DNA of 64,000 bases from an uncultured Flavobacteriales bacterium (lineage in GTDB: Bacteria; Bacteroidota; Bacteroidia; Flavobacteriales_G; Salibacteraceae), in NCBI GenBank assembly GCA_905479105.1, contig CAJQLE010000001.1:547628-611627 (forward strand). Reading direction: 5' to 3'. The position numbers and the translations under genes were made by a program. This document shows positions 1 to 64,000 of this stretch, one piece after another. Positions within the stretch are counted from its first letter, which is position 1. Every line of letters starts with the position of its first letter. Under the pieces are notes generated by a model. That model did no database searches. It saw only the letters and a list, made by a program, of their open reading frames with translations, and was not told the DNA's origin.

Positions 1-1122
1 CGGGTAGTTATTAAAGACTGGTGGTACTATTCCATAAACACCTGGTGTTCCTTCTCCTTGAAGCGTGTATTCGACTAACGATTTTTTATCTACGGCTAAA
101 TTGAATGCTTTTCTAACTCGCACATCTTTGAAAAGCTCATTCTTATGCTGAAACGCGTAGTAATGGACGCTCAATGATGGAATTACCTGTGGACGATAAG
201 AAATCACTTCCTTTTCTTCTGTGTCCTTTAAGCTTCCCATTACCTCTCCATACATGTCAATTGGAAGGGTGAAGATCATATCTAAATCACCGTTCTTAAA
301 ACTTAGCAGCTCTGTCTTCTTGTCCTTAACAAAAGTCACTTTAATCGCGCTTAAATAAGGCAAGGAGTTTCCAAATTCATCAACACCCCAATAATTTTCA
401 TTTCTCTGAAGCACAACCAATTCATCGCGCTGAAAAACCTTTAAATAAAACGGCCCAGTTCCAATTGCATTATTTCTTAAGTCCTCTCCATAAGTCTCCA
501 CCGCTTCCTTTGGGTAAATGTAAAAAGCATTATGCCCCATGAGCCTTAAGAAAGATGAGAATGGAAAGTTGAGTTTGATTTTTACGGTATAATCATCAAT
601 GATTTCAATGCATTCTAAGTCAGGTGGATTCTCTCCTTTAAGCTTAAGTTTATAGTAGTCATTTGCTCCTCTTAACCGATCCTTCACCAACCAAAACATT
701 TGGTTATAAGGGCTTGGAGTGCAGAGTTGCTCAAAACAGTATTTAATATCATATGCATTTAGCTCTCTGCCTTTGCCCCCACTGAAACAGGGATCATCGT
801 GAAACATAACTCCTTTGCGTAACCTAAACGTCCATTCCGTGGCATTTTCATTGGCTTCCCAGCTTTCAGCTAATCCAGGAATTGGCTCTAACGTAGCTTG
901 ATCAAATCGCACCATGCTCTGATAAACCTGGCTCGCCACTCGATAGCCCGTTGCCTCAGTAATCTCTAAAGGGTGAAGGCTTCGAATATCCATGACTTCA
1001 TTTACACGAAAAACTCCTCCAACTTGGATGCCACCTTTGCCTTCTTTTAAAGCTGGTTTTTGTTCGCCCGCACAACCAAAAAGCATGATTGAAACGACAA
1101 TAGAAAATATTAGTCTTGTCAT
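1..1122 (-). CDS. ABC transporter substrate-binding lipoprotein, peptide/oligopeptide family 5 (partial, 3' end outside window)
   Basis: The frame stays open from the ATG at 1122 down to base 1, giving 374 N-terminal residues; the C-terminus lies outside the window. The product begins with a lipoprotein signal ending LFGC, so Cys17 would be lipidated. Further on come stretches typical of the DppA/OppA solute-binding family (SBP_bac_5): LHPLEITEATGYRVASQVYQ, an AESWE segment, IGTGPFYLK, LQRNENYWG and VRKAFNLAVDKKSLV. The expected role is capture of peptides or similar solutes in the periplasm for an ABC importer. No permease or ATPase gene is visible here, so the transporter partners and the exact ligand are unknown. 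The gene diverges from the large outer-membrane protein gene across a 137-nt gap. Confidence 0.88.
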   Translation of the reverse strand, partial: MTRLIFSIVVSIMLFGCAGEQKPALKEGKGGIQVGGVFRVNEVMDIRSLHPLEITEATGYRVASQVYQSMVRFDQATLEPIPGLAESWEANENATEWTFRLRKGVMFHDDPCFSGGKGRELNAYDIKYCFEQLCTPSPYNQMFWLVKDRLRGANDYYKLKLKGENPPDLECIEIIDDYTVKIKLNFPFSSFLRLMGHNAFYIYPKEAVETYGEDLRNNAIGTGPFYLKVFQRDELVVLQRNENYWGVDEFGNSLPYLSAIKVTFVKDKKTELLSFKNGDLDMIFTLPIDMYGEVMGSLKDTEEKEVISYRPQVIPSLSVHYYAFQHKNELFKDVRVRKAFNLAVDKKSLVEYTLQGEGTPGVYGIVPPVFNNYP

Positions 1123-1259
1123 AGTGACCTAGTTCTACGCGAATAAATACCTAAGAGTTTTAAGAATTGCTATTCTCCAAGGCATCCTTTGATGTGAAAG
1201 ATAATTAATCAGTTGCACAAGTTATCTTAGTTGGGAAGCGTTAATTTGAAAGAATTTCA

Positions 1260-4200
1260 ATGAGTGCCCTGTTACGAATAATCTATGTGGCGTATAAGCC
1301 GCTGCTTATGCTTAGTGTTTTTACACTATGTTTTTCGGAGCTAAGTCGTGCGCAAAATCGAGTGATGGAGGGGCCTGAAACGATTCTTGACACCAATAGT
1401 ATTATTCCAGAAAGCTTTGAATTAAAGGGCTTAGAGCGGGATCAGTATTCAATTGATTTCGCAAAAGCATTACTGACCATTGAAGATAAATCCGTTGTTT
1501 ATCCATTAGAGATAACCGTGAATTTCAGAACCTTTCCTTTTAACTTTTCAAAACCCTACTTACACAAGGATGAATCGATCATCATTGCCCGTCAAAGAGT
1601 TTATAACCCTTTTAGGTCAAAGGTCGGGGATCAAAATGAAACACTATTAAATTTTGGTGATATTGAAAAACGGGGAAGCATTTCTCGCGGAATTAGCGCT
1701 GGGAACAACCAAAACTTGTCGGTTAATTCCAGTTTAAACCTCCAATTGTCAGGTCGTTTGAATGACCGTTTTAGTTTGGTAGCCGCAATTGCTGACCAAA
1801 ACATCCCCATTCAGCCTGAAGGAAACACACAACAACTTCAAGACTTTGACCAAGTGTACATTCAAATTTTTGATGCTAAAACGCGTATAACAGCCGGTGA
1901 TTTTCAAACCATCAGAAACGAAGGATACTTCATACGATTCAACAAACGCTTGCAAGGAGGAAGAGTTGAAAGTAAAATCGTTCCCTTTAACGGTGATACG
2001 ACTAGAACAATTAAAGTAGAGGCTAGTGGCGCTGTTTCCAGAGGGAAATTTGCTCGAAAAACTATTCAAGGTATAGAAGGAAATCAAGGCCCATATCGCT
2101 TAACGGGGGCCGAAGGAGAACCCTTTATTGTAGTGTTATCAGGAACGGAACGCCTGTATATCGATGGGCAACTATTAATCCGTGGCCAAGAAAATGATTA
2201 TGTCATCAACTACAACACTTCTGAAATAACATTTACGGCCAAAACTTTGATCACCAAGGATCGAAGGATTGTGGCTGAATATCAATACTCAGATCGAAAC
2301 TATGCCCGATCAATGATCTATAGCTCTGCAAACTATGAAGGGCAACGAATGAAACTAGATTTGGCTTTTTATTCAGAACAAGACGCCAGGAATCAACCCC
2401 TTCAGCAATCCCTAACTGATCAGCAAAAAGATGTGCTTCGCGGAGCGGGCGATAGCGTAAATCTAACCCTAGCTTCGAGCCTAGACTCTGTTGGGTTTAG
2501 TGAAACTCAGTTGCTCTATGACTTAGTCGACACCTCCTACTTAGACCCCATTTTGAATACAGAAATTGAAGCCCGAGGCGTTCTGATATACTCTATTAAT
2601 CCCGAGAAAGCAGTCTACCAAGCGACATTCTCTAATGTGGGTGCAGGAAACGGGAATTACGTTTTCAAAGAACAATTGGCATTTGGTAGAGTATACGAAT
2701 GGGTTCCGCCCATTGACGGAGCACCTCAAGGATCATTTGAGCCAGTAATTCAGCTAATCACGCCAAAGCAGCGGCAAATGATTACCGCAAGAGCAGAATA
2801 TGCCCTTTCCGAAAACATCACCGCGACCATTGAGTGGGCTGGCAGCAACAATGATATCAACACCTTTAGCACATTAGATGAACGCGATGATTTGGGAATG
2901 GGAACAAAAGTGACCATTGATGGCTCGCAAAAAATTTCTGATAAATGGAGCGCATTAGGAAAAGTCGACTATGAATTCTTACAGCAGAATTTTGCTCAAA
3001 TCGAGCGGTTTCGTGATGTTGAATTTGATCGTGATTGGAACATTAGAGACCTTCTGATTCCTAATGACCAAAACGTGATCGGGGCTGAAATTGGAGCAAA
3101 GCACAAAGAAGATTTCAAGACGATTTATGGCATTAAATCATTTACTGCTGGTAATTCATTCCGCGGGATACAAAACTCTGCTACCGTCAGTTCTAACTTC
3201 AAAAATCTAAGAGGAAGTTACTCTGCCAGTCTTACCAATCAAGAAGGTGATCTTATCCAAAGTGACTATTTTCAGCACAACACAAACATTTCCATTCCAT
3301 TTTGGAAACTAAAGCTAGGGTTCAAAGACGATCTCGAAGAAAATAGACGTTACGATCCAAAAACTGATACACTGAGCAACCTTTCCTTCAAATGGTGGGA
3401 ATGGGAGGCTTCAATCTCCACTCCAGATAGCGCCAAAAACAAACACAAGGTTTCTTACTCTGAACGAACCGATTGGTTGAAAGAAAATACAGACTTAGGT
3501 CGGGCAACTTTCGCGAGAATTTATGGCTATGAAATGGGGTTGAATAAAATGAGAAACTCGAGCCTCAACATCAGGGTCAACTATAGAACACTTGATATTC
3601 TTAATAATGAGCTCACCAATCAAAAGCAGGAGAATACACTCTTGTCTAGAGCAGAATATCAATTCCGCCTTTTCAAAGGAGCTATCAGTTCTAGTACATT
3701 TTATGAGATTGGTTCTGGATTAGAAAATAGGCGTGAGTTCGTGTATATAGAGACAACGCCCGGTCAAGGAACGCATATTCACGTAGACTATAACAACAAC
3801 AATGAGAAAGACCTGGATGAATTCGAATTGGCTATCCAAGCTGACCAGGTTGCTTCTGCAAATTATTTGAAGGTGTTTGTTCCAACAAGCGACTATATCA
3901 AAGTCTTTAGAAATCAGTTTTCTCAATCCCTCTTTTTGCGGCCTTCTGTGATTTGGAGAAATAAAACCGGTGTCAGGAAAATTGTGAGTTACTTCTCTGA
4001 TCAATTCTCTTTCGCTGCCGATCGAAAAAATCTTGAATTAGACCTTTTAGATCAATTCAATCCCTTCCTTTTTGATTTAGCAGATTCCGTCCTTCAATCT
4101 ACCAACTCCAACTTTCGAAATATTTTCTATTTCAATCAATCACACCCCATATTTGGGGCTGATCTTACATACCAACGCCTCGACTCAAGAAACTTATTGA

Positions 4201-4769
4201 CCAGCGGGTTTGAGTCACGAGCGAATGAAAAAACAAGTGCAGGATTCCGTTGGAATTTTACTTCAATATTAAGTTTAGAATCAAGAGGAGAGCAAGGAAG
4301 AAAAAACTCCGAATCAGATGCTGGAGTTCTAAGTTCGAGAAACTACAATATTCATTACCAACAAATTGAACCAAAGCTTGTACTCCAGCCAGGGTCAAAA
4401 TGGAGGTTAAGTTTTGTCTTTAACTATAAAGAACAAGAAAATAAGTTGAACGTACCTGAGGCACTCACTGGAGGTGAAAAATCAATTGCTCGAAAAAGCG
4501 GACTTGAGTTCAATCTCAGTTCACCCGAGAAGGGAAGCCTTTTAATGACCGGGAGTTTGGTTCAAATTAATTATTCTGGTGCGGCAGGAAGCCCTGTAGG
4601 TTTTGAAATGCTAGATGGTTTGCAACCTGGACTGAACGGAACATGGGGCATTTCTTATCAACGCACTTTGGCCAATAACCTGCAGATAAACCTGACCTAT
4701 AATGGACGTCAATCTCCCGGACTAAGACTAATACACACCGGTGGAATTGAGGCTCGCGCTTTCTTCTAA
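1260..4769 (+). CDS. Large probable outer-membrane protein, unknown function
   Basis: A 1169-residue exported protein with an N-terminal signal peptide ending near SRAQ (residue 32). The rest is rich in alternating hydrophobic and polar stretches and aromatic residues, as in Bacteroidota outer-membrane beta-barrel proteins. A conserved-looking block around residues 140-230 includes GNNQNLSVNSSLNLQLSG, PEGNTQQLQDFDQV and ITAGDF, which recalls segments of SprA-like T9SS translocon proteins, but the protein is much shorter than SprA and the likeness is only from memory. There is no T9SS sorting tail, consistent with a protein inserted in the outer membrane rather than secreted. The gene ends 4 nt from the convergent coiled-coil gene. 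Function is not known; an envelope or assembly role is inference. Confidence 0.7.
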   Translation: MSALLRIIYVAYKPLLMLSVFTLCFSELSRAQNRVMEGPETILDTNSIIPESFELKGLERDQYSIDFAKALLTIEDKSVVYPLEITVNFRTFPFNFSKPYLHKDESIIIARQRVYNPFRSKVGDQNETLLNFGDIEKRGSISRGISAGNNQNLSVNSSLNLQLSGRLNDRFSLVAAIADQNIPIQPEGNTQQLQDFDQVYIQIFDAKTRITAGDFQTIRNEGYFIRFNKRLQGGRVESKIVPFNGDTTRTIKVEASGAVSRGKFARKTIQGIEGNQGPYRLTGAEGEPFIVVLSGTERLYIDGQLLIRGQENDYVINYNTSEITFTAKTLITKDRRIVAEYQYSDRNYARSMIYSSANYEGQRMKLDLAFYSEQDARNQPLQQSLTDQQKDVLRGAGDSVNLTLASSLDSVGFSETQLLYDLVDTSYLDPILNTEIEARGVLIYSINPEKAVYQATFSNVGAGNGNYVFKEQLAFGRVYEWVPPIDGAPQGSFEPVIQLITPKQRQMITARAEYALSENITATIEWAGSNNDINTFSTLDERDDLGMGTKVTIDGSQKISDKWSALGKVDYEFLQQNFAQIERFRDVEFDRDWNIRDLLIPNDQNVIGAEIGAKHKEDFKTIYGIKSFTAGNSFRGIQNSATVSSNFKNLRGSYSASLTNQEGDLIQSDYFQHNTNISIPFWKLKLGFKDDLEENRRYDPKTDTLSNLSFKWWEWEASISTPDSAKNKHKVSYSERTDWLKENTDLGRATFARIYGYEMGLNKMRNSSLNIRVNYRTLDILNNELTNQKQENTLLSRAEYQFRLFKGAISSSTFYEIGSGLENRREFVYIETTPGQGTHIHVDYNNNNEKDLDEFELAIQADQVASANYLKVFVPTSDYIKVFRNQFSQSLFLRPSVIWRNKTGVRKIVSYFSDQFSFAADRKNLELDLLDQFNPFLFDLADSVLQSTNSNFRNIFYFNQSHPIFGADLTYQRLDSRNLLTSGFESRANEKTSAGFRWNFTSILSLESRGEQGRKNSESDAGVLSSRNYNIHYQQIEPKLVLQPGSKWRLSFVFNYKEQENKLNVPEALTGGEKSIARKSGLEFNLSSPEKGSLLMTGSLVQINYSGAAGSPVGFEMLDGLQPGLNGTWGISYQRTLANNLQINLTYNGRQSPGLRLIHTGGIEARAFF

Positions 4770-4773
4770 GCTC

Positions 4774-5679
4774 TTATTTCAATTGAAAGGTTGTGGTTCC
4801 CATCATGTAATCCTCAGCATACATTTCTACAATGTATTTACCCTCTAGCGCTTCGTCAACCATGTCCCAATAAAGACACATATCCGTTTCCTCGCCTTCG
4901 TACACGATTTCCTCTTTTCTAGAGTAAAGCCCTTCTTTCCCGTCATAGGTAAACATGTATTCTTTCGATTGATCGAAGGACAAAACCCCACCATCAGGAC
5001 CAATGATTCTAAGGTAAATGATCTTCTTTCCTGGCTTGGTAACTTCGTTTTTATCGATCGTAAAGCATGTTTTTATCTTATCCGTGCGCTTTGCGCGATC
5101 AGTCTCCCTGTGAACGGTGTTGTTTTTTACTCGCTGGCCAAACGAAATCAAGTCTACCGCCTTCAGCTTGGATCCTATTTTTACTTTTTCAGCCAGTTTA
5201 TCGTTTTTGTCACTCAACTCAGTATTCTGCTCTTTTTGCTTGCTAAGCTTTGTTTCTACTTCGGCTTTTTGAACGATTAATTCTTGATTAGCCGTGTTTA
5301 ATGAGTCTATCGTTACCAAATAATTCTTCATCACATCACGTAAAGTAGATGCCTCTTTTCTCAATTTGTAAATAACCCAAGCATCATCCTTGTGCTTCTC
5401 CGCCTCCTTTAACATTTTCTCGATCTGCTCTTTTTGCTCGGAAATTTGAGCAAGCATGTCTTCATTGTCTGTTGAAACTGAATCATATTGAGCAAGCATG
5501 TCTTCAAGCTCTCTAGTCAAGTTGCTTTTTTCTGTGGTTATATCTGTATTCTCTGTGATCAGTTCAACGTTCTCTTGCCGTTCATTGTAAAAGAGAAAAA
5601 GCGTGGCTATGTTGGTTATTAAAAGCAACACAACGAGCACTATGAGATTTCTTCTCTTATTATCTTGATTCTCGGACAT
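4774..5679 (-). CDS. Membrane-anchored coiled-coil protein, unknown function
   Basis: A 301-residue protein with a short charged N-terminus, one membrane segment at about residues 12-30 (LIVLVVLLLITNIATLFLFY) and then a long heptad-rich coiled coil up to about residue 170, rich in Glu, Lys, Gln and Asp. The last ~120 residues look like a beta-sandwich domain (IIYLRIIGPDGGV, YMFTYDGKEGLYS, GKYIVEMYAED). This layout, anchor plus coiled coil plus globular C-terminal domain, is common in Bacteroidota proteins of unknown function, which are sometimes misnamed SMC-like. The periplasmic side is the more likely location of the bulk of the protein. A TAGCTTTG -7 box lies 25-32 nt upstream of the start. 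Confidence 0.75.
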   Translation of the reverse strand: MSENQDNKRRNLIVLVVLLLITNIATLFLFYNERQENVELITENTDITTEKSNLTRELEDMLAQYDSVSTDNEDMLAQISEQKEQIEKMLKEAEKHKDDAWVIYKLRKEASTLRDVMKNYLVTIDSLNTANQELIVQKAEVETKLSKQKEQNTELSDKNDKLAEKVKIGSKLKAVDLISFGQRVKNNTVHRETDRAKRTDKIKTCFTIDKNEVTKPGKKIIYLRIIGPDGGVLSFDQSKEYMFTYDGKEGLYSRKEEIVYEGEETDMCLYWDMVDEALEGKYIVEMYAEDYMMGTTTFQLK

Positions 5680-5703
5680 AATACTTATGTATTAATTTTG
5701 ATG

Positions 5704-5711
5704 CAAAGCTA
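5704..5711 (-). promoter_or_regulatory. -7 promoter box TAGCTTTG for the coiled-coil gene
   Basis: Read on the minus strand this is TAGCTTTG, a perfect match to the Bacteroidota -7 consensus TAnnTTTG. Transcription would start a few bases on, leaving about 18 nt of leader before the ATG at 5679. I see no TTG at the usual distance upstream. Confidence 0.5.
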
Positions 5712-5815
5712 TTAAGGTTCAAGATTTAACGATGATTGTTGAAAATCATTTTTAGCCAAGTCAATGTTAACAGAGAATAATTGACTTTGCCAATGAATCA
5801 TCCTCTATCCAGGCT

Positions 5816-5823
5816 TACATTTG
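5816..5823 (+). promoter_or_regulatory. -7 promoter box TACATTTG directly before the 5828 ATG
   Basis: A perfect TAnnTTTG match lies only 4 nt (GCCC) before the ATG at 5828. If used with usual Bacteroidota geometry the transcript would begin at or next to the start codon, giving a leaderless message for the helicase operon. Confidence 0.5.
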
Positions 5824-5827
5824 GCCC

Positions 5828-6085
5828 ATGTATCGCTTATTTAACATAGCCATTGGATTTGCAAGTGTCATACCAGGAATCATAATGGCATTAGGCGCGT
5901 GGCAGTATTTCCAAGAATTACCGTTGATTCCTATCTTACTTGGAAGAAGTGTAGGTGCTTTTGTTGTCATCTCTGTGGTAGCGGCCATCCAAACTAAAAA
6001 AGACATTAAGAAAGTTTCTCAATTGGGAATTAGCATCGGCTTTATTTGGATGCTGACAGCAATGATTTTGGAGTTAGAGATATGA
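5828..6085 (+). CDS. Small integral membrane protein, first gene of the helicase operon
   Basis: An 85-residue hydrophobic protein with three likely membrane segments: about residues 4-24, 33-53 and 64-83, separated by short loops, one of which is basic (TKKDIKKV). No enzymatic motif is visible and I do not recognise the family. Its TGA stop overlaps the helicase ATG in the sequence ATGA at 6082-6085, which indicates translational coupling, so it is likely co-expressed with the helicase, the histidine kinase and PdeM. The helicase reading frame could in principle open earlier at 6046, but the ATGA junction favours 6082. Real gene likely from the start context and coupling; function unknown. 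Confidence 0.65.
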   Translation: MYRLFNIAIGFASVIPGIIMALGAWQYFQELPLIPILLGRSVGAFVVISVVAAIQTKKDIKKVSQLGISIGFIWMLTAMILELEI

Positions 6086-8490
6086 CTCAGGGTCATGCAG
6101 AAAGATGGTTTGCCTCAAAAGGCTGGAAGGTTTTTCCATTTCAAGCCTCTGCATGGAAACATTACCAAGATGGATTTAACGGTATCGTAAACGCACCAAC
6201 AGGAAGCGGAAAGACATACTCTCTGCTACTTCCAATTCTACATTCTATTGAAAAAGGCAAAGGCCTGCAGGCAATTTGGATCACCCCAATACGCGCCCTC
6301 TCAAAAGAAATTTTGCAGTCTACTGAACGCGCGGCAAAAGGTTTAGGCGTTGAAGTAAAAGTGGCGATAAGAACAGGAGACACCTCCACCAAAGACAAAA
6401 CACGCCTCAAAAAATCTCCTCCCGCTATTCTAATTACAACCCCGGAAACCATTCACCTTTTATTGGCTCAAAAAGGATACGCAAACTATTTTAAAAACGT
6501 GAAAGCCATCGTGATGGACGAATGGCACGAACTCCTAGGGTCTAAGCGTGGCGTTCAAATAGAGTTGGCCCTTTCTAGGTTAAAAACGATTTCTCCTGCG
6601 CTCCGTATTTGGGGCATTTCTGCCACTATTGGAAACATGGAAGAATCGTTGCAGGTTCTTTTAGGCGACTGGTATAATACACGGCAACATACGATCATCA
6701 AAAGCGGAATTAAAAAGAAATACATCGTAAAATCAATCTTTCCGGATGAACTAGAAACATTGCCATGGACGGGCCACTTAGGAATTCGCTTAATGGATAA
6801 AGTAATTCCCATCCTTCTCAAAAGTGAAAGCACTTTGATCTTTCTAAACACCCGAGGTCAAGCAGAAGTGTGGTACCAAAAACTCTTGGAGCATTCTCCT
6901 GACTTTGCTGGTGTTGTGGCCATTCATCATGGCTCGATGAGCCGAGAAACACGTCATTGGGTGGAAGATGCCTTGTATGATGGACGATTGAAAGTCGTGA
7001 TTTGCACTTCAAGTTTAGACCTAGGGGTTGACTTCAGGCCAGTAGATACTATCATTCAAGTTGGCGGACCAAAAGGTGTTTCGCGATTCATGCAACGAGC
7101 CGGGCGCAGCGGTCACCAGCCTGGCGCAACGAGCACCATTTACTTCTTACCCACCCACTCACTCGAACTGATCGAAGCTGCTGCGTTGCGAGAAGCAGTA
7201 GAAAAAGAATTGACCGAAAGTCGATTGCCTTTTATTCGTTCGTTTGATGTTCTTATTCAATACTTGGTCACTTTGGCCGTATCAGACGGTTTTAGACCAA
7301 CGGAGATATTCGAGGAAATTCGAGGAACTTTTTGTTATTCTTCCATTTCAGAAGAAGAATGGAATTGGTGTTTGAGCTTTATTGTAACCGGTGGGAATTC
7401 CCTTAATAACTATGATGAATTTCATAAAGTAGTTGCAGAAGATGGGGTATATAAAGTGATCAGTAGAAAGGTCGCGATGCGGCACCGATTGAGCATGGGA
7501 ACCATCGTCAGCGATGCCATGCTCAAAGTAAAATTACAGCGTGGAGCTTACCTTGGAAATATCGAAGAATACTTCGTGGCCAAACTTAATCCTGGAGATA
7601 ATTTTTGGTTTTCGGGAAGAAGCTTAGAATTGATCCGCATCAAAGAAATGACCGTGCAAGTGAGGAAATCAAACAAGCAAACCGGACCTATTCCAAGTTG
7701 GATGGGTGGCCGTATGCCACTGAGCTCTCAAATGTCGAAAATGCTGAGAAAGAAGCTCAATGAAGCGGTATTAAAAACTTCACAAGATGAAGAAATTCTC
7801 TTCCTCGAACCGCTCATTCAACAGCAACAAGAATCTTCTATTGTTCCTAAAGAAGATCAATTTTTAATCGAGAAATATGAAAGCAAAGACGGGTATCACG
7901 TTTTGATGTATCCTTTTGAAGGGCGCTTTGTGCATGAAGGAATTGGCGCTTTGATCGCCTATAGAATTTCTCTTTTACAGCCTATTTCATTCAGCATTGC
8001 AATGAATGATTATGGCTTCGAATTACTCTCTGATCAGCCCATTCCTATTCAAGACGCCATAGACTCGTCCATTTTCTCAACCGATCATTTGATGGACGAT
8101 ATTTTGGCCAGCATTAATTCTGTAGAAATGGCCAAGCGCAGGTTCAGAGATATTGCCAGTATAAGTGGGTTGATTTTTCAAGGATATCCACACAAACAGA
8201 AAAAAGACCGGCATCTTCAGGCCAGTTCTCAATTGTTTTTCAGTGTATTTCAAGACTATGAAAAAGACAACCTTCTGCTCAGACAATCCTTTGATGAGGT
8301 GATGGATTTTCAGTTAGAAGAGGTGCGAATGCGCGAAGCTTTAAACAGAATCAATAGTCAGGAGATTGTGGTCACCAACCCCGGAAAATTCACTCCATTT
8401 GCTTTCCCAATTATTGTTGATCGTTTGCGCGAAAAACTCAGTTCTGAAAGCCTTCAAGATCGCATCAAGAAGATGAAAATTGGATTTTGA
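6082..8490 (+). CDS. Ligase-associated DNA damage response DEXH-box helicase (Lhr-like)
   Basis: An 802-residue superfamily 2 helicase, near the usual length for the ligase-associated Lhr-like family found with the LPD repair genes. Visible motifs are Walker A APTGSGKT (Lys44), motif II DEWH (Asp146), SATIGNMEE (motif III), HHGSMSRETR, TSSLDLGVDF, and motif VI QRAGRSGHQPG. The long C-terminal part resembles the winged-helix and Lhr core domains. Expected activity is ATP-driven 3'-5' unwinding in DNA repair. The start at 6082 overlaps the previous stop (ATGA). The gene is followed after 31 nt by a sensor kinase and then by pdeM, another member of the same repair set. The ATP-dependent ligase and the exonuclease that usually accompany these two are not in this window. 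Confidence 0.88.
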   Translation: MTQGHAERWFASKGWKVFPFQASAWKHYQDGFNGIVNAPTGSGKTYSLLLPILHSIEKGKGLQAIWITPIRALSKEILQSTERAAKGLGVEVKVAIRTGDTSTKDKTRLKKSPPAILITTPETIHLLLAQKGYANYFKNVKAIVMDEWHELLGSKRGVQIELALSRLKTISPALRIWGISATIGNMEESLQVLLGDWYNTRQHTIIKSGIKKKYIVKSIFPDELETLPWTGHLGIRLMDKVIPILLKSESTLIFLNTRGQAEVWYQKLLEHSPDFAGVVAIHHGSMSRETRHWVEDALYDGRLKVVICTSSLDLGVDFRPVDTIIQVGGPKGVSRFMQRAGRSGHQPGATSTIYFLPTHSLELIEAAALREAVEKELTESRLPFIRSFDVLIQYLVTLAVSDGFRPTEIFEEIRGTFCYSSISEEEWNWCLSFIVTGGNSLNNYDEFHKVVAEDGVYKVISRKVAMRHRLSMGTIVSDAMLKVKLQRGAYLGNIEEYFVAKLNPGDNFWFSGRSLELIRIKEMTVQVRKSNKQTGPIPSWMGGRMPLSSQMSKMLRKKLNEAVLKTSQDEEILFLEPLIQQQQESSIVPKEDQFLIEKYESKDGYHVLMYPFEGRFVHEGIGALIAYRISLLQPISFSIAMNDYGFELLSDQPIPIQDAIDSSIFSTDHLMDDILASINSVEMAKRRFRDIASISGLIFQGYPHKQKKDRHLQASSQLFFSVFQDYEKDNLLLRQSFDEVMDFQLEEVRMREALNRINSQEIVVTNPGKFTPFAFPIIVDRLREKLSSESLQDRIKKMKIGF

Positions 8491-8521
8491 TTCTGGGCTG
8501 AGATGGATGATCTTTGAAACG

Positions 8522-10516
8522 ATGAAGAAATTACTCTTGCTTCTTGCGTTCTTAGGCCAGTTTGGCGCTCAAGCTACAAATCTAGACAGCCTATTTAACT
8601 CGATAGCATATCGTTCCTCTTCTATTCAACTGAATGTATTAGATAGTGCTTATAAATCTATGAGACGTTCAGATTCATTGGAGTTCATAGCTTTTCACAA
8701 ACGAGCTATGCAGGCCAATCTAGATTGGAAAGACAAAAAAAAGTTATTGTATACAGCCAAGTACAATCAAGCAAAATGGTTCTTTTATCATGACCAAAAA
8801 GCCAAGGGCATTCTTATTTTTTCTTCTTTATCTGAACAAATTAAAATCAAAGAATACCCTAAGCTAAAAGCACATGTGCACATTTCTTTAAGCTCCAATT
8901 ACAGCGAAATGGGGTCTCCTGAAAAAGCATTAGAACAAGCTCTTCTGGCTCTTGATTGTATGCAATTCGCTCAAGATTCAGCATTTCTTCCAGTCATATA
9001 TAACTCGATTGGAGAAGACTACCGAACACTCAAAGACTTCAATGCAGCCATTGATTATTACAATTTAGGCTTGTCCGTTGCCATCAATCAAAATGATTCT
9101 TTTCACATTGGTAAGATTTCTAACAATAAAGGAATTGCTTTAACGCAATTAGATCAATTTGAAGAAGCAAAAGATGTGCTGCTCTTTGGTTATGAGACGG
9201 CAAGAAAAACCGGTGATAAGTTCGGGCAAGCTATTCTTTTAACGAACCTAGGTTTTAACGCCAAAGAGAAGGGAGAATATCAAGAAGCGCTCGAATACTA
9301 TACGCGTTCTTTAGCCCTTAAAGAAGCTTTTGGTAATCAACGAAGTATAGCCTACACCTTGAATGACATGGGTGAAACATACTTCTTACTTGGAAAACAT
9401 GATCTAGCCATCAGATATTCCCTAAAGGCTTTGGGAATGATAGATGAAAAGTATTCTCCTTATTATGCGAAAGATTTCAAGCTCACTCTTGCTCGATCTT
9501 ACAAAGGCAACGAGCAGTATGACAGTGCTTTTTTCTATTTAAACGCCTCAAGTCAGCTTCAAGAAAGCCTGCTTAATGAAGACAAACTAAAAGAAGTAGC
9601 ACGCATTGAAAAACTCTCTGTTCTGAGAGAAAAAGACCTTGAAAACAAAATGCTCAAAGCACAAAACGAGGCAAGTCTTTCTGAGCTTAAGCAAGGTCAG
9701 TGGTTATTTGCTTTTGTGGCATTGCTCTGCATAACAGCCATATTTATAGGGTTTATACTTTACAGAAATAGCCGGCTTAAAAACGCCTTTTCAAAACAGC
9801 TCGAGGCGCAAAACCTAGCGTTGACACACTCGAATGAAAACTTGAATCAATTACTCAATGAGCAGAATTCATTATTCAACATTGTTACGCACGACCTGAA
9901 AGGCCCGCTCGTTAACAGCGCGCAACTCTTAGAACTCGAATCAGAATCGAAAACTTCTGAGGAGAAAGCCAAATTAAGAACAATGATAACTCGCTCCGTG
10001 AATGGTGCACTAGGTTTTATATCTGAGTTCAACGCATTGAGAGAGTTGGAAGAAAAACACGAAATTCCACAGAATCAAATTTTCGATCTCACTGCAATTA
10101 TCAACGAAGTTTTGGGCCACTTTCAAAGTGAAATGGAGTCACGAAAAATTGAGGTACACTTCAACACCTCTCAAAAAATTGAGTTGAATAGCGTTCCATC
10201 GTTTGTTCGGCATATTATGCTCAACCTCATATCAAACGCAGTGAAGTATTCGCCTGACAAGGGCAGTATTTTTATCACTATTTCTCAATCTGACAATACT
10301 CGAATCTCCATTGAAGATCAAGGTATGGGTATCAAGCCTGAAAATTTAGATCGCATTTTCGAACGCTTTTTTCGCGCCCCTGCAGGATTGGTAAGTGCTA
10401 AATCAAATGGGTTAGGGCTGTCTTTGGTGAAGCTTTTAGTTGAGAAATTAAATGGTAAGATCACCGTAAAAAGCACGCTTAATAAAGGCAGTGAATTCAT
10501 TGTTTCCATTCCGTAA
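8522..10516 (+). CDS. TPR-containing sensor histidine kinase
   Basis: A 665-residue sensor kinase of the Bacteroidota TPR type. The start is set at the ATG giving MKKLLLLLAFLG, the beginning of a signal peptide; the longer frame from 8480 adds residues that do not fit a signal. Tetratricopeptide repeats span about residues 70-370 (for example YNSIGEDYRTLKDFNAAIDY and TNLGFNAKEKGEYQEALEYY), followed by a coiled region, one membrane segment near 395-415 and the kinase core. The H-box is FNIVTHDLKGPL with His457; the N-box is HIMLNLISNAVKYS; later come EDQGMGI, FERFFRA and NGLGLSLVKL. No receiver domain is fused and no response regulator is adjacent. It lies 31 nt after the helicase and 5 nt before pdeM, an unusual position for a signalling gene. 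Confidence 0.9.
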   Translation: MKKLLLLLAFLGQFGAQATNLDSLFNSIAYRSSSIQLNVLDSAYKSMRRSDSLEFIAFHKRAMQANLDWKDKKKLLYTAKYNQAKWFFYHDQKAKGILIFSSLSEQIKIKEYPKLKAHVHISLSSNYSEMGSPEKALEQALLALDCMQFAQDSAFLPVIYNSIGEDYRTLKDFNAAIDYYNLGLSVAINQNDSFHIGKISNNKGIALTQLDQFEEAKDVLLFGYETARKTGDKFGQAILLTNLGFNAKEKGEYQEALEYYTRSLALKEAFGNQRSIAYTLNDMGETYFLLGKHDLAIRYSLKALGMIDEKYSPYYAKDFKLTLARSYKGNEQYDSAFFYLNASSQLQESLLNEDKLKEVARIEKLSVLREKDLENKMLKAQNEASLSELKQGQWLFAFVALLCITAIFIGFILYRNSRLKNAFSKQLEAQNLALTHSNENLNQLLNEQNSLFNIVTHDLKGPLVNSAQLLELESESKTSEEKAKLRTMITRSVNGALGFISEFNALRELEEKHEIPQNQIFDLTAIINEVLGHFQSEMESRKIEVHFNTSQKIELNSVPSFVRHIMLNLISNAVKYSPDKGSIFITISQSDNTRISIEDQGMGIKPENLDRIFERFFRAPAGLVSAKSNGLGLSLVKLLVEKLNGKITVKSTLNKGSEFIVSIP

Positions 10517-10521
10517 ATCCA

Positions 10522-11166
10522 ATGTCCTTTGAGCCTCTAGCTTTTGTAATTGCTAACACTTCGGTTGTTTTCGGAAACCGTTGGATGAGCATTGGTGATG
10601 ACCTTATCATTGCAGATCTGCATTTGGGCAAAACCATGCATTTTAGAAAAGCCGGTCTGCCTATTCCTCCATCTGCCCGATTTGCGGATCAATCAGCGCT
10701 GCTCGATTTAATCCATTCCGAACAACCAAAACGACTCGTCATTTTAGGAGACTTGTTTCACAGTGCGCTCAATTCTGAAATGGAAGAATTTGGAATGATC
10801 ACTAGTCAATTTCCTGAAATAGATTTTCTGCTAGTTATTGGTAACCATGATATTTTATCCGATTCAAACTATCGCTCATTGGATTTGCAGGTTTTTGAAA
10901 CCCTAATGATTGGCCCGTTTTTGCTTTCGCACGAACCCTTAGATTCTATGCCTGTGGGCGAAATCAACATTCATGGGCACATTCATCCCGGAGTATTACT
11001 TAAAGGAAGAGGGCGACAATCGTTGATGGTTCCGTGCTTTCATCTTCAAGGACAACATCTATGCATGCCTGCTTTTGGTGCCTTAACAGGTTTGATGAAG
11101 GTAAAAACCAAGAAGAAAGATTCGGTTTTCGGGGTTTTAGAAGCTGAAGTGGTTCAGTTGATGTGA
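10522..11166 (+). CDS. pdeM: Ligase-associated DNA damage response endonuclease PdeM
   Basis: A 214-residue calcineurin-like metallophosphoesterase. The metal-binding motifs appear in order: ADLHLG (Asp32, His34), GDLFHS (Asp77), GNHD (Asn108, His109) and HGHIHPG (His151, His153, His155). Length and motif order fit PdeM, the phosphoesterase of the bacterial LPD (ligase, phosphoesterase, helicase-associated) repair cluster. The Lhr-like helicase of the same cluster is two genes upstream, which supports this assignment over a general phosphatase. The gene starts 5 nt after the sensor kinase stop and is the last of the operon; downstream is a 422-nt non-coding stretch with repeats. No terminator hairpin is evident immediately after it. 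Confidence 0.87.
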   Translation: MSFEPLAFVIANTSVVFGNRWMSIGDDLIIADLHLGKTMHFRKAGLPIPPSARFADQSALLDLIHSEQPKRLVILGDLFHSALNSEMEEFGMITSQFPEIDFLLVIGNHDILSDSNYRSLDLQVFETLMIGPFLLSHEPLDSMPVGEINIHGHIHPGVLLKGRGRQSLMVPCFHLQGQHLCMPAFGALTGLMKVKTKKKDSVFGVLEAEVVQLM

Positions 11167-11251
11167 TTTTTTTGTCACTTAGAGTGGCACGTGCAAAGAC
11201 ATCCCACCTACCTGTCACTTAATATAAGAAAGAGAACTGACATCCCACATA

Positions 11252-11300
11252 CCTGTCACTTCGAGTGTCCGCCAGCAGGCGGATGTATCGAGAAGCGAAC
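11252..11300 (+). repeat. Repeat unit, copy 1 (plus orientation)
   Basis: The unit begins CCTGTCACTTCGAGTG and ends TGTATCGAGAAG. The interior is a short perfect hairpin, CCGCC-AGCA-GGCGG. The outer ends CTTCGA and TCGAGAAG can also pair, so the whole unit could fold into one extended stem-loop. Confidence 0.7.
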
Positions 11301-11320
11301 AGAAGGAAAATGACTTAGTC

Positions 11321-11389
11321 GTTCTCGATACGATTGGTAAATTTCTGCTCTAAAAAGTACATTCATCCCGCAATCACTCGAACTGACAG
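11321..11389 (-). repeat. Repeat unit, copy 2 (minus orientation)
   Basis: Read on the minus strand the unit begins CTGTCAGTTCGAGTG and ends TATCGAGAAC, matching the ends of the other copies, but the ~45-nt interior is different and is not an obvious hairpin. It sits head-to-head with copy 1. Confidence 0.6.
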
Positions 11390-11471
11390 AACTTTTGTCA
11401 TTCAAAACTAGAAAGCGAATTGACCTAGCCTTTGTGTTTTAAACTTGAAAAGCCGGCCATTAACCCACACG

Positions 11472-11525
11472 CCTGTCACTTCGAGTGTTTTTTGAAGCGC
11501 AGCGAAGAAAAATGTATCGAGAAGC
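11472..11525 (+). repeat. Repeat unit, copy 3 (plus orientation)
   Basis: Begins CCTGTCACTTCGAGTG and ends TGTATCGAGAAG, the same ends as copy 1. The interior of ~25 nt starts with a run of T and closes with a run of A around GAAGCGCAGCGAAG, so it too can form a hairpin although its sequence differs from copy 1. Confidence 0.7.
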
Positions 11526-11588
11526 AAACAGAAGAAAATCCTCCTCCTTCGCAATTCTTTTCTTTTTTTGTAATCTAAATCAAAGACC

Positions 11589-12017
11589 ATGAGCGACAAG
11601 ATTAATGCAGATAAAGCACCAAAACCAGTTGGTTCATATCCACACGCTAGACGCGTTGGAAACTTGCTCTTCTTATCTGGTGTTGGTCCACGCACCGCTG
11701 GCTCTGATGCGAACGATAGTGGCGTTCCAGGATTGAAGCTCGACCACAACGGCAACTTCTTAGAATTTGATTTTGAAGCGCAATGCCGTTCGGTTTTTGA
11801 TAATGTGCGTGCAGTACTTGAGGCTTCTGGAAGCTCGTGGAATAATCTGGTGGACGTAACGGTTTTTTTGGTCAACATGAGGCGCGACTTCGCAACCTAT
11901 AACCGCGTTTATGCCGAATATTTCAAGGAAGCTCAACCTTGCAGAACCACAGTTGAAATCAATTCATTGCCCACGCCTATTGCCATAGAGCTGAAGTGCA
12001 TTGCAACCATAGATTAA
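11589..12017 (+). CDS. RidA (YjgF/UK114) family protein, possibly 2-aminomuconate deaminase
   Basis: A 142-residue protein of the RidA/YjgF superfamily. The N-terminal part contains VGSYPHARRVGNLLFLSG and the C-terminal part the family signature RTTVEINSLP with the arginine that binds substrate carboxylates, followed by IAIELKCIA. The length and the sequence GPRTAG near residue 38 resemble 2-aminomuconate deaminases, which remove the amino group from 2-aminomuconate during 3-hydroxyanthranilate/kynurenine breakdown, rather than the ~125-residue housekeeping RidA imine deaminases. No other kynurenine-pathway gene is nearby, so the specific activity is an inference; family membership is firm. 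The next gene begins 1 nt after its stop. Confidence 0.8.
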   Translation: MSDKINADKAPKPVGSYPHARRVGNLLFLSGVGPRTAGSDANDSGVPGLKLDHNGNFLEFDFEAQCRSVFDNVRAVLEASGSSWNNLVDVTVFLVNMRRDFATYNRVYAEYFKEAQPCRTTVEINSLPTPIAIELKCIATID

Positions 12018-12018
12018 G

Positions 12019-12351
12019 GTGAAAGAGCCCAGCAAAGAAGACATATTGCTTTTGCTTGAACGAGAAATCAAGAAAACAAAAGCGACCATTGAAGACTACA
12101 AGTTAAGCTCGGGGCCTATCGCTCCGGATGACGCCATTGGTCGCATATCAAGAATGGACGCGATAAATAATCGAACCATTGTGCAGACCGCGCAACGTAA
12201 CGCTGAAGAAAAACTCAAAAAGCTGGAGCGTATGCGAGAAGGAATTGACAGCCCTGACTTTGGTAAATGCATCAACTGTGGAAATAAAATTCAAACAGGC
12301 AGAGTCATTCTAAAGCCCGAAAGTCCTTATTGCGTGAAGTGCGCGGGGTAA
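12019..12351 (+). CDS. Small TraR/DksA-type C4 zinc-finger protein
   Basis: A 110-residue protein starting at GTG, 1 nt after the RidA-family stop. The first ~85 residues form a probable helical coiled coil (many Lys/Glu, ISRMDAINNRTIVQTAQRN), and the C-terminus carries a four-cysteine zinc finger, CINC followed by YCVKC. This is the TraR/DksA layout, whose members bind the RNA polymerase secondary channel and change promoter output. The tip of the coiled coil does contain acidic residues (APDDAIG), as DksA does. Whether it acts on RNA polymerase is inference. No ATG lies near the N-terminus, so GTG is the best start. It could instead be a small nucleic-acid-binding protein. Confidence 0.75.
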   Translation: MKEPSKEDILLLLEREIKKTKATIEDYKLSSGPIAPDDAIGRISRMDAINNRTIVQTAQRNAEEKLKKLERMREGIDSPDFGKCINCGNKIQTGRVILKPESPYCVKCAG

Positions 12352-12387
12352 AAAGTCTCTCTGAAAAATCGTATAATCGTAATCTTT

Positions 12388-12403
12388 TTGGATTCAAATC
12401 CAA
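12388..12403. promoter_or_regulatory. Palindrome TTGGATTCAAATCCAA, copy 1
   Basis: Seven-base inverted arms TTGGATT and AATCCAA flank a 2-nt centre. An identical copy starts 32 nt further on, about three helical turns away, so both would face the same side of the DNA. Likely an operator for the following ATPase gene. Confidence 0.55.
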
Positions 12404-12419
12404 TATTATTATACTTTTA

Positions 12420-12435
12420 TTGGATTCAAATCCAA
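12420..12435. promoter_or_regulatory. Palindrome TTGGATTCAAATCCAA, copy 2
   Basis: Identical to copy 1 and ending 4 nt before the GTG start of the ATPase gene, so it overlaps where a ribosome-binding site would be. Binding here would block initiation of transcription or translation. The protein that recognises it is unknown. Confidence 0.55.
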
Positions 12436-12439
12436 AATT

Positions 12440-13564
12440 GTGATAAAACGACATCAACTTGCATTTGCTAAGGAAAGGCTTTTTAAAGGAAAGGCGTTAA
12501 TCATTTACGGCCCAAGACAAGCCGGAAAAACCACCTTCACTGAGTTACTCTTAAAAGAAACAAAAGAGGAAATTCTCAAACTGAATGGAGATGATGCTGA
12601 CACACGCTCCATGCTTTCCGAGGCAAACTCAACCCTTCTTCAAAACATTATTGGCAGCCACAAAATCTTAGTTATTGATGAAGCCCAGCGCATTCCAAAC
12701 ATCGGGGTTGCCATAAAAATTGTGGTCGATCAATTCAAAGATGTGCAAGTTATTGCAACGGGATCATCTTCCTTCGAGTTGGCTAATCATATCAATGAAC
12801 CATTAACGGGTCGCAAATACGAGTTACTACTCTTGCCCATCGCTTTTCAAGAAATGGTTTCCCATACAGATTATTTGAGCGAGACGCGCATGCTTGAGCA
12901 GCGGTTAGTGTATGGAAGTTATCCAGAAATAATTACCGACCCAAGCCATGCAGAAGAGCACATAAAACTCTTGGCTAACAGCTACTTGTACAAGGATCTT
13001 TATTTACTTGAACAAATCAAAAAACCCATTCTACTCGAAAAACTTGTGAAAGCATTGGCCCTTCAAGTTGGCAGTGAAGTGAGCGTAAACGAACTTTCAA
13101 AACTGATAGGTGCGGACAATAAAACGATAGAAAAATACATCTCAGCGCTCGAACAAGCCTTTGTGGTGTTTACACTTACCTCGTTCAGCAGAAACGTGCG
13201 CAATGAATTGAAAAAAAGTCGAAAAATTTACTTCTATGACAACGGTGTGATCAATGCCATAACCGGCAATTTCACCCCAATTCATCAAAGGTCAGATGTA
13301 GGCGCGTTGTGGGAAAATTACCTCATAAGTGAGCGCATGAAATACAAGGCAATTGAACAGATGAGTGCTACATCGCATTTTTGGCGAACCACGCAACAAC
13401 AAGAGATTGACTACATAGAATCTTCTTCAACTTCGATCGCTGCTTACGAGTTTAAATGGAGTATTAAGGCCAACTATAAGTTTCCGGTAACCTTCTCCAA
13501 AGCTTATCCTTCGTCTACTTTGCAAACAATTCATCCAAAAAACTACGGCTCTTTTCTAAGCTAA
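12440..13564 (+). CDS. AAA ATPase with C-terminal DUF4143 domain
   Basis: A 374-residue protein of the AAA_14 + DUF4143 architecture. Walker A is YGPRQAGKTT at about residues 23-32, Walker B is ILVIDEAQRI near 77-86, and a sensor-like ATGSSSFEL follows. The middle is a winged-helix-like region (NELSKLIGADNKTIEKYISA), and the C-terminal DUF4143 part contains FYDNGVINAI and QEIDYIE, with acidic and lysine residues that recall restriction-endonuclease-fold nucleases. The biological role of this family is unresolved; members are scattered widely among genomes and are often solitary, as here. The start is GTG at 12440. Two identical palindromes lie in the 52 nt before it, suggesting dedicated regulation. 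Its TAA stop shares the sequence CTAA with the convergent gene. Confidence 0.85.
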   Translation: MIKRHQLAFAKERLFKGKALIIYGPRQAGKTTFTELLLKETKEEILKLNGDDADTRSMLSEANSTLLQNIIGSHKILVIDEAQRIPNIGVAIKIVVDQFKDVQVIATGSSSFELANHINEPLTGRKYELLLLPIAFQEMVSHTDYLSETRMLEQRLVYGSYPEIITDPSHAEEHIKLLANSYLYKDLYLLEQIKKPILLEKLVKALALQVGSEVSVNELSKLIGADNKTIEKYISALEQAFVVFTLTSFSRNVRNELKKSRKIYFYDNGVINAITGNFTPIHQRSDVGALWENYLISERMKYKAIEQMSATSHFWRTTQQQEIDYIESSSTSIAAYEFKWSIKANYKFPVTFSKAYPSSTLQTIHPKNYGSFLS

Positions 13565-14061
13565 CGTAACCTATTACGATTGTAGTTAATCGCTGCTTTC
13601 TTCAAAGCATTCTTCTTGAAATAAGGAATGATGATGTACATGGTTGTAGGCACTGCTCCAGCTATTACCAAAGCTATTTGCGATGGAGATGAAACGTCAT
13701 CATTGGTCCAAGCATTATAGGCAAAAACGCCAAACAAAGGAAGCGCAACTCCCAAAGAAACTTGTTTCGCTATTGCCCAATTTCTGAACCGATTCATATA
13801 CTTTTTACTCTCAGGATCAAAGTCAAAATTTCGTCTCAAGTTTCCACCATATATTCCTACCCAATGATAATCGCTCTCTGAAGCGTTTTTGTAGCTATGC
13901 CAATAAAAAAACGAGCGGCTATCGCTTCCAGTTGAGGTGAATGAATAGCTTCTAATCATATCAGACTGCACAACTAGGCTGTCATTTTCTGATTCAATTT
14001 GAGCCATTACGCTGTAAAAAGGAAATAGCAATGTGATGGTGAAAAGTAGATAAGGTTTCAT
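13561..14061 (-). CDS. Small exported or membrane protein, unknown function
   Basis: A 166-residue protein with a signal peptide ending VMAQ (residue 21), a polar stretch rich in Ser, Asp and Tyr, and two hydrophobic segments near residues 96-115 (LGVALPLFGVFAYNAW) and 126-148 (ALVIAGAVPTTMYIIIPYF), then a basic tail. I do not recognise the family. A minus-strand CAAGTTTG resembling a -7 box lies just upstream of its start. It is convergent with the ATPase gene and the two stops overlap. Confidence 0.6.
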   Translation of the reverse strand: MKPYLLFTITLLFPFYSVMAQIESENDSLVVQSDMIRSYSFTSTGSDSRSFFYWHSYKNASESDYHWVGIYGGNLRRNFDFDPESKKYMNRFRNWAIAKQVSLGVALPLFGVFAYNAWTNDDVSSPSQIALVIAGAVPTTMYIIIPYFKKNALKKAAINYNRNRLR

Positions 14062-14191
14062 AGGTGAAACAAACTTGGGGAAAAATTGAATTCAATAACT
14101 CTTCCTTGTGAATTATTGACCGCTAAAATTAGGAGCCCTCATAACTCGCCATTTCACCATTCTTTTCAACGGCCAAGTCGAATCTAGATTT

Positions 14192-14199
14192 TACCTTTG
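14192..14199 (+). promoter_or_regulatory. -7 promoter box TACCTTTG for ileS
   Basis: Perfect TAnnTTTG match about 34 nt before the ileS ATG. Expected to drive the ileS-dksA-lspA operon. The -33 TTG is not obvious. Confidence 0.5.
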
Positions 14200-14232
14200 C
14201 CGCCTTTAAAAATCATTGGGTAGAAGGTTGAC

Positions 14233-17200
14233 ATGAAAGGATTTAAAGAACATGATGGGCTTAACCTGCCGAACATAGCTGAGCAGGTGCTAGAGAAGTG
14301 GAAGAACGAAAAAACGTTTGAAGAGAGCATTTCAACACGTGATGGCAAGCCAAGCTTCGTGTTTTACGAAGGGCCGCCCTCTGCCAATGGCATGCCTGGA
14401 ATCCATCACGTAATGGGCCGAACAATCAAAGATTTATTCTGTCGATATAAGACACAACGCGGGTTTCAAGTAAACCGAAAAGCGGGTTGGGACACTCACG
14501 GACTCCCTGTGGAATTAGGTGTAGAAAAAGAGTTGGGGATTACCAAAGAAGACATTGGTAAAACCATCACTATTGAAGAATACAACAAAGCTTGTCGTGA
14601 AGCGGTAATGCGCTACACCGATGTTTGGAATGATCTGACTGAAAAAATGGGTTATTGGGTTGACATGAGCGACCCTTATGTAACCTATGAAAACAAGTAC
14701 ATCGAAAGTGTTTGGTGGCTGCTGGGTCAGTTGTATGAGAAAAACATGCTTTATAAAGGCTACACCATTCAGCCTTACTCTCCCGCTGCAGGAACAGGAT
14801 TAAGCTCGCACGAATTAAATCTTCCGGGTACGTATAAGGATGTGAAGGACACGAGTGCAACGGCAATGTTTAAACTTTTATCAAATAATCAAAACATTGA
14901 ATCCATTCAATCCTTGCTTGAAAATAATATCCCAATCTATTTCTTAGCATGGACTACAACTCCTTGGACACTTCCTTCAAACACAGCCCTCACTGTTGGT
15001 GAGAAGATTGAATATGCTCTTTGTAAGGGCCCCCACCCATACATTGATGGAAAAATAATCCATGTGATTTTAAGCTGGGATAGAGTCAATTACTACACAG
15101 ACATTAAGACTTGGGATATAACCGAAAAGCATGTTGCTTTAGCAAGTGTGAAGAAAGGATTAGAATATAGGAATAATCCGAATGGTGAATCAGAATCAAA
15201 ATGGTCAATAGTTGCTCATTTTATGGGGAATAATCTGCTCGGCTCACGTTACGAGCAACTGCTTCCTTATACTCAGCCGATGAAAGATGCTGATAAAGCG
15301 TTTCAAGTAATTGCAGGTGATTTCGTTACGACCGAAGATGGAACAGGAATCGTGCATACTGCGCCAACATTCGGTGCAGACGATATGCAAGTGGCAAAAG
15401 CTGCAGGTATTCCACCGATGATGGTTGAAAATGAAATTGGTGACCCAGTGCCGTTGGTGGATCTTCGAGGTCGATTTGTAATGGATGTCAAAGATCCTGT
15501 TTGGGGATTGGCGGGCGAACCAGTAAAGGCAGAGTACCTTACTGAAGAAGAAAAGGAAACCGCTTTCCAAAAACAAAAAGTTAGCCTCAAAGAGCACATT
15601 CCTAACTTAAGTAATTACCTAAGTGTTGACGAGCGTATTGCTCTTAAACTCAAATTAGAAGGGAAGGCCTTCAAGGTGGAGAAGTACCAACACAACTATC
15701 CACATTGCTGGCGAACAGACAAACCAATATTGTATTACCCATTAGACTCTTGGTTCATCAAAGCATCATCGGCACGTGATAAGATGATCGCCTTGAACAA
15801 TACCATTAATTGGAAACCTGAAAGCACAGGTACAGGTCGATTTGGAAATTGGTTGGAAAACGTAAATGATTGGAACCTGAGCCGTTCTAGGTATTGGGGT
15901 ACGCCCCTTCCTATTTGGCGCTCTGGACCTTATGGTCCTCTGATGGAAGAGTTTGTTGGCGCAATCAACGACTTCACAGAGAAAAACGCCTATTACATTT
16001 CAGAAGAATGTGTTGACGAATCGGGTAGTCGTTTTGATGGTCAATCTTTGCGAAAGTATCTGGGTGAAATGCGGATGGCGGGTCAAAACGTAAACAACGT
16101 TTGGAATGATCTTATTCGCTCTAGAAAAATAAAAACTTTTGCTTCTCTACCTGAAGAGATGATCGACTTGCACCGGCCAATGGTCGATTACGTGATCTTC
16201 TTTAGAAATGGGCTCGTGCTTGCTAGAGAACTAGACTTAATCGATGTTTGGTTTGACAGTGGCGCTATGCCATATGCTCAATGGCATTATCCGTTTGAGA
16301 ATAAAGAACTGGTTGATAACGGAACTGTTTTCCCAGCCGACTTCATCGCTGAAGGAGTTGACCAGACGCGAGGTTGGTTCTATACTTTACACGCTATTTC
16401 ATCGATGATCAAAGGATCAGTTGCGTTTAAAAACGTAGTGAGCAACGGACTTGTGTTGGATAAGAACGGCCTTAAAATGTCGAAACGTCTGGGTAATGGT
16501 ATCGATCCATTCGAAACACTTGGAAAATTTGGTCCTGATGCCACACGCTGGTATATGATTACCAACGCCATGCCTTGGGATAATTTGAAGTTTGACCTCG
16601 ATGGAATCACTGAGGTTCAACGCAAGTATTTCAGAGCGCTGCATAACAGCTATTCATTCTTTGCATTGTACGCTAACGTTGATAATTTCACTCATGCTGA
16701 AGCAGAAATTCCGTTGGACAACCGACTAGAAATTGACCGCTGGGTTATTTCTCGCTTAAACAGCTTAATAAAAGAGGTGGAAACCGCCTTTGACAACTAC
16801 GAACCAACCAGGGCTGGACGTGCTATCCAAGACTTCGTAGTAGATGAATTGAGCAACTGGTATGTGCGCCTTTGCAGAAGACGTTTTTGGAAAGGTGATT
16901 ACAGCGAAGACAAGATTGCTGCTTACCAAACACTTTATCGTTGCTTAATTACTGTTTCAAAATTAAGCGCGCCTATCGCGCCATTTTACTCTGACTCGCT
17001 GTTCTGTGACTTGAACGACATCACCAAGAAGGATGAAGCTAAATCAGTGCACATTGCAGAATGGCCTGCTATTCAGGAGAATGAGATTGACAGCGACTTA
17101 GAAAGGCGGATGGCATTGGCACAAACGGCTTCTTCTTTAGCATTATCTCTGCGCAAAAAGGAAAATATCAGAGTGCGTCAGCCGCTTCAAAAAATCATGA

Positions 17201-17844
17201 TTCCAGTAATCAATGCAGAATTTGAAAAGCATTTGAAGCAAGTGGAGGATTTGATCTTAAGTGAGATTAATGTAAAAGCGCTCGAATATATCAAAGACGA
17301 TGGTGTTTTCGTAAAAAGCATTAAGCCGAATTTTAAAGCACTTGGACCCAAAGTGGGCAAAAACATGAAGGTGCTCGCGGGTAAAGTTGCTCAGTTTGGA
17401 CAAGTTGAAATTCAACAACTCGAGTCACAAGGAAGTATTTCTTTAGATCTCAACGGTGAATCATTTGACTTAATCAAAGATGACGTTGAAATCAGCACCA
17501 AGGATATTCCAGGTTGGAGTGTTGCCAGTGAAGGCCCGGTAACTGTGGCTCTCGACATAACCATCAGTGAAGAATTGCGTTCAGAAGGTATTGCGAGAGA
17601 GTTGGTAAATCGTATTCAAAACATGCGAAAAGAAAGCGGTTTAGAGGTTACAGACAAGATCATTTTGATGGTTGAAAAGCAACCCGATGTTACACGTGCA
17701 GTCGAATCCAATAAAAATTATATTTGTGACGAGACGCTTGCCTCTAAGTTATCGCTTGAAGAGGCCATCTCAAATGACAAGGCAATAAACGTGGAGGTGG
17801 AGGATGGTGTCTCCACTAAGATATTTTTACAGAAAGCAGAATAA
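14233..17844 (+). CDS. ileS: Isoleucyl-tRNA synthetase
   Basis: A 1203-residue class I aminoacyl-tRNA synthetase that charges tRNA-Ile. The HIGH-equivalent is GIHHVMGR within PPSANGMPG, the KMSKS-equivalent is KMSKRLGNG at Lys748, and the catalytic-core signatures GWDTHGLPVE, AWTTTPWTLPS and SRYWGTPLPIW are present. The editing (CP1) domain and the long C-terminal region (LSKLSAPIAPF, IRVRQPLQKI, IAREL) are intact. Length and the C-terminal extension fit the long, eukaryote-like type 2 IleS common in Bacteroidota; this type is associated with mupirocin tolerance in other bacteria, which is not tested here. It is the first gene of a likely operon with the DksA-like gene (9 nt) and lspA. Confidence 0.97.
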   Translation: MKGFKEHDGLNLPNIAEQVLEKWKNEKTFEESISTRDGKPSFVFYEGPPSANGMPGIHHVMGRTIKDLFCRYKTQRGFQVNRKAGWDTHGLPVELGVEKELGITKEDIGKTITIEEYNKACREAVMRYTDVWNDLTEKMGYWVDMSDPYVTYENKYIESVWWLLGQLYEKNMLYKGYTIQPYSPAAGTGLSSHELNLPGTYKDVKDTSATAMFKLLSNNQNIESIQSLLENNIPIYFLAWTTTPWTLPSNTALTVGEKIEYALCKGPHPYIDGKIIHVILSWDRVNYYTDIKTWDITEKHVALASVKKGLEYRNNPNGESESKWSIVAHFMGNNLLGSRYEQLLPYTQPMKDADKAFQVIAGDFVTTEDGTGIVHTAPTFGADDMQVAKAAGIPPMMVENEIGDPVPLVDLRGRFVMDVKDPVWGLAGEPVKAEYLTEEEKETAFQKQKVSLKEHIPNLSNYLSVDERIALKLKLEGKAFKVEKYQHNYPHCWRTDKPILYYPLDSWFIKASSARDKMIALNNTINWKPESTGTGRFGNWLENVNDWNLSRSRYWGTPLPIWRSGPYGPLMEEFVGAINDFTEKNAYYISEECVDESGSRFDGQSLRKYLGEMRMAGQNVNNVWNDLIRSRKIKTFASLPEEMIDLHRPMVDYVIFFRNGLVLARELDLIDVWFDSGAMPYAQWHYPFENKELVDNGTVFPADFIAEGVDQTRGWFYTLHAISSMIKGSVAFKNVVSNGLVLDKNGLKMSKRLGNGIDPFETLGKFGPDATRWYMITNAMPWDNLKFDLDGITEVQRKYFRALHNSYSFFALYANVDNFTHAEAEIPLDNRLEIDRWVISRLNSLIKEVETAFDNYEPTRAGRAIQDFVVDELSNWYVRLCRRRFWKGDYSEDKIAAYQTLYRCLITVSKLSAPIAPFYSDSLFCDLNDITKKDEAKSVHIAEWPAIQENEIDSDLERRMALAQTASSLALSLRKKENIRVRQPLQKIMIPVINAEFEKHLKQVEDLILSEINVKALEYIKDDGVFVKSIKPNFKALGPKVGKNMKVLAGKVAQFGQVEIQQLESQGSISLDLNGESFDLIKDDVEISTKDIPGWSVASEGPVTVALDITISEELRSEGIARELVNRIQNMRKESGLEVTDKIILMVEKQPDVTRAVESNKNYICDETLASKLSLEEAISNDKAINVEVEDGVSTKIFLQKAE

Positions 17845-17853
17845 GAAGAAGCT

Positions 17854-18237
17854 ATGGCAGGTTCAGAAAAAACAAGGTATGCAGACGCGGAACTCAGCGA
17901 GTTTCGTGCTATAATTAATGGGAAATTGGCAGAGGCGAAGTCAGATCTTGACCTTTTGAATTCTACGATGTCATTAAGAGACAATAATGGAACAGACGAT
18001 ACTTCTCCAACATTTAAGTTGATTGAAGATGGTTCTGATGTGCTATCGAGAGAAGAAACCTCTCAATTAGCAGCACGTCAAGAGAAGTTTATCAAGCATT
18101 TGAATGATGCCTTAGTGCGCATAGAGAATAAGACGTATGGTGTTTGTCGCCAAACGGGAAAGCTTATTGCTAAAGAGCGTTTGCGCATTGTCCCTCATGC
18201 TACGTTGAGCATCGAAGCAAAGAACCTTCAGCCTTAA
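17854..18237 (+). CDS. DksA/TraR family RNA-polymerase-binding protein lacking the four-cysteine zinc finger
   Basis: A 127-residue DksA relative. The first ~90 residues form helical hairpin material (AEAKSDLDLLNSTM, QLAARQEKFIKHLNDALVRIENKTYG), and the C-terminal part is the DksA core VCRQTGKLIAKERLRIVPHA. Canonical DksA coordinates zinc with four cysteines; here only one cysteine (in YGVC) remains and the others are replaced, which is the usual form in many Bacteroidota. It probably binds RNA polymerase in response to growth state. Position between ileS (9 nt upstream) and lspA (24 nt downstream) is the standard neighbourhood. Confidence 0.88.
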   Translation: MAGSEKTRYADAELSEFRAIINGKLAEAKSDLDLLNSTMSLRDNNGTDDTSPTFKLIEDGSDVLSREETSQLAARQEKFIKHLNDALVRIENKTYGVCRQTGKLIAKERLRIVPHATLSIEAKNLQP

Positions 18238-18261
18238 TTAACCCTTTTAATTCAGGAGCTT

Positions 18262-18891
18262 TTGAAAAAGGCCCTTTTCATTTCTTTGGTAGTATTGATT
18301 GCCGACCAAGCAGTTAAGCTTTGGATCAAATCCAATATGTATTTGGGTCAAGAGTTTGCTGTGCTCGGTAACTGGTTCATCATTCATTTCACTGAGAACA
18401 ATGGAATGGCCTTTGGTATGGAGTTTGGCGGTGAAATAGGCAAAATAGCCCTTTCTATTTTCCGCATAATAGCCGTTTCATTCATCGGTTACTACCTGTT
18501 CAAAACCGCAAATAAAGGCGCTAAAACGGGTCTTATTATTGCTGGTTCACTTATATTTTCCGGTGCTTTAGGAAACATCTTAGACTCGATGTTTTATGGC
18601 CTTGTATTCAATGATAGTTATCATCAAATAGCCGAGTTCATGCCAGCAGAAGGTGGTTATGCACCCTTTCTTTTTGGACGTGTTGTAGACATGCTTTATT
18701 TCCCTCTCATATCTGGTGCTTTTCCTGATTGGATGCCTCTTTGGGGAGGAGAACAGTTTATGTTTTTTAGACCCGTTTTTAATCTCGCTGACACAGCCAT
18801 TACAACTGGCATAGGGATGATCATTGTATTTCAGAAGCGCTATTTCCCAGAAGAAAACAAGACCGAAACGCCCGCTTCCGAGGCAGCCTAA
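18262..18891 (+). CDS. lspA: Lipoprotein signal peptidase (signal peptidase II)
   Basis: A 209-residue, four-membrane-segment aspartyl protease that removes signal peptides from prolipoproteins in the inner membrane. The catalytic aspartates are Asp108 in GALGNILDSMF and Asp177 in PVFNLADTAI; the conserved FTENNGMAFG segment is near residue 43. A periplasmic insertion at about residues 118-168 makes it longer than E. coli LspA, as is normal in Bacteroidota. The start is TTG at 18262, preceded at 5-9 nt by AGGAG, one of the few clear Shine-Dalgarno sequences in the window. The substrates include the many lipoproteins encoded here. Its TAA stop overlaps the convergent gene stop in CTAA. Confidence 0.94.
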   Translation: MKKALFISLVVLIADQAVKLWIKSNMYLGQEFAVLGNWFIIHFTENNGMAFGMEFGGEIGKIALSIFRIIAVSFIGYYLFKTANKGAKTGLIIAGSLIFSGALGNILDSMFYGLVFNDSYHQIAEFMPAEGGYAPFLFGRVVDMLYFPLISGAFPDWMPLWGGEQFMFFRPVFNLADTAITTGIGMIIVFQKRYFPEENKTETPASEAA

Positions 18892-19370
18892 AACGCCACA
18901 AACACCATCTTTTTTGTGTCGATCGTTTTCCCATCTATGATCAAGTTGTAGAAGTAAGTTCTTACTTTCCCATACCCATGGTCATATAAAATCTCATTGA
19001 CTCCCATTTTAATTGAGGTGGTCATTTGCTGCGCCATTTGACCTTGAGTGTCTGTAATAGTTATCAAAGCCTTATCGCTTTGCGGGCGATCGTGAACAAT
19101 AAACCCGATCATCGTGCTTTCGTCAAATGGATTCGGCCTGTTTTGAAGAAGTTCTATTCCCTTTTTCACCTCGGGTTCGTCCGTACTCAAAATTTGAATG
19201 AATTGTTCTCCTGAAAACAAGCTTTCAATTCCATCCTCATTGACCCTAGCCACCGAAAAGAAATGGTTATAGCCGGGAATGATTTTCACTTCAGACATAT
19301 TCTCAGTAACGGTGATCACGGTATCCCAATCGTTTGTCTCTGTTCTATAAGCAATTCTATGTGGATTGTT
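18888..19370 (-). pseudogene. C-terminal T9SS sorting tail separated from the M28 peptidase by a frameshift
   Basis: This reading frame encodes the missing end of the peptidase at 19357-20586. Read from the frameshift it gives NNPHRIAYRTETNDWDTV, then a fibronectin-like stretch (GYNHFFSVARVNEDG) and a classical type A T9SS tail (LLQNRPNPFDESTMIGF and YFYNLIIDGKTI). It has no methionine start near its true beginning; a GTG at 19319 is the only nearby start and would begin inside a beta strand. Frame continuity with the peptidase is restored by dropping one base near 19370. It is most easily read as the 3' part of one gene carrying a +1 frameshift, a sequencing error, or a very unusual programmed shift. 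The stop shares CTAA with lspA. Confidence 0.75.
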
Positions 19371-20586
19371 CTACTGTAAAACCTAAATCTGAACACACGT
19401 TCTGTGCTATCATGGTTGCTGCATTCGCGTTAATGACAGCGTTTCTTGCTAAGTAATTGAAATCAACAAAAAACGAGTCAAGCTGACCGTCATTGTCTGT
19501 GTCCAATCCTAAGATGTCATCACTCGTATGTTGTCGATCATCATAATTTGGCCCATTTGAAGCATCGCCATGTTCATTGGCAGAGGTGAATCGCATAGCA
19601 GGATACCCTGCACTTCGGAATGGAATATGATCACCTCCTCTGCCCGTTCTGTCCTCCGCAGTCATAATGGTCACCAAATGAGGAACTTCAACGTGCGCAA
19701 GAAGCTCTTCTTCATATTGCAACTTAATGTAACGCGCTAATTGCTTACTAGGTGAGTTAAAGCTACCACCTGAAAACAACCTAACTTGGGTACTGTCCAC
19801 AGCATTTTCACTTGGACATGAAGGAGGGGAACTCGTCTCTCCACAAATCACCCCGCCTATAACATCATTATTCAAAACAGCCGCAATAGGTATGTTATTA
19901 TCCCCGCAATATTTTGCCATTGCTTCCGCACCATGCAAGCCTTGCTCTTCTCCGGTAGTAAGCATAAATACAATGGTTCGATTATACTCATACTTAGCCA
20001 TTACCCTTGCCAATTCCATCACCAAAGCACTTCCACTTCCGTTATCTTCCATTCCTTCGGCCAAACATGAAGTATCACATGAAGTATTGCATCTGCTATC
20101 CAAATGACCTTCAATGATGATGATTCCCGTTTGGCTGGAGTTAAAGTCCGGTGTTTGCTTTCCTGGCAAAACGGCTACTACATTTTTATGCTGAGTAATA
20201 CCACATATGTTTCTATCAAATTGAAGAAAAGAAATTTTTAATCGACTCTCATTTTCATTGCTAAACTTTTCAAACATTTGATATGCCCACCTTCTAGCAG
20301 CACCAATCCCTCTTGAATCAGAAATGGTGTCTGATCCTGTATTTCGCGTTTCAAACGCACTCATTCGTTTCAAATAGCTCCGCAATGAATCAGCATTTAC
20401 CCGAGAGCTAAGCTCCGCGGCAATTGCGTGTGGATCCGTAAAAGAGACGGAGGGTTGATAATCATTTGGGTTATAGTTTCCCGCCAAAATTTCAGTCACT
20501 TCGGAGTTTGTAAGGTGAATATTCACCTGTGCTATAGCAGCCACGTTTGCTAGAATAAAGCCAAGGGCAATTATAGATTTATGCAT
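19357..20586 (-). CDS. Secreted M28 family zinc metallopeptidase (body; normal C-terminus lost by frameshift)
   Basis: A 409-residue exported peptidase with a signal peptide ending AIAQ (residue 20). Zinc-binding and catalytic signatures of the M28 aminopeptidase family are visible: GHLDSR, EDNGSGSAL, TTGEEQGLHGA with the paired Glu, LNNDVIGG, and GGDHIPF near the C-terminus. Predicted activity is removal of amino-terminal residues from peptides outside the cell. The frame stops at 19357, just after a normal-looking catalytic domain, but the region after it, in another frame, carries the expected fibronectin-like and T9SS sorting domains. If the lesion is real the enzyme would be exported to the periplasm but not sorted by T9SS. 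Upstream, TACTTTTC resembles a -7 box. Confidence 0.9.
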   Translation of the reverse strand: MHKSIIALGFILANVAAIAQVNIHLTNSEVTEILAGNYNPNDYQPSVSFTDPHAIAAELSSRVNADSLRSYLKRMSAFETRNTGSDTISDSRGIGAARRWAYQMFEKFSNENESRLKISFLQFDRNICGITQHKNVVAVLPGKQTPDFNSSQTGIIIIEGHLDSRCNTSCDTSCLAEGMEDNGSGSALVMELARVMAKYEYNRTIVFMLTTGEEQGLHGAEAMAKYCGDNNIPIAAVLNNDVIGGVICGETSSPPSCPSENAVDSTQVRLFSGGSFNSPSKQLARYIKLQYEEELLAHVEVPHLVTIMTAEDRTGRGGDHIPFRSAGYPAMRFTSANEHGDASNGPNYDDRQHTSDDILGLDTDNDGQLDSFFVDFNYLARNAVINANAATMIAQNVCSDLGFTVEQST

Positions 20587-20630
20587 AGATTAAGGATTAG
20601 TGCAGAAAAGTAAAGAATTATCACAGTAAA

Positions 20631-20660
20631 TTGTTCGTTTCAGATCAAGAACTACATTCG
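20631..20660 (+). promoter_or_regulatory. Bipartite promoter TTG-N19-TACATTCG for the DUF3817 gene
   Basis: TTG at 20631-20633 and TACATTCG at 20653-20660 are separated by 19 nt, the expected spacing for the Bacteroidota -33/-7 promoter; the -7 differs from TAnnTTTG at one base. The ATG follows after 4 nt (CGGC), so a normal transcription start would coincide with the start codon. Confidence 0.55.
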
Positions 20661-20664
20661 CGGC

Positions 20665-20964
20665 ATGAGCTCAGAAGCAAAACAACAAATTCATCTTAGA
20701 CGATTCATTCTGATTAGTCGCGCAGAGGGTGTGTCCTTTCTTTTATTGGTTTTGATAGGTATGCCGCTCAAGTATATGGCTGGTATGCCGCTGATGGTAA
20801 AATACGTTGGGTGGGCTCACGGATTATTGTTTATGGCCTATATCGCCCAAATGCTCTATGTGGCTTATCTCCTCAAGTGGGAAGTTCTAAAAGTTATCTA
20901 TGGGTTTATTGCCGCTCTGCTCCCTTTCGGACCCTTTGTGTTTGAAAGAAGTTTGAAAAGCTAA
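20665..20964 (+). CDS. DUF3817 integral membrane protein
   Basis: A 99-residue protein with three likely membrane segments (about 18-38, 46-66 and 75-94). The sequence RAEGVSFLLLVLIGMPLKYMAG and the HGLLFMAYI segment are typical of DUF3817 proteins. This small membrane family is widespread and its role is unknown. It is transcribed divergently from the M28 peptidase and convergent with the adhesin operon, whose last stop lies 7 nt away. Confidence 0.85.
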   Translation: MSSEAKQQIHLRRFILISRAEGVSFLLLVLIGMPLKYMAGMPLMVKYVGWAHGLLFMAYIAQMLYVAYLLKWEVLKVIYGFIAALLPFGPFVFERSLKS

Positions 20965-20971
20965 TTAAGTC

Positions 20972-21997
20972 CTACTGAATAATAACCCTCTTCAAAAAGG
21001 TTGACCCTTGAAGTTGAATAGACAAGGTATAAACTCCAGCGGCTATTGATGTAACATTAAGCTCATCAGCGTTCTCAACCTCTAACACCTTATTTCCAGC
21101 CAGATCATACAAAGACAGCATTTGAGGCATCTCGTTATTGCTTAGCTGAACGTGCAAAAGATCACGTGTAGGGTTTGGGAATATTTTTAAGCTCAACGAC
21201 TCTAAGTTCTTTTGACCAAGAATCAGCACGGCAAATACTGTATCACTCGTTGAACACCCCGCTTCATTAAACACGGTAAGTGTGTAGCTTCCAGATGCTT
21301 CAATCGCAGTCGTTGAGTCTGTAGAACTTGTTGACCATAAATATTGATCATAGGATCCCGGTGAACCAATCACTGGTGAGCTCCAAACGAAAAGTGTATC
21401 CTCCGCAAACGACATCATGGGGCTTTCATTATCTGACTGAACCTCAAATGACGATGTAAAAGAGCAGCCTGCTTGGTCGGTAACTGTAAGATCATAAACT
21501 CCACCTGCAAGATCGGTTATGTTAGATGAGCTATCACCATTACTCCAAGCATAGGCGTAATTCCCCGCTCCTCCAATTACAGAAAGGCTTAAAGAGCCAT
21601 CATTGCGCTCTGGACAAGTAGTGTTTTCAATGTCAACTTGGTTTGTGTCAAGCTCGTCATAAACCATTATCATAACCTCATTTGAATAGGCCTCTTCTCC
21701 ACAAACCAGAGACACAGATTTCCTTCTAAAATAAGTGTCTTCAGTAAGCGCACCTGATTGATAGGAAGTATCTGTATTTGCACCTTGAGCCATCTGCCAA
21801 GAACCTGAGGCTGTTGAATCTTGCCACTCATACGTATATACCCCATTCGATCCCTCCGGTAAGGAATTATTCAAAAACGCAGGAGGAGTAGAATTAAAAC
21901 AGATCGTATCAACAACTTGAGCTTGAACGGCCACAGCAAACCATAGAAGTCCAAAAACAGCCAAAATTAATCCTCCTATGTTGCTTCTTTTTAACAT
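20972..21997 (-). CDS. Secreted SprB-like repeat protein with T9SS type A sorting tail (last gene of adhesin operon)
   Basis: A 341-residue product taking the start at 21997 (MLKRSNIGG), which directly gives a signal peptide ending VQAQ; the longer frame from 22024 would overlap the previous gene. After the signal come a domain beginning DTICFNSTPP with YTYEWQDS and YFRRK, one SprB-like module (NTTCPERNDGSLSLSV, YAYAWSNGDSS, YDLTVTDQAGC), a second Ig-like module, and a C-terminal T9SS tail (LKIFPNPTRDLLHVQL, GVYTLSIQ, FLKRVIIQ). It begins 1 nt after the stop of the 580-residue protein gene. It is the only one of the three operon proteins with a sorting tail and so is the only one expected to be anchored or secreted by T9SS by itself. 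Confidence 0.85.
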   Translation of the reverse strand: MLKRSNIGGLILAVFGLLWFAVAVQAQVVDTICFNSTPPAFLNNSLPEGSNGVYTYEWQDSTASGSWQMAQGANTDTSYQSGALTEDTYFRRKSVSLVCGEEAYSNEVMIMVYDELDTNQVDIENTTCPERNDGSLSLSVIGGAGNYAYAWSNGDSSSNITDLAGGVYDLTVTDQAGCSFTSSFEVQSDNESPMMSFAEDTLFVWSSPVIGSPGSYDQYLWSTSSTDSTTAIEASGSYTLTVFNEAGCSTSDTVFAVLILGQKNLESLSLKIFPNPTRDLLHVQLSNNEMPQMLSLYDLAGNKVLEVENADELNVTSIAAGVYTLSIQLQGSTFLKRVIIQ

Positions 21998-21998
21998 T

Positions 21999-23741
21999 CT
22001 AGTTTCCAATAATAATTGATCCACCAGTAAGAACTGCTGGCTCGCTTAATGTTTCTGATGTATTGTCACTGCACCCATTCGCATCGGTTACAGTCACCGT
22101 GTATGTACCTGCTGAAATTGAATTGATATCCTCAGTTACCGCGCCATTACTCCAACTGAAGGTATATGATGTCGTTCCTCCAGAAACAGTAAGGTCAATC
22201 GCACCGTCTAAGCCACCATTACATGTAACATTTACAGCAGATGTGCTTAAAACAAGAAGAGTTGGTTCAGTTACAGTAGCGCTCTCAGTATCTGAACATC
22301 CATTAGCGTCTGTAATAGTCACAGTATAAGTTCCGGCTGATAACCCAGCGGCTGTTGCCGCGGTTGATCCGTCACTCCATAAATACGTATATGCTGTTGT
22401 GCCACCTGTTGCTGAAGCGGTGAGCGATCCGTTTGCGCCTCCATTACAAGAAACATTGACGTTTCCGGAAATTGAAGCCACTAGTATAGCGGGCTCGGTA
22501 ATAGTAACTACATCAGTATCTGTGCATCCATTAGCGTCTGTTACCGTAACAGTATAACTGCCTGCCAAAAGGCCTGTTGCCCCAGCTGTGCCAGCTCCAT
22601 TACTCCATAAAAACGAGTAAGGTGCCGTTCCTCCAGCACCTGATGCTGTGGCTGAACCATCATTTGATCCATTACATGAGGCGTTGTTAGATGAAGCAAC
22701 ATTTGCAACCAATGCCGTAGGCTCTGAAATTATCACGGCATCGGTATCCGTACATCCATTTGCATCTGTAACCGTCACAGTATATGTTCCGGCTAATAAA
22801 CCTGTTGCTGTTGCAGAACTGGCTCCATTACTCCAGGCATATGTATAGGCTCCTGTTCCACCAGAAGCTGTGGCCGTGGCAGCACCATTGGAGCCTCCAT
22901 TACACAAAACATTGGTAGATGAAGCAATAGATGCTACTAAAGCAGCCGGTTCCGAAATTGTCGTTAATTCAGTATCTGTACAGCCATTCGCGTCTGTAAC
23001 CGTAACAGTGTATGTGCCCGCAATTAATCCGGTGATTGATGCAGATGAAGCGCCATTACTCCAAGCATATGTATACGCTCCTGTTCCACCTGTTGCAGTA
23101 GCGATAGCAGAGCCCGTGTTTCCTCCATTACAAACAACATTAATAGTCGAGCCAATTGATGCAACCAATGCCGTTGGTTCACTAATAGTGAACGAGTAGT
23201 TTAATGTGCCGCATCCAGCAGCGTCCGTTACGGTTACTGTATATGTACCCGCTGTCAATCCTGTTGCTGAAGAAGCGCTTCCTCCGTTAGACCAAGAATA
23301 TATATACGGTGTATTTCCCCCTGTAATGGTCAGAGAAATCGCCCCGGTGCTTGCGCCATTACACGTAACATTAGTAACTGATGTTGAAATCGTGTCAAAT
23401 ACATCGAATACGTGTATTTGAACCGGGTTGGAATAGGCAGTTCCGCAACTCGTAGAAGTGACTTTTCTTCTGAAATAAGTAGATTGGGTCAATGAGCTTG
23501 GCTGAAAATCTAAACTATTTGAAGCTGCAATTGAAGCCCATGATCCTCCGGAAACTGAATCCTGCCATTCATAGGTAAAAGCACCATCACCGCCTGTAGC
23601 GGGTGCAGTACTTGTCAACGAATCTGGAATTCCATTAAAACAAACACTATCAATAGTTTGTGCACTCAATATCATTGGAGCAAAGAATACTGCCACAATG
23701 CTCATTTTAGCTAGGCGAGAAAGAAGTCCTTTAATCATCAT
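21999..23741 (-). CDS. Secreted six-module SprB-repeat protein without sorting tail
   Basis: A 580-residue protein with signal peptide (ending LSAQ, residue 28), a domain at 30-115 that matches the start of the next protein (DSVCFNGIPD, FTYEWQDS, YFRRK), and then six SprB-type modules of about 75 residues filling residues 121-572. Each module runs from a CNG motif through YxWSNG to TAGTYTVTVTDANGC and a SEPxxL linker. SprB repeats occur in cell-surface gliding adhesins. The protein stops at GGSIIIGN straight after the sixth module, with no T9SS sorting domain. The first ATG overlaps the previous stop (TAATG) and the next gene starts 1 nt after its stop, so the three genes are translationally coupled. 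Confidence 0.85.
   Translation of the reverse strand: MMIKGLLSRLAKMSIVAVFFAPMILSAQTIDSVCFNGIPDSLTSTAPATGGDGAFTYEWQDSVSGGSWASIAASNSLDFQPSSLTQSTYFRRKVTSTSCGTAYSNPVQIHVFDVFDTISTSVTNVTCNGASTGAISLTITGGNTPYIYSWSNGGSASSATGLTAGTYTVTVTDAAGCGTLNYSFTISEPTALVASIGSTINVVCNGGNTGSAIATATGGTGAYTYAWSNGASSASITGLIAGTYTVTVTDANGCTDTELTTISEPAALVASIASSTNVLCNGGSNGAATATASGGTGAYTYAWSNGASSATATGLLAGTYTVTVTDANGCTDTDAVIISEPTALVANVASSNNASCNGSNDGSATASGAGGTAPYSFLWSNGAGTAGATGLLAGSYTVTVTDANGCTDTDVVTITEPAILVASISGNVNVSCNGGANGSLTASATGGTTAYTYLWSDGSTAATAAGLSAGTYTVTITDANGCSDTESATVTEPTLLVLSTSAVNVTCNGGLDGAIDLTVSGGTTSYTFSWSNGAVTEDINSISAGTYTVTVTDANGCSDNTSETLSEPAVLTGGSIIIGN
22026..23381 (-). repeat. Tandem array of six ~225-nt SprB modules
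   Basis: The six modules encode near-repeated sequences, with modules 2 and 3 sharing long identical stretches (such as GGTGAYTYAWSNGASSA). The repetition also produces misleading open frames on the plus strand reading FASVTVTVYVPA. Such arrays are prone to unequal crossing-over, so copy number is likely variable between strains. Confidence 0.85.
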
Positions 23742-26700
23742 TAGTTCGTAGAAATTATTCCCCCATCTAAAAGGGCTGGTTCTGTAATTGTATCATTCGC
23801 TGATTCAGTGCATCCTGTATTATCAATTACAGTAACTGAATATATACCCGCACTTACGTTTGTAATATCCTCTGTGGCCTGGCCGCTATTCCAATTAAAA
23901 CTCAAAGGGGCGACACCGCCAGTTACTGTTAAGTCTATTGCACCATCACTATTTCCAGTGCATGAAACTGCTGTTGCAGTTGTGCTAAGGGAAAGTGTAT
24001 TACCGGTAATGGTCAAATTCAGTGTTGCTACTGAATCACAACCTGATGCATTTGTAAGAGTCGTGGTGTAGGTTCCTGAAGTTGTATAAGCAGTGCTATT
24101 AGCAGGCCAAGTATACGCAGCACACGCTGTGATCGTTTCTGATCCCGAATTGCTATTGTTTATGGTAAGGTTTAGAGTAACAACAGAGTCGCAACCACCT
24201 GTGCTTGTAACAGTAGTAACATATGACCCCGAAACCGTGTAAGCACTGCTATTGAGCGGCCACGTGTATGTGTCGCACTCGACCACCGTCTCAGAGCTAG
24301 AGAGGCCGCTTGTAATGGTGAGATTCAATGTAGCAATAGAGTCACAACCAGAGGCATTCGTCAATGTGTCCACATATGAACCTGATGCCGTGTAGGTCTG
24401 CCCATTCGTTGCCCAAGTATATGTATCGCAAGCAGTAACAGCCTCTGAACCTGAATTGCCGCTATTTATAGTTAAGTTTAAGGTGACGATGGAATCACAA
24501 CCGGCAGCCGAAATGTTGGAGTCTATGAAATTACCGCCTGAACTATAGGTTAACCCTGTGTTGTTCCACAAATAGCTATCGCAGGCCGTTACAGGAATAC
24601 TTGTATTTATTACTGAGCAAGGTGCGTCAATGACCACATCATCAATGTAAAGCAACCATTCGTCCGTGGTATTAGAATAAATAGAAACATAAATCGCTTG
24701 GCCATCGAAAGCAGACAAGTCGTAAGAATAGTCTGTGTAGCTTCCTGTTGATGGAAATATATCTTGGGCAATGATATTCGTGAAATTAACTGCGGCATTT
24801 CCTGATGTTGAAACATAAACATCAAAGTCTTCGGGATATGCTAAGCTCTGGTTTTTAGCAGAAAAACTGAATCGGTTTGAAACTCCATTGGTTACTGTAA
24901 ATTGAGGTGTAACCAGATGATCGTCATGTGCTGCAGGACTAAAGGTAATGTTCGCGCTAAACCCTCCGCCTACACCTTGACCAGAAGTCAAGACCCAAGT
25001 GTTAGCATCGCCACCATTAATTACTGTCCAGCAAGGAGATCCTGCCTCAAAATCCATGGTATAGGGAAATGCAGTAATAGGTCCGCACACTGTTGAGAAA
25101 GAATAAGGGCCTGCCCAAGCACTAGTGGAACCCGCACCGCAATCGGCCTGAACATAAAAATCATATGTAAATCCGGTAGCTAGGCCCGAAAGACTGTAGG
25201 GGTTGGAAGTTGTAGCTACTGAAGTGCCCGTGCCTTGCGTAAAACCAGATAAGCCATACTCTATATTCCAAGCCGTTTCAGTTGCCCCAGCTGTCCAAGA
25301 AAGATCTGCAGTGCTGGAGCCAATATTAGTGGCTGCTACACTTGTAGGATAAGAACATGCAGAACTCAAGTAGGAAGATGAAAACAAGCCTCTACCGTGG
25401 GTGGAGGCAATAACTTCTGAGTCACTAGTGCGCGTTTGAAGCATATCTACACGAACATTAGCTAAGCCTGAGTTGGATGGAATCCATGTTGGACTAACGC
25501 TTAGAAAATTATTGGTTGACCAGACTCCAACCTCGGTTGCTAAAATCACTTCATTGCTGTCCGTTGGATTCATAAGCGACCATCTCACGGGCATGTCCGG
25601 CAAGTTTCCTTCTTTCGAAGTCCAGGTTGTCCCTCCGTTTGACGTATACCAAACACTATTAACTCCGTAATTAAAGAATGTTACGACGATTTCATCTTCT
25701 GACGCTCCAAATTCTACAGAAGAAATTGTTGCGTTTGGAAACGATGCTCCAGCAATATTGACTACTGTAGGGCTCACTCCAATATTGGCGCTAGTAACCT
25801 TATATAAATTACCACCACCTGTTCCAATAAACAGTTTCGTTGAGATGGTAGTGTATGGCGATACTTTAATGTGAGTGGCTTTTGAGAACATGCCACTAAT
25901 AGTAACCGTAGAAGTGATGGGCGAGGTCCCTATTCCGCTTATTCGATAAATTGAATTAACGTCTTTGCAAGAATAAAGTATGTTCTGATTATCATCATAA
26001 TCTGCAGGATTGATAAAAGAACCAGTAGTTTGATCTGCAATTAAAGTTGTTCCGAATGATGCTCCACCGTTGGAGGAATAATAAAAACTATTGAAAACAT
26101 AGGATGCAATAGCTTGATTACCATTTGTTTGGTCAATAAAACAAAATGCTCCGTCACCACCAAATACCTGAGATGTGGAGTTAACACCAATAGAAGTATA
26201 ACGCTGCGTGCCGTTATCTTGTGCGCCAGCCAAAAACACATTAGAACCAGTCGTTGGGTTCATGGCGCAAGCGTAGTATTGAGTGACATTGTAATATGAA
26301 ACTTGGTGTGAAATAGCGCTCGGTGAACTAACCGCGGTAGATAATGAAGATGCGTAATAAACCCCACCATCATTGCCAATTACAGCCTCATTCGCTGCTC
26401 CTGGTCTAAATACGAATGCATGTTGGTCTGCATGAACCAGCGGACATGATAAAGCTGCTAGGTTATTATTATTGCTCCATTTCGAGATTTGCGACCAAGT
26501 TAACCCAGCATTCGAAGATCTAAATAGATCTATTCCGCCAACATATAATGTGTTAGCATCAGTCGGGTCAACTTCGCAGACAAGATCGTACCACGCTTGA
26601 CCTCTGGTAAAGTCAGTATTGGGAATTCCGTTATCGACATCCGCGGGTTCAGTTATAGTCATCGATGACGATGAACTTGTCCATGCCGTTCCAGCATTCG

Positions 26701-27823
26701 TGGTTTTAATAACTTCATCTACTGCGCTGGAAGCTTCAACTACAGCATAAACTACATTGCTGTTACTTGGTGCGCAAGCAATCTCAACCCGCCTATTTGA
26801 TCCTCTAACGGTTGATACAGTCCAGGTCGTTCCATTATCAGAATACAAAATCGTACCACCTCCATTACCATAGGAATTGGCTCTTGTTCCGACCCAAATG
26901 CGATTGTTTGCAGCTATTTCAATATCGGCTGGCGCATAGAAGCTATTGGCCACTCCTGTTGTAGGCATTACTTGTGTGAATGTTGTACCGCCATTTGTAG
27001 AGCGAAACATACCTTGTGAGGTGTTAGCAAATCCTTGCCAAGCACCTTGATAGTACATTTGACTAGTTCCAACGTACAATGCGCTGACCCCACTCTCGTC
27101 TCTTACAACAAGGTCGTTCACATAATAATAATCATCTGTAGCAGAAAGTTGGGTAAAAGACGTTCCTCCGTTTGTGCTTTTCCAAACACCGGCTCCACGA
27201 CTGCTTCCTGTTCCAAAACCTTCTCCAGTTCCTACATAAATGATTTGACTGTTATTTGGATCAAACGCTATTGTAGTAACCGCAAGATTGTCCCAAAAAT
27301 CATTTACAGCTATCCACTGTGATGCCGCATTTGTAATGTCAGAATTATACCACAATCCACCCGTAACACCACCAGCCCAGACTTTTTTATTGGTTAGGTC
27401 GTTTGGGTCAAACACAATAGCCCTTGTTCTGCCACCGACATTGTTTGGGCCACGTTCAATCCAAGGAATGGTAACAGACCCTGGGATTCCCGCTTGGCTT
27501 GCTTGATAAGCATCTACTGCATTGTGTGCATTAATAAGCCGTTCGTTAGCTGGCCTTCCCAACACGGGGTCCATCGTTCTTAAAAAATCCTGCTCCCATC
27601 CCAAGTCTGGGCGATCTTCTTTCGGAATTGCTTTTAACTCTTCCTTGGTGTAATGTTTTCGTTTCGAAAATGGATGATTCTCTAAATACTGCTCATACTT
27701 TGCCCTGTTAGCGGGATCAGTCGCGTCAAAATCAGGCGTAATTACAACTGAAGGTCTTTGCGCAAAAAGCGAAAAACTTTGAATGAATATGGCAAGAAAT
27801 AGTATCGATTTACGACACATCAT
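23741..27823 (-). CDS. Large secreted BNR/VPS10-like multi-domain protein, first of the adhesin operon
   Basis: A 1360-residue protein with signal peptide (ending LFAQ, residue 22) and a charged N-terminal segment (residues 23-100). Residues ~100-820 contain many Asp-box-like blades: STNGGTSFT, GTGEGFGTGS, SNGGASF, YTSNGGTTW, and ATHGRGLF, a sortilin/glycosidase-like propeller fold. A fibronectin type III domain follows near 830-905 (TADLSWTAGATETAWNIEYG), then a choice-of-anchor/MAM-like beta-sandwich (FPYTMDFEAGSPCW) to about 1065. Four ~50-residue TACDxYxW modules and one SprB module complete it. It ends at EPALLDGGIISTN without a sorting tail. Its stop overlaps the next gene start in TAATG. 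Function is probably adhesion or glycan binding; no catalytic residue can be assigned. Confidence 0.8.
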   Translation of the reverse strand: MMCRKSILFLAIFIQSFSLFAQRPSVVITPDFDATDPANRAKYEQYLENHPFSKRKHYTKEELKAIPKEDRPDLGWEQDFLRTMDPVLGRPANERLINAHNAVDAYQASQAGIPGSVTIPWIERGPNNVGGRTRAIVFDPNDLTNKKVWAGGVTGGLWYNSDITNAASQWIAVNDFWDNLAVTTIAFDPNNSQIIYVGTGEGFGTGSSRGAGVWKSTNGGTSFTQLSATDDYYYVNDLVVRDESGVSALYVGTSQMYYQGAWQGFANTSQGMFRSTNGGTTFTQVMPTTGVANSFYAPADIEIAANNRIWVGTRANSYGNGGGTILYSDNGTTWTVSTVRGSNRRVEIACAPSNSNVVYAVVEASSAVDEVIKTTNAGTAWTSSSSSMTITEPADVDNGIPNTDFTRGQAWYDLVCEVDPTDANTLYVGGIDLFRSSNAGLTWSQISKWSNNNNLAALSCPLVHADQHAFVFRPGAANEAVIGNDGGVYYASSLSTAVSSPSAISHQVSYYNVTQYYACAMNPTTGSNVFLAGAQDNGTQRYTSIGVNSTSQVFGGDGAFCFIDQTNGNQAIASYVFNSFYYSSNGGASFGTTLIADQTTGSFINPADYDDNQNILYSCKDVNSIYRISGIGTSPITSTVTISGMFSKATHIKVSPYTTISTKLFIGTGGGNLYKVTSANIGVSPTVVNIAGASFPNATISSVEFGASEDEIVVTFFNYGVNSVWYTSNGGTTWTSKEGNLPDMPVRWSLMNPTDSNEVILATEVGVWSTNNFLSVSPTWIPSNSGLANVRVDMLQTRTSDSEVIASTHGRGLFSSSYLSSACSYPTSVAATNIGSSTADLSWTAGATETAWNIEYGLSGFTQGTGTSVATTSNPYSLSGLATGFTYDFYVQADCGAGSTSAWAGPYSFSTVCGPITAFPYTMDFEAGSPCWTVINGGDANTWVLTSGQGVGGGFSANITFSPAAHDDHLVTPQFTVTNGVSNRFSFSAKNQSLAYPEDFDVYVSTSGNAAVNFTNIIAQDIFPSTGSYTDYSYDLSAFDGQAIYVSIYSNTTDEWLLYIDDVVIDAPCSVINTSIPVTACDSYLWNNTGLTYSSGGNFIDSNISAAGCDSIVTLNLTINSGNSGSEAVTACDTYTWATNGQTYTASGSYVDTLTNASGCDSIATLNLTITSGLSSSETVVECDTYTWPLNSSAYTVSGSYVTTVTSTGGCDSVVTLNLTINNSNSGSETITACAAYTWPANSTAYTTSGTYTTTLTNASGCDSVATLNLTITGNTLSLSTTATAVSCTGNSDGAIDLTVTGGVAPLSFNWNSGQATEDITNVSAGIYSVTVIDNTGCTESANDTITEPALLDGGIISTN
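23999..24602 (-). repeat. Four tandem ~150-nt TACDxYxW modules
   Basis: Four ~50-residue units each begin with xACDxYxW, carry SG(S/T/N)Y/F in the middle and end GCDSxxTLNLTI. The fourth has Ala in place of the Asp (TACAAYTW). Modules of this kind recur in Bacteroidota secreted proteins. Confidence 0.8.
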
Positions 27824-27841
27824 CAGGCTTGGTGTTTGGTT

Positions 27842-27858
27842 AGCTAGCGCTGCTAGCT
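27842..27858. promoter_or_regulatory. Perfect inverted repeat AGCTAGC-GCT-GCTAGCT upstream of the adhesin operon
   Basis: Seven-base perfect arms around a 3-nt centre, located 19 nt before the ATG of the 1360-residue protein and inside the 66-nt gap after the lipoprotein gene. It could be an operator or a short mRNA hairpin in the leader. There is no T-run after it, so it does not look like an intrinsic terminator. Confidence 0.35.
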
Positions 27859-27889
27859 CTCAATTTCAACGAATGACTGTAAAAAACAT

Positions 27890-28510
27890 TTAACTCCAGT
27901 TGACAAACTTAGCCAAATATTCTAGAGCAAGCGAATTGCAGATCAATCTAATTCCGCCTATTCGCAGCACAAATTTTACCTCTTCTTTGGTGGGTTGAAT
28001 AGTTACCCAGTTTGATGGATAGTCTCTCTCATTAAATACCACCTTACCATAAGAAGAAATGAGTTCCTTTCCTTCTTCAAAATAGAGTTTATAAGCTCTT
28101 TTGTCAACAACGTCTCCCTCTTGATTCAACCATAGCACTTCACTTTCATCAAAAAACAGCTCTCCTTTATCGTCCAAAAAGCGCTGATGTGTTTCTCTTC
28201 TAAATCCATTGCTCAAGAATGCGTAAATCAAGGAGGTGTCTCGTCCTGATAATTTAAACCGCACATTTCCCTTTATTCCATTGCTATCAATATCATAATC
28301 AGACTCAAATAAGCTTTGGTTGTTTTCAATGATTGATCGGACATCATCCAAAGAAGCCTCAAGCGGTTCTAATAAATACTGGCGGTCTTCCGTGGGAAGG
28401 TTGCGAATAATTTGTTTTTGCTTTTGTGGAACACCATTACCCATCGGCTCACAAGAAACCAATGAAATTGACACAAGTACAAAAATTCCAATGCTGTAAT
28501 TTTTCATCAC
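27890..28510 (-). CDS. Lipoprotein of unknown function coupled to asd
   Basis: A 206-residue lipoprotein: the signal ends SLVSC, so Cys20 is the lipidated residue. The mature part begins with basic and glutamine-rich residues (PQKQKQIIRN) and is otherwise a mixed polar sequence (NVRFKLSGRDTSL, ELFFDESEVLWLN) without a family I recognise. Its ATG overlaps the TGA of the asd gene (ATGA at 28507-28510), indicating coupled expression with an amino-acid-biosynthesis gene, which may be only an accident of packing. Confidence 0.7.
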   Translation of the reverse strand: MMKNYSIGIFVLVSISLVSCEPMGNGVPQKQKQIIRNLPTEDRQYLLEPLEASLDDVRSIIENNQSLFESDYDIDSNGIKGNVRFKLSGRDTSLIYAFLSNGFRRETHQRFLDDKGELFFDESEVLWLNQEGDVVDKRAYKLYFEEGKELISSYGKVVFNERDYPSNWVTIQPTKEEVKFVLRIGGIRLICNSLALEYLAKFVNWS

Positions 28511-29487
28511 AAATCCTTCACAATTTCCGCAATTTGTATTGCATTTGTCGCGGCACCCTTGCGTAAGTTATCCGCCACAATCCACATGTTTAAAGCATTA
28601 GGTCTTGAGGTATCACGTCTTATTCTACCTACAAAAACAGCGTCTTTACCTTCTGCATATAATGGCATCGGATACGTATTTGTTTCAGGAAAGTCTTGCA
28701 TCACGATACCGGGTGTGCCTCCAATTATTTTTCTGATGGCTGAAAGTTCGAAAGGCTTCTTAGTCTCAACATTCACTGCTTCACTATGACCGCCCTTCAC
28801 AGGAACACGGACGACCGTTGCTGTAATTTGAATGCTGTCATCACCCAAAATCTTTCGCGTTTCGTGCACCAACTTCATCTCTTCACTGGTGTTTCCGTCC
28901 TCATCAAAATCACCCCCATGAGGCAAACAATTCATATCTATAGGATAAGGATAAGCCATCTCGCCCTTTTTACCTTGGCGTTCATTTTGCAATTGCTCGA
29001 TCGCTTTTACTCCCGTTCCGGATACGCTTTGATAGGTCGAAATAACCAATCGTTCGATGCCATACTGGGCATGAATTTGTTTGAGCGCAAGCACCATTTG
29101 AGTGGTACTGCAATTTGGATTGGCAATGATCTTGTCCTCCTTCGTTATAAGGTGGCCATTGATTTCAGGAACGATCAATTTTTTGTCTTCCAGCATTCTC
29201 CAAGCGGAAGAATTGTCTATGACCGTTGTTCCCACTTGCGCAAACTTGGGTGCCCATTCAAGACTGATAGAACCACCAGCTGAAAAAATAGCAATGTCTG
29301 GCTTCAATGAAAGCGCTTGAGCCAATCCTATAACCTTATGAGAGATTCCTCCAAACATGATCTCCTGACCAACTGAGTTTTCACTGGCCACTAGATATAG
29401 AGCTGAAATCGGAAAACTCCGTTCAGCTAAAACCTTCAACATCACTTGGCCTACCATTCCAGTGGCCCCAACAACAGCTATCCTCAT
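28507..29487 (-). CDS. asd: Aspartate-semialdehyde dehydrogenase
   Basis: A 326-residue enzyme that reduces aspartyl phosphate to aspartate semialdehyde with NADPH, the branch step towards lysine, diaminopimelate, threonine and methionine. The N-terminus is the nucleotide-binding GATGMVGQV; the active-site cysteine sits in NPNCSTTQ; later STYQSVSGTG and the substrate-binding VRVPVKGGHSEAVN are present. Length matches the family. The gene is preceded by a short gap to the divergent lamin-tail gene and is followed by a lipoprotein gene with a 4-nt overlap. Confidence 0.96.
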   Translation of the reverse strand: MRIAVVGATGMVGQVMLKVLAERSFPISALYLVASENSVGQEIMFGGISHKVIGLAQALSLKPDIAIFSAGGSISLEWAPKFAQVGTTVIDNSSAWRMLEDKKLIVPEINGHLITKEDKIIANPNCSTTQMVLALKQIHAQYGIERLVISTYQSVSGTGVKAIEQLQNERQGKKGEMAYPYPIDMNCLPHGGDFDEDGNTSEEMKLVHETRKILGDDSIQITATVVRVPVKGGHSEAVNVETKKPFELSAIRKIIGGTPGIVMQDFPETNTYPMPLYAEGKDAVFVGRIRRDTSRPNALNMWIVADNLRKGAATNAIQIAEIVKDL

Positions 29488-29529
29488 GATTTTAACGCTA
29501 ACTTAATTCGCGCTCAAAAATAGGATAAT

Positions 29530-29537
29530 TACATTTG
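29530..29537 (+). promoter_or_regulatory. -7 promoter box TACATTTG for the 1113-residue lamin-tail protein
   Basis: Perfect TAnnTTTG match, 25 nt before the TTG start at 29563. No TTG element is apparent 19-20 nt further up. Confidence 0.45.
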
Positions 29538-29562
29538 TTTAAATCCCTCTAAACTGCGGTCA

Positions 29563-32500
29563 TTGAAGCGATTATTAACTCTTCTTCTTTTGTTTCCTCT
29601 GACCGTTTTTAGTCAGTTGTCCGATTCTTTTACTGACGGTGATTTTACTAATAACCCCGCATGGCTGGGCGAACAGGCGAACTTTGAAGTTGACCTCAAC
29701 AATCAATTACACCTCAACGCTCCTGCTGTAACCGATACATCTTATCTCTATACTTCATCCGTTGCGATAGACACCGCAAGCTGGGAGTGCTACGTTCGCC
29801 TAGAGTTCAACCCTTCTGCAAGCAATAAGGCTAGAATTTATTTGGTAAGCGATCAAAGTGATTTGGAGGGTGCGCTCAATGGTTATTTCATACAACTCGG
29901 CAACACAGATGATGAGGTAAGTCTTTACCGACAAACCGGAATGACCATCACCGAAATCATTGACGGAGCAGACGATTTATTGAACGAGTCTAATGTTGAG
30001 GTTCTTGTAAAAGCAACGCGAGATACAGATGGTAACTGGGAATTGCTAGCAGATACAAGCTTGAATTATACGTTCGTTTCACAAGGAAATGTGCAAGACA
30101 CCACTCATCAAGCCTCTCAATATTTTGGTGTGCTATGTCAGTATACCAGCACCCGGTCTGATAAATTCTATTTCGATGACTTTATAATAACTGGTAATGC
30201 TTACCTCGATAATGAGTCACCTGAAGTTCTAAGCGCAATGGCGACTTCAGCAAACACACTGAACGTCACTTTCAATGAACCTTTAGATCAAACCAGTGCA
30301 GAAACATTGGCCAATTATTCTGTAAGCAATGGACTGGGTTCACCAAGCCTGGCAGTGCTGTCATCACCAACATCGGTAGACATGACCTTCAGCTCCACCT
30401 TCACTATTGGAACAAACCTCGTTCTTACGATAGACCAAGTTGCTGATGTAAGCGGAAACGCCCTATCAAACGTCCAGACTGCATTTATCTATTATGAATT
30501 CAGCACTCCTGGATACCGCGACATTGTGATCAATGAAATCATGGCTGATCCGACACCTTCCTTTGGTTTACCAGAGTTTGAATTCGTTGAATTATTCAAT
30601 CCTACAAACCTCTATTTCGACCTGTCTAACCTTTCCTTTTCTGACGCTTCCAGCTCAGGCATGGTGAGCTCTTTTGAAGTGCTAAGTCCAGGGGAATATG
30701 TGATATTATGTGATGAAGAAGATACCGCTTCTTTTAACGCACTTGGGCGTACCATCGGGCTTTCCTCTTTACCCGCACTTAACAATTCTGGCGATGATAT
30801 TTCAATCATAATTGACAGCTTGGTCATTGACCAGCTCTCCTATAGTGATACTTGGTACAATGATTCCGAAAAAGCAAATGGTGGTTATTCATTAGAATTA
30901 GTCAATCCAGAAACTCCATGTAGCGGAAAGAATAATTGGACTGCCTCATTCAATTCAAATGGAGGAACACCCGGACAGCAAAACAGTGTGTATGATGTTG
31001 AGCCAGACATTACCGCTCCTATAGCAACAGAAGTATCAATCATTAGCCTTTCAGAGATTCAAGTCGTTTTTGATGAGGTCATGGACAGCGCATCTCTAGT
31101 CAACGGAAGTTACACTATAGATAATGGCATTATCATTCAGTCTGTTCTGCCCGATGCTTTTTTTGAATCCGTTTCATTGACCCTATCTGCAAACCTGGAT
31201 TCAAGTATTATCTATACGCTCATCATTTCTGGCCAGAGTGATTGTGTGGGCAATGCCTTGATCAGCGACTCGTTTGAGATTGGAATCGGATCAAGCCCCG
31301 CTCCATATGATCTTATCATTAATGAGATTTATCCTACACTGTCTGAGTCATCGCCTTTACCTAATGCAGAATACATTGAAATTTACAATAGAAGCGCTAA
31401 GCTCATCTCCACTGAAGGTTTGCGCATTTCAGATGCTTCGAGTTCTTCATCACTGATCAATGGATCAATCCTGCCAGGAGAATATATCATCGTTTGTGAT
31501 GATAACAACGCCTCCTTATTTACTGCCTTCGGAAAGGTGATTCCTTGTTCGTCTTTGCCCAGTTTAAACAACTCTGGTGATGCAATTTCTATTGAACTTG
31601 GTAATCGAATAGTTGATCAGATAAACTACTCTGAAAGCTGGTATGTTGATGCTGAGAAATCAAATGGCGGTTGGAGTTTAGAGCGCGTTAATCCCAATGA
31701 TGTATGCGGATCATCATCAAACTGGAGAGAAAGTGACGCACAAACTGGAGGAACACCTGGCGAAGAAAATTCAATCTTTGTAGACGGTCCGGCTCCAGAG
31801 CTGGAGATTGTTTCTGCTCTGTTTACAAGTAAAACGAGCATTGAACTCAACTTTAATGGCCGCCTTGATACTCTCAGCAATCTATCCACAAAGATCAATA
31901 ACGATCAATATCAAGTGCTTTTTTACGCGCTTTCTGACATCGGCATAATCAATGCGGATAATGAGTTCGAAGGAGTAAAAGTTTATTCAATAGAAATAGA
32001 TTCATTAAGTAACTGCGCTGGTATCCTAAGTTATGACTTGAGCTTTGAGGTGTATTTACACGATTCTGGAGATGTTGTCATCAATGAGGTTTTGTCTAAC
32101 CCCCGCGGCTCAGGAAGTGACTTTGTAGAGCTCTATAACATTTCTCAATACGATATTGACCTCAATGGTTGGGCACTGGCTTATTTTGATTCCAATGATA
32201 GCCTTCGCTTCAATGACATATCTAGCACCTCTAAAATCATTGCCTCACAAGACTACATAGCACTTTGTGAAGACAATAACGATGTGATTTCAAACTATCC
32301 ATTCACAGTTGCTCAAAACCTGCACGTCATGAATCTACCGAGCTATTCAAATGGAGAAGGTTCTGTGATTTTGTACGATCAACTGGGCCGACTAATGGAT
32401 CGCTTTGATTATTCTGAGGATTTACACTTTGCCTTGCTCGATGATTTAGATGGTGTTTCATTGGAGCGCTTGAGTCCCTCTCGTGCGAGCGATGACGAAG

Positions 32501-32904
32501 GAAATTGGCATTCAGCCTCTTCTACTAAAAACTATGCAACTCCGGGTTACCGAAACTCCCAAGACTATCAAAATGCAAGTGAAACGGCAGGTGTAGTATT
32601 AAGCAGTGAATTCATTTCCCCTGACAATGATGGATACCAAGATGTGGTAAACATCAATTACAACTTTCCTGCAGCGGGTTATTCTATGACCATTCGCGTT
32701 TTCAATGATCGAGGAATAAAAGTAAAAACAGTAGCAAGCAACCAGCTAATTGGCGCTAATGGAAGCTTTACATGGGACGGCACCAAAGATAATGGCGAAA
32801 AAGCAACGACAGGCATACACATCATTTTGGCGGAAGCCTTTAACCTTAAAAACGAAAAAGAACGGTTTCGTCTTCCCGTTGTTGTGGCATCAAGGCTCAA
32901 TTAG
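29563..32904 (+). CDS. Secreted protein with three lamin-tail domains and a FlgD-like C-terminus
   Basis: A 1113-residue exported protein starting at TTG (MKRLLTLLLLFPL; signal ends VFSQ). An N-terminal jelly-roll-like domain (residues ~20-215) is followed by alternating Ig-like (DNESPEVLSAMATSANTLNV, DITAPIATEVSIISL) and lamin-tail (LTD) domains, the LTDs beginning VINEIMADPTPS, IINEIYPTLSES and VINEVLSNPRGS. The first two LTDs share long conserved strings (SDASSS, PGEYxI, GGYSLELVNP/GGWSLERVNP), implying an internal duplication. The C-terminus is a FlgD-Ig-like domain (SMTIRVFNDRG, FTWDGTKDNGEKATTG) rather than a standard type A T9SS tail; similar tails occur on T9SS cargo. No catalytic domain is recognised. 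Possible role in surface attachment. Confidence 0.8.
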   Translation: MKRLLTLLLLFPLTVFSQLSDSFTDGDFTNNPAWLGEQANFEVDLNNQLHLNAPAVTDTSYLYTSSVAIDTASWECYVRLEFNPSASNKARIYLVSDQSDLEGALNGYFIQLGNTDDEVSLYRQTGMTITEIIDGADDLLNESNVEVLVKATRDTDGNWELLADTSLNYTFVSQGNVQDTTHQASQYFGVLCQYTSTRSDKFYFDDFIITGNAYLDNESPEVLSAMATSANTLNVTFNEPLDQTSAETLANYSVSNGLGSPSLAVLSSPTSVDMTFSSTFTIGTNLVLTIDQVADVSGNALSNVQTAFIYYEFSTPGYRDIVINEIMADPTPSFGLPEFEFVELFNPTNLYFDLSNLSFSDASSSGMVSSFEVLSPGEYVILCDEEDTASFNALGRTIGLSSLPALNNSGDDISIIIDSLVIDQLSYSDTWYNDSEKANGGYSLELVNPETPCSGKNNWTASFNSNGGTPGQQNSVYDVEPDITAPIATEVSIISLSEIQVVFDEVMDSASLVNGSYTIDNGIIIQSVLPDAFFESVSLTLSANLDSSIIYTLIISGQSDCVGNALISDSFEIGIGSSPAPYDLIINEIYPTLSESSPLPNAEYIEIYNRSAKLISTEGLRISDASSSSSLINGSILPGEYIIVCDDNNASLFTAFGKVIPCSSLPSLNNSGDAISIELGNRIVDQINYSESWYVDAEKSNGGWSLERVNPNDVCGSSSNWRESDAQTGGTPGEENSIFVDGPAPELEIVSALFTSKTSIELNFNGRLDTLSNLSTKINNDQYQVLFYALSDIGIINADNEFEGVKVYSIEIDSLSNCAGILSYDLSFEVYLHDSGDVVINEVLSNPRGSGSDFVELYNISQYDIDLNGWALAYFDSNDSLRFNDISSTSKIIASQDYIALCEDNNDVISNYPFTVAQNLHVMNLPSYSNGEGSVILYDQLGRLMDRFDYSEDLHFALLDDLDGVSLERLSPSRASDDEGNWHSASSTKNYATPGYRNSQDYQNASETAGVVLSSEFISPDNDGYQDVVNINYNFPAAGYSMTIRVFNDRGIKVKTVASNQLIGANGSFTWDGTKDNGEKATTGIHIILAEAFNLKNEKERFRLPVVVASRLN

Positions 32905-32960
32905 TTAACTAATAATCAAGTTAATTAATATTTTCTTAATGTTTAATTGGGTAAACTTTT

Positions 32961-32968
32961 CACCTTTG
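32961..32968 (+). promoter_or_regulatory. Possible -7 box CACCTTTG for the 952-residue protein
   Basis: One mismatch to TAnnTTTG, 20 nt before the ATG at 32989. A 12-nt perfect palindrome (TTAGTTAACTAA, 32901-32912) that includes the preceding stop codon lies further upstream. Weak support. Confidence 0.3.
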
Positions 32969-32988
32969 CATAAATAAAAAATTTTGAC

Positions 32989-35847
32989 ATGAAAAAGCTT
33001 TTACTCTCGTTTTTACTATTGTTAGGCGCCTCATTTATATCTAAAGGACAACTCCTAGTTGAGGACTTCGATTACACTTCAGGTACTTTATTAACGGCAA
33101 ATGGATGGACTGCGCACAGTGGTGCAGGAAGTAACCCAATTTCTGTTGGGGCTGCAAGTCTTACGTTTCCTGAATATTCTTCTCCGGGAATTGGCGGGGC
33201 TGCAATTAGCACTGGATCAGGTGAGGATATCAATCTTTCTTTTCCAGAAGTTGCAACTGGAAGCACATACGCAAGCTTCCTAATTAGTGTTGATGCGGTT
33301 GGCGGAAGTGGTTATTTTTTCCACTTCATGGAGGCGCTTGCTTCTTTTAATTATCGGGGCCGTGTGTTTTTTCAACAAGACGCCACAAATCCAAATGCGG
33401 TTAATTTTGGACTTTCTAATGGTTCTGGCTCTGGAACTTATGACACAACTCCATTCTTAAAAGGCGATACTCTATTAGTGGTTTTAAAGTATACCATTAT
33501 TGCTGGCGCCACTAATGATGAAGTTAGCCTATTTGTTTTTGACTCATCAACCCCTATTGCTGCTGAGCCCGCTTTGCCGCTTGTTGGTCCTTTGACAGCC
33601 GGAGTTAGTGACATCAACCCCGGACGAGTAGGCGTTAGACAATTCAATAATGGTACAGATTTGACGATTGATGCAATCATGGTTGACACTGTTTGGAACT
33701 TAAGCTCTCAGATCAATCTTCCAATTACATGGGATGATACTGCAAGTGTTGACTATACCACTACGCCTTTCGGTGGAAATACATCAGCTTTGGCCTTAGA
33801 TCCAATGAATGCAACAAACAATGTTTTAGAGGTCGTTAAAACTGCTGGTGCTCAGGTTTGGGCAGGAGTTACGTTAAGCACACCGGCTGGATTAGCTGCC
33901 GTAATTCCATTTACCGCGCTTGCAAGTAAAGTTTCGGCAAAGGTGTATTCACCAGCTGCTGGGTTGTCAATTAATCTAAAAACTGAAGTTGTAGGCACAC
34001 CAGCACAGAGTGTTGAAACTCAGATGCTCACTACTGTAGCTAATGGATGGGAAACATTGGTATTTGATTTTACCAATAACTCACTTGGTACTCCAGCTAT
34101 TAACTATGCCCTCGACTATAACATGCTTTCCATTTTCTTCGACTTTGGAGTTATGGGAGCAAACGACACGTTCTATTGTGACAGTGTTTACTTTGGTGGT
34201 AACACTCCGGCACCTGAGTTTAATTTCTTAAGTTCTGACTTGACAACAGAAGAAGCTGATGCTTCATCGTATGAGTTGATTTATACCTGCAATAATCTTA
34301 CGGCTAATGCAGCTACAGTAGAGATTGCTGTAGATGGATCTTCTACTGCAATGATAGGCAATGACTACACCACGGATGTTGCTTTGCCGATCGTGATTAC
34401 TGCACCAGCCTTCCAAAGTATTACTGATACGGTTGTCGTAACTGTAATTAATGACGTGACGAAAGAGAACCCTGAGAATGTGGTATTTGTTTTACAAAAC
34501 GTTGTGAATGCAATTATTGGAGTCGATAACGAAATTGAAATCACCATTAACGATAACGACAACTTCCAGCCGATCGCTGACATCAACAACGATGACGCTA
34601 ACGGGGAGCCAGATTCATTAGGCAATACATACTGGACGACAGGTGTGGTTTTGGGCGTTGACTTAGACGGAAACAATGGTCTTTCTTTTACCCTTTGGGA
34701 TGCTGAAGGAATCAATATTTTCAACTTCAATGATGTGAGCAACTATGAAGTTGCTGAAGGTGATTCTCTTTTGGCAAGAGGTGAAATTGATTTCTACAAT
34801 GGCTTAACTGAGTTTTTCGTTGACTCAATTACCGTGCTTAATTCTGGAAATCCAATTCCAGAGCCAATGCTCGTTCAAGCGCCTGGTCAAATGACAGAAT
34901 CTGAGCCAATCAGAATCAATAATGTTCAAGTAATTGATGCTGGCGAATGGCCAAATGGAGGTTCAAGTAATGTAAGGTTATTGACTTGCCTTGGAGATAC
35001 TATAACAATGCGAATCGATTCTGACACAGATGTGGATGACAATTGGGCGGTTGCTCCAGCTGGTCTATTCAACTTAACAGGTATTGGTGGCCAGTTTGAT
35101 AACTCAGCTCCATACCTTGATAATTATCAAATCTTTCCAATGTACTTTACAGATCTTGACACAACTTCAATGCCAGCTCCAAGCTTATTGATCAATGAGT
35201 TGATGGCTGATAATGCATCTTCTTATCAAGATGAGAATGGTGATTACGATGATTGGATTGAGGTTTACAACACCAGCGCTGTTGATATGCCTTTAGAAGG
35301 ATTGTACTTCACGAATGACGATTTAGACATCACCAAGTTTCAAATTGCTATGGGTGTGACTGAAGTTGTTCCTGCTGGAGGATACGCTATCATTTGGGCA
35401 GATAATGAAACAACAGAAGGTCCTCTTCACGCCAACTTCGAGTTAGATGCTGCTGGCGGCTATGTTGCCATTTCATACTTGAATGGCTGTACTGCTGAGT
35501 TGATTGACGAAGTTGATTATACAGCGCTTGACTCAAACCAATCGTTTGGTCGTGAGACTGATGGCGGTGAGCCATGGGTTGTTTTTGATATGGCAACACC
35601 AAACACAATGAACCAATACTTATCTGTTGAAGAGGTTGGTAACACAAGTGTTAAAGCTTGGCCTAACCCTAACAATGGTGAGTCTCTTTACTTCAATCAG
35701 AAAGTATCATTCAACCTTTACAGCTTGACTGGTCAATTGATGATGTCTGAAACGAATGTTTCTAGCACTGATCTTTCAGGGTTAAACAAAGGTCTTTACC
35801 TTATTGAAACAACATCTGGAGACGCATTCAGAGTTGTGGTTAAGTAA
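32989..35847 (+). CDS. Secreted T9SS type A protein with Calx-beta-like, OB-like and lamin-tail domains
   Basis: A 952-residue exported protein with a signal peptide (MKKLLLSFLLLLG, ending SKGQ) and a type A T9SS tail at the C-terminus (KAWPNPNNGESLYF, FNLYSLTGQLM, GLYLIETTSG, FRVVVK). In between are an N-terminal jelly-roll region, a Calx-beta-like stretch ending ITINDNDN (around residues 410-525), a DUF5689/OB-like part (FQPIADINNDDANG, ARGEIDFYNGLTEFFVD) and a lamin-tail domain (LLINELMADNASS) near residue 735. The region resembles modules of secreted nucleases, but no nuclease active site is recognised. A terminator follows the stop. Confidence 0.83.
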   Translation: MKKLLLSFLLLLGASFISKGQLLVEDFDYTSGTLLTANGWTAHSGAGSNPISVGAASLTFPEYSSPGIGGAAISTGSGEDINLSFPEVATGSTYASFLISVDAVGGSGYFFHFMEALASFNYRGRVFFQQDATNPNAVNFGLSNGSGSGTYDTTPFLKGDTLLVVLKYTIIAGATNDEVSLFVFDSSTPIAAEPALPLVGPLTAGVSDINPGRVGVRQFNNGTDLTIDAIMVDTVWNLSSQINLPITWDDTASVDYTTTPFGGNTSALALDPMNATNNVLEVVKTAGAQVWAGVTLSTPAGLAAVIPFTALASKVSAKVYSPAAGLSINLKTEVVGTPAQSVETQMLTTVANGWETLVFDFTNNSLGTPAINYALDYNMLSIFFDFGVMGANDTFYCDSVYFGGNTPAPEFNFLSSDLTTEEADASSYELIYTCNNLTANAATVEIAVDGSSTAMIGNDYTTDVALPIVITAPAFQSITDTVVVTVINDVTKENPENVVFVLQNVVNAIIGVDNEIEITINDNDNFQPIADINNDDANGEPDSLGNTYWTTGVVLGVDLDGNNGLSFTLWDAEGINIFNFNDVSNYEVAEGDSLLARGEIDFYNGLTEFFVDSITVLNSGNPIPEPMLVQAPGQMTESEPIRINNVQVIDAGEWPNGGSSNVRLLTCLGDTITMRIDSDTDVDDNWAVAPAGLFNLTGIGGQFDNSAPYLDNYQIFPMYFTDLDTTSMPAPSLLINELMADNASSYQDENGDYDDWIEVYNTSAVDMPLEGLYFTNDDLDITKFQIAMGVTEVVPAGGYAIIWADNETTEGPLHANFELDAAGGYVAISYLNGCTAELIDEVDYTALDSNQSFGRETDGGEPWVVFDMATPNTMNQYLSVEEVGNTSVKAWPNPNNGESLYFNQKVSFNLYSLTGQLMMSETNVSSTDLSGLNKGLYLIETTSGDAFRVVVK

Positions 35848-35870
35848 TCACAGGAAATATTAATAAAGAA

Positions 35871-35898
35871 GCCTCGCGAATGTTCGCGGGGCTTTTTT
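35871..35898 (+). terminator. Rho-independent terminator after the 952-residue protein gene
   Basis: GCCTCGCGAA and TTCGCGGGGC form a ~8-10 bp GC-rich stem (with one T-G pair) and are followed by seven T. One of only two clear intrinsic terminators in the window. Confidence 0.85.
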
Positions 35899-35935
35899 TA
35901 TATCAACTTTCAGCCTCAAGCATTGTTTCTATAGC

Positions 35936-36325
35936 ATGGAAGAACGTTCAAGAGACACTGTGGTAACCGAAATCAGACCTCTATTAAGTTTACAGCCAAC
36001 CAAAGGCGAAATAGAAGGATTTCAAAATGAAGTGATGCGCCCAATCTTAAAGTTTCAAAATGAGCTGTTGATATTGCTAGCAAAGCAGTATGTAAATAAA
36101 TACCACAAAAGCTTTAATGCGCTGAAACAAGTGAATCAAGAATCGATTATCATTCAAGCGTCAAAACAGGATCCTGAGTTCAAATCATTCTTAATCTGGC
36201 CTGTAGTTGGTCTCATGTCATCAACAGAACTAGCTTTCTATAGTGCACATCGAAGCGAATTGAACAAAAGAATTAGCACCATGGCAGCCCAAAGAATAGT
36301 GAGCCAACTTGAGCGTCTGTATTAA
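35936..36325 (+). CDS. Conserved-looking hypothetical cytoplasmic protein
   Basis: A 129-residue soluble protein without signal or membrane segment. It is helical and moderately charged (RPILKFQNELLILLAKQYVNKYHKSF). I do not recognise it. Its stop is 1 nt from the convergent beta-lactamase-family gene. Supported as a gene mainly by codon use and the absence of a better competing frame. Confidence 0.55.
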   Translation: MEERSRDTVVTEIRPLLSLQPTKGEIEGFQNEVMRPILKFQNELLILLAKQYVNKYHKSFNALKQVNQESIIIQASKQDPEFKSFLIWPVVGLMSSTELAFYSAHRSELNKRISTMAAQRIVSQLERLY

Positions 36326-36326
36326 T

Positions 36327-37826
36327 CTATTGCTTCTTGAAATAGAGTTTATTAAAATGGAAGTCATTGTTCGGTAGCTCTATCGTAAAGCCTTTGATTA
36401 CATCTTCTTTGACATCAAAATTTGCAACTCCGAAAGGAAGGAACGGATCGTTTACCTCGAACTTGAACGCATGATCATTCCACGGCTCCATATTACCCGT
36501 GAACAATTCTTTCGCTGGTAATAGTGACATGATCAATCCACTTTCTCCCATACTTACTTCGGCCTTTCCATACATCACGTCTTCGTAAATGCCCAAGTAA
36601 TCAGTCACAGGAAGCATTCTTGGGTCTGCCTTTTTTGTTTCAAGTCTTTCCTGCATATTGTCAGACTCTCTTTGGTCACCACCTACCTTAAACTCATAAA
36701 ACATATCCATCCACTTAGTGTAGTCCTTTCCGTTGGCCCAATCAATCACTGCATACATCAATAAGCTTGGTACAGAACTCATGTCATTTGTCAATGCAAT
36801 AATCCCCAAATTATCTTCAGGAATGATGGCCACCTTTGAAATATAACCCGGCAAACCGCCTCCGTGATGAATTACTTTTTTGCCGTCATAGTCCATTAAG
36901 AACCAGCCCATTCCATAGCCTTTAAAATGTGTGCCGTTGCGTTCGTCAAAATTTCCAACGCCCAATGGTGTATGCGTTGACCAAAGCTTTTTGATCGATT
37001 GTGCGGAAAGCAAGGTGTCGCCATTGACTATACCGTTGTCCAGCCAAAAGTCTATCCACTTGCTCATATCCGCGGTGCTAGAATTTAATGCGGCCGTTGC
37101 TCCGCTGTTGTCATAACTCAACATAAAAATCTCCTTCCCTTTCAAGTGTGGTTTCGCACTATTAAAGTCCGTTGAGAATTTTTGAAATGAAGACGTTGTT
37201 CTTACCATTCCTATGGGTTTCAAAATGCGGGTTTCAATAAATTCATCCCACGTCATTCCCGAAGCGCTTTCGATGACTTCACCTGCGGTCATAAACATCA
37301 AGTTTTGATAGCCAAACTCTGATCTAAAGCCATACGTAAGCGGGCGTTCTCTGAGTCGCTTAATAGCCTCTTCTCTCGTATAATTACTTCCATACCACAG
37401 CAAGTCTCCGTCAAAGGTGATGAGTCCGCTTCTGTGACACAATAAATCTTCGATGGTAATATTTGCTGTAACATAAGGATCGTTGAGTGCAAACCATGGC
37501 AAATGCTCTACAACCTTATCGTCCCATTTGAGTTTGCCTTCATCTACCAACATCCCGATGGCTGCAGAAGTAAACGCTTTTGAAAGCGAAGCAATTGCAT
37601 ACAGTGTGTTTTCATTGGGCACTCCCGTTTTTGACTTTTCGCTTTTCTCGCCAAAATTGGAGTTCAGCACAACCCTTCCGTCTTTTACAACAGATACAGA
37701 CATTGCTGGCAAATCAAACTTCTCATAACACGATTGCAAGAATGTATTAAACTCCTCCGCATTCGGTTGCGCGAATGAAGTCACTGAGGTTAAAATGGAT
37801 ACAAAAACGAGTATTCGATTCTTCAT
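36327..37826 (-). CDS. Exported beta-lactamase (serine hydrolase) family protein
   Basis: A 499-residue protein with a signal peptide ending SFAQ (residue 20). The catalytic motifs of the class C beta-lactamase/DD-peptidase fold are in place: Ser80-Leu-Ser-Lys83 (SxxK), Tyr173-Gln-Asn175 (YxN), and HHGGLPGY in place of KTG. The C-terminal ~110 residues form a DUF3471-like beta domain (YLGIYEDVMYGKAEVSM). Proteins of this shape are usually peptidases or esterases rather than antibiotic-degrading enzymes, so resistance is not implied. The gene is followed by the lipoprotein-independent hypothetical gene on the other strand, with stops 1 nt apart. Confidence 0.88.
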   Translation of the reverse strand: MKNRILVFVSILTSVTSFAQPNAEEFNTFLQSCYEKFDLPAMSVSVVKDGRVVLNSNFGEKSEKSKTGVPNENTLYAIASLSKAFTSAAIGMLVDEGKLKWDDKVVEHLPWFALNDPYVTANITIEDLLCHRSGLITFDGDLLWYGSNYTREEAIKRLRERPLTYGFRSEFGYQNLMFMTAGEVIESASGMTWDEFIETRILKPIGMVRTTSSFQKFSTDFNSAKPHLKGKEIFMLSYDNSGATAALNSSTADMSKWIDFWLDNGIVNGDTLLSAQSIKKLWSTHTPLGVGNFDERNGTHFKGYGMGWFLMDYDGKKVIHHGGGLPGYISKVAIIPEDNLGIIALTNDMSSVPSLLMYAVIDWANGKDYTKWMDMFYEFKVGGDQRESDNMQERLETKKADPRMLPVTDYLGIYEDVMYGKAEVSMGESGLIMSLLPAKELFTGNMEPWNDHAFKFEVNDPFLPFGVANFDVKEDVIKGFTIELPNNDFHFNKLYFKKQ

Positions 37827-37925
37827 AATTAATTCACTTTAAAGGCAAAAGATTTGATGTGTCAATATTAGCTTTTTGATTCATAAAAGAATACGTTAGA
37901 ATCATCTCCCTTGAGAACTACATGC

Positions 37926-37955
37926 AAAAAAAAGGACCGCTCATAAGAGCAGCCC
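37926..37955 (-). terminator. Rho-independent terminator upstream of the beta-lactamase-family gene
   Basis: On the minus strand GGGCTGCTC and GAGCGGTCC pair with loop TTAT and are followed by eight T. It ends the transcript of the 578-residue T9SS protein gene, which lies 30 nt upstream on the same strand. Confidence 0.8.
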
Positions 37956-37985
37956 TTCATAGATAGGTAGGTATAGGATCGTAGA

Positions 37986-39722
37986 TTATTCTGTTAAAAT
38001 CAATGATGTGTTTCCAGTGCCTTCAGGAGAGGTAAACTGAATTAAGTAAACACCAGGACTCATTTGGTCAAGCGACATTGAGTGTGTGTTTGCGTTCACA
38101 TTAAATGATGATACCTCACGGCCTTGCGTGTCAAAGAGTGTGACTGAAGCATTATCTATCCACGTATTCGGGAAAGTAAATGAAACATTGTCTCTCGTTG
38201 GATTTGGATAAACTGCAACCTGATTTGCAATCGGGTCTTCTATTCCAACTGAATTAACCGAGGTTGAGCCAGATCCTTCGCATCCAAACGCATCAACTAC
38301 AGTTACGGTATACGTTCCGTTTTGAGTAACCGTAATGGAATTTGACGTACTTCCATTTGACCATTCATAGCTTGTGAAATTTCCATTTATAAACAATTGA
38401 ACATCGAAGTTAAGTGTGTATTGACTTTGAATTACAGGTGTTGGAACTGGTCGCTCAATAACAGTTAATTCTCCCGTTCCAGTGCACCCATCAGGGTTGG
38501 TCACATTCACTGTAAACACGCCACCAGAACTAATAAGCAAAGAATCTGAGATTGAAACAGAATTTCCATCTTCAAACCATTCATATTCGTTAAAGGTTCC
38601 AACAACTCCTGCCATAAAAGACTCTCCTATGCACAGATCAACTGGGCCTGCGGGGCTGGTTATTGGCTCTAAATCCTCCACGGTAAGCGTAAATGTGTCC
38701 GTTCCAACGCATCCATTATTTCCAGTCAGGGTTACAACATACGTCCCTGCCACACCAATTGTCTCAACCACTGATGTGTTGCCACTTGGCCAAACAACAC
38801 TCATACCGGGAGAATTCGCTATAAACGTATACGGTAAAGCACTGGAACAAGTAGTGACATCCGCTACATCGTAATAGGGCACGGGCAACACAGTAACACT
38901 CTTATTGTCAACTGTCGCGCATTGTGTTATAGGATCAGTAACAGTGACAGAATAAACACCTGAAGAATCTACTGAAATAGAAGATGTTGTTGCTCCAGTA
39001 CTCCAGTTATAATCAACTCCCATTGAACTTGAAGATCCATCTAATGTTATGATTATACCATTCTCACAATATGTTGTGTCGCTTCCAAGCTCTACTCCTG
39101 CAGGTTTGTTAGGGCCATAGCAGCCAAACATTCTAAAGGCCATACCGGAGTCAGAGGTATTCAAAAGGGCGCAAGAGTACATCGGGACAAAAGTCGTACA
39201 CCCTGATGCAAAACCATTTCCAGGGTTCGACCACATAGCCGGCTCACCAACTAAATTAGAATCTCTTACCCAGTACCATTGACCTCCTCCACCTCCAAAA
39301 TCCTTTCTTGCAGAAGCAACCAACCAATAATCACCAGAAGTAATGTTCACGGGTGTTGCCCACGTGGGTGTTAACCAACCATCCCCATTTAAGTCAACAT
39401 CGGTATTAAATGTATCAGTGAAGACTAAGGAACCTATTGACCCAGCGTTGTTTTGGTATATTGATACTATCATGCCAGCTTCTGTTAACGCGCCAGCAGA
39501 GTAAGTACCATAAAAAATAACGGAGTCTACATACCATGTTTCACCTGCAGGAACTGTGAAGTCGTCAGCAATTTCAGTATCATAAATATTATTTGCAGCC
39601 TCGAAGTCTTGACACGCTGTACCTGCCGAAGGAGCTTGAATTGGGTCAAAAAGGATGACCTGAGCAGTCGACTCAAAAGCAAAAACCGATAAGAATATTA
39701 ATGAAAGTAATCCGTTTTTCAT
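37986..39722 (-). CDS. Secreted T9SS type A protein with Ig-like modules
   Basis: A 578-residue exported protein (signal ending STAQ, residue 21). The N-terminal ~180 residues look like a single jelly-roll/choice-of-anchor domain (YDTEIADDFTVPAGETWYVD, IYQNNAGSIGSLV) with several cysteines. Four Ig/SprB-like repeats follow, marked by SGVYSVTVTD, GTYVVTLTGNNGC, GGVFTVNVTNPDGC and GTYTVTVVDAFGC. The C-terminus is a type A T9SS sorting domain (VAVYPNPTRDNVSF, GVYLIQFTSP, LILTE). Probably an extracellular or cell-surface adhesin. It ends at a clear terminator. Confidence 0.85.
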   Translation of the reverse strand: MKNGLLSLIFLSVFAFESTAQVILFDPIQAPSAGTACQDFEAANNIYDTEIADDFTVPAGETWYVDSVIFYGTYSAGALTEAGMIVSIYQNNAGSIGSLVFTDTFNTDVDLNGDGWLTPTWATPVNITSGDYWLVASARKDFGGGGGQWYWVRDSNLVGEPAMWSNPGNGFASGCTTFVPMYSCALLNTSDSGMAFRMFGCYGPNKPAGVELGSDTTYCENGIIITLDGSSSSMGVDYNWSTGATTSSISVDSSGVYSVTVTDPITQCATVDNKSVTVLPVPYYDVADVTTCSSALPYTFIANSPGMSVVWPSGNTSVVETIGVAGTYVVTLTGNNGCVGTDTFTLTVEDLEPITSPAGPVDLCIGESFMAGVVGTFNEYEWFEDGNSVSISDSLLISSGGVFTVNVTNPDGCTGTGELTVIERPVPTPVIQSQYTLNFDVQLFINGNFTSYEWSNGSTSNSITVTQNGTYTVTVVDAFGCEGSGSTSVNSVGIEDPIANQVAVYPNPTRDNVSFTFPNTWIDNASVTLFDTQGREVSSFNVNANTHSMSLDQMSPGVYLIQFTSPEGTGNTSLILTE

Positions 39723-39897
39723 AGTCTAGAATTTAATGTTGTTCGATGAAAATAGTTGTTTTATCGAAACTGTCGAAAGAAAAAATAATGAACCTCGTTT
39801 TTAGTTGCTAATAAATGTAAAAGATGAGAGAGTTTTCAATTGATGAAATGGCGATCTAACTTTTCAAAGTATCTTCGCCCGCATCGTTTTTTTTGAA

Positions 39898-40608
39898 ATG
39901 TCCGAGGCTTTAGTAATCATACCAACATACAACGAGAAAGAGAACATCGAAAAGATGGTTCGTAAGGTCTTTTCCTTGCCTTCTGATTTTCATTTACTCA
40001 TTGTGGATGATGGCTCTCCTGATGGAACAGCCGCCATAGTTAAATCTCTCCAAAAAGACTTCGGAGGAAAGCTTCATATTACTGAGCGTCAAGGAAAACT
40101 TGGATTAGGCACTGCTTACATTCATGGCTTTAAATGGGGATTAGAACGCGATTATCAATACTTTTTCGAAATGGATTGCGATTTTTCTCATGATCCAGAT
40201 GATTTGATTCGCCTGTATGATGCCACTAAAAACCAAGGCGCGGATGTCGCTATCGGTTCGCGTTACGTAAAAGGGGGGAAAGTAGCAAACTGGCCAATAG
40301 GAAGGGTGCTAATGTCATACTACGCGTCAGTGTATGTGCGCTTGGTTCTCTGGATGAATATCAAAGACACAACAGCTGGCTTCAAATGCTACAAGAGAGC
40401 TGTTCTTGAGTCAATTGAGTTAGATAAAGTAAGATTCATTGGCTACGCGTTTCAAATTGAAATGAAATACCGCGCCTGGAAGAAAAATTTCAAGTTGGTA
40501 GAAGTTCCAATCGTATTTACGGACCGTGTGGCGGGCACCTCAAAGATGAGCTCCGGCATCTTTAAAGAAGCTTTTTGGGGCGTGCTGCAAATGCGCTTTG
40601 TGATATGA
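39898..40608 (+). CDS. GT2 glycosyltransferase, polyprenol-phosphate mannosyltransferase-like
   Basis: A 236-residue soluble member of the dolichyl-phosphate mannose synthase family. The nucleotide-sugar motifs are IPTYNEKENI (residues 7-16), IVDDGSPDGT (~35-44), the DxD-like DCDFSHDP, GSRYVKGGKV and TAGFKCYK. It lacks C-terminal membrane segments, consistent with the DPM1-type synthase that transfers mannose to a lipid carrier for periplasmic or outer-membrane glycan synthesis; Bacteroidota use such donors in O-glycosylation of secreted proteins, though this is inference. The ATG of the next gene (pyrC) overlaps its stop (ATGA). Confidence 0.88.
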   Translation: MSEALVIIPTYNEKENIEKMVRKVFSLPSDFHLLIVDDGSPDGTAAIVKSLQKDFGGKLHITERQGKLGLGTAYIHGFKWGLERDYQYFFEMDCDFSHDPDDLIRLYDATKNQGADVAIGSRYVKGGKVANWPIGRVLMSYYASVYVRLVLWMNIKDTTAGFKCYKRAVLESIELDKVRFIGYAFQIEMKYRAWKKNFKLVEVPIVFTDRVAGTSKMSSGIFKEAFWGVLQMRFVI

Positions 40609-41951
40609 AACAAACACTTATTTCAAACGCGACTGTTGTAAACGAGGGTGAATCGTTCATTGGTCACGTGCTCATCGAAGGTGAATTCATCAAAGATGTT
40701 TTTAAAGGCAATATACCTGAAGGTCTTTCAGACGATATAGAAATTATAACTGCCGCGGGTCTTACCCTAATGCCTGGTATAATTGATGATCAAGTTCATT
40801 TTCGAGAACCTGGTCTTACTCATAAAGAAGAAATATATACTGGAGCTAAAGCCGGTGTGGCTGGTGGCACGACCACTTTTATGGAAATGCCAAACACCAA
40901 TCCACAAACCACGACTCAAGATGAGTTAAAGAAAAAGTTTGATCGGGCATCCAACGTTTCGTTGGCCAATTATTCATTCTTCTTTGGCGCAACGAATGAC
41001 AACCTTGATCAAGTGCTCGCCACAGACGCCAAAAACGTTTGCGGGCTTAAAATCTTCATGGGTTCATCAACTGGTAATATGCTGGTTGACAACACAGAAG
41101 CTCTCGAAAACATATTCGCAAATACAAAGCTGCTTATTGCTACGCACTGTGAAGATGAGGTAACCATCAGAGCAAACAGCGCGCTTTATAAAGAGCGCTA
41201 TGGTAATAATGTTCCAATGAGCGCACACCCGCTTATCCGCTCAGCACAGGCGTGTTACCTATCGTCTAATAAAGCAGCGTCTCTTGCAAAAAAACATGAT
41301 GCTCGCCTTCATATTTTGCACATCAGTACAGCTCGTGAAACAGAGTTGTTTAGAAATGACATTCCTCTAAAAGATAAGCGACTAACTGCTGAAGCATGTA
41401 TTCACCACCTTTGGTTTAGCGATGCTGATTATGATTCAAAAGGGACCTTCATTAAGTGGAACCCAGCTGTGAAAACAGCTGCAGATAGAGAAGGTGTTTG
41501 GAAGGCTCTTCTCGATGATAGAATTGACATTGTTGCTACAGATCACGCCCCTCATACGCTGGAAGAAAAATCTCAGAACTATTGGTCGGCTCCTTCCGGA
41601 GGGCCATTGATTCAGCATTCTTTACAGGCAATGATGGACTTTGTAAAAAAGGGCAGAATAAGTATTGAAAGGGCTGTAGAAAAACTCTCGCATGCTCCGG
41701 CAATTTGCTTTCATATCAATAAAAGAGGCTTCATTCGAAAAGGATATTTTGCTGACTTGGTCTTAGTTGACCTTAATGCTTCTCAAACCGTAGAAAAATC
41801 AAACTTGCTGTATAAGTGTGGTTGGTCACCTTTTGAAGGACACACATTCAGCTCACTGGTTGACTCCACATTTGTAAACGGAAGACGTGTTTTCCATCAA
41901 GGAAAATTCAATGAAGAGGTTAAGGGTCAGGCGATAACTTTTGACCGATGA
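40605..41951 (+). CDS. pyrC: Dihydroorotase
   Basis: A 448-residue amidohydrolase that closes carbamoyl-aspartate to dihydroorotate in pyrimidine synthesis. The metal site motifs are DDQVHFREPGLTHKEEI (HxR form), KIFMGSSTGN (bridging lysine), ATHCEDE, LHILHIST and the catalytic DHAPHTLEEK. This is the long dihydroorotase type, similar in length to the AllB/PyrC II group. The true start is the ATG at 40605 overlapping the GT2 stop (ATGA); a longer reading frame from 40575 runs into the previous gene. Also coupled to the downstream DUF4296 gene by an ATGA overlap. Confidence 0.94.
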   Translation: MKQTLISNATVVNEGESFIGHVLIEGEFIKDVFKGNIPEGLSDDIEIITAAGLTLMPGIIDDQVHFREPGLTHKEEIYTGAKAGVAGGTTTFMEMPNTNPQTTTQDELKKKFDRASNVSLANYSFFFGATNDNLDQVLATDAKNVCGLKIFMGSSTGNMLVDNTEALENIFANTKLLIATHCEDEVTIRANSALYKERYGNNVPMSAHPLIRSAQACYLSSNKAASLAKKHDARLHILHISTARETELFRNDIPLKDKRLTAEACIHHLWFSDADYDSKGTFIKWNPAVKTAADREGVWKALLDDRIDIVATDHAPHTLEEKSQNYWSAPSGGPLIQHSLQAMMDFVKKGRISIERAVEKLSHAPAICFHINKRGFIRKGYFADLVLVDLNASQTVEKSNLLYKCGWSPFEGHTFSSLVDSTFVNGRRVFHQGKFNEEVKGQAITFDR

Positions 41952-42349
41952 TCCGGCTAATTCTGCTTTCTATTATTCTATTATCACTGCAGGGCTGCGG
42001 TTCTGATAAAAATCCAGCGCCAGCTAAAAAACCAACACACATTCTATCAAAAGATAGCATGGCTTTCTACCTGAGCGAAATTCATATTGTAGATGCTGCG
42101 CTTCGTCATCGAGATGTTAGAAAAAAAGGTTTGCAGGCCCAGGCAAAACAAGGATTTATCAATTATTTTGACACAGCAAGCGTTTCAAAGGCTCGCTTTA
42201 CAGAAAGTCTCGATTATTGGAAAGATCACTATGAAGAAATGGAAGAAATCTACGACCAATCCATGGAGATATTAAGCACCCAATTGGTCACGTTGAAAAA
42301 AGTAGAATCTCAAGATTCACTGAAAGCCTTGAACTCTAAAAAAAGGTAA
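41948..42349 (+). CDS. DUF4296 lipoprotein
   Basis: A 133-residue lipoprotein with lipobox SLQGC (Cys17). The mature part has the DUF4296 pattern (KDSMAFYLSEIHIVDAALRHRDVR, FTESLDYWKDHYEEMEEIYD) of helical envelope proteins of unknown function that in Bacteroidota are commonly found just after a dihydroorotase. The ATG overlaps the pyrC stop; its own stop is 1 nt from the convergent epimerase gene. Confidence 0.85.
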   Translation: MIRLILLSIILLSLQGCGSDKNPAPAKKPTHILSKDSMAFYLSEIHIVDAALRHRDVRKKGLQAQAKQGFINYFDTASVSKARFTESLDYWKDHYEEMEEIYDQSMEILSTQLVTLKKVESQDSLKALNSKKR

Positions 42350-42350
42350 C

Positions 42351-43343
42351 TTATCTATTGTGCTGCGCTTGATAAACTTCATTGGTATAAATGAGCGCTT
42401 CCTTTACTGAACGGAACTCATACCCTAAGCCTGTCATTTTTTGATTCGAGTAAACAACCTTTCGGTAAGCAGATCTCAAATTTTCTGAAGTCACCTTCAA
42501 TGGGTTTAGCCTGACTTTTTCAAGCAGTGATAAAAGCCTAACGATAAAAAAAACTGGCTTTTTTGGAATTGAAATGGTGGGCTTCTTACTTTCAAAAAGT
42601 TGATGAAATAGTGTGAAAAACCCCTTGAATGAAATGTTCTCTCCAATTAATAGGTGCCTGCCTATCACACTCGGCTTGTTAGAAAGAGAAATTGCCATTT
42701 CGGCCACATCTCTTGCATCAACAAAGCCGTTACTTCCTGATGGATAAAACGTTAGTCCTTTCAATCCCGAAAGAAAAATACTCGTACTGCTATTCCCCCA
42801 ATTACCAGGGCCAAGAATAACTCCAGGGTTCACGATAACCGCATCCAAGCCTTCTTGAATCCCTCTGAATACTTCCATTTCAGCATAGCGTTTACTCAAG
42901 GCGTAATCAGACTTGCCCTTATCAGATGTCCAAACACTTTCCTCTGTTCGCTCGCCTTCCACAGCCACATCTCCAATTGACGCTGTAGAGCTTATGTAAA
43001 CAAGCTTAGACTTATTAGCTATACAAGCATTAACAACATTGTTTGTGCCCAGCACATTATTTTCTCGCAACAGTGAAGTATGAGCCGCATCAAAAGAAAC
43101 TAAAGCTGCGCAATGATAGACTTGGGTGCAATCCTTGATTGCTTCAGACAAAATAATGGGGTCGGTTATATCTCCTTCAAAATAATCAATAGTATCGGGT
43201 AGGCTGTAATAGCGTAAAAGTTGTTCTAAAGCCACTAAACTCGAAGAGTTCCTGTGCAGAACGCGAACCTTCTTTCCCGCTTTAAGCAATTCAATAGCCA
43301 CGTGAGATCCAACGATCCCCGTTGCGCCTGTTATTAATATCAT
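42351..43343 (-). CDS. NAD-dependent epimerase/dehydratase family protein
   Basis: A 330-residue short-chain dehydrogenase of the extended type. GATGIVGSHV at the N-terminus binds the dinucleotide, and the active-site pair is in YALSKRYAE (YxxxK). It also contains FEGDITDP, HCAALVSFD and NPGVILGPGNWG, typical of nucleoside-diphosphate-sugar epimerases and dihydroflavonol-reductase-like enzymes. The substrate cannot be inferred. Its neighbourhood (after pyrC and DUF4296, at the end of the leftward gene run) is common in this phylum. Confidence 0.85.
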   Translation of the reverse strand: MILITGATGIVGSHVAIELLKAGKKVRVLHRNSSSLVALEQLLRYYSLPDTIDYFEGDITDPIILSEAIKDCTQVYHCAALVSFDAAHTSLLRENNVLGTNNVVNACIANKSKLVYISSTASIGDVAVEGERTEESVWTSDKGKSDYALSKRYAEMEVFRGIQEGLDAVIVNPGVILGPGNWGNSSTSIFLSGLKGLTFYPSGSNGFVDARDVAEMAISLSNKPSVIGRHLLIGENISFKGFFTLFHQLFESKKPTISIPKKPVFFIVRLLSLLEKVRLNPLKVTSENLRSAYRKVVYSNQKMTGLGYEFRSVKEALIYTNEVYQAQHNR

Positions 43344-43377
43344 AAGTGCTTAGAACGTGAATAAACTGACATATGTT

Positions 43378-44034
43378 TTACAGCTTCATCTCAGGAATCT
43401 CTCCTTCAATTATTAAGCGGCCTTCTGTCGCGGCCTTAATTTCATCTACAGAAACCCCTGGAGCCCTTTCGACCAGTTTAAACCCTTTTGGTGATAAATC
43501 AAAAACGGCCAAGTTGCTTACCACACGGGTAACACATTGCACACCGGTTAACGGAAGGGTGCATTGTCTCAGAAGTTTTGATTCGCCTTTTTTGTTGGTG
43601 TGCATCATTGCAACAATAATGTTCTTAGCCGAGGCCACTAAATCCATCGCGCCTCCCATCCCTTTCACCATCATGCCAGGAATTTTCCAATTTGCTATAT
43701 CTCCTTGGTCGCTCACTTCCATTGCTCCCAGCACGGTAAGATCAACATGTTGACCGCGTATCATAGCAAAACTCATTGACGAATCAAAATATGCAGCACC
43801 AGGCATCGCGGTAATGGTTTGCTTTCCTGCGTTGATCAAATCCGCGTCTTCCTCTCCTTCAAACGGAAACGGGCCCATACCCAACATTCCATTCTCAGAT
43901 TGAAACTCAACATCAATTCCAGAAGGGATATAATTTGCAACGAGCGTAGGAATTCCTATTCCAAGATTGACATAATATCCATCCCTCAACTCTTGAGCGA
44001 TTCTTTGTGCAATTCCGTTTTTGTCTAATGCCAT
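43378..44034 (-). CDS. scoB: 3-oxoacid CoA-transferase subunit B
   Basis: A 218-residue beta subunit of a heterodimeric CoA-transferase that moves CoA from succinyl-CoA to acetoacetate or a similar 3-oxoacid. The family signature around the catalytic glutamate is QSENGMLGMGP (Glu about residue 51), with NLGIGIPTLVANYI before it and GGAMDLVASAKNIIVAM after. Length fits the B subunit. The A subunit gene lies upstream but is separated from it by a 1.8-kb glycosyltransferase gene, which is unusual for subunits of one enzyme. A 23-nt gap separates it from that gene. Confidence 0.92.
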   Translation of the reverse strand: MALDKNGIAQRIAQELRDGYYVNLGIGIPTLVANYIPSGIDVEFQSENGMLGMGPFPFEGEEDADLINAGKQTITAMPGAAYFDSSMSFAMIRGQHVDLTVLGAMEVSDQGDIANWKIPGMMVKGMGGAMDLVASAKNIIVAMMHTNKKGESKLLRQCTLPLTGVQCVTRVVSNLAVFDLSPKGFKLVERAPGVSVDEIKAATEGRLIIEGEIPEMKL

Positions 44035-44057
44035 GGCTCGAATTTATAGAATAATAG

Positions 44058-45827
44058 TCAACGAATAGGACTTGTTTCAACCTTTACAATCGACTTTTCA
44101 AGATGAACAGACAATTGATGAACGTTCCAATAATATATAGACACGTTGTTATTGACCTTTGTGTTAATTGGAATTCGTATTCTAAACGGTTTGCTGCCCG
44201 AGATTTGCTCCGATGTATAGTACCTGTAAAGGTTTATCACATCTCGTCTATTTTCCCCTTCAGACTCTTGGCTTATTACTAACTGAAAATCACCTCCCAC
44301 ATTGGGAAGCCTCATCTGCGTTTCAATATCGACTGCACGAATAACAGAGGAGTCTGCGTTAAAATCCCCTTGAAAAAGTATAAAAAACGGATCTGAATAA
44401 AGTCCGTTTTGACCTATTTCATAGACCGTATCGACTTCTGCACTTCTTTTGACTTTGTTTCTCAGTAGCGCATAATCTGACCGTGCTTCTGCCACTATAG
44501 TGTCAAAATCTGTTGGATTAAAGTTCAGCTCGCTGTCTTCACTCAACATCAAGTAGTCTGCAGAAGATACTAGACTTGACTCCTCATTGCCCAATCTGAA
44601 ATAGGTATAAGCGCTTTGATTAATTGAGTTTAAATACTCCCAAACGGATGGATTTCTATAATCACTCACTACAATTGGTGATTTATCATTTTCATCTGTA
44701 AACCTTTTAAGCTCTACAATCACTCCTTTTGGAATAATGTCTTTTGGCCAAACTAGAGAACGATCAATTTTGAAACTACTGAAAAAGCCAGCAATTATTA
44801 TTAAAGAATACGCCATTGCCAATTGAGCTATGATTCTTGACTTTCGATCAGCGTAATAAACAAAAACAAGCGCAGAAAGCATTAATACATGCATGTAGGT
44901 CCTGTCTTGTGGCAGTGGCGAACCCAACAATATGTGCTGCGCAATTGGCGCTAAAAAAGCCAGCAAAAACAGCAAAAACATAGCGCTTGACTTATTCAAC
45001 GAAAACCGCACTGTCTTATCAGAAAGATGAAAAATGATGATGCTTATAAGCACCGGCAAGAAATACCAGTATAGCGCATGAGACCCGACATAAAGAGCTG
45101 TTGTGTGTCCTAGGGTAAAATCAATAAACTTATCGGTGCCGTAATAAAGAAGGCCCTTTTGTTTTAGGAGAAACCCATAAATAACAAAAGGAATAGCGCT
45201 TAACCCCCACAAAACCGTTGGAGTTGGCGACCATTTTCCCGATCGAGCCTGAAATGCAACTGAGAGTATGAGCGCACCCATAAATAATGGGAGTAAATTC
45301 AGGTTTGCCCCAACCATAAAGCATCCAGAAAGAACTACTTTAAAATAAGAGGGTTTTTCTTTTTCTAGTGTCGCTAAAAACTCATTGATAAACCACATTA
45401 AAAATGCCAACGAAATACCATAGCCTCTGCATAAACTAAAGAAGTCTAATACTAATGTAGAATAGAAAAGCAAGAGTGATATCGCAACAGCCGAACTGGT
45501 GTAATGAAGTCGCTTTTTGGCGAAAATCATAACTTGATAAATAAGCAAACCAAAAGACAAAACATTTGGCAACCTCAACGCAAAAGGCCTATCACCAAAA
45601 GCAGCAGACGATAATATCGTCAGCAGGGAGTTTATTAGATGGTTATTTGCTTCCCACTTAGACAATCCAGGAAGAAACGTGTTAAACAGGACGAAGTCCA
45701 AATACGTTGATGCCTCATCTACGGTAAATGGGGTATTGAGCGCCTTGGTGAAAACGTATATCCACGATAGCAATCCGAGTGATAAAACCGTATACGTCCT
45801 AATATTTATAGGCTTTTGAAAAAGCAC
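44058..45827 (-). CDS. GT39-like polytopic membrane glycosyltransferase
   Basis: A 589-residue protein with roughly ten to eleven membrane segments in the first ~400 residues (for example WIYVFTKALNT, GLLIYQVMIFA, FMVGANLNLLPLFMGAL, AMFLLFLLAFLAPIAQ), then a soluble C-terminal part. The first loop contains FTVDEASTYLD with the acidic pair used by GT-C enzymes, and NNHLINSLL follows. This is the PMT/GT39-like GT-C fold that uses a polyprenol-linked sugar donor in the inner membrane; the donor and acceptor are unknown. It sits between scoA (5 nt after it) and scoB (23 nt before it), interrupting the CoA-transferase pair, and may use the product of the GT2 gene at 39898. Confidence 0.7.
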   Translation of the reverse strand: MLFQKPINIRTYTVLSLGLLSWIYVFTKALNTPFTVDEASTYLDFVLFNTFLPGLSKWEANNHLINSLLTILSSAAFGDRPFALRLPNVLSFGLLIYQVMIFAKKRLHYTSSAVAISLLLFYSTLVLDFFSLCRGYGISLAFLMWFINEFLATLEKEKPSYFKVVLSGCFMVGANLNLLPLFMGALILSVAFQARSGKWSPTPTVLWGLSAIPFVIYGFLLKQKGLLYYGTDKFIDFTLGHTTALYVGSHALYWYFLPVLISIIIFHLSDKTVRFSLNKSSAMFLLFLLAFLAPIAQHILLGSPLPQDRTYMHVLMLSALVFVYYADRKSRIIAQLAMAYSLIIIAGFFSSFKIDRSLVWPKDIIPKGVIVELKRFTDENDKSPIVVSDYRNPSVWEYLNSINQSAYTYFRLGNEESSLVSSADYLMLSEDSELNFNPTDFDTIVAEARSDYALLRNKVKRSAEVDTVYEIGQNGLYSDPFFILFQGDFNADSSVIRAVDIETQMRLPNVGGDFQLVISQESEGENRRDVINLYRYYTSEQISGSKPFRIRIPINTKVNNNVSIYYWNVHQLSVHLEKSIVKVETSPIR

Positions 45828-45832
45828 TTAGT

Positions 45833-46537
45833 CTAATTTCTTGACCTCACAGTTCTTTGTTCAATGCGTTTCTCAAATTTTTCACCTTGAAAAATCCTTT
45901 GAATAAAGATGCCTGGTGTGTGAATTTCATTGGGATCTAATTCGCCCACCGGCACAAGTTCTTCAACCTCAGCCACGGTAATTTTACCCGCCATTGCCAT
46001 TACATGATTGAAGTTTCGTGCTGTAGCGTTAAATATCAGATTACCTGCGGTGTCACCCTTGTCTGCTTTTACAAAAGCAAATGCAGCGTCAAAGGCATGC
46101 TCCAATATATGTGGCTTATCGTTAAACCAACGCACCTCTTTTCCCAGCGCCACTTCCGTTCCATAACCAGCGGGTGTAAAAAAAGCGGGTATTCCGGCTC
46201 CTGCGGCCCGGCAACGCTCTGCCAATGTACCTTGTGGTATAAGTTCCACTTCAAGCTCTCCACTGAGCATCTGTCTTTCAAATTCATCGTTTTCGCCTAC
46301 GTAGGACGAAATCATCTTTTTCACTTGTCTGGATTCGAGCAATACACCAAGACCGAAACCATCAACACCCGCATTATTAGAAACACAGGTTAGGTTCTTT
46401 GTTCCCTTTTTTCGAATGGCGGCTATTGCATTTTCTGGTATCCCACAAAGTCCGAAACCACCGAACATTACAGTCATGTCGTTCGCTATTCCTTCTAGCG
46501 CTTCCTCTGCGCTCTTAACTACTTTATTGATTGCCAT
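45833..46537 (-). CDS. scoA: 3-oxoacid CoA-transferase subunit A
   Basis: A 234-residue alpha subunit of the same CoA-transferase. It begins with [19 protein letters not shown] and carries [13 protein letters not shown] and [17 protein letters not shown], typical for the A subunit, and a later [13 protein letters not shown]. Together with scoB it would interconvert acetoacetate and acetoacetyl-CoA. It follows the PBP1A gene by 11 nt, in the order holB-ricT-gldH-pbp1A-scoA. The B subunit lies on the other side of the GT39-like gene. Confidence 0.92.
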
Positions 46538-46548
46538 GATGCATAATT

Positions 46549-48969
46549 TTAGTCAAATAACCCTCCTGCGTCAATCGATCCCTCATTAAAGCCTTGCCCA
46601 TCTGAAGATTGATCATTGCAGTCGAATTTATAGTTTTTCAAAGATTCAGGAATTTCAAACGGACGAACCTCGAAACCAAGTGCCGAATCGGCCCAAACCT
46701 TTTTCATGTAATAACACCAAATTGGTAAAGCTGTATTGGCTCCTTGCCCCAATGATGTGCGCGTAAAACGAACACTACGGTCATCAGCACCTACCCAAAC
46801 TCCTGTGACTAAGTCTGGTACGGTTCCCATAAACCATCCGTCTGAATTTCCTTGTGTGGTACCTGTCTTGCCTGCAATTTTATAATCCCAAGGAATGCCA
46901 TCATAACCGCGATCTGGGCTATCATAGTGCATTCGCATTGCTGTTCCGGTTTTCTTACCCTCAGGGCCACCTCTTTCTCCCTCGGTAACACCCATCATGA
47001 TGTCAAGCATTTTATACGCTTGCTCTTCGCTCATTACCTCAACTATGTCTTGAGTAGGCTCGTAGATTACTGTGCCACCATTATCTTCTATTCGAAGCAG
47101 ATAAATCGGCTCCATTCTCATTCCTCTATTTGCGAACGTGCTATAGGCTGTTACCATTTCATGTAGGGTTAAGTCTGCAACACCCAATGCTAAAGATGGA
47201 ACAGGGTCTATATGTGATTGAATCCCACACTTTCTTGCAAAAGCAACAGCTGCCTGTGGCGTAAACCGTTTCATTACCCACGCTGTAATGGTATTCATTG
47301 AATTCGCTAATCCATATTTTAAGGTCACCTCATAACCATATTCATCTCCCTCATTTTCAGGTGTCCAATCCTTCAGTAAGCCAAATTCTCCTTTCTTGAA
47401 CGTGTAAGGAATGTTGGGAACCAAATGGCAAGGGGATAAGCCAGCTTCAAGCGCCAAAGCATACACGAATGGTTTAAAAGTAGATCCAACCTGCCTTTTA
47501 GCCGAGCTCACATGATCATATTCGAAGTGTTTATGGTCAATTCCTCCAACCCATGCTTTGATATGACCGGTGTGCGGGTCTAAACTCATTAAACCAGACT
47601 GAAGAAAGCTTTTATAATAACGAATAGAGTCATTTGGAGACATGAGAGTATCTATCTCCCCTTTCCAAGAAAACACACTCATTTTAGCTGGAATGTCAAA
47701 TATTACAGCGATTGAATCTTCAGGAATAATGCGTTTTGATTCTCCACAATCTTCAGCAGAGCATACCCAATAATCCGACCCGTCAATGTTTTCTTTCTGA
47801 ACATAATCTCCTCTTCTATGGCAATTATGACATTCCTGTCCGGTTAACACTCTATATCTCGATGTTCGTTTTCGAGCAGTATTCATCACTCTCTCGACCT
47901 CTTTTTCACTGAGGCTAGCAAAAGGAAAATTAGATCGTTTCTTGAGTTCACGAGAAAATGTTGGTTGCAAATATTCGCTCAAATACCGCTGAACTGACCA
48001 TTCAGCATAATGCTGCATCTTACTATTAATGGTTGTAAAAACCCGCAGACCATCACTATAAATATTATATGGCTCTCCGTTTTCTTTCGCGATAAGGTAT
48101 TCGCCTGTCTCAGGGTTCTTTTGGCGTAAGATTTCTTTCAATTTACCTCTTAACTCTTCTCTAAAATAGGTTGCCGTTCCATCGCTATGGTCCACTGTCG
48201 TATACTTCAAGTCAAGTGGTAATTGAGATAATGAGTCGTACTCAGCCTCCGTGATAAACTCATTCCTCAGCATTTGTCCTAGAACCACATTTCGCCTCAA
48301 TAAAACTGTGTCTTTTCTATAATCCTTTACCGGATTAAATAGAGAGGGGTTCTTCGCCATCCCAACCAACATAGCAGCTTGATGAACTTTTAAAGAGTCA
48401 GGGGATGTGTTAAAGTAAACTTGAGAGGCAGATTTTATTCCTACCGCATTATTGACAAAGTCAAAGCGATTAAAATACATAGTTATGATCTCTTCCTTTG
48501 TATAATACCGCTCGAGTTTAGCTGAGATAATCCACTCTTGGGCTTTTTGAACTATACGCGTAAGCTTGTTGGTTGAGCGTTGCTTTGTAAACAACATTTT
48601 GGCTAATTGCTGAGTTATTGTGCTTGCCCCTCCCTTGCTGCCTAAATATGCAATCGCCCTAAAGGTTCCCTTCAAATCGATCCCTGGATGCTCCAAAAAG
48701 CGCTCATCTTCTGTTGAAATAAGCGCATTTACCAAGTGTGGTGAAAGATCTCGGTAGTGAACGTTTGTCCTATTTTGATAAAAATACTTTCCTAATATTT
48801 TTCCATCAGAACTATACACCTCACTTGCCAAATCACTTCGTGGGTTCTGCAAGTCCTCAATCGTTGGCATTTTACCTAAAAACCCTTTTTCAGCCAGATA
48901 AAACATTGAAAAGAAGGACAGCAGTCCTAACAAAACAATAACCCAAAAAATGATGATATATTTCTTCAT
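46549..48969 (-). CDS. Bifunctional peptidoglycan glycosyltransferase/transpeptidase (penicillin-binding protein 1A)
   Basis: An 806-residue class A PBP with an N-terminal membrane anchor. The glycosyltransferase domain contains [19 protein letters not shown] and [11 protein letters not shown]; the transpeptidase contains the serine motif [19 protein letters not shown] (SxN) and [13 protein letters not shown] (KTG). A peculiar insertion at about residues 370-415 has two cysteine pairs, Cys380/Cys383 in ECHNCHRRG and Cys403/Cys408 in VCSAEDCGE, between the domains. CHNCH also fits the haem c attachment motif CxxCH. The protein builds the cell wall in the periplasm. It lies 18 nt after gldH and 11 nt before scoA. 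Confidence 0.94.
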
Positions 48970-48987
48970 AAATCACTCGCTCGCAAC

Positions 48988-49452
48988 TTAGTTAATCGCT
49001 TTTTCAATGCGCAATCCGATATCATAAACTTCCTCAATAGTGTCGGATCGCATTGCGTGTTGAAGTTCGAATTTGTATTTTCCTCCTTGAGGTAGTTGAA
49101 CATTTCTTTTAAACATAATTCGGTTATCTAAAAGATCGCCTAAGCCTGTACCATACCATTTTCCTGAACTTTCTGCAAGAGGACAATCGATAGTATCCAA
49201 CTTATAAGTGTTGTTTGGATAAAAGGTTTTGAAGTATAGAATTAAGTTTTGATAGGGATAATTTGCACCGTGACGAACCTCGATAAAATAATTCATAGGT
49301 GTAAGGGTGTCATTTAACTCTGCTGTTATCATCCGAGAATCCTCAAAACCCCATTTTCCAGAATCAATTGCTGTCAATTCACTCAGCACAACAGAATCAT
49401 TGCAAGAGCTTAGCGCGAATAAAAAGAAGATGGCGCAAACGGTTAATTTCAT
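48988..49452 (-). CDS. gldH: Gliding motility lipoprotein GldH
   Basis: A 154-residue lipoprotein (signal ending FALSSC, Cys17). The mature part follows the GldH pattern: FEDSRMITAEL, NYFIEVRHGANYPYQNLIL, and DLLDNRIMFKRNVQLPQGGKYKFELQHAMR. GldH is one of the outer-membrane-associated lipoproteins required for gliding motility in Flavobacterium and related species, and its neighbourhood (ricT, holB, pbp1A) is conserved. Its presence, with the T9SS cargo in this window, suggests the organism glides. The ATG overlaps the ricT stop (ATGA). Confidence 0.92.
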   Translation of the reverse strand: MKLTVCAIFFLFALSSCNDSVVLSELTAIDSGKWGFEDSRMITAELNDTLTPMNYFIEVRHGANYPYQNLILYFKTFYPNNTYKLDTIDCPLAESSGKWYGTGLGDLLDNRIMFKRNVQLPQGGKYKFELQHAMRSDTIEEVYDIGLRIEKAIN

Positions 49453-50741
49453 GAATTCTCCTTTTGTGAAGGGCCTTTATCGTTGCCTTTATTTCTATTT
49501 GGCTTTCGTTTTTTATTTCTATTCTGAGCCCCTTCTTTTGATTGCGGGTTTGACCCTGGCGTGGCTTTACCTTGCTGGGCGGATCTTTGTTGATTATTTC
49601 CTCCTGCCTGGGGCTTCTTCCGTTTTTTATTTCTTTGGTTTCCTTTTGGCTTATCGAACCTTGTTAGATCTTCTTGACCGACAACGTTATCGAATTTAGG
49701 CTCTTCAGGTCCCGTATCCTCTACAAACGAATATTTAGTCAAGTCATCTACCGTCTTGCCACTTTCGTTTAACGCAATTACTTCTTTCACTCGATCAACT
49801 TCAAGCGGAATAAATTCACTGAAATTATCTTCATAGGAATACCACATCATACCTTTGAAAATGTCACTTTTCTGATGAAACGCATTTCCCTTCTTTGTTT
49901 TCAGCTTTATCTTATGGTCTGGGAAGTCTTTAATTGCATCCATGTATGAGTCTAGCTCATAGTTTAAGCAACATTTTAGTTTTCCGCATTGACCAGCCAT
50001 TTTCATTGGGTTGATGCTCAACTGCTGGTATCGGGCGGCTGAAGTTGAAACCGTCCTAAAATCAGTAAGCCACGTGCTGCAGCAAAGTTCTCGACCACAA
50101 GACCCAATTCCTCCAAGCCTTCCCGCTTCCTGCCTAGAACCAATTTGACGCATCTCTATACGAACCCTAAACATATCGGCTAAGACCTTAATCAATTCCC
50201 GAAAATCTACGCGTTCTTCTGCAATATAATAGAAGGTAACTCTATTCCTATCTCCTTGATATTCCGCGTCTGAAATTTTCATGTTTACGCTCATGTCTCT
50301 AACAACCCTTCTCGCTTTAAACATCGCATCATCCTCCATGGCCCTTGCCTCACGATACACTTCAAGATCTCCCTCATGGGCTTTTCTGTAGATCTTCTTC
50401 ATATCTCTACTGTTCTGCGAAATGCCGCCCTTTTTCATTTGAAACTTAACCAGTTCTCCCGTTAAAGACACCATGCCGACATCATGACCCGTGGGAGCCT
50501 CTACTGTAACGGCCTCTCCAACAATTAATGAAAGATGTTCTGAATTTTTAAAAATCTCTTTTCTAGTGTTTTTGAATCGAACCTCAACGAATTCCGACTC
50601 ACCAGATGCCGTGCGCTCCATTCCTGTCAACCAGTCAAAAACATCAAGTTTATTGCAGCCACTAGTGCTACAATTACCATTGTTTTTACACCCTGCTGGA
50701 GTAGTTCCACTTCCGCCATTGCTACAATTTCCACATCCCAT
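49449..50741 (-). CDS. ricT: PSP1/RicT family protein
   Basis: A 430-residue RicT-like protein. The N-terminus is rich in Cys (MGCGNCS, GCKNNGNCSTSGC), the core holds the PSP1 sequences CGRELCCSTWLTDFRT and CGKLKCCLNYELDSYM, and the C-terminal ~100 residues are a basic low-complexity tail rich in Lys, Asn and Gln. RicT is part of the RicA/F/T complex that affects mRNA processing in Bacillus; the role in Bacteroidota is less clear, but this gene is universally found next to holB. The overlap with gldH suggests coupling. Confidence 0.9.
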   Translation of the reverse strand: MGCGNCSNGGSGTTPAGCKNNGNCSTSGCNKLDVFDWLTGMERTASGESEFVEVRFKNTRKEIFKNSEHLSLIVGEAVTVEAPTGHDVGMVSLTGELVKFQMKKGGISQNSRDMKKIYRKAHEGDLEVYREARAMEDDAMFKARRVVRDMSVNMKISDAEYQGDRNRVTFYYIAEERVDFRELIKVLADMFRVRIEMRQIGSRQEAGRLGGIGSCGRELCCSTWLTDFRTVSTSAARYQQLSINPMKMAGQCGKLKCCLNYELDSYMDAIKDFPDHKIKLKTKKGNAFHQKSDIFKGMMWYSYEDNFSEFIPLEVDRVKEVIALNESGKTVDDLTKYSFVEDTGPEEPKFDNVVGQEDLTRFDKPKGNQRNKKRKKPQAGGNNQQRSAQQGKATPGSNPQSKEGAQNRNKKRKPNRNKGNDKGPSQKENS

Positions 50742-50783
50742 AATTATCCTTTCTTCAGTTTTACAAAACTACTTTGAATTACT

Positions 50784-51932
50784 CTAAGAAACAGCGGTTG
50801 CCTTTTTACCTTGATGCACAAGCCGAACAGATTTAATACTCGTGTCGTACCACGCAATTTTAGGATTTACATTTCTCTCGATATGAAAGGATGTTTCTTC
50901 CAAAAGCTCCATAAATGCCTGCACGTTTGACGCATTAATAAACGGTGAAAAATTCTTGTAGAACTCCGCTTCCTCACCCTCCATTGGAATATGAATTTCT
51001 AACCATCCCATTCTAAAACAGCGATCAAGAACTTTTAAGGCTGATTCAATAAAAATACGCTGAGTGTCTCGGGTATTTACAGCCATTTCTTGACTCCATC
51101 CATATAAACCATAGAGGTCTCTTTTGTACGAAAGCCTCATCCAATTTCTAAAGACTTCTAGCCACGGATCACCCACATCTAACGCCTCTTTTACAGCTGC
51201 CTGAAGGTTTCCCTCTGCCCGGAATGATAAATTCATTGCTTCATTTGAATCGAGCTGAAATTTTTCACTCAAATAGTTCGCAATTTCCGGATCGGAATAA
51301 TGTTCCTCTTGAAACCGTTGAACCCTTGAAAGAATTGTAGTTAAGAGTTTAGATGGTGATTCAGTCACCAAAATAAAAATGGTGTTGGGGTTTGGCTCTT
51401 CGAAATTCTTTAGCATTTTATTCCCAAACTCTTGGTTCATTCGGTCTGCGTGCCAAATAATAAACACACGACTCTTCCCTTCATAAGACTTCAACGCTAA
51501 TTTACCTCTTAATGCTTTGCTTTCTCCTGCTCCAATTATCCCCTGCTTCTTTTCAATTTCAATGGCAGCATACCAATCTTGAAGTGATAAAAACGCGTTT
51601 TTCGAAACCACCTCCCTCCATTCATCAGAATACATATCAGAATGCATGTTTTTGGTGTCCTTAACCACCTTGTTTGTATTAATTGGCGACACAAAATGGA
51701 CATCCGGGTGCGTCAAACTTTTATTCTTTAAGCACGATGGGCATTCATTACAAACTTCTCCATCTTGTTTGTTGTCACACATTAGATACTGGGTCAAATA
51801 CAACGCAAGAGGTAAACTAGCGCCACCATTCACTCCTTGAATTAAAAGCGCATGCGGAACTCGCCCGTCATCTACAAGCCTTGATATGACTGCTTTTAAA
51901 TTTTCTTGTCCTGGAATATCTTTTCTCCTCAT
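50784..51932 (-). CDS. holB: DNA polymerase III delta' subunit (clamp-loader ATPase family)
   Basis: A 382-residue clamp-loader subunit. It has the zinc module Cys-x8-Cys-x2-Cys-x2-Cys (CDNKQDGEVCNECPSC), the ATPase-fold N-terminus (PHALLIQGVNGGASLPL) and the arginine-finger-like LTTILSRVQRF. The Walker A lysine is not conserved, as usual for the inactive delta' subunit. Position before ricT and gldH is the standard Bacteroidota arrangement. A TAACTTTA sequence near its start on the minus strand may be a -7 box, overlapping the pgk promoter. Confidence 0.9.
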   Translation of the reverse strand: MRRKDIPGQENLKAVISRLVDDGRVPHALLIQGVNGGASLPLALYLTQYLMCDNKQDGEVCNECPSCLKNKSLTHPDVHFVSPINTNKVVKDTKNMHSDMYSDEWREVVSKNAFLSLQDWYAAIEIEKKQGIIGAGESKALRGKLALKSYEGKSRVFIIWHADRMNQEFGNKMLKNFEEPNPNTIFILVTESPSKLLTTILSRVQRFQEEHYSDPEIANYLSEKFQLDSNEAMNLSFRAEGNLQAAVKEALDVGDPWLEVFRNWMRLSYKRDLYGLYGWSQEMAVNTRDTQRIFIESALKVLDRCFRMGWLEIHIPMEGEEAEFYKNFSPFINASNVQAFMELLEETSFHIERNVNPKIAWYDTSIKSVRLVHQGKKATAVS

Positions 51933-51963
51933 TTGCTTTGCTTCCTTCTTTCGGGCTTAAAGT

Positions 51964-51971
51964 TAATTTTG
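51964..51971 (+). promoter_or_regulatory. -7 promoter box TAATTTTG for pgk
   Basis: Perfect TAnnTTTG match, 17 nt before the pgk ATG at 51989. It supports that start over an in-frame ATG at 51938, which would lie upstream of the transcript. Confidence 0.6.
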
Positions 51972-51988
51972 CCGCTCAAATTAGCGTT

Positions 51989-53164
51989 ATGTCATCGATA
52001 GATTCTTTCAGTTTTAAAGGTAAACGAGCTCTAATCAGGGTAGATTTCAATGTTCCCCTCAACGATAAGCTTCAAGTTACTGACTCCACAAGAATATCAG
52101 CTGCGATCCCAACAATTGCCAAAATTATCAAAGATGGCGGGTCAGTAGTGTTGATGTCTCATTTAGGCCGCCCGAAAAACGGTCCTGAAGACAAGTTTTC
52201 TCTGAAACACATCATTAAAAGCTTAGAAGATCAATTAAAGAGCCCTGTCAAATTTGTTGCCGATTGTATCGGTGAAAAAGCACTTGAAGCATCCTCCAGC
52301 CTCAAACCAGGGGGGGTTTTATTATTAGAAAACCTTCGTTTCTACAAAGAAGAAACCGCTGGCGATGAAGAATTTGCTCAAGAACTGAGCAAACATGGTA
52401 ATGTATATGTGAATGACGCTTTTGGCACCGCTCATAGGGCGCACGCCTCAACCACAATCATTGCAAAATTCATGAATGAAAAGCTTTTTGGCTATCTAAT
52501 GGAGGCTGAAGTAGCCAATGGATTAAGGGTTCTGCAAAGTGCGGAACATCCTTATACAGCAATAATTGGAGGCGCTAAAGTGAGCAGTAAGATTGACGTT
52601 ATCACACACCTACTCGATAAAATAGACAATCTTATAATCGGTGGTGGAATGGCATTTACCTTCTTTAAAGCACAAGGTGGTAGTATTGGAAGCTCTTTAG
52701 TAGAAGATGAGTATTTAGAAACCGCAAAAAAAATTCTTTCTCTTGCTAAAGAAAAAGGAGTCAACGTTATGCTCCCAGAAGATAGCGTGATTGCTGACGC
52801 ATTCAGTAATGATGCTCATATCAAGGTAGTTTCCTCCATGGAAATTGAAGCTGGGTGGATGGGTTTAGATGTTGGCCCCAAAGCCATTGAGACTTACCGT
52901 GACGTCATTTCTAAGAGTAAAACTATTCTCTGGAATGGTCCGCTAGGTGTTTTTGAAATGGAAAACTTCTCATTGGGAACGAAATCATTAGGTGAGATGA
53001 TTGCTCAATCTTCCGCATATAGTCTAGTTGGCGGTGGCGACTCTGTTGCTGCGGTTAAAAAGTTCAACCTGAGCGATGAGGTTAGTTATGTATCAACGGG
53101 AGGTGGAGCGCTTCTTGAGCTACTTGAAGGTAAAACGCTTCCGGGTGTTGCGGCTATTCAATAA
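51989..53164 (+). CDS. pgk: Phosphoglycerate kinase
   Basis: A 391-residue glycolytic enzyme transferring phosphate between 1,3-bisphosphoglycerate and ADP. Signatures are RALIRVDFNVPL near the N-terminus, SHLGRPKNGP, VYVNDAFGTAHRAHAST, GGAKVSSKI, LWNGPLGVFE and the C-terminal GGGDSVAAV. The start is set at 51989 because the upstream in-frame extension would include the promoter box and is not expected in the family. It is divergent from holB and convergent with cvpA (4 nt apart). Confidence 0.96.
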   Translation: MSSIDSFSFKGKRALIRVDFNVPLNDKLQVTDSTRISAAIPTIAKIIKDGGSVVLMSHLGRPKNGPEDKFSLKHIIKSLEDQLKSPVKFVADCIGEKALEASSSLKPGGVLLLENLRFYKEETAGDEEFAQELSKHGNVYVNDAFGTAHRAHASTTIIAKFMNEKLFGYLMEAEVANGLRVLQSAEHPYTAIIGGAKVSSKIDVITHLLDKIDNLIIGGGMAFTFFKAQGGSIGSSLVEDEYLETAKKILSLAKEKGVNVMLPEDSVIADAFSNDAHIKVVSSMEIEAGWMGLDVGPKAIETYRDVISKSKTILWNGPLGVFEMENFSLGTKSLGEMIAQSSAYSLVGGGDSVAAVKKFNLSDEVSYVSTGGGALLELLEGKTLPGVAAIQ

Positions 53165-53168
53165 AAAA

Positions 53169-53705
53169 CTACTCTTCGGTCAAAGGGGCTAAAATTTCCT
53201 CTGCACTTGACAGCCATTCCGTTTCCATTAATACAGGAAGAATAGTTGGTGCTATTGATTGTATTGGTGAAAAAAGAAGGCTCTTATTCGGTTCTGACTT
53301 CGAAAGAACAGGAATATACCTATCAATCCATCCAAACAAGTTTAGAATAATTGAAATAATCAAGGCAACCTTGAGCGTACCAAAAAGCAAGCCCGCAAGC
53401 TTATTAACGAGTTTTAAAGCAACCATATTGACGGCTTTTTCAACAACTTTAGCCAATGCGTAGACACCAAAAACAACCGCCACAAATGTTACTATAAATG
53501 ATAGGTAGCCCAGCCAAGAGCCTTCTATTTCAAACCACTGCTTCAGCTTTTCTGCCGTAATCTCAGAGAAATTTGCGGCAACATATATGCCTGCAATAAG
53601 CGCTGCAATTGACGCTAACTCTATAATCAGCCCTTTTTGAAAGCCCTTCCAAGCAGCGTAAAGCAGCGGAATAAAAAGAATTATATCCCAGTGATTAAAA
53701 TCCAT
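53169..53705 (-). CDS. CvpA family membrane protein
   Basis: A 178-residue protein with four to five membrane segments (DIILFIPLLYAAWKGF, ELASIAALIAGIYVAANF, YLSFIVTFVAVVFGVYALAKVV, LFGTLKVALIISIILNLF). This matches the CvpA family, named for colicin V production and linked to envelope stress tolerance. A TACTTTTG box lies only 4 nt before its ATG on the minus strand, and a mirrored one precedes the divergent gene. It ends 4 nt from pgk. Confidence 0.85.
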   Translation of the reverse strand: MDFNHWDIILFIPLLYAAWKGFQKGLIIELASIAALIAGIYVAANFSEITAEKLKQWFEIEGSWLGYLSFIVTFVAVVFGVYALAKVVEKAVNMVALKLVNKLAGLLFGTLKVALIISIILNLFGWIDRYIPVLSKSEPNKSLLFSPIQSIAPTILPVLMETEWLSSAEEILAPLTEE

Positions 53706-53709
53706 CGAT

Positions 53710-53717
53710 CAAAAGTA
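53710..53717 (-). promoter_or_regulatory. -7 promoter box TACTTTTG 4 nt before the cvpA ATG
   Basis: Read on the minus strand TACTTTTG fits TAnnTTTG and is followed by ATCG and the ATG. With a normal start site this would give a leaderless mRNA. Confidence 0.5.
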
Positions 53718-53741
53718 CGTGGTGAGATGATGCCGCTGATA

Positions 53742-53749
53742 TACTTTTG
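53742..53749 (+). promoter_or_regulatory. -7 promoter box TACTTTTG 5 nt before the 53755 ATG
   Basis: Identical to the minus-strand box of the divergent gene, and again within 5 nt of the start codon (GACCG). Confidence 0.5.
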
Positions 53750-53754
53750 GACCG

Positions 53755-54090
53755 ATGAATGAACAGGATTTTGAACAAGGTTGGAAGGTAGCAATGCAAA
53801 AAATGGAAGACCGTTTTGAGCAGCCTATTGATGTGCAAGCTGCGCTTTTTCTAATTGGCTTAAACGAACTAGGTCAAGGGCCTAAAAAACTCAGTAAGGA
53901 TCAAAAAATTGACGTGATTCACATAGCGGTCTGCTCTTTGTTAGAGCCTTATGGTTACTACGTTTATGAAGGAAAAGATAAAGATGGTTGGCCTCACTTT
54001 TCTAGAAGCGAAACACTACCAAAACTTAAAGCTGAGGAACAAGAAAGAATGATGAAAGAAGCTATTATTAGTTACATTCAAGAATGGTGA
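53755..54090 (+). CDS. Conserved-looking small cytoplasmic protein, unknown function
   Basis: A 111-residue soluble protein with no signal or membrane segment: an acidic helical N-terminus (MNEQDFEQGWKVAMQKMEDR), a middle LFLIGLNELGQGPKKLSKDQK, and a C-terminal YVYEGKDKDGWPHFSR. I recall similar short proteins in Bacteroidota genomes but no function. Its last 23 nt overlap the convergent lipoprotein gene. Confidence 0.7.
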   Translation: MNEQDFEQGWKVAMQKMEDRFEQPIDVQAALFLIGLNELGQGPKKLSKDQKIDVIHIAVCSLLEPYGYYVYEGKDKDGWPHFSRSETLPKLKAEEQERMMKEAIISYIQEW

Positions 54091-54472
54091 TAGACTCAGA
54101 GGTAATCTCATCGTTCTCCACTTGAACAAAACCTTCACCGCAAACAGAATCAACCTTTATTGATGTTATAACATTAGGGGGAAGCCCCGTTGTTGTTCTA
54201 ATGGTATCATAACGAACTGCTCGCACTCTTAAAACAACAGGAAGGTCAAACTCTTCCTTGTAAACGCCAAGGCTATTTGTTCTTCCTTCTTTTCTCACTA
54301 CGCAGCCTGTTTCGGTGCAATACATGATCACTTTAACCCCGCTTTGAGCTAGGTTGTCCTCATCATACACCTTAACTTCTGCAACACCAGGATCAGGTGT
54401 GTTGTCGCAAGATGTAAAAATGAATGCGAAAGACGCAACTAAGAATAATGATGCTTGAAAAACTATTTTCAT
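54068..54472 (-). CDS. Small lipoprotein, unknown function
   Basis: A 134-residue lipoprotein if it starts at the ATG at 54472, which gives a compact signal and lipobox IFTSC (Cys22); the frame could open at 54520 but would add residues before a signal that already begins correctly. The mature domain looks like a carboxypeptidase-regulatory/Ig-like beta-sandwich (VAEVKVYDEDNLAQSGVKV, TNSLGVYKEEFDLPVV). Four further cysteines suggest disulfides. It overlaps the convergent gene end by 23 nt. Confidence 0.7.
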   Translation of the reverse strand: MKIVFQASLFLVASFAFIFTSCDNTPDPGVAEVKVYDEDNLAQSGVKVIMYCTETGCVVRKEGRTNSLGVYKEEFDLPVVLRVRAVRYDTIRTTTGLPPNVITSIKVDSVCGEGFVQVENDEITSESITILECN

Positions 54473-54564
54473 GTGATTAATTCTAAAGACTGTCAAAAAT
54501 AACACAATTATAAGTCGCATTTTTCGCTAAACTTTGTGAATCATTGAATTAATACCATTCTGCC

Positions 54565-55377
54565 ATGAAAGTTTCGTTGATTTCATTCCTTTTAATTTTA
54601 GTTTCTACCGCTATTATAGCTCAGGAAAGTCGCGTCCGGCTTGTAATAGAGACCGATTCAGGAAATATGGTTGTCGAGCTTTTTAATGAAACACCCGCTC
54701 ACAGAGATAATTTCTTAAAATTAGCGAAAGAAGGCTTCTATGATGGGACTTCATTTCATCGCGTCATTAAAAATTTCATGATTCAAGGTGGAGATCCAAA
54801 TTCAAAAGATGGTGCTGAAGGCGCTCCAGGAAGCGGTGGACCGGGGTATACGATTCCAGCTGAGATTCATCCAGAACTATTTCATCAGAAAGGTGCGCTC
54901 TCTGCGGCAAGAAAGGGTGATAATGTAAACCCGAAAAGAGAGAGTTCTGGACGTCAATTCTATATTGTTCAAGGAAAAAAAACAAACCCTACTGAGCTAA
55001 AAAAATTTGAGGAACGCTCCAACTTCGATCAGAAAAACGCGATTTCAAGGGCGTTTTTCTCCGAACCTGAAAATGAAGAATATGTAGCTAGAATAAAAGC
55101 TGCTCAAGCAGATGGTAACCAAGATGAAATTAAAGCGGTCATGGATGAAGTTAGTCCGCTGATAGATTCCCGTTTTGAAGGTCGCTCATTCTCTTATACC
55201 GAAGAACAAATTGAAATCTATAATACCCTTGGAGGAACCCCATTTTTAGACATGCAATACACCGTTTTTGGCCAGGTGATTGAGGGGCTTGATGTAATCG
55301 ATAAGCTAGCCTCCATAAAAACGAATGGTGAAAGCCCTGTGGCACCTCATAGAATGACCATTAAGGTGGTTGAATAA
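54565..55377 (+). CDS. Exported cyclophilin-type peptidyl-prolyl isomerase
   Basis: A 270-residue cyclophilin with a signal peptide ending IIAQ, so it acts in the periplasm or is secreted. The catalytic-region motifs are FHRVIKNFMIQGGDP, SSGRQFYIV and the late YTVFGQVIEGLDVIDKLA. Between SSGRQFYIV and TPFLDMQ lies an ~80-residue charged insertion (residues ~142-220), including YTEEQIEIYNTLGG, that is absent from E. coli PpiA but is familiar in Bacteroidota homologues. Role: proline isomerisation during folding of exported proteins. Encoded just before pheS. Confidence 0.9.
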   Translation: MKVSLISFLLILVSTAIIAQESRVRLVIETDSGNMVVELFNETPAHRDNFLKLAKEGFYDGTSFHRVIKNFMIQGGDPNSKDGAEGAPGSGGPGYTIPAEIHPELFHQKGALSAARKGDNVNPKRESSGRQFYIVQGKKTNPTELKKFEERSNFDQKNAISRAFFSEPENEEYVARIKAAQADGNQDEIKAVMDEVSPLIDSRFEGRSFSYTEEQIEIYNTLGGTPFLDMQYTVFGQVIEGLDVIDKLASIKTNGESPVAPHRMTIKVVE

Positions 55378-55380
55378 GTT

Positions 55381-55388
55381 TATTTTCG
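55381..55388 (+). promoter_or_regulatory. -7 promoter box TATTTTCG 4 nt before the pheS ATG
   Basis: One mismatch to TAnnTTTG, followed by CGGC and the ATG, the same 4-nt spacer sequence found before the DUF3817 start at 20665. The box overlaps the end of the preceding cyclophilin gene. Confidence 0.4.
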
Positions 55389-55392
55389 CGGC

Positions 55393-56427
55393 ATGAACTT
55401 TTCCGAGAAACTACAATCATTGATGCTTGAACTAGATAGCGCAACCGCGTCCACTCTTGATGAGGCTGAGCAGTTTAGAATCAAGTATTTAGGTTCAAAA
55501 GGAGTTTTTAAAGAACTTTTTGAAGAGTTTAAAACCGTTTCTGCGGATGAAAAGCGCTCTTTCGGAAAGCAATTGAACCAACTCAAAGCTTCAGCAGAAG
55601 CCAGTGTTGAAAAATGGAAAGCTTCACTAAATAATTCAGAATTAACTGCGGTTTCTACCCTTGACTTAACACGGCCAGGAGCTCTATTTGAATTAGGGGC
55701 AGAGCATCCTATTTCAATCATTAAGCGCGAAATCATTGATATTTTTCATGGAATTGGTTTTTCTGTAGCAGAGGGACCCGAAATAGAAGATGACTGGCAT
55801 AATTTCTCCGCTTTAAATTTTCCTCCTGAGCACCCCGCAAGAGACATGCAGGATACTTTCTTTGTTAAAAACCCCAATGGTTCCGATGACTACGTTTTAA
55901 GAACTCACACATCTTCAGTTCAAGTAAGGGTAATGTCAGAGCAAAAGCCTCCCATTCGTGTTATTGCTCCTGGTCGCGTATTTAGAAATGAAGCCGTTTC
56001 AGCAAGATCCCATTGTATTTTCCATCAAATCGAAGGGCTTTACATAGATGAGGGTGTGACCTTCGCTGACATGAAGCAAACACTAGAGTACTTTGCGAAA
56101 GAATTCTTTGGTAAAAGTAAAATACGTCTTCGTCCTTCCTATTTCCCATTTACAGAACCAAGCGCTGAAGTTGACGTCTATTGGGGTTTAGAAAATGAAT
56201 TAGATTATAGAATTACCAAAGGAACGGGGTGGCTTGAAGTAATGGGCTGCGGCATGGTTGATCCAGCGGTTCTTGAAAGTTCAAACATTGATCCAGAAAA
56301 ATATTCTGGTTTTGCTTTTGGAATGGGATTAGAAAGAAGCGCTATGCAGCGCTTTCAAATTCCTGATATCAGGATGATCTTTGAAAATGACGTTCGCTTC
56401 CTAAAACAATTTCAATCCGCGCTTTGA
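55393..56427 (+). CDS. pheS: Phenylalanyl-tRNA synthetase alpha chain
   Basis: A 344-residue class II synthetase subunit. The N-terminal coiled arm (MNFSEKLQSLMLELDSATAS) is followed by the catalytic core with HPISIIKREIIDIFHGIGF, motif 2 in RVFRNEAVSARSHCIFHQIEG, TEPSAEVD, and motif 3 FGMGLERSAM. It charges tRNA-Phe together with PheT, which is not in the window. The last gene bases TTGA overlap the start of the next gene. Confidence 0.96.
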   Translation: MNFSEKLQSLMLELDSATASTLDEAEQFRIKYLGSKGVFKELFEEFKTVSADEKRSFGKQLNQLKASAEASVEKWKASLNNSELTAVSTLDLTRPGALFELGAEHPISIIKREIIDIFHGIGFSVAEGPEIEDDWHNFSALNFPPEHPARDMQDTFFVKNPNGSDDYVLRTHTSSVQVRVMSEQKPPIRVIAPGRVFRNEAVSARSHCIFHQIEGLYIDEGVTFADMKQTLEYFAKEFFGKSKIRLRPSYFPFTEPSAEVDVYWGLENELDYRITKGTGWLEVMGCGMVDPAVLESSNIDPEKYSGFAFGMGLERSAMQRFQIPDIRMIFENDVRFLKQFQSAL

Positions 56428-58103
56428 ATTTAAGACTACTCTTCTTCTTTCTTTCCGGATTAGTCTCTGCATCATGCAATACTCTTCCTGAAGCAAAAGA
56501 TCCCGCCATTCTTTCTGGTGTACCCACCATGGCCGATGTTGCCGACAGTCTTAATCGTGTTTCTGCCGGTGCAAGTAAATGGTCTGTTGTGGGTGGTGAC
56601 TCGATTGTTTATTCAAACCATCACACTATTGATTGGGTAAAGGAGTTTCAAGCGTTTTTAAAAGATGACGTAAATAAGCAACGCTTTGCTGATGCTTATA
56701 TTATTACAGACGCCTTTGAGGCTGGTGTTCGAACGGTCGTTTTTCAAGCGGCTAGTCCATCACAAGAAATTAAATCAGTGAAAATCCTTCTAGACAAGGG
56801 GCGAGTAACACACTATTCTATTATAAAAGAGCGATCCAACCTTTTATCCAGCTCAAAGCAGCTATTTACATTCAACGGTACAAGCTATGAGCTAGAAATT
56901 GAACAATCCATCAAATGGTTCTTTGATAATAAGCAGTTCGTTCATGGTGACATCCTTCCCGAAGGAACCCTATGGAGAGGCGTTTTTCAGCATAAAGAGG
57001 GTTTAATTCCTATTCAATTTGTCATCAACTCTCAAAATGAGCTAATTGTAAAAAACCATACAGAACTCTTAACTTTCATTCCGACAGAAGGCAAAAGTGA
57101 CTCTTCCGTGTATGAATCAGAATATTTTAGTTCTCACTTTATCCTCAAAACTGAAACTGATTCCTCAATTAGTGGGCGGTGGGTAAATGAAAAAACTGGG
57201 GCGTCTAGAAGCATAAAGTTCCGCGCATCAAGCAAATTACCTTATAGGTTTAAGCCTCATACTGTTCCAGAAGGTACTCTTACTGGTAATCACAAGTTTA
57301 TTTTCCTTAAAGAAGATGGTTCCCCAGAGGAAACGAATGTTTTATCACTGACTCAAAACAAGTTTACGCTTTCAGGATCCCTCCTTTCAGAGACAGGTGA
57401 TTATCGATATCTAGAAGGAATAGTGCGCTCTGATTCTTTGTTTTTAAGCACAATGGACGGAACCCACCTTATGTACTTTGAGGGTAAGGTTGAAGATGGG
57501 CGAATCAATGGGAAGTTTCTGTCCGGTTCTTCATTTTCTCAAAAATGGTTGGCTGAATTGAACTCAACTGTTAAGCTTTCTAACCCCACGGATATTACTA
57601 AGCTAAATCCTGAATCAATATTTAAGTTTTCGTTTCCTGATGAAACAGGCTCTATTGTATCAATAGATGACGAACAATTTAAAAACAAAGTGCTATTGGT
57701 CAGTATAATGGGCACCTGGTGCTCAAACTGTTTGGATGAAAGTCGTTTTCTAAAAGAGCTTTATGACGATTATTCTCATGAGGATTTATCCATTGTCTCA
57801 TTAGACTTTGAGTTGATTAGTGACTCCCTCAAGGCTATAGAAAACATAAAGAAGTATAAACGAAACCTGGATATAAACTATCCCGTTCTATTAGCCGCTA
57901 CACGAGCAACTAAAACGATTGCCGCTGAAGCGCTTCCATCTTTAAATGGCATATTCTCCTATCCTACCCTGCTTTTATTAAACAAAAAGCATGAGGTCGT
58001 TCGTATCCATACCGGATTTAACGGCCCGGCTACGGGCGAAGAAAATTACATCTCATTCACAAATGAATACCGAGAGTTAATTGTTGACTTAATACGTCAG
58101 TAA
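56424..58103 (+). CDS. Lipoprotein with C-terminal thioredoxin-fold (TlpA-like) domain
   Basis: A 559-residue lipoprotein beginning at TTG (56424), overlapping the pheS stop; lipobox VSASC (Cys18). The N-terminal ~380 residues contain beta-rich segments (TFNGTSYELEIEQSIKWFFD, ILPEGTLWRGVFQHKEGLIP) of unknown type. From about residue 400 a TlpA/thioredoxin-like domain carries the redox pair Cys433-Ser-Asn-Cys436 in GTWCSNC, then YPVLLAATRATKTIA and the cis-proline-like FSYPTLLLLN. Periplasmic disulfide reduction or thiol sensing is likely; targets are unknown. Such lipid-anchored large-plus-thioredoxin proteins are common in Bacteroidota. Confidence 0.8.
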   Translation: MNLRLLFFFLSGLVSASCNTLPEAKDPAILSGVPTMADVADSLNRVSAGASKWSVVGGDSIVYSNHHTIDWVKEFQAFLKDDVNKQRFADAYIITDAFEAGVRTVVFQAASPSQEIKSVKILLDKGRVTHYSIIKERSNLLSSSKQLFTFNGTSYELEIEQSIKWFFDNKQFVHGDILPEGTLWRGVFQHKEGLIPIQFVINSQNELIVKNHTELLTFIPTEGKSDSSVYESEYFSSHFILKTETDSSISGRWVNEKTGASRSIKFRASSKLPYRFKPHTVPEGTLTGNHKFIFLKEDGSPEETNVLSLTQNKFTLSGSLLSETGDYRYLEGIVRSDSLFLSTMDGTHLMYFEGKVEDGRINGKFLSGSSFSQKWLAELNSTVKLSNPTDITKLNPESIFKFSFPDETGSIVSIDDEQFKNKVLLVSIMGTWCSNCLDESRFLKELYDDYSHEDLSIVSLDFELISDSLKAIENIKKYKRNLDINYPVLLAATRATKTIAAEALPSLNGIFSYPTLLLLNKKHEVVRIHTGFNGPATGEENYISFTNEYRELIVDLIRQ

Positions 58104-58115
58104 AAAAAAATTACT

Positions 58116-58634
58116 CTACTGCGCCCCTGTATCAGCTATGCTTGTGGCTGTTAATCCAGATATGTCACGATCGAAGTGATACCAAGCGCTTTTGTCATCA
58201 CCCATAAGCTTGATTTTATCTAAAACAGTTTTAGCCAGCGCCTCTTCTTCCAGCTGTTCTGAAACATACCACTGAAGGAAGTTCTGGGTAGTAAAATCTT
58301 TTTCTTCTAAACAAATACCCACCAATTCACCAATACTTTGTGTTACGGCTACTTCATGGCTATAAAGCTCTTCAAATAGTTGCTTAACGCTATCAAACTC
58401 TGATTTTGGTTGGTCAAATGCGGGAATAACCACCTTTCCATCTCTTTCATTGATGTATTTCACCAATTTCAACATATGAAAACGCTCTTCATCAGAATGC
58501 TTGTACAAAAATTGAGATACACCAGCATATCCATTCTCTTCAGCCCAAACCGCCATCGATAAGTAAAAATTACTTGATGACCCTTCCATTTTTATTTGTT
58601 CATTCAATGCGTCCTGTATTCTCTTTGCTAACAT
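58116..58634 (-). CDS. Ferritin (non-haem iron storage)
   Basis: A 172-residue bacterial ferritin that oxidises Fe(II) and stores it as mineral. Helix A and the ferroxidase ligands are visible: LNEQIKMEGSSSNFYLSMAVW, HSDEERFHMLKLV (with the ExxH), and later ELYSHEVAVTQSIGEL and FLQWYVSEQLEEEALAK. Length is typical for FtnA. The 12-nt gap to the convergent gene contains an A run. A TAACTTCG -7-like box lies about 22 nt upstream of its start. Confidence 0.93.
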   Translation of the reverse strand: MLAKRIQDALNEQIKMEGSSSNFYLSMAVWAEENGYAGVSQFLYKHSDEERFHMLKLVKYINERDGKVVIPAFDQPKSEFDSVKQLFEELYSHEVAVTQSIGELVGICLEEKDFTTQNFLQWYVSEQLEEEALAKTVLDKIKLMGDDKSAWYHFDRDISGLTATSIADTGAQ

Positions 58635-58655
58635 ATCGTTGTTTTAATTTTCACG

Positions 58656-58663
58656 CGAAGTTA
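58656..58663 (-). promoter_or_regulatory. -7 promoter box TAACTTCG for ferritin
   Basis: Minus-strand TAACTTCG, one mismatch to TAnnTTTG, 21 nt before the ferritin ATG. No -33 element seen. Confidence 0.4.
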
Positions 58664-58758
58664 TGTTCTCTATAACTATAATTAATGACGAAAGGTTTAT
58701 AATAACTTAAAACATACTCATTTTAAATAGGTTAGATTCTGCTTCCTTTGTAATAGTT

Positions 58759-60897
58759 ATGTCAAAACAAACTCCCAAAAAACTCGCCAAACAAGTTAAA
58801 AAGCTAGAAGGTAGAGTAAGTCGATTCTTTAAGGAAAACCCCAAATCTCTCATCAATCACAAGCAACTCGCTGCACGATTGGATATAGATGATGCTGTAG
58901 AGCGTCAAGTTCTTGCCGCAGTAATAGAATCAATGATTAAGGAGGGTTTGCTCGATGAGCCTCACATTGGAAAATTTATTTGGAAAGGTCCATTAGATGA
59001 GATGCAAGGGTTGATTTCCTTTAATAGAAGTGGAAATGCCTTTGTCGAAATAGCGGGTTTTGCAAAAGATATAATGATCCCTGAGCAATTTACTTGGAAA
59101 GCGCTCGATGGAGACTTGGTCGCTATTCGTCTTTTAAACAGTAAAAAAGGCGGAGGCCGAGCTAAGGGTAAAGTAATTGAGATAATTGAGCGTGCTAGAG
59201 AATCCTTTCCTGGTGTAGTATTCAAAACGGAAGGCCGCTTCTATATGCTTCCAGACAACCAGAAAATATCTGTTGACTTCTACATCCCCAGCGACAAGCT
59301 TAATGGTGCTAAAGAAGGAGAAAAAGTAGTCGTTCAAATGGTGGAGTGGGAAAATATGCGCTTGAGTCCTATTGCTCATGTTACTGATGTATTAGGAATG
59401 CCTGGTGATATGAAGGCAGAGGGTGATGCCATTCTCGCACAATACGGTTTTCCATTGCGTTTTCCTCCTGAGGTAGAAAAGGAATGTGATGCAATTTCGC
59501 ATGAAATCACAAAAGACGAAATAGCAAAACGAAGAGATTTTAGAGATATACTCACCTTCACTATCGATCCAGCAGACGCAAAGGATTTTGATGATGCCAT
59601 CTCATTTCAAAAGTTAAAGAATGAAAACTATGAAATTGGTGTTCATATCGCTGATGTAACTCATTACGTAAGAGAGGGAACGGCTCTTGAAAAAGAGGCT
59701 CAGAATAGAGCCACCTCGATTTATTTAGTGGATCGTGTAATTCCAATGTTACCTGAAATTCTTTCAAATCAACTCTGTTCATTGCGTCCAAAAGAAGAAA
59801 AATACACCTTTAGCTGTGTTTTTGAAATAGATGACAACGCCAAAATTCACAATACTTGGATTGGTAAAACGGTCATTTATAGTGACCACCGATTCGCGTA
59901 TGAAGATGTTCAAGAGATTCTTGAGAAAAAGGAAGGCATCTATGAACCAGAGCTCACTGCTATTAACAACATTGCTAAAACACTCAGAAAAGATCGCTTA
60001 AAATCAGGTTCTATCGCTTTTGAAAAAACGGAAGTTAAATTCAAATTAAGCGATGATAAAAAACCGGTTGATGTGTTTTTTAAAATCCAAAAAGACGCGC
60101 ATAAACTCATTGAAGAATTTATGTTGTTAGCTAATAAGGCTGTGGCTTTGAAGGTTGGAAAAAAAGAAAAAACTGGTGATCATGCTAAAACCTTTGTTTA
60201 TAGAATCCATGATATGCCTGATCCAACAAAACTGAAAGATTTTGCGGATTTCATTAAACGTTTTGGTTATCGTGTTGACCTAAATACTCCTCAAAACATC
60301 GCCACATCAATTAACGATCTTCTAGTAAAAATAAAAGGAAAACCAGAACAGAATATTATTGAAATGTTAGCAATACGTTCAATGGCTAAAGCAGAGTATT
60401 CAACTAATAATATTGGTCACTTTGGTTTAGCATTTCCTTTCTACAGTCATTTCACTTCACCAATTAGAAGATATCCTGACATGATGGCTCATCGTATGCT
60501 TTTTAGTTACTTAAACAATGGCCCGTCCGAAAGTATTGATACAATAGATAAACTTTGTAAACACAGTAGCTTAATGGAGCGAAAATCTTCAGAAGCGGAA
60601 AGAGAATCAACTAAACTCTACCAAGTGATTTATATGCAAGAGTCCGTTGGTGAAATATTCGATGGCGTAGTAAGTGGTGTTACAGAATGGGGAATGTTCG
60701 TTGAGATTGTATCAAATAAATGCGAAGGTTTAGTTCGATTAAGGGATATAGATGGAGACTACTTTATTTATGACCAAAAAAATATGAGTATAGTAGGTCA
60801 GCGAACAAGAAAAACTTACTCTTTGGGAGATAAAATTCAAATAAAAGTGGAAGCTGCCGATTTAGAAAACCGCAGAATTGATCTAAAACTCGTTTAG
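58759..60897 (+). CDS. rnr: Ribonuclease R
   Basis: A 712-residue 3'-5' exoribonuclease of the RNase II/R family. The N-terminal winged-helix region (ARLDIDDAVERQVLAAVIESM) and two cold-shock-like domains precede the catalytic RNB domain with DFRDILTFTIDPADAKDFDD (the aspartate cluster), HIADVTHYV and FAFPFYSHFTSPIRRYPD-type sequences; the C-terminal S1 domain is GVVSGVTEWGMFVEI. It degrades structured RNA. The stop touches the convergent LytTR gene stop (0 nt apart). rpiB, a common neighbour, lies 2.8 kb downstream. Confidence 0.95.
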   Translation: MSKQTPKKLAKQVKKLEGRVSRFFKENPKSLINHKQLAARLDIDDAVERQVLAAVIESMIKEGLLDEPHIGKFIWKGPLDEMQGLISFNRSGNAFVEIAGFAKDIMIPEQFTWKALDGDLVAIRLLNSKKGGGRAKGKVIEIIERARESFPGVVFKTEGRFYMLPDNQKISVDFYIPSDKLNGAKEGEKVVVQMVEWENMRLSPIAHVTDVLGMPGDMKAEGDAILAQYGFPLRFPPEVEKECDAISHEITKDEIAKRRDFRDILTFTIDPADAKDFDDAISFQKLKNENYEIGVHIADVTHYVREGTALEKEAQNRATSIYLVDRVIPMLPEILSNQLCSLRPKEEKYTFSCVFEIDDNAKIHNTWIGKTVIYSDHRFAYEDVQEILEKKEGIYEPELTAINNIAKTLRKDRLKSGSIAFEKTEVKFKLSDDKKPVDVFFKIQKDAHKLIEEFMLLANKAVALKVGKKEKTGDHAKTFVYRIHDMPDPTKLKDFADFIKRFGYRVDLNTPQNIATSINDLLVKIKGKPEQNIIEMLAIRSMAKAEYSTNNIGHFGLAFPFYSHFTSPIRRYPDMMAHRMLFSYLNNGPSESIDTIDKLCKHSSLMERKSSEAERESTKLYQVIYMQESVGEIFDGVVSGVTEWGMFVEIVSNKCEGLVRLRDIDGDYFIYDQKNMSIVGQRTRKTYSLGDKIQIKVEAADLENRRIDLKLV

Positions 60898-61641
60898 TTA
60901 GATCATATTAATTCTTTGCTGAAGTAGATCTTTATAAGATCCGCCTACTGGCACTGTTTTCTTGTCGTTTTCTAAAACAACATTAGAATGGTCTATCTCT
61001 TTTATCTTATCGATTCTGACAATGAAAGATCGATGTACACGAATAAAATCCTTTTCAGGCATTTTACTTTCAATATCCTTCATTGTGCTATGAATGGTAT
61101 ATCTTCTTTCTAATGTATTGATCACAACATAATCCTTTAACGCCTCAATAAAGTATATCTCGCTGTACTTGATTTTTACAAGTCTTTGATTTGCTTTAAC
61201 GAACATCATGTCAACAGAATCTTGTTTTTCAACCATACTGTAATACATGTCACGCTCCTTCTTCACCACCATTTCCCTGCTGTGCTTATATAAAGCAATT
61301 TCGATAGCAGTTTGTATATCAATTTCTTTAAATGGCTTAATTATATAACCAAATGGCTCCGTTTCTTTTGCCTTATCTACAGTGTTTCGATCTGTATATG
61401 CAGTGAGGAAAATAACGGGGATACTTTTCTTCTTTCTAATAATTTCTGCCGCCTCAATACCACTCATTTCTCCTTTGAGCATGATGTCCATCATGATTAA
61501 ATCGAGATCGAATTCTTCCGCCTTTTCCACCGCTTCTTCACCTGATGAAACTACACCAATAACATCATAACCTAACTTTCTAAGACACACTTGAATGTCT
61601 TTTGCTACAATACTTTCATCTTCAACTACAAGGATATTCAT
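60898..61641 (-). CDS. LytTR-family DNA-binding response regulator
   Basis: A 247-residue regulator with an N-terminal receiver domain (MNILVVEDESIVAKDI, phosphoacceptor aspartate in LIMMDIMLKG, FLTAYTD, IIKPF) and a C-terminal LytTR DNA-binding domain (YIVNTLERRYTIHSTMKDIESKM-type sequence, DFIRVHRSFIVRIDKI). A kinase partner is not adjacent; the TPR kinase at 8522 is far away and a link is speculative. It lies 76 nt after the MORN-protein gene on the same strand. Confidence 0.93.
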   Translation of the reverse strand: MNILVVEDESIVAKDIQVCLRKLGYDVIGVVSSGEEAVEKAEEFDLDLIMMDIMLKGEMSGIEAAEIIRKKKSIPVIFLTAYTDRNTVDKAKETEPFGYIIKPFKEIDIQTAIEIALYKHSREMVVKKERDMYYSMVEKQDSVDMMFVKANQRLVKIKYSEIYFIEALKDYVVINTLERRYTIHSTMKDIESKMPEKDFIRVHRSFIVRIDKIKEIDHSNVVLENDKKTVPVGGSYKDLLQQRINMI

Positions 61642-61717
61642 ACTTTACAAACCTAATTTGGAGGCAAAAGATAAAAATATTTCACTTGCCCTTCCGTAGT
61701 TATTCTTAAATCTACTT

Positions 61718-63265
61718 TTACCTTACTTCTTCCACCCTCAATTTCAATCCATCAACTTTAACCTCTTTACCGGAACTATATTCAATTGTAACGAAAACCG
61801 TTCCATCAATATTATAGCGTTTCCACTCGCCTTCTTTAACATCAGAAACATATTTTCCTTCCAACTTTTTAACTCCTGTATCATAATACCAAGTGTGTTT
61901 ACCTTGAGCTAAATCATCGAAAAATTCTCCTTCAAAACGAGTTTTTCCAGTAGAAAGAAAAATTTGCTTCCATATTCCTTGCTTCAATCCATATTCATAC
62001 CTACCCGATTGATAATGATCCCCCATCTCATAAAACCACTCCCCTTCTTCTAAACCATCAACATATTCTCCTTTGGTTACCACTTTACCTGAATCAGAAT
62101 ATTCTATTAACCACCCATTTTCTTTACCATTTTTAAATGTTTCTTCCCGCATAAGTTGACCTGATTGATAAAACCATTTCCATTTATCATCAGGTTTTCC
62201 TTTGCTAGAATACTTACCTCGTTGTTCAATCGCCCCATCAATAAAATAGTATATCCACTCACCGCTCCTATATCCTACTTCGTACGATCCCATTCCTTTT
62301 AACTGCCCGTCAGGATAATAGTACTCGCGCCATTTACCCACTCTTAAACCTTTTTGATTCAACTTTCCTGATGCAACCAAATACGAATTTTTAAAAATTT
62401 TTGCGCTATCAATTGTTCCATCTTCTGCAAACCATATGTGAGTTCCATGAGGTTTTTCCTTTCTATAAGTTCCTCTAAACCTTATTTGTCCATCACTATC
62501 AGGATAAAACTTTTCCTCAACATCCAAATCATCTAACTCTTCTGCATCGGTTACTAATTGCCCTTTATCGTATTTCAACGTTTCGACCAAGACACCTTTT
62601 GAAGTATATTCTTTCCAATACCCATTCTTTAAATTATCCTCGTATTTCCCCTCATTTTTAACAATCCTATTTTCATAAAACGCCTTCCATAAACCCTGTT
62701 TATTACCCCTCTTATCCTTACGATTTATCTTTTGCTGCCTAACAAAAATTCCATTTTTATATTCAGTAATGGTTATTATATCGCCCTTCAGATTAAACTC
62801 ATATTCATACCCATTTTCTGCACCATGTGAATAAGGTGTTTCTGTGTGAATTGTTCCATTTGTATAATATGAAAAAGCTAAACCTTCTTTTTTATCTGAT
62901 ACATAAGGAGCTGAATAGATTAAAAAACCCTCATTGCTATATTTCTTAGTGATTCCTTTCCTTTTTCCGTCTTCATAAGAAATCTCTTCCGTAAGAATTC
63001 CATCAGAATTGTAAAATTTCCAAATACTATCGAGCTGGTGGCCTAATCTATTTCCTTCCGACTTTAAAATTCCGGTTTCAAAGTAATTTTTCCAATACCC
63101 TTCTGGTAATCCATTTTGTAAATTGCCTTCACTCGATAATTGTCCATTGTCGAAATAAAACTTATTGAATCCATCTGGGTTTGTTTTTTGAGCTGTGATT
63201 GATGAACACGAAAGTAGAGGGAAGATTATCCCTAGGAGAAGTCTGTATCTTATTTCTTTATGCAC
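61718..63265 (-). CDS. Exported MORN-repeat protein
   Basis: A 515-residue exported protein; the signal has both a lipobox-like LLSC (Cys20) and a TAQ cleavage site, so the anchor type is uncertain. Nearly the whole remaining length is MORN-type repeats of about 22-24 residues, each like YFDNGQLSSEGNLQNGLPEG followed by YWKNYF-type strands, about fifteen or more in all. Similar MORN variants occur in a family annotated as YwqK-type antitoxins, but that role is not supported here since no toxin is nearby. A role as scaffold or envelope protein is inference. Confidence 0.8.
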   Translation of the reverse strand: MHKEIRYRLLLGIIFPLLSCSSITAQKTNPDGFNKFYFDNGQLSSEGNLQNGLPEGYWKNYFETGILKSEGNRLGHQLDSIWKFYNSDGILTEEISYEDGKRKGITKKYSNEGFLIYSAPYVSDKKEGLAFSYYTNGTIHTETPYSHGAENGYEYEFNLKGDIITITEYKNGIFVRQQKINRKDKRGNKQGLWKAFYENRIVKNEGKYEDNLKNGYWKEYTSKGVLVETLKYDKGQLVTDAEELDDLDVEEKFYPDSDGQIRFRGTYRKEKPHGTHIWFAEDGTIDSAKIFKNSYLVASGKLNQKGLRVGKWREYYYPDGQLKGMGSYEVGYRSGEWIYYFIDGAIEQRGKYSSKGKPDDKWKWFYQSGQLMREETFKNGKENGWLIEYSDSGKVVTKGEYVDGLEEGEWFYEMGDHYQSGRYEYGLKQGIWKQIFLSTGKTRFEGEFFDDLAQGKHTWYYDTGVKKLEGKYVSDVKEGEWKRYNIDGTVFVTIEYSSGKEVKVDGLKLRVEEVR

Positions 63266-63672
63266 TGAATAAAAAACAATAAAGTTTAAATAAATATAGT
63301 ATTACTATAAAGGCTGTTAGTTGTGTGGATAGAATTATTGAAAGTTATTAGGTTGATTGATTTATCATTTGAAGTTAACAGACTATAAACATCGAATGTA
63401 TTAAGTGTCAGTGGTTTTATAACCTTATTAACTTTAACCATTAATGACTATTAACTGTTAAATTGGTAACAAGTATTTTATTCATTTTATATTCTTTGAG
63501 TTAAGAAAGTTAGTTGATAGATTGAACAACTAATACTTGATTTAGTCAACGTCATTTTCTCTTAAAATTATAAACGAATTCTTAATTTTTTTTTCTCCTT
63601 AGTAATGAACAGAAATAAACAGGTTATCAAAAACCAAGAGCACCTTTAACTTTGCTTCAAATTGAAAACACG
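63266..63672. other. 407-nt AT-rich gene-free divergent intergenic region
   Basis: Between the MORN gene and rpiB there is no convincing open frame. It is very AT-rich and contains many GTTAA/TTAAC motifs, including TTAACTTTAACC and TTAACTGTTAA. A single TGTGGATAG at 63324-63332 is one mismatch from a DnaA box. The only clear element is the -7 box at 63647 for rpiB. Confidence 0.6.
63647..63654 (+). promoter_or_regulatory. -7 promoter box TAACTTTG for rpiB
   Basis: Perfect TAnnTTTG match, 18 nt before the ATG at 63673, giving a leader of about 11 nt. Confidence 0.55.
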
Positions 63673-64000
63673 ATGAAAGTAGCAATTGCTTGTGACCACG
63701 CGGGATATGAATTGAAAGATTATATAAAGAATAACCTAAAGCAGCAAAATATAGAAGTTGTAGATTATGGAACTAATGGGCCAGATAGTGTTGATTATCC
63801 ATATTTTGGGCATAAAGTTTCTCTTGATGTAGAATCATTAAAGGTTGATTTTGGAATACTTATATGCGGCACAGCTAATGGCATGGCAATGACGGCTAAT
63901 AAGCACAAAGGCGTGCGCTGCGGATTATGTTGGACGCCAGAAATAGCCTCTTTAACAAAGCAGCATAATAACGCCAACGTAATTGCACTTCCTGCTCGTT
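63673..64000 (+). CDS. rpiB: Ribose-5-phosphate isomerase B (partial, 3' end outside window)
   Basis: The first 109 residues are visible. The sequence opens MKVAIACDHAGYELKDYI and contains ICGTANGMAMTANKHKGVRC, with the catalytic cysteine of the RpiB/LacAB family and the sugar-phosphate-binding segment, followed by NNANVIALPAR. RpiB interconverts ribose 5-phosphate and ribulose 5-phosphate. The frame is open at the window end. It is preceded by a perfect -7 box. Confidence 0.94.
   Translation, partial: MKVAIACDHAGYELKDYIKNNLKQQNIEVVDYGTNGPDSVDYPYFGHKVSLDVESLKVDFGILICGTANGMAMTANKHKGVRCGLCWTPEIASLTKQHNNANVIALPAR

What the first reader, a model, noticed from the sequence alone, without database searches (positions are those of the whole stretch)
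20972..27823. Three coupled surface-protein genes share modules, but only the last carries a T9SS sorting tail
Genes 23741-27823, 21999-23741 and 20972-21997 are joined by a TAATG overlap and a 1-nt gap, and each has its own signal peptide. The first ends EPALLDGGIISTN and the second ends EPAVLTGGSIIIGN directly after a SprB module; neither has a sorting domain. The second and third begin with matching domains (CFN, YEWQDS, YFRRK). This looks like one giant adhesin split at module boundaries, or a set of proteins that reach the surface by binding to the tailed last member. T9SS sorting through a C-terminal domain is established; a multi-chain cargo is inference.
Basis: partly seen in the sequence, partly recalled or inferred. 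Interest (0 to 1): 0.62.

Follow-up and report, generated by a model that had tools for sequence, protein, structure and literature searches.

The report
Three surface proteins sharing one tag
Three neighbouring genes of a Flavobacteriales bacterium look like a relay in which an effector protein and a spacer, both lacking the usual type 9 secretion tag, are built to hook onto a small third protein that carries it, an arrangement kept in related genomes while the effector itself is exchanged.

Summary
A (23741-27823), B (21999-23741) and C (20972-21997) are coupled genes, each with a signal peptide; only C has a T9SS type A sorting domain. B and C start with the same ~90-aa module (45% identical).

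The arrangement is conserved: six A-B-C loci in five genomes, including a second genus. Their A effector regions are unrelated in four loci (propeller-like, M43 peptidase, two others). A and B always end in a special terminal SprB repeat plus a short tail (GG-x-I-x-x-N). Ten such terminal repeats form one clade apart from 44 internal repeats. B and C always start with the module. All 19 complete A homologues elsewhere carry their own sorting domain and none has the module; in one genome a tagged paralogue lies next to a tail-bearing A.

This is therefore neither a sequencing artefact nor, most likely, a recently split adhesin. The best reading is an adaptor cassette giving A and B the sorting signal in trans: A's end docks on B, B's end on C, and C's domain takes the set to the surface. 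Docking and co-export are inferred; AlphaFold gave no support for a docked tail. T9SS machinery is present. New variant of a known kind.

The parts
23741..27823 (-). Gene A, 1360 aa: signal peptide, propeller-like (BNR type) region, FN3, choice-of-anchor J domain, repeats, one terminal SprB repeat, short tail; no sorting domain
23744..24001 (-). Terminal SprB repeat plus tail of A (ends EPALLDGGIISTN)
   Evidence: same clade as the other A and B ends
23744..23770 (-). A-type tail LDGGIISTN
21999..23741 (-). Gene B, 580 aa: signal peptide, N-terminal module, SprB array, terminal SprB repeat, tail; no sorting domain
23397..23660 (-). N-terminal module of B (QTIDSVCFN...YEWQDS...YFRRK...)
   Evidence: AlphaFold pLDDT 72-90 over most of it
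22002..22268 (-). Terminal SprB repeat plus tail of B (ends EPAVLTGGSIIIGN)
22002..22031 (-). B-type tail LTGGSIIIGN
20972..21997 (-). Gene C, 341 aa: signal peptide, N-terminal module, SprB repeat, Ig-like domain, T9SS type A sorting domain
21647..21919 (-). N-terminal module of C (QVVDTICFN...YEWQDS...YFRRK...)
20975..21184 (-). T9SS type A C-terminal sorting domain of C
   Evidence: PF18962 2.9e-12, TIGR04183 1.6e-12
23739..23743 (-). A/B junction, TAATG stop-start overlap
21995..22001 (-). B/C junction, TAG-A-ATG

Best explanation
The three genes encode a non-covalent relay that supplies a T9SS sorting signal in trans. Each chain enters the periplasm by Sec with its own signal peptide (shown by sequence). 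The terminal SprB repeat and short tail of A pair with the N-terminal module of B, and the equivalent end of B pairs with the module of C (inferred from their exclusive, repeated co-occurrence). C is in effect the last part of an ordinary type A cargo (SprB, Ig-like, sorting domain) fitted with its own signal peptide and socket. Its sorting domain brings the A-B-C complex through SprA, or holds A and B at the surface, where PorU can process C (inferred). The effector A is the exchangeable part and B sets the spacing.
For: Six A-B-C loci in five genomes and two genera with the same order, ends and starts; the sorting domain is on C in all. Four unrelated A effector regions (blastp E of window A against the others at least 0.2), but A ends 47-55%, B modules 52-63% and C modules 44-55% identical between distant loci. 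Ten A/B terminal SprB repeats form one clade, support 98/91, apart from 44 internal repeats that group by protein. B and C modules group together, 99/95, with one fused module. All 19 complete A homologues elsewhere end in a type A sorting domain; none has the module. In G015 a 58% identical paralogue of A, with its own sorting domain, lies directly downstream of the cassette. Tails match the segment that leads into fused copies of the module (L..[GN].[IVL] in 418/532), not the start of a SprB repeat. SprA and PorU are encoded. Residues ~106-341 of C match the C-termini of several ordinary tagged cargos of the genome.
Against: No direct evidence of binding or export. In a poor AlphaFold model of whole B (mean pLDDT 47.7) the tail was disordered and not docked on B's own module. 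In a fused homologue the equivalent linker was not predicted as a strand (also poor), so a donor-strand pairing is not supported. T9SS is described as requiring a folded C-terminal domain on the cargo itself (PMC9251779, PMC11285876). Pairing rests on six loci, three of them close relatives.
Confidence: 0.55

Rival explanations
1. One giant adhesin was split by gene fission; the chains now act separately and the tails are remnants of the inter-module linker.
For: The chain ends and starts fall at a boundary that is continuous in fused proteins of other Bacteroidota, where the segment reads L.aGtIs..QTIC.
Against: Close and distant A homologues never contain the module; the same B-C pair stands behind unrelated A proteins; terminal repeats and tails stayed conserved while internal repeats turned over.
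Confidence: 0.15
2. A and B are independent periplasmic or otherwise exported proteins that merely share an operon with a tagged protein; the shared domains are ordinary repeats.
For: Each has its own signal peptide; no export data; AlphaFold shows no docked tail.
Against: All complete A homologues elsewhere are tagged for T9SS; in this genome the module occurs only at the starts of B and C and the special terminal repeats only precede them.
Confidence: 0.17
3. The terminal SprB repeat plus tail is itself a new sorting signal read directly by a T9SS shuttle, without help from C.
For: Conserved at the C-terminus of A and B in all six loci; different CTD types with dedicated shuttles are known (PMC12618676).
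Against: The A and B ends are only found directly upstream of genes starting with the module; the tail is 9-10 residues and the rest is a SprB repeat.
Confidence: 0.08
4. Recoding (frameshift or readthrough) joins the frames into one polyprotein.
For: Overlapping stop and start in the window.
Against: In G015 locus C13 the genes are 39 and 17 bases apart; the joined product would carry signal peptides inside it, and those regions are conserved only as hydrophobic signal peptides (B signal peptides 19-43% identical between distant loci).
Confidence: 0.02

Closest known systems
T9SS type A cargo with C-terminal sorting domain (TIGR04183/PF18962), e.g. RemA and RemZ of Flavobacterium johnsoniae
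   Same: C has the domain; RemA and RemZ contain fused relatives of the B/C module
   Different: RemA and RemZ hold module and sorting domain in one chain; here A and B have no sorting domain
SprB-repeat giant adhesins and the Aureispira grappling hook protein GhpA
   Same: Arrays of SprB/Ig-like repeats; GhpA is the best sequence and fold match to B
   Different: Those are single giant chains; this is split over three chains with specialised ends
Hitchhiker co-export by Tat (cited in PMC9251779) and T2SS export of complexes assembled in the periplasm
   Same: A subunit without the signal would ride on one that has it
   Different: Different machinery; no T9SS example was found in the papers searched
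Cohesin-dockerin scaffolds (own knowledge)
   Same: Exchangeable effectors with a common docking end joined to an anchored scaffold
   Different: Domains are unrelated; each scaffold chain here offers one socket

Membership tests
T9SS type A cargo | Sec signal peptide on each chain | tested here: met
   By inspection of sequence: A, B and C in all six loci; the start codon of A in G010 is unresolved
T9SS type A cargo | C-terminal sorting domain on the chain | tested here: not met
   Met by C; not met by A or B; B's 28-bit TIGR04183 score is a repeat artefact
T9SS type A cargo | Host encodes SprA and PorU | tested here: met
   PF14349 3e-158; NF033707 1256 bits
T9SS type A cargo | Export depends on T9SS | not testable with these tools
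   Needs an experiment
SprB-repeat proteins (PF13573) | SprB repeats above the gathering score | tested here: met
   B 214 bits, C 32 bits; A of the window was not reported at E 0.01, although its terminal repeat aligns with the others
Donor-strand assembled subunits | Incomplete domain completed by a strand of the neighbour | tested here: inconclusive
   Module of B is well predicted alone by AlphaFold, the tail is undocked; the linker of a fused homologue is not a strand; both models poor overall
Cohesin-dockerin | Cohesin and dockerin domains | tested here: not met
   No such Pfam match in A, B or C

The most novel reading that the evidence does not exclude
A plug-and-socket pair (terminal SprB repeat with GGxIxxN tail, and the N-terminal module) lets T9SS export multi-chain cargo with the sorting domain supplied in trans, so that effectors can be exchanged on a fixed carrier.
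Probability: 0.4. Interest if true: 0.8.

Novelty: new variant of a known kind. Interest (0 to 1): 0.6.

Why it matters
T9SS cargo is recognised, in annotation and in experiments, by a sorting domain on the same chain. If A and B travel with C, secreted proteins without that domain are being missed in Bacteroidota, and the T9SS can carry non-covalent complexes. It would also give a short portable end-and-socket pair for surface display.

Tried and rejected
A joined B-tail and C construct for structure prediction needed a frame-shifting code that the tool does not accept; dropped. AlphaFold of whole B and of two fused modules was too poor to judge docking. A first mixed alignment misplaced the fragments. 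Sequencing error rejected. The N-terminal Q of B and C was first taken as part of a module cut at a precise point; rejected as evidence because the Q-rule explains it. An exact tail pattern in 395 genomes of the class found only the known loci plus chance matches outside repeat proteins. The C chain was not found outside the family in the order (42 genomes) or in a sample of 395 genomes of the phylum. Other split starts among the fetched loci were sought and not found. Literature searches found no T9SS cargo with a sorting domain in trans; most subscription journals are not held.

Full report
Check of the observation. Genes A, B and C lie as described on the minus strand, with a one-base overlap (TAATG) and a one-base gap. 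All three have signal peptides ending in front of Q, the usual Bacteroidota cut (PMC5837995). Only C has a T9SS type A sorting domain. B exceeds the TIGR04183 cut-off by summed score, but no single stretch passes and the match lies inside a SprB repeat, so this is not a sorting domain. The module at the start of B and C occurs nowhere else in the genome.

Relatives. A is 98% identical in G003, 83% in G011 and cut by a contig end in G008. The same stops and starts follow in G003 and G011. Searching with the module and with C gave three more loci: one in G010 of the same genus and two in G015 of another genus. A scan of named genomes returned the same loci, from Salibacteraceae and Flavobacteriales metagenome assemblies. 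No full-length C was found in the rest of the family and order or in 395 genomes of the phylum.

Anatomy common to all loci. A ends in GGIISTN, GGTIITN, PGNVSTN or AGTVLTN; B ends in GGSIIIGN, GGSITTGN, GGSIITGN or GGSILTGN. A-type and B-type tails differ by one residue in length and keep their type across loci. B and C begin, after the signal peptide, with Q and a C[FY] six residues on, then the WQDS...RR module. C always ends in the sorting domain.

What the module and tail are. The module is a common repeat of giant Bacteroidota surface proteins, including RemA of F. johnsoniae. There it follows a segment of the form L..[GN].[IVL] in 418 of 532 distinct junctions (117 in the strict form L..G.[IV]); the tails fit the strict form in 12 of 12, internal SprB borders in 0 of 55. 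The pattern was chosen after looking at the tails, so the figures describe rather than test. The tails thus resemble what precedes the module in one-chain proteins, although there the spacing to the first cysteine is not identical.

Exchangeable effector, conserved docking parts. The effector regions of A are unrelated between the window, G010 (M43 peptidase with GEVED) and the two G015 loci; the matches seen between G010 and G015 lie in SprB repeats. The ends of A, the modules of B and C and the ends of B stay 44-63% identical between distant loci. In a tree of SprB units the ten terminal repeats form one clade (98/91) apart from 44 internal repeats, which group by protein as expected of repeat turnover; the alignment is short and most inner forks are weak. 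The ten B and C modules group with one fused module from a Paludibacteraceae genome (99/95) but do not split cleanly into B and C.

Loss of the tag from A. Nineteen complete A homologues from other genera, at 34-60% identity in the propeller region, all have a type A sorting domain, and none has the module. In G015 a 2287-aa protein, 58% identical to that locus's A and carrying its own sorting domain, lies directly downstream of the cassette. In C the part after the module matches the C-termini of several ordinary tagged cargos of the same genome. So the A lineage of the window appears to have exchanged a covalent tag for an end that goes with a separate carrier.

Mechanism. SprA and PorU are present, so C should be exported and processed. 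That A and B go with it is inferred from the exclusive pairing of end and module at all twelve junctions, from the loss of the tag from A, and from exchange of the effector. The order of events (complex formed in the periplasm, or A and B captured at the surface) is open. Covalent joining of chains seems unlikely because the mature N-termini are expected to be blocked pyroglutamate (Q-rule, PMC5837995). A donor-strand mechanism was considered; the AlphaFold results do not support it and are too poor to reject it.

Codon use. Near the A tail and around the B/C junction, synonymous codons are more conserved between the window and G011 than in the rest of the genes (last 20 codons of A: 14/17 identical against 47% overall; last 40 codons of B: 36/39 against 65%). 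This may reflect translational coupling or local recombination and was not followed further.

Comparison and novelty. Individually all parts are known kinds (SprB repeats, RemA-like module, type A sorting domain). A sorting domain in trans with dedicated ends and sockets was not found in the held literature, with the limit that subscription journals are mostly missing. Published statements that T9SS requires a CTD on the cargo (PMC11285876, PMC9251779) show why it would be a surprise. Verdict: new variant of a known kind, mechanism inferred.

Noticed in passing
window 18888-20586 (-): An M28 aminopeptidase gene that is one 583-aa frame in G003 and G011 is broken in the window into 409 aa and a second frame; about 16 codons are missing near 19.35 kb and the frame changes. 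The second piece, with the C-terminal domain, has no signal peptide; it looks like a damaged gene or an assembly error.
   Followed up: partly
L239:7393-14256 (G015): Paralogue of the A protein with its own sorting domain, directly downstream of an A-B-C cassette.
   Followed up: yes
L096:5542-7056: B of G003 lacks one SprB repeat compared with the window (504 against 580 aa), an example of repeat-number change with ends unchanged.
   Followed up: no
window 21900-22120: Synonymous codons around the B/C junction are unusually conserved between the window and G011.
   Followed up: partly
G000:C1:289557-291827: A second, diverged PorU-like sequence with an in-frame TAA.
   Followed up: no
G000:C3:97421-98113: Remains of a tagged cargo gene with two stop codons in its C-terminal part.
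   Followed up: no
window 20665-20964 (+): Small convergent membrane-protein gene (99 aa, DUF3817-like by eye) ending 7 bases from the stop of C.
   Followed up: no
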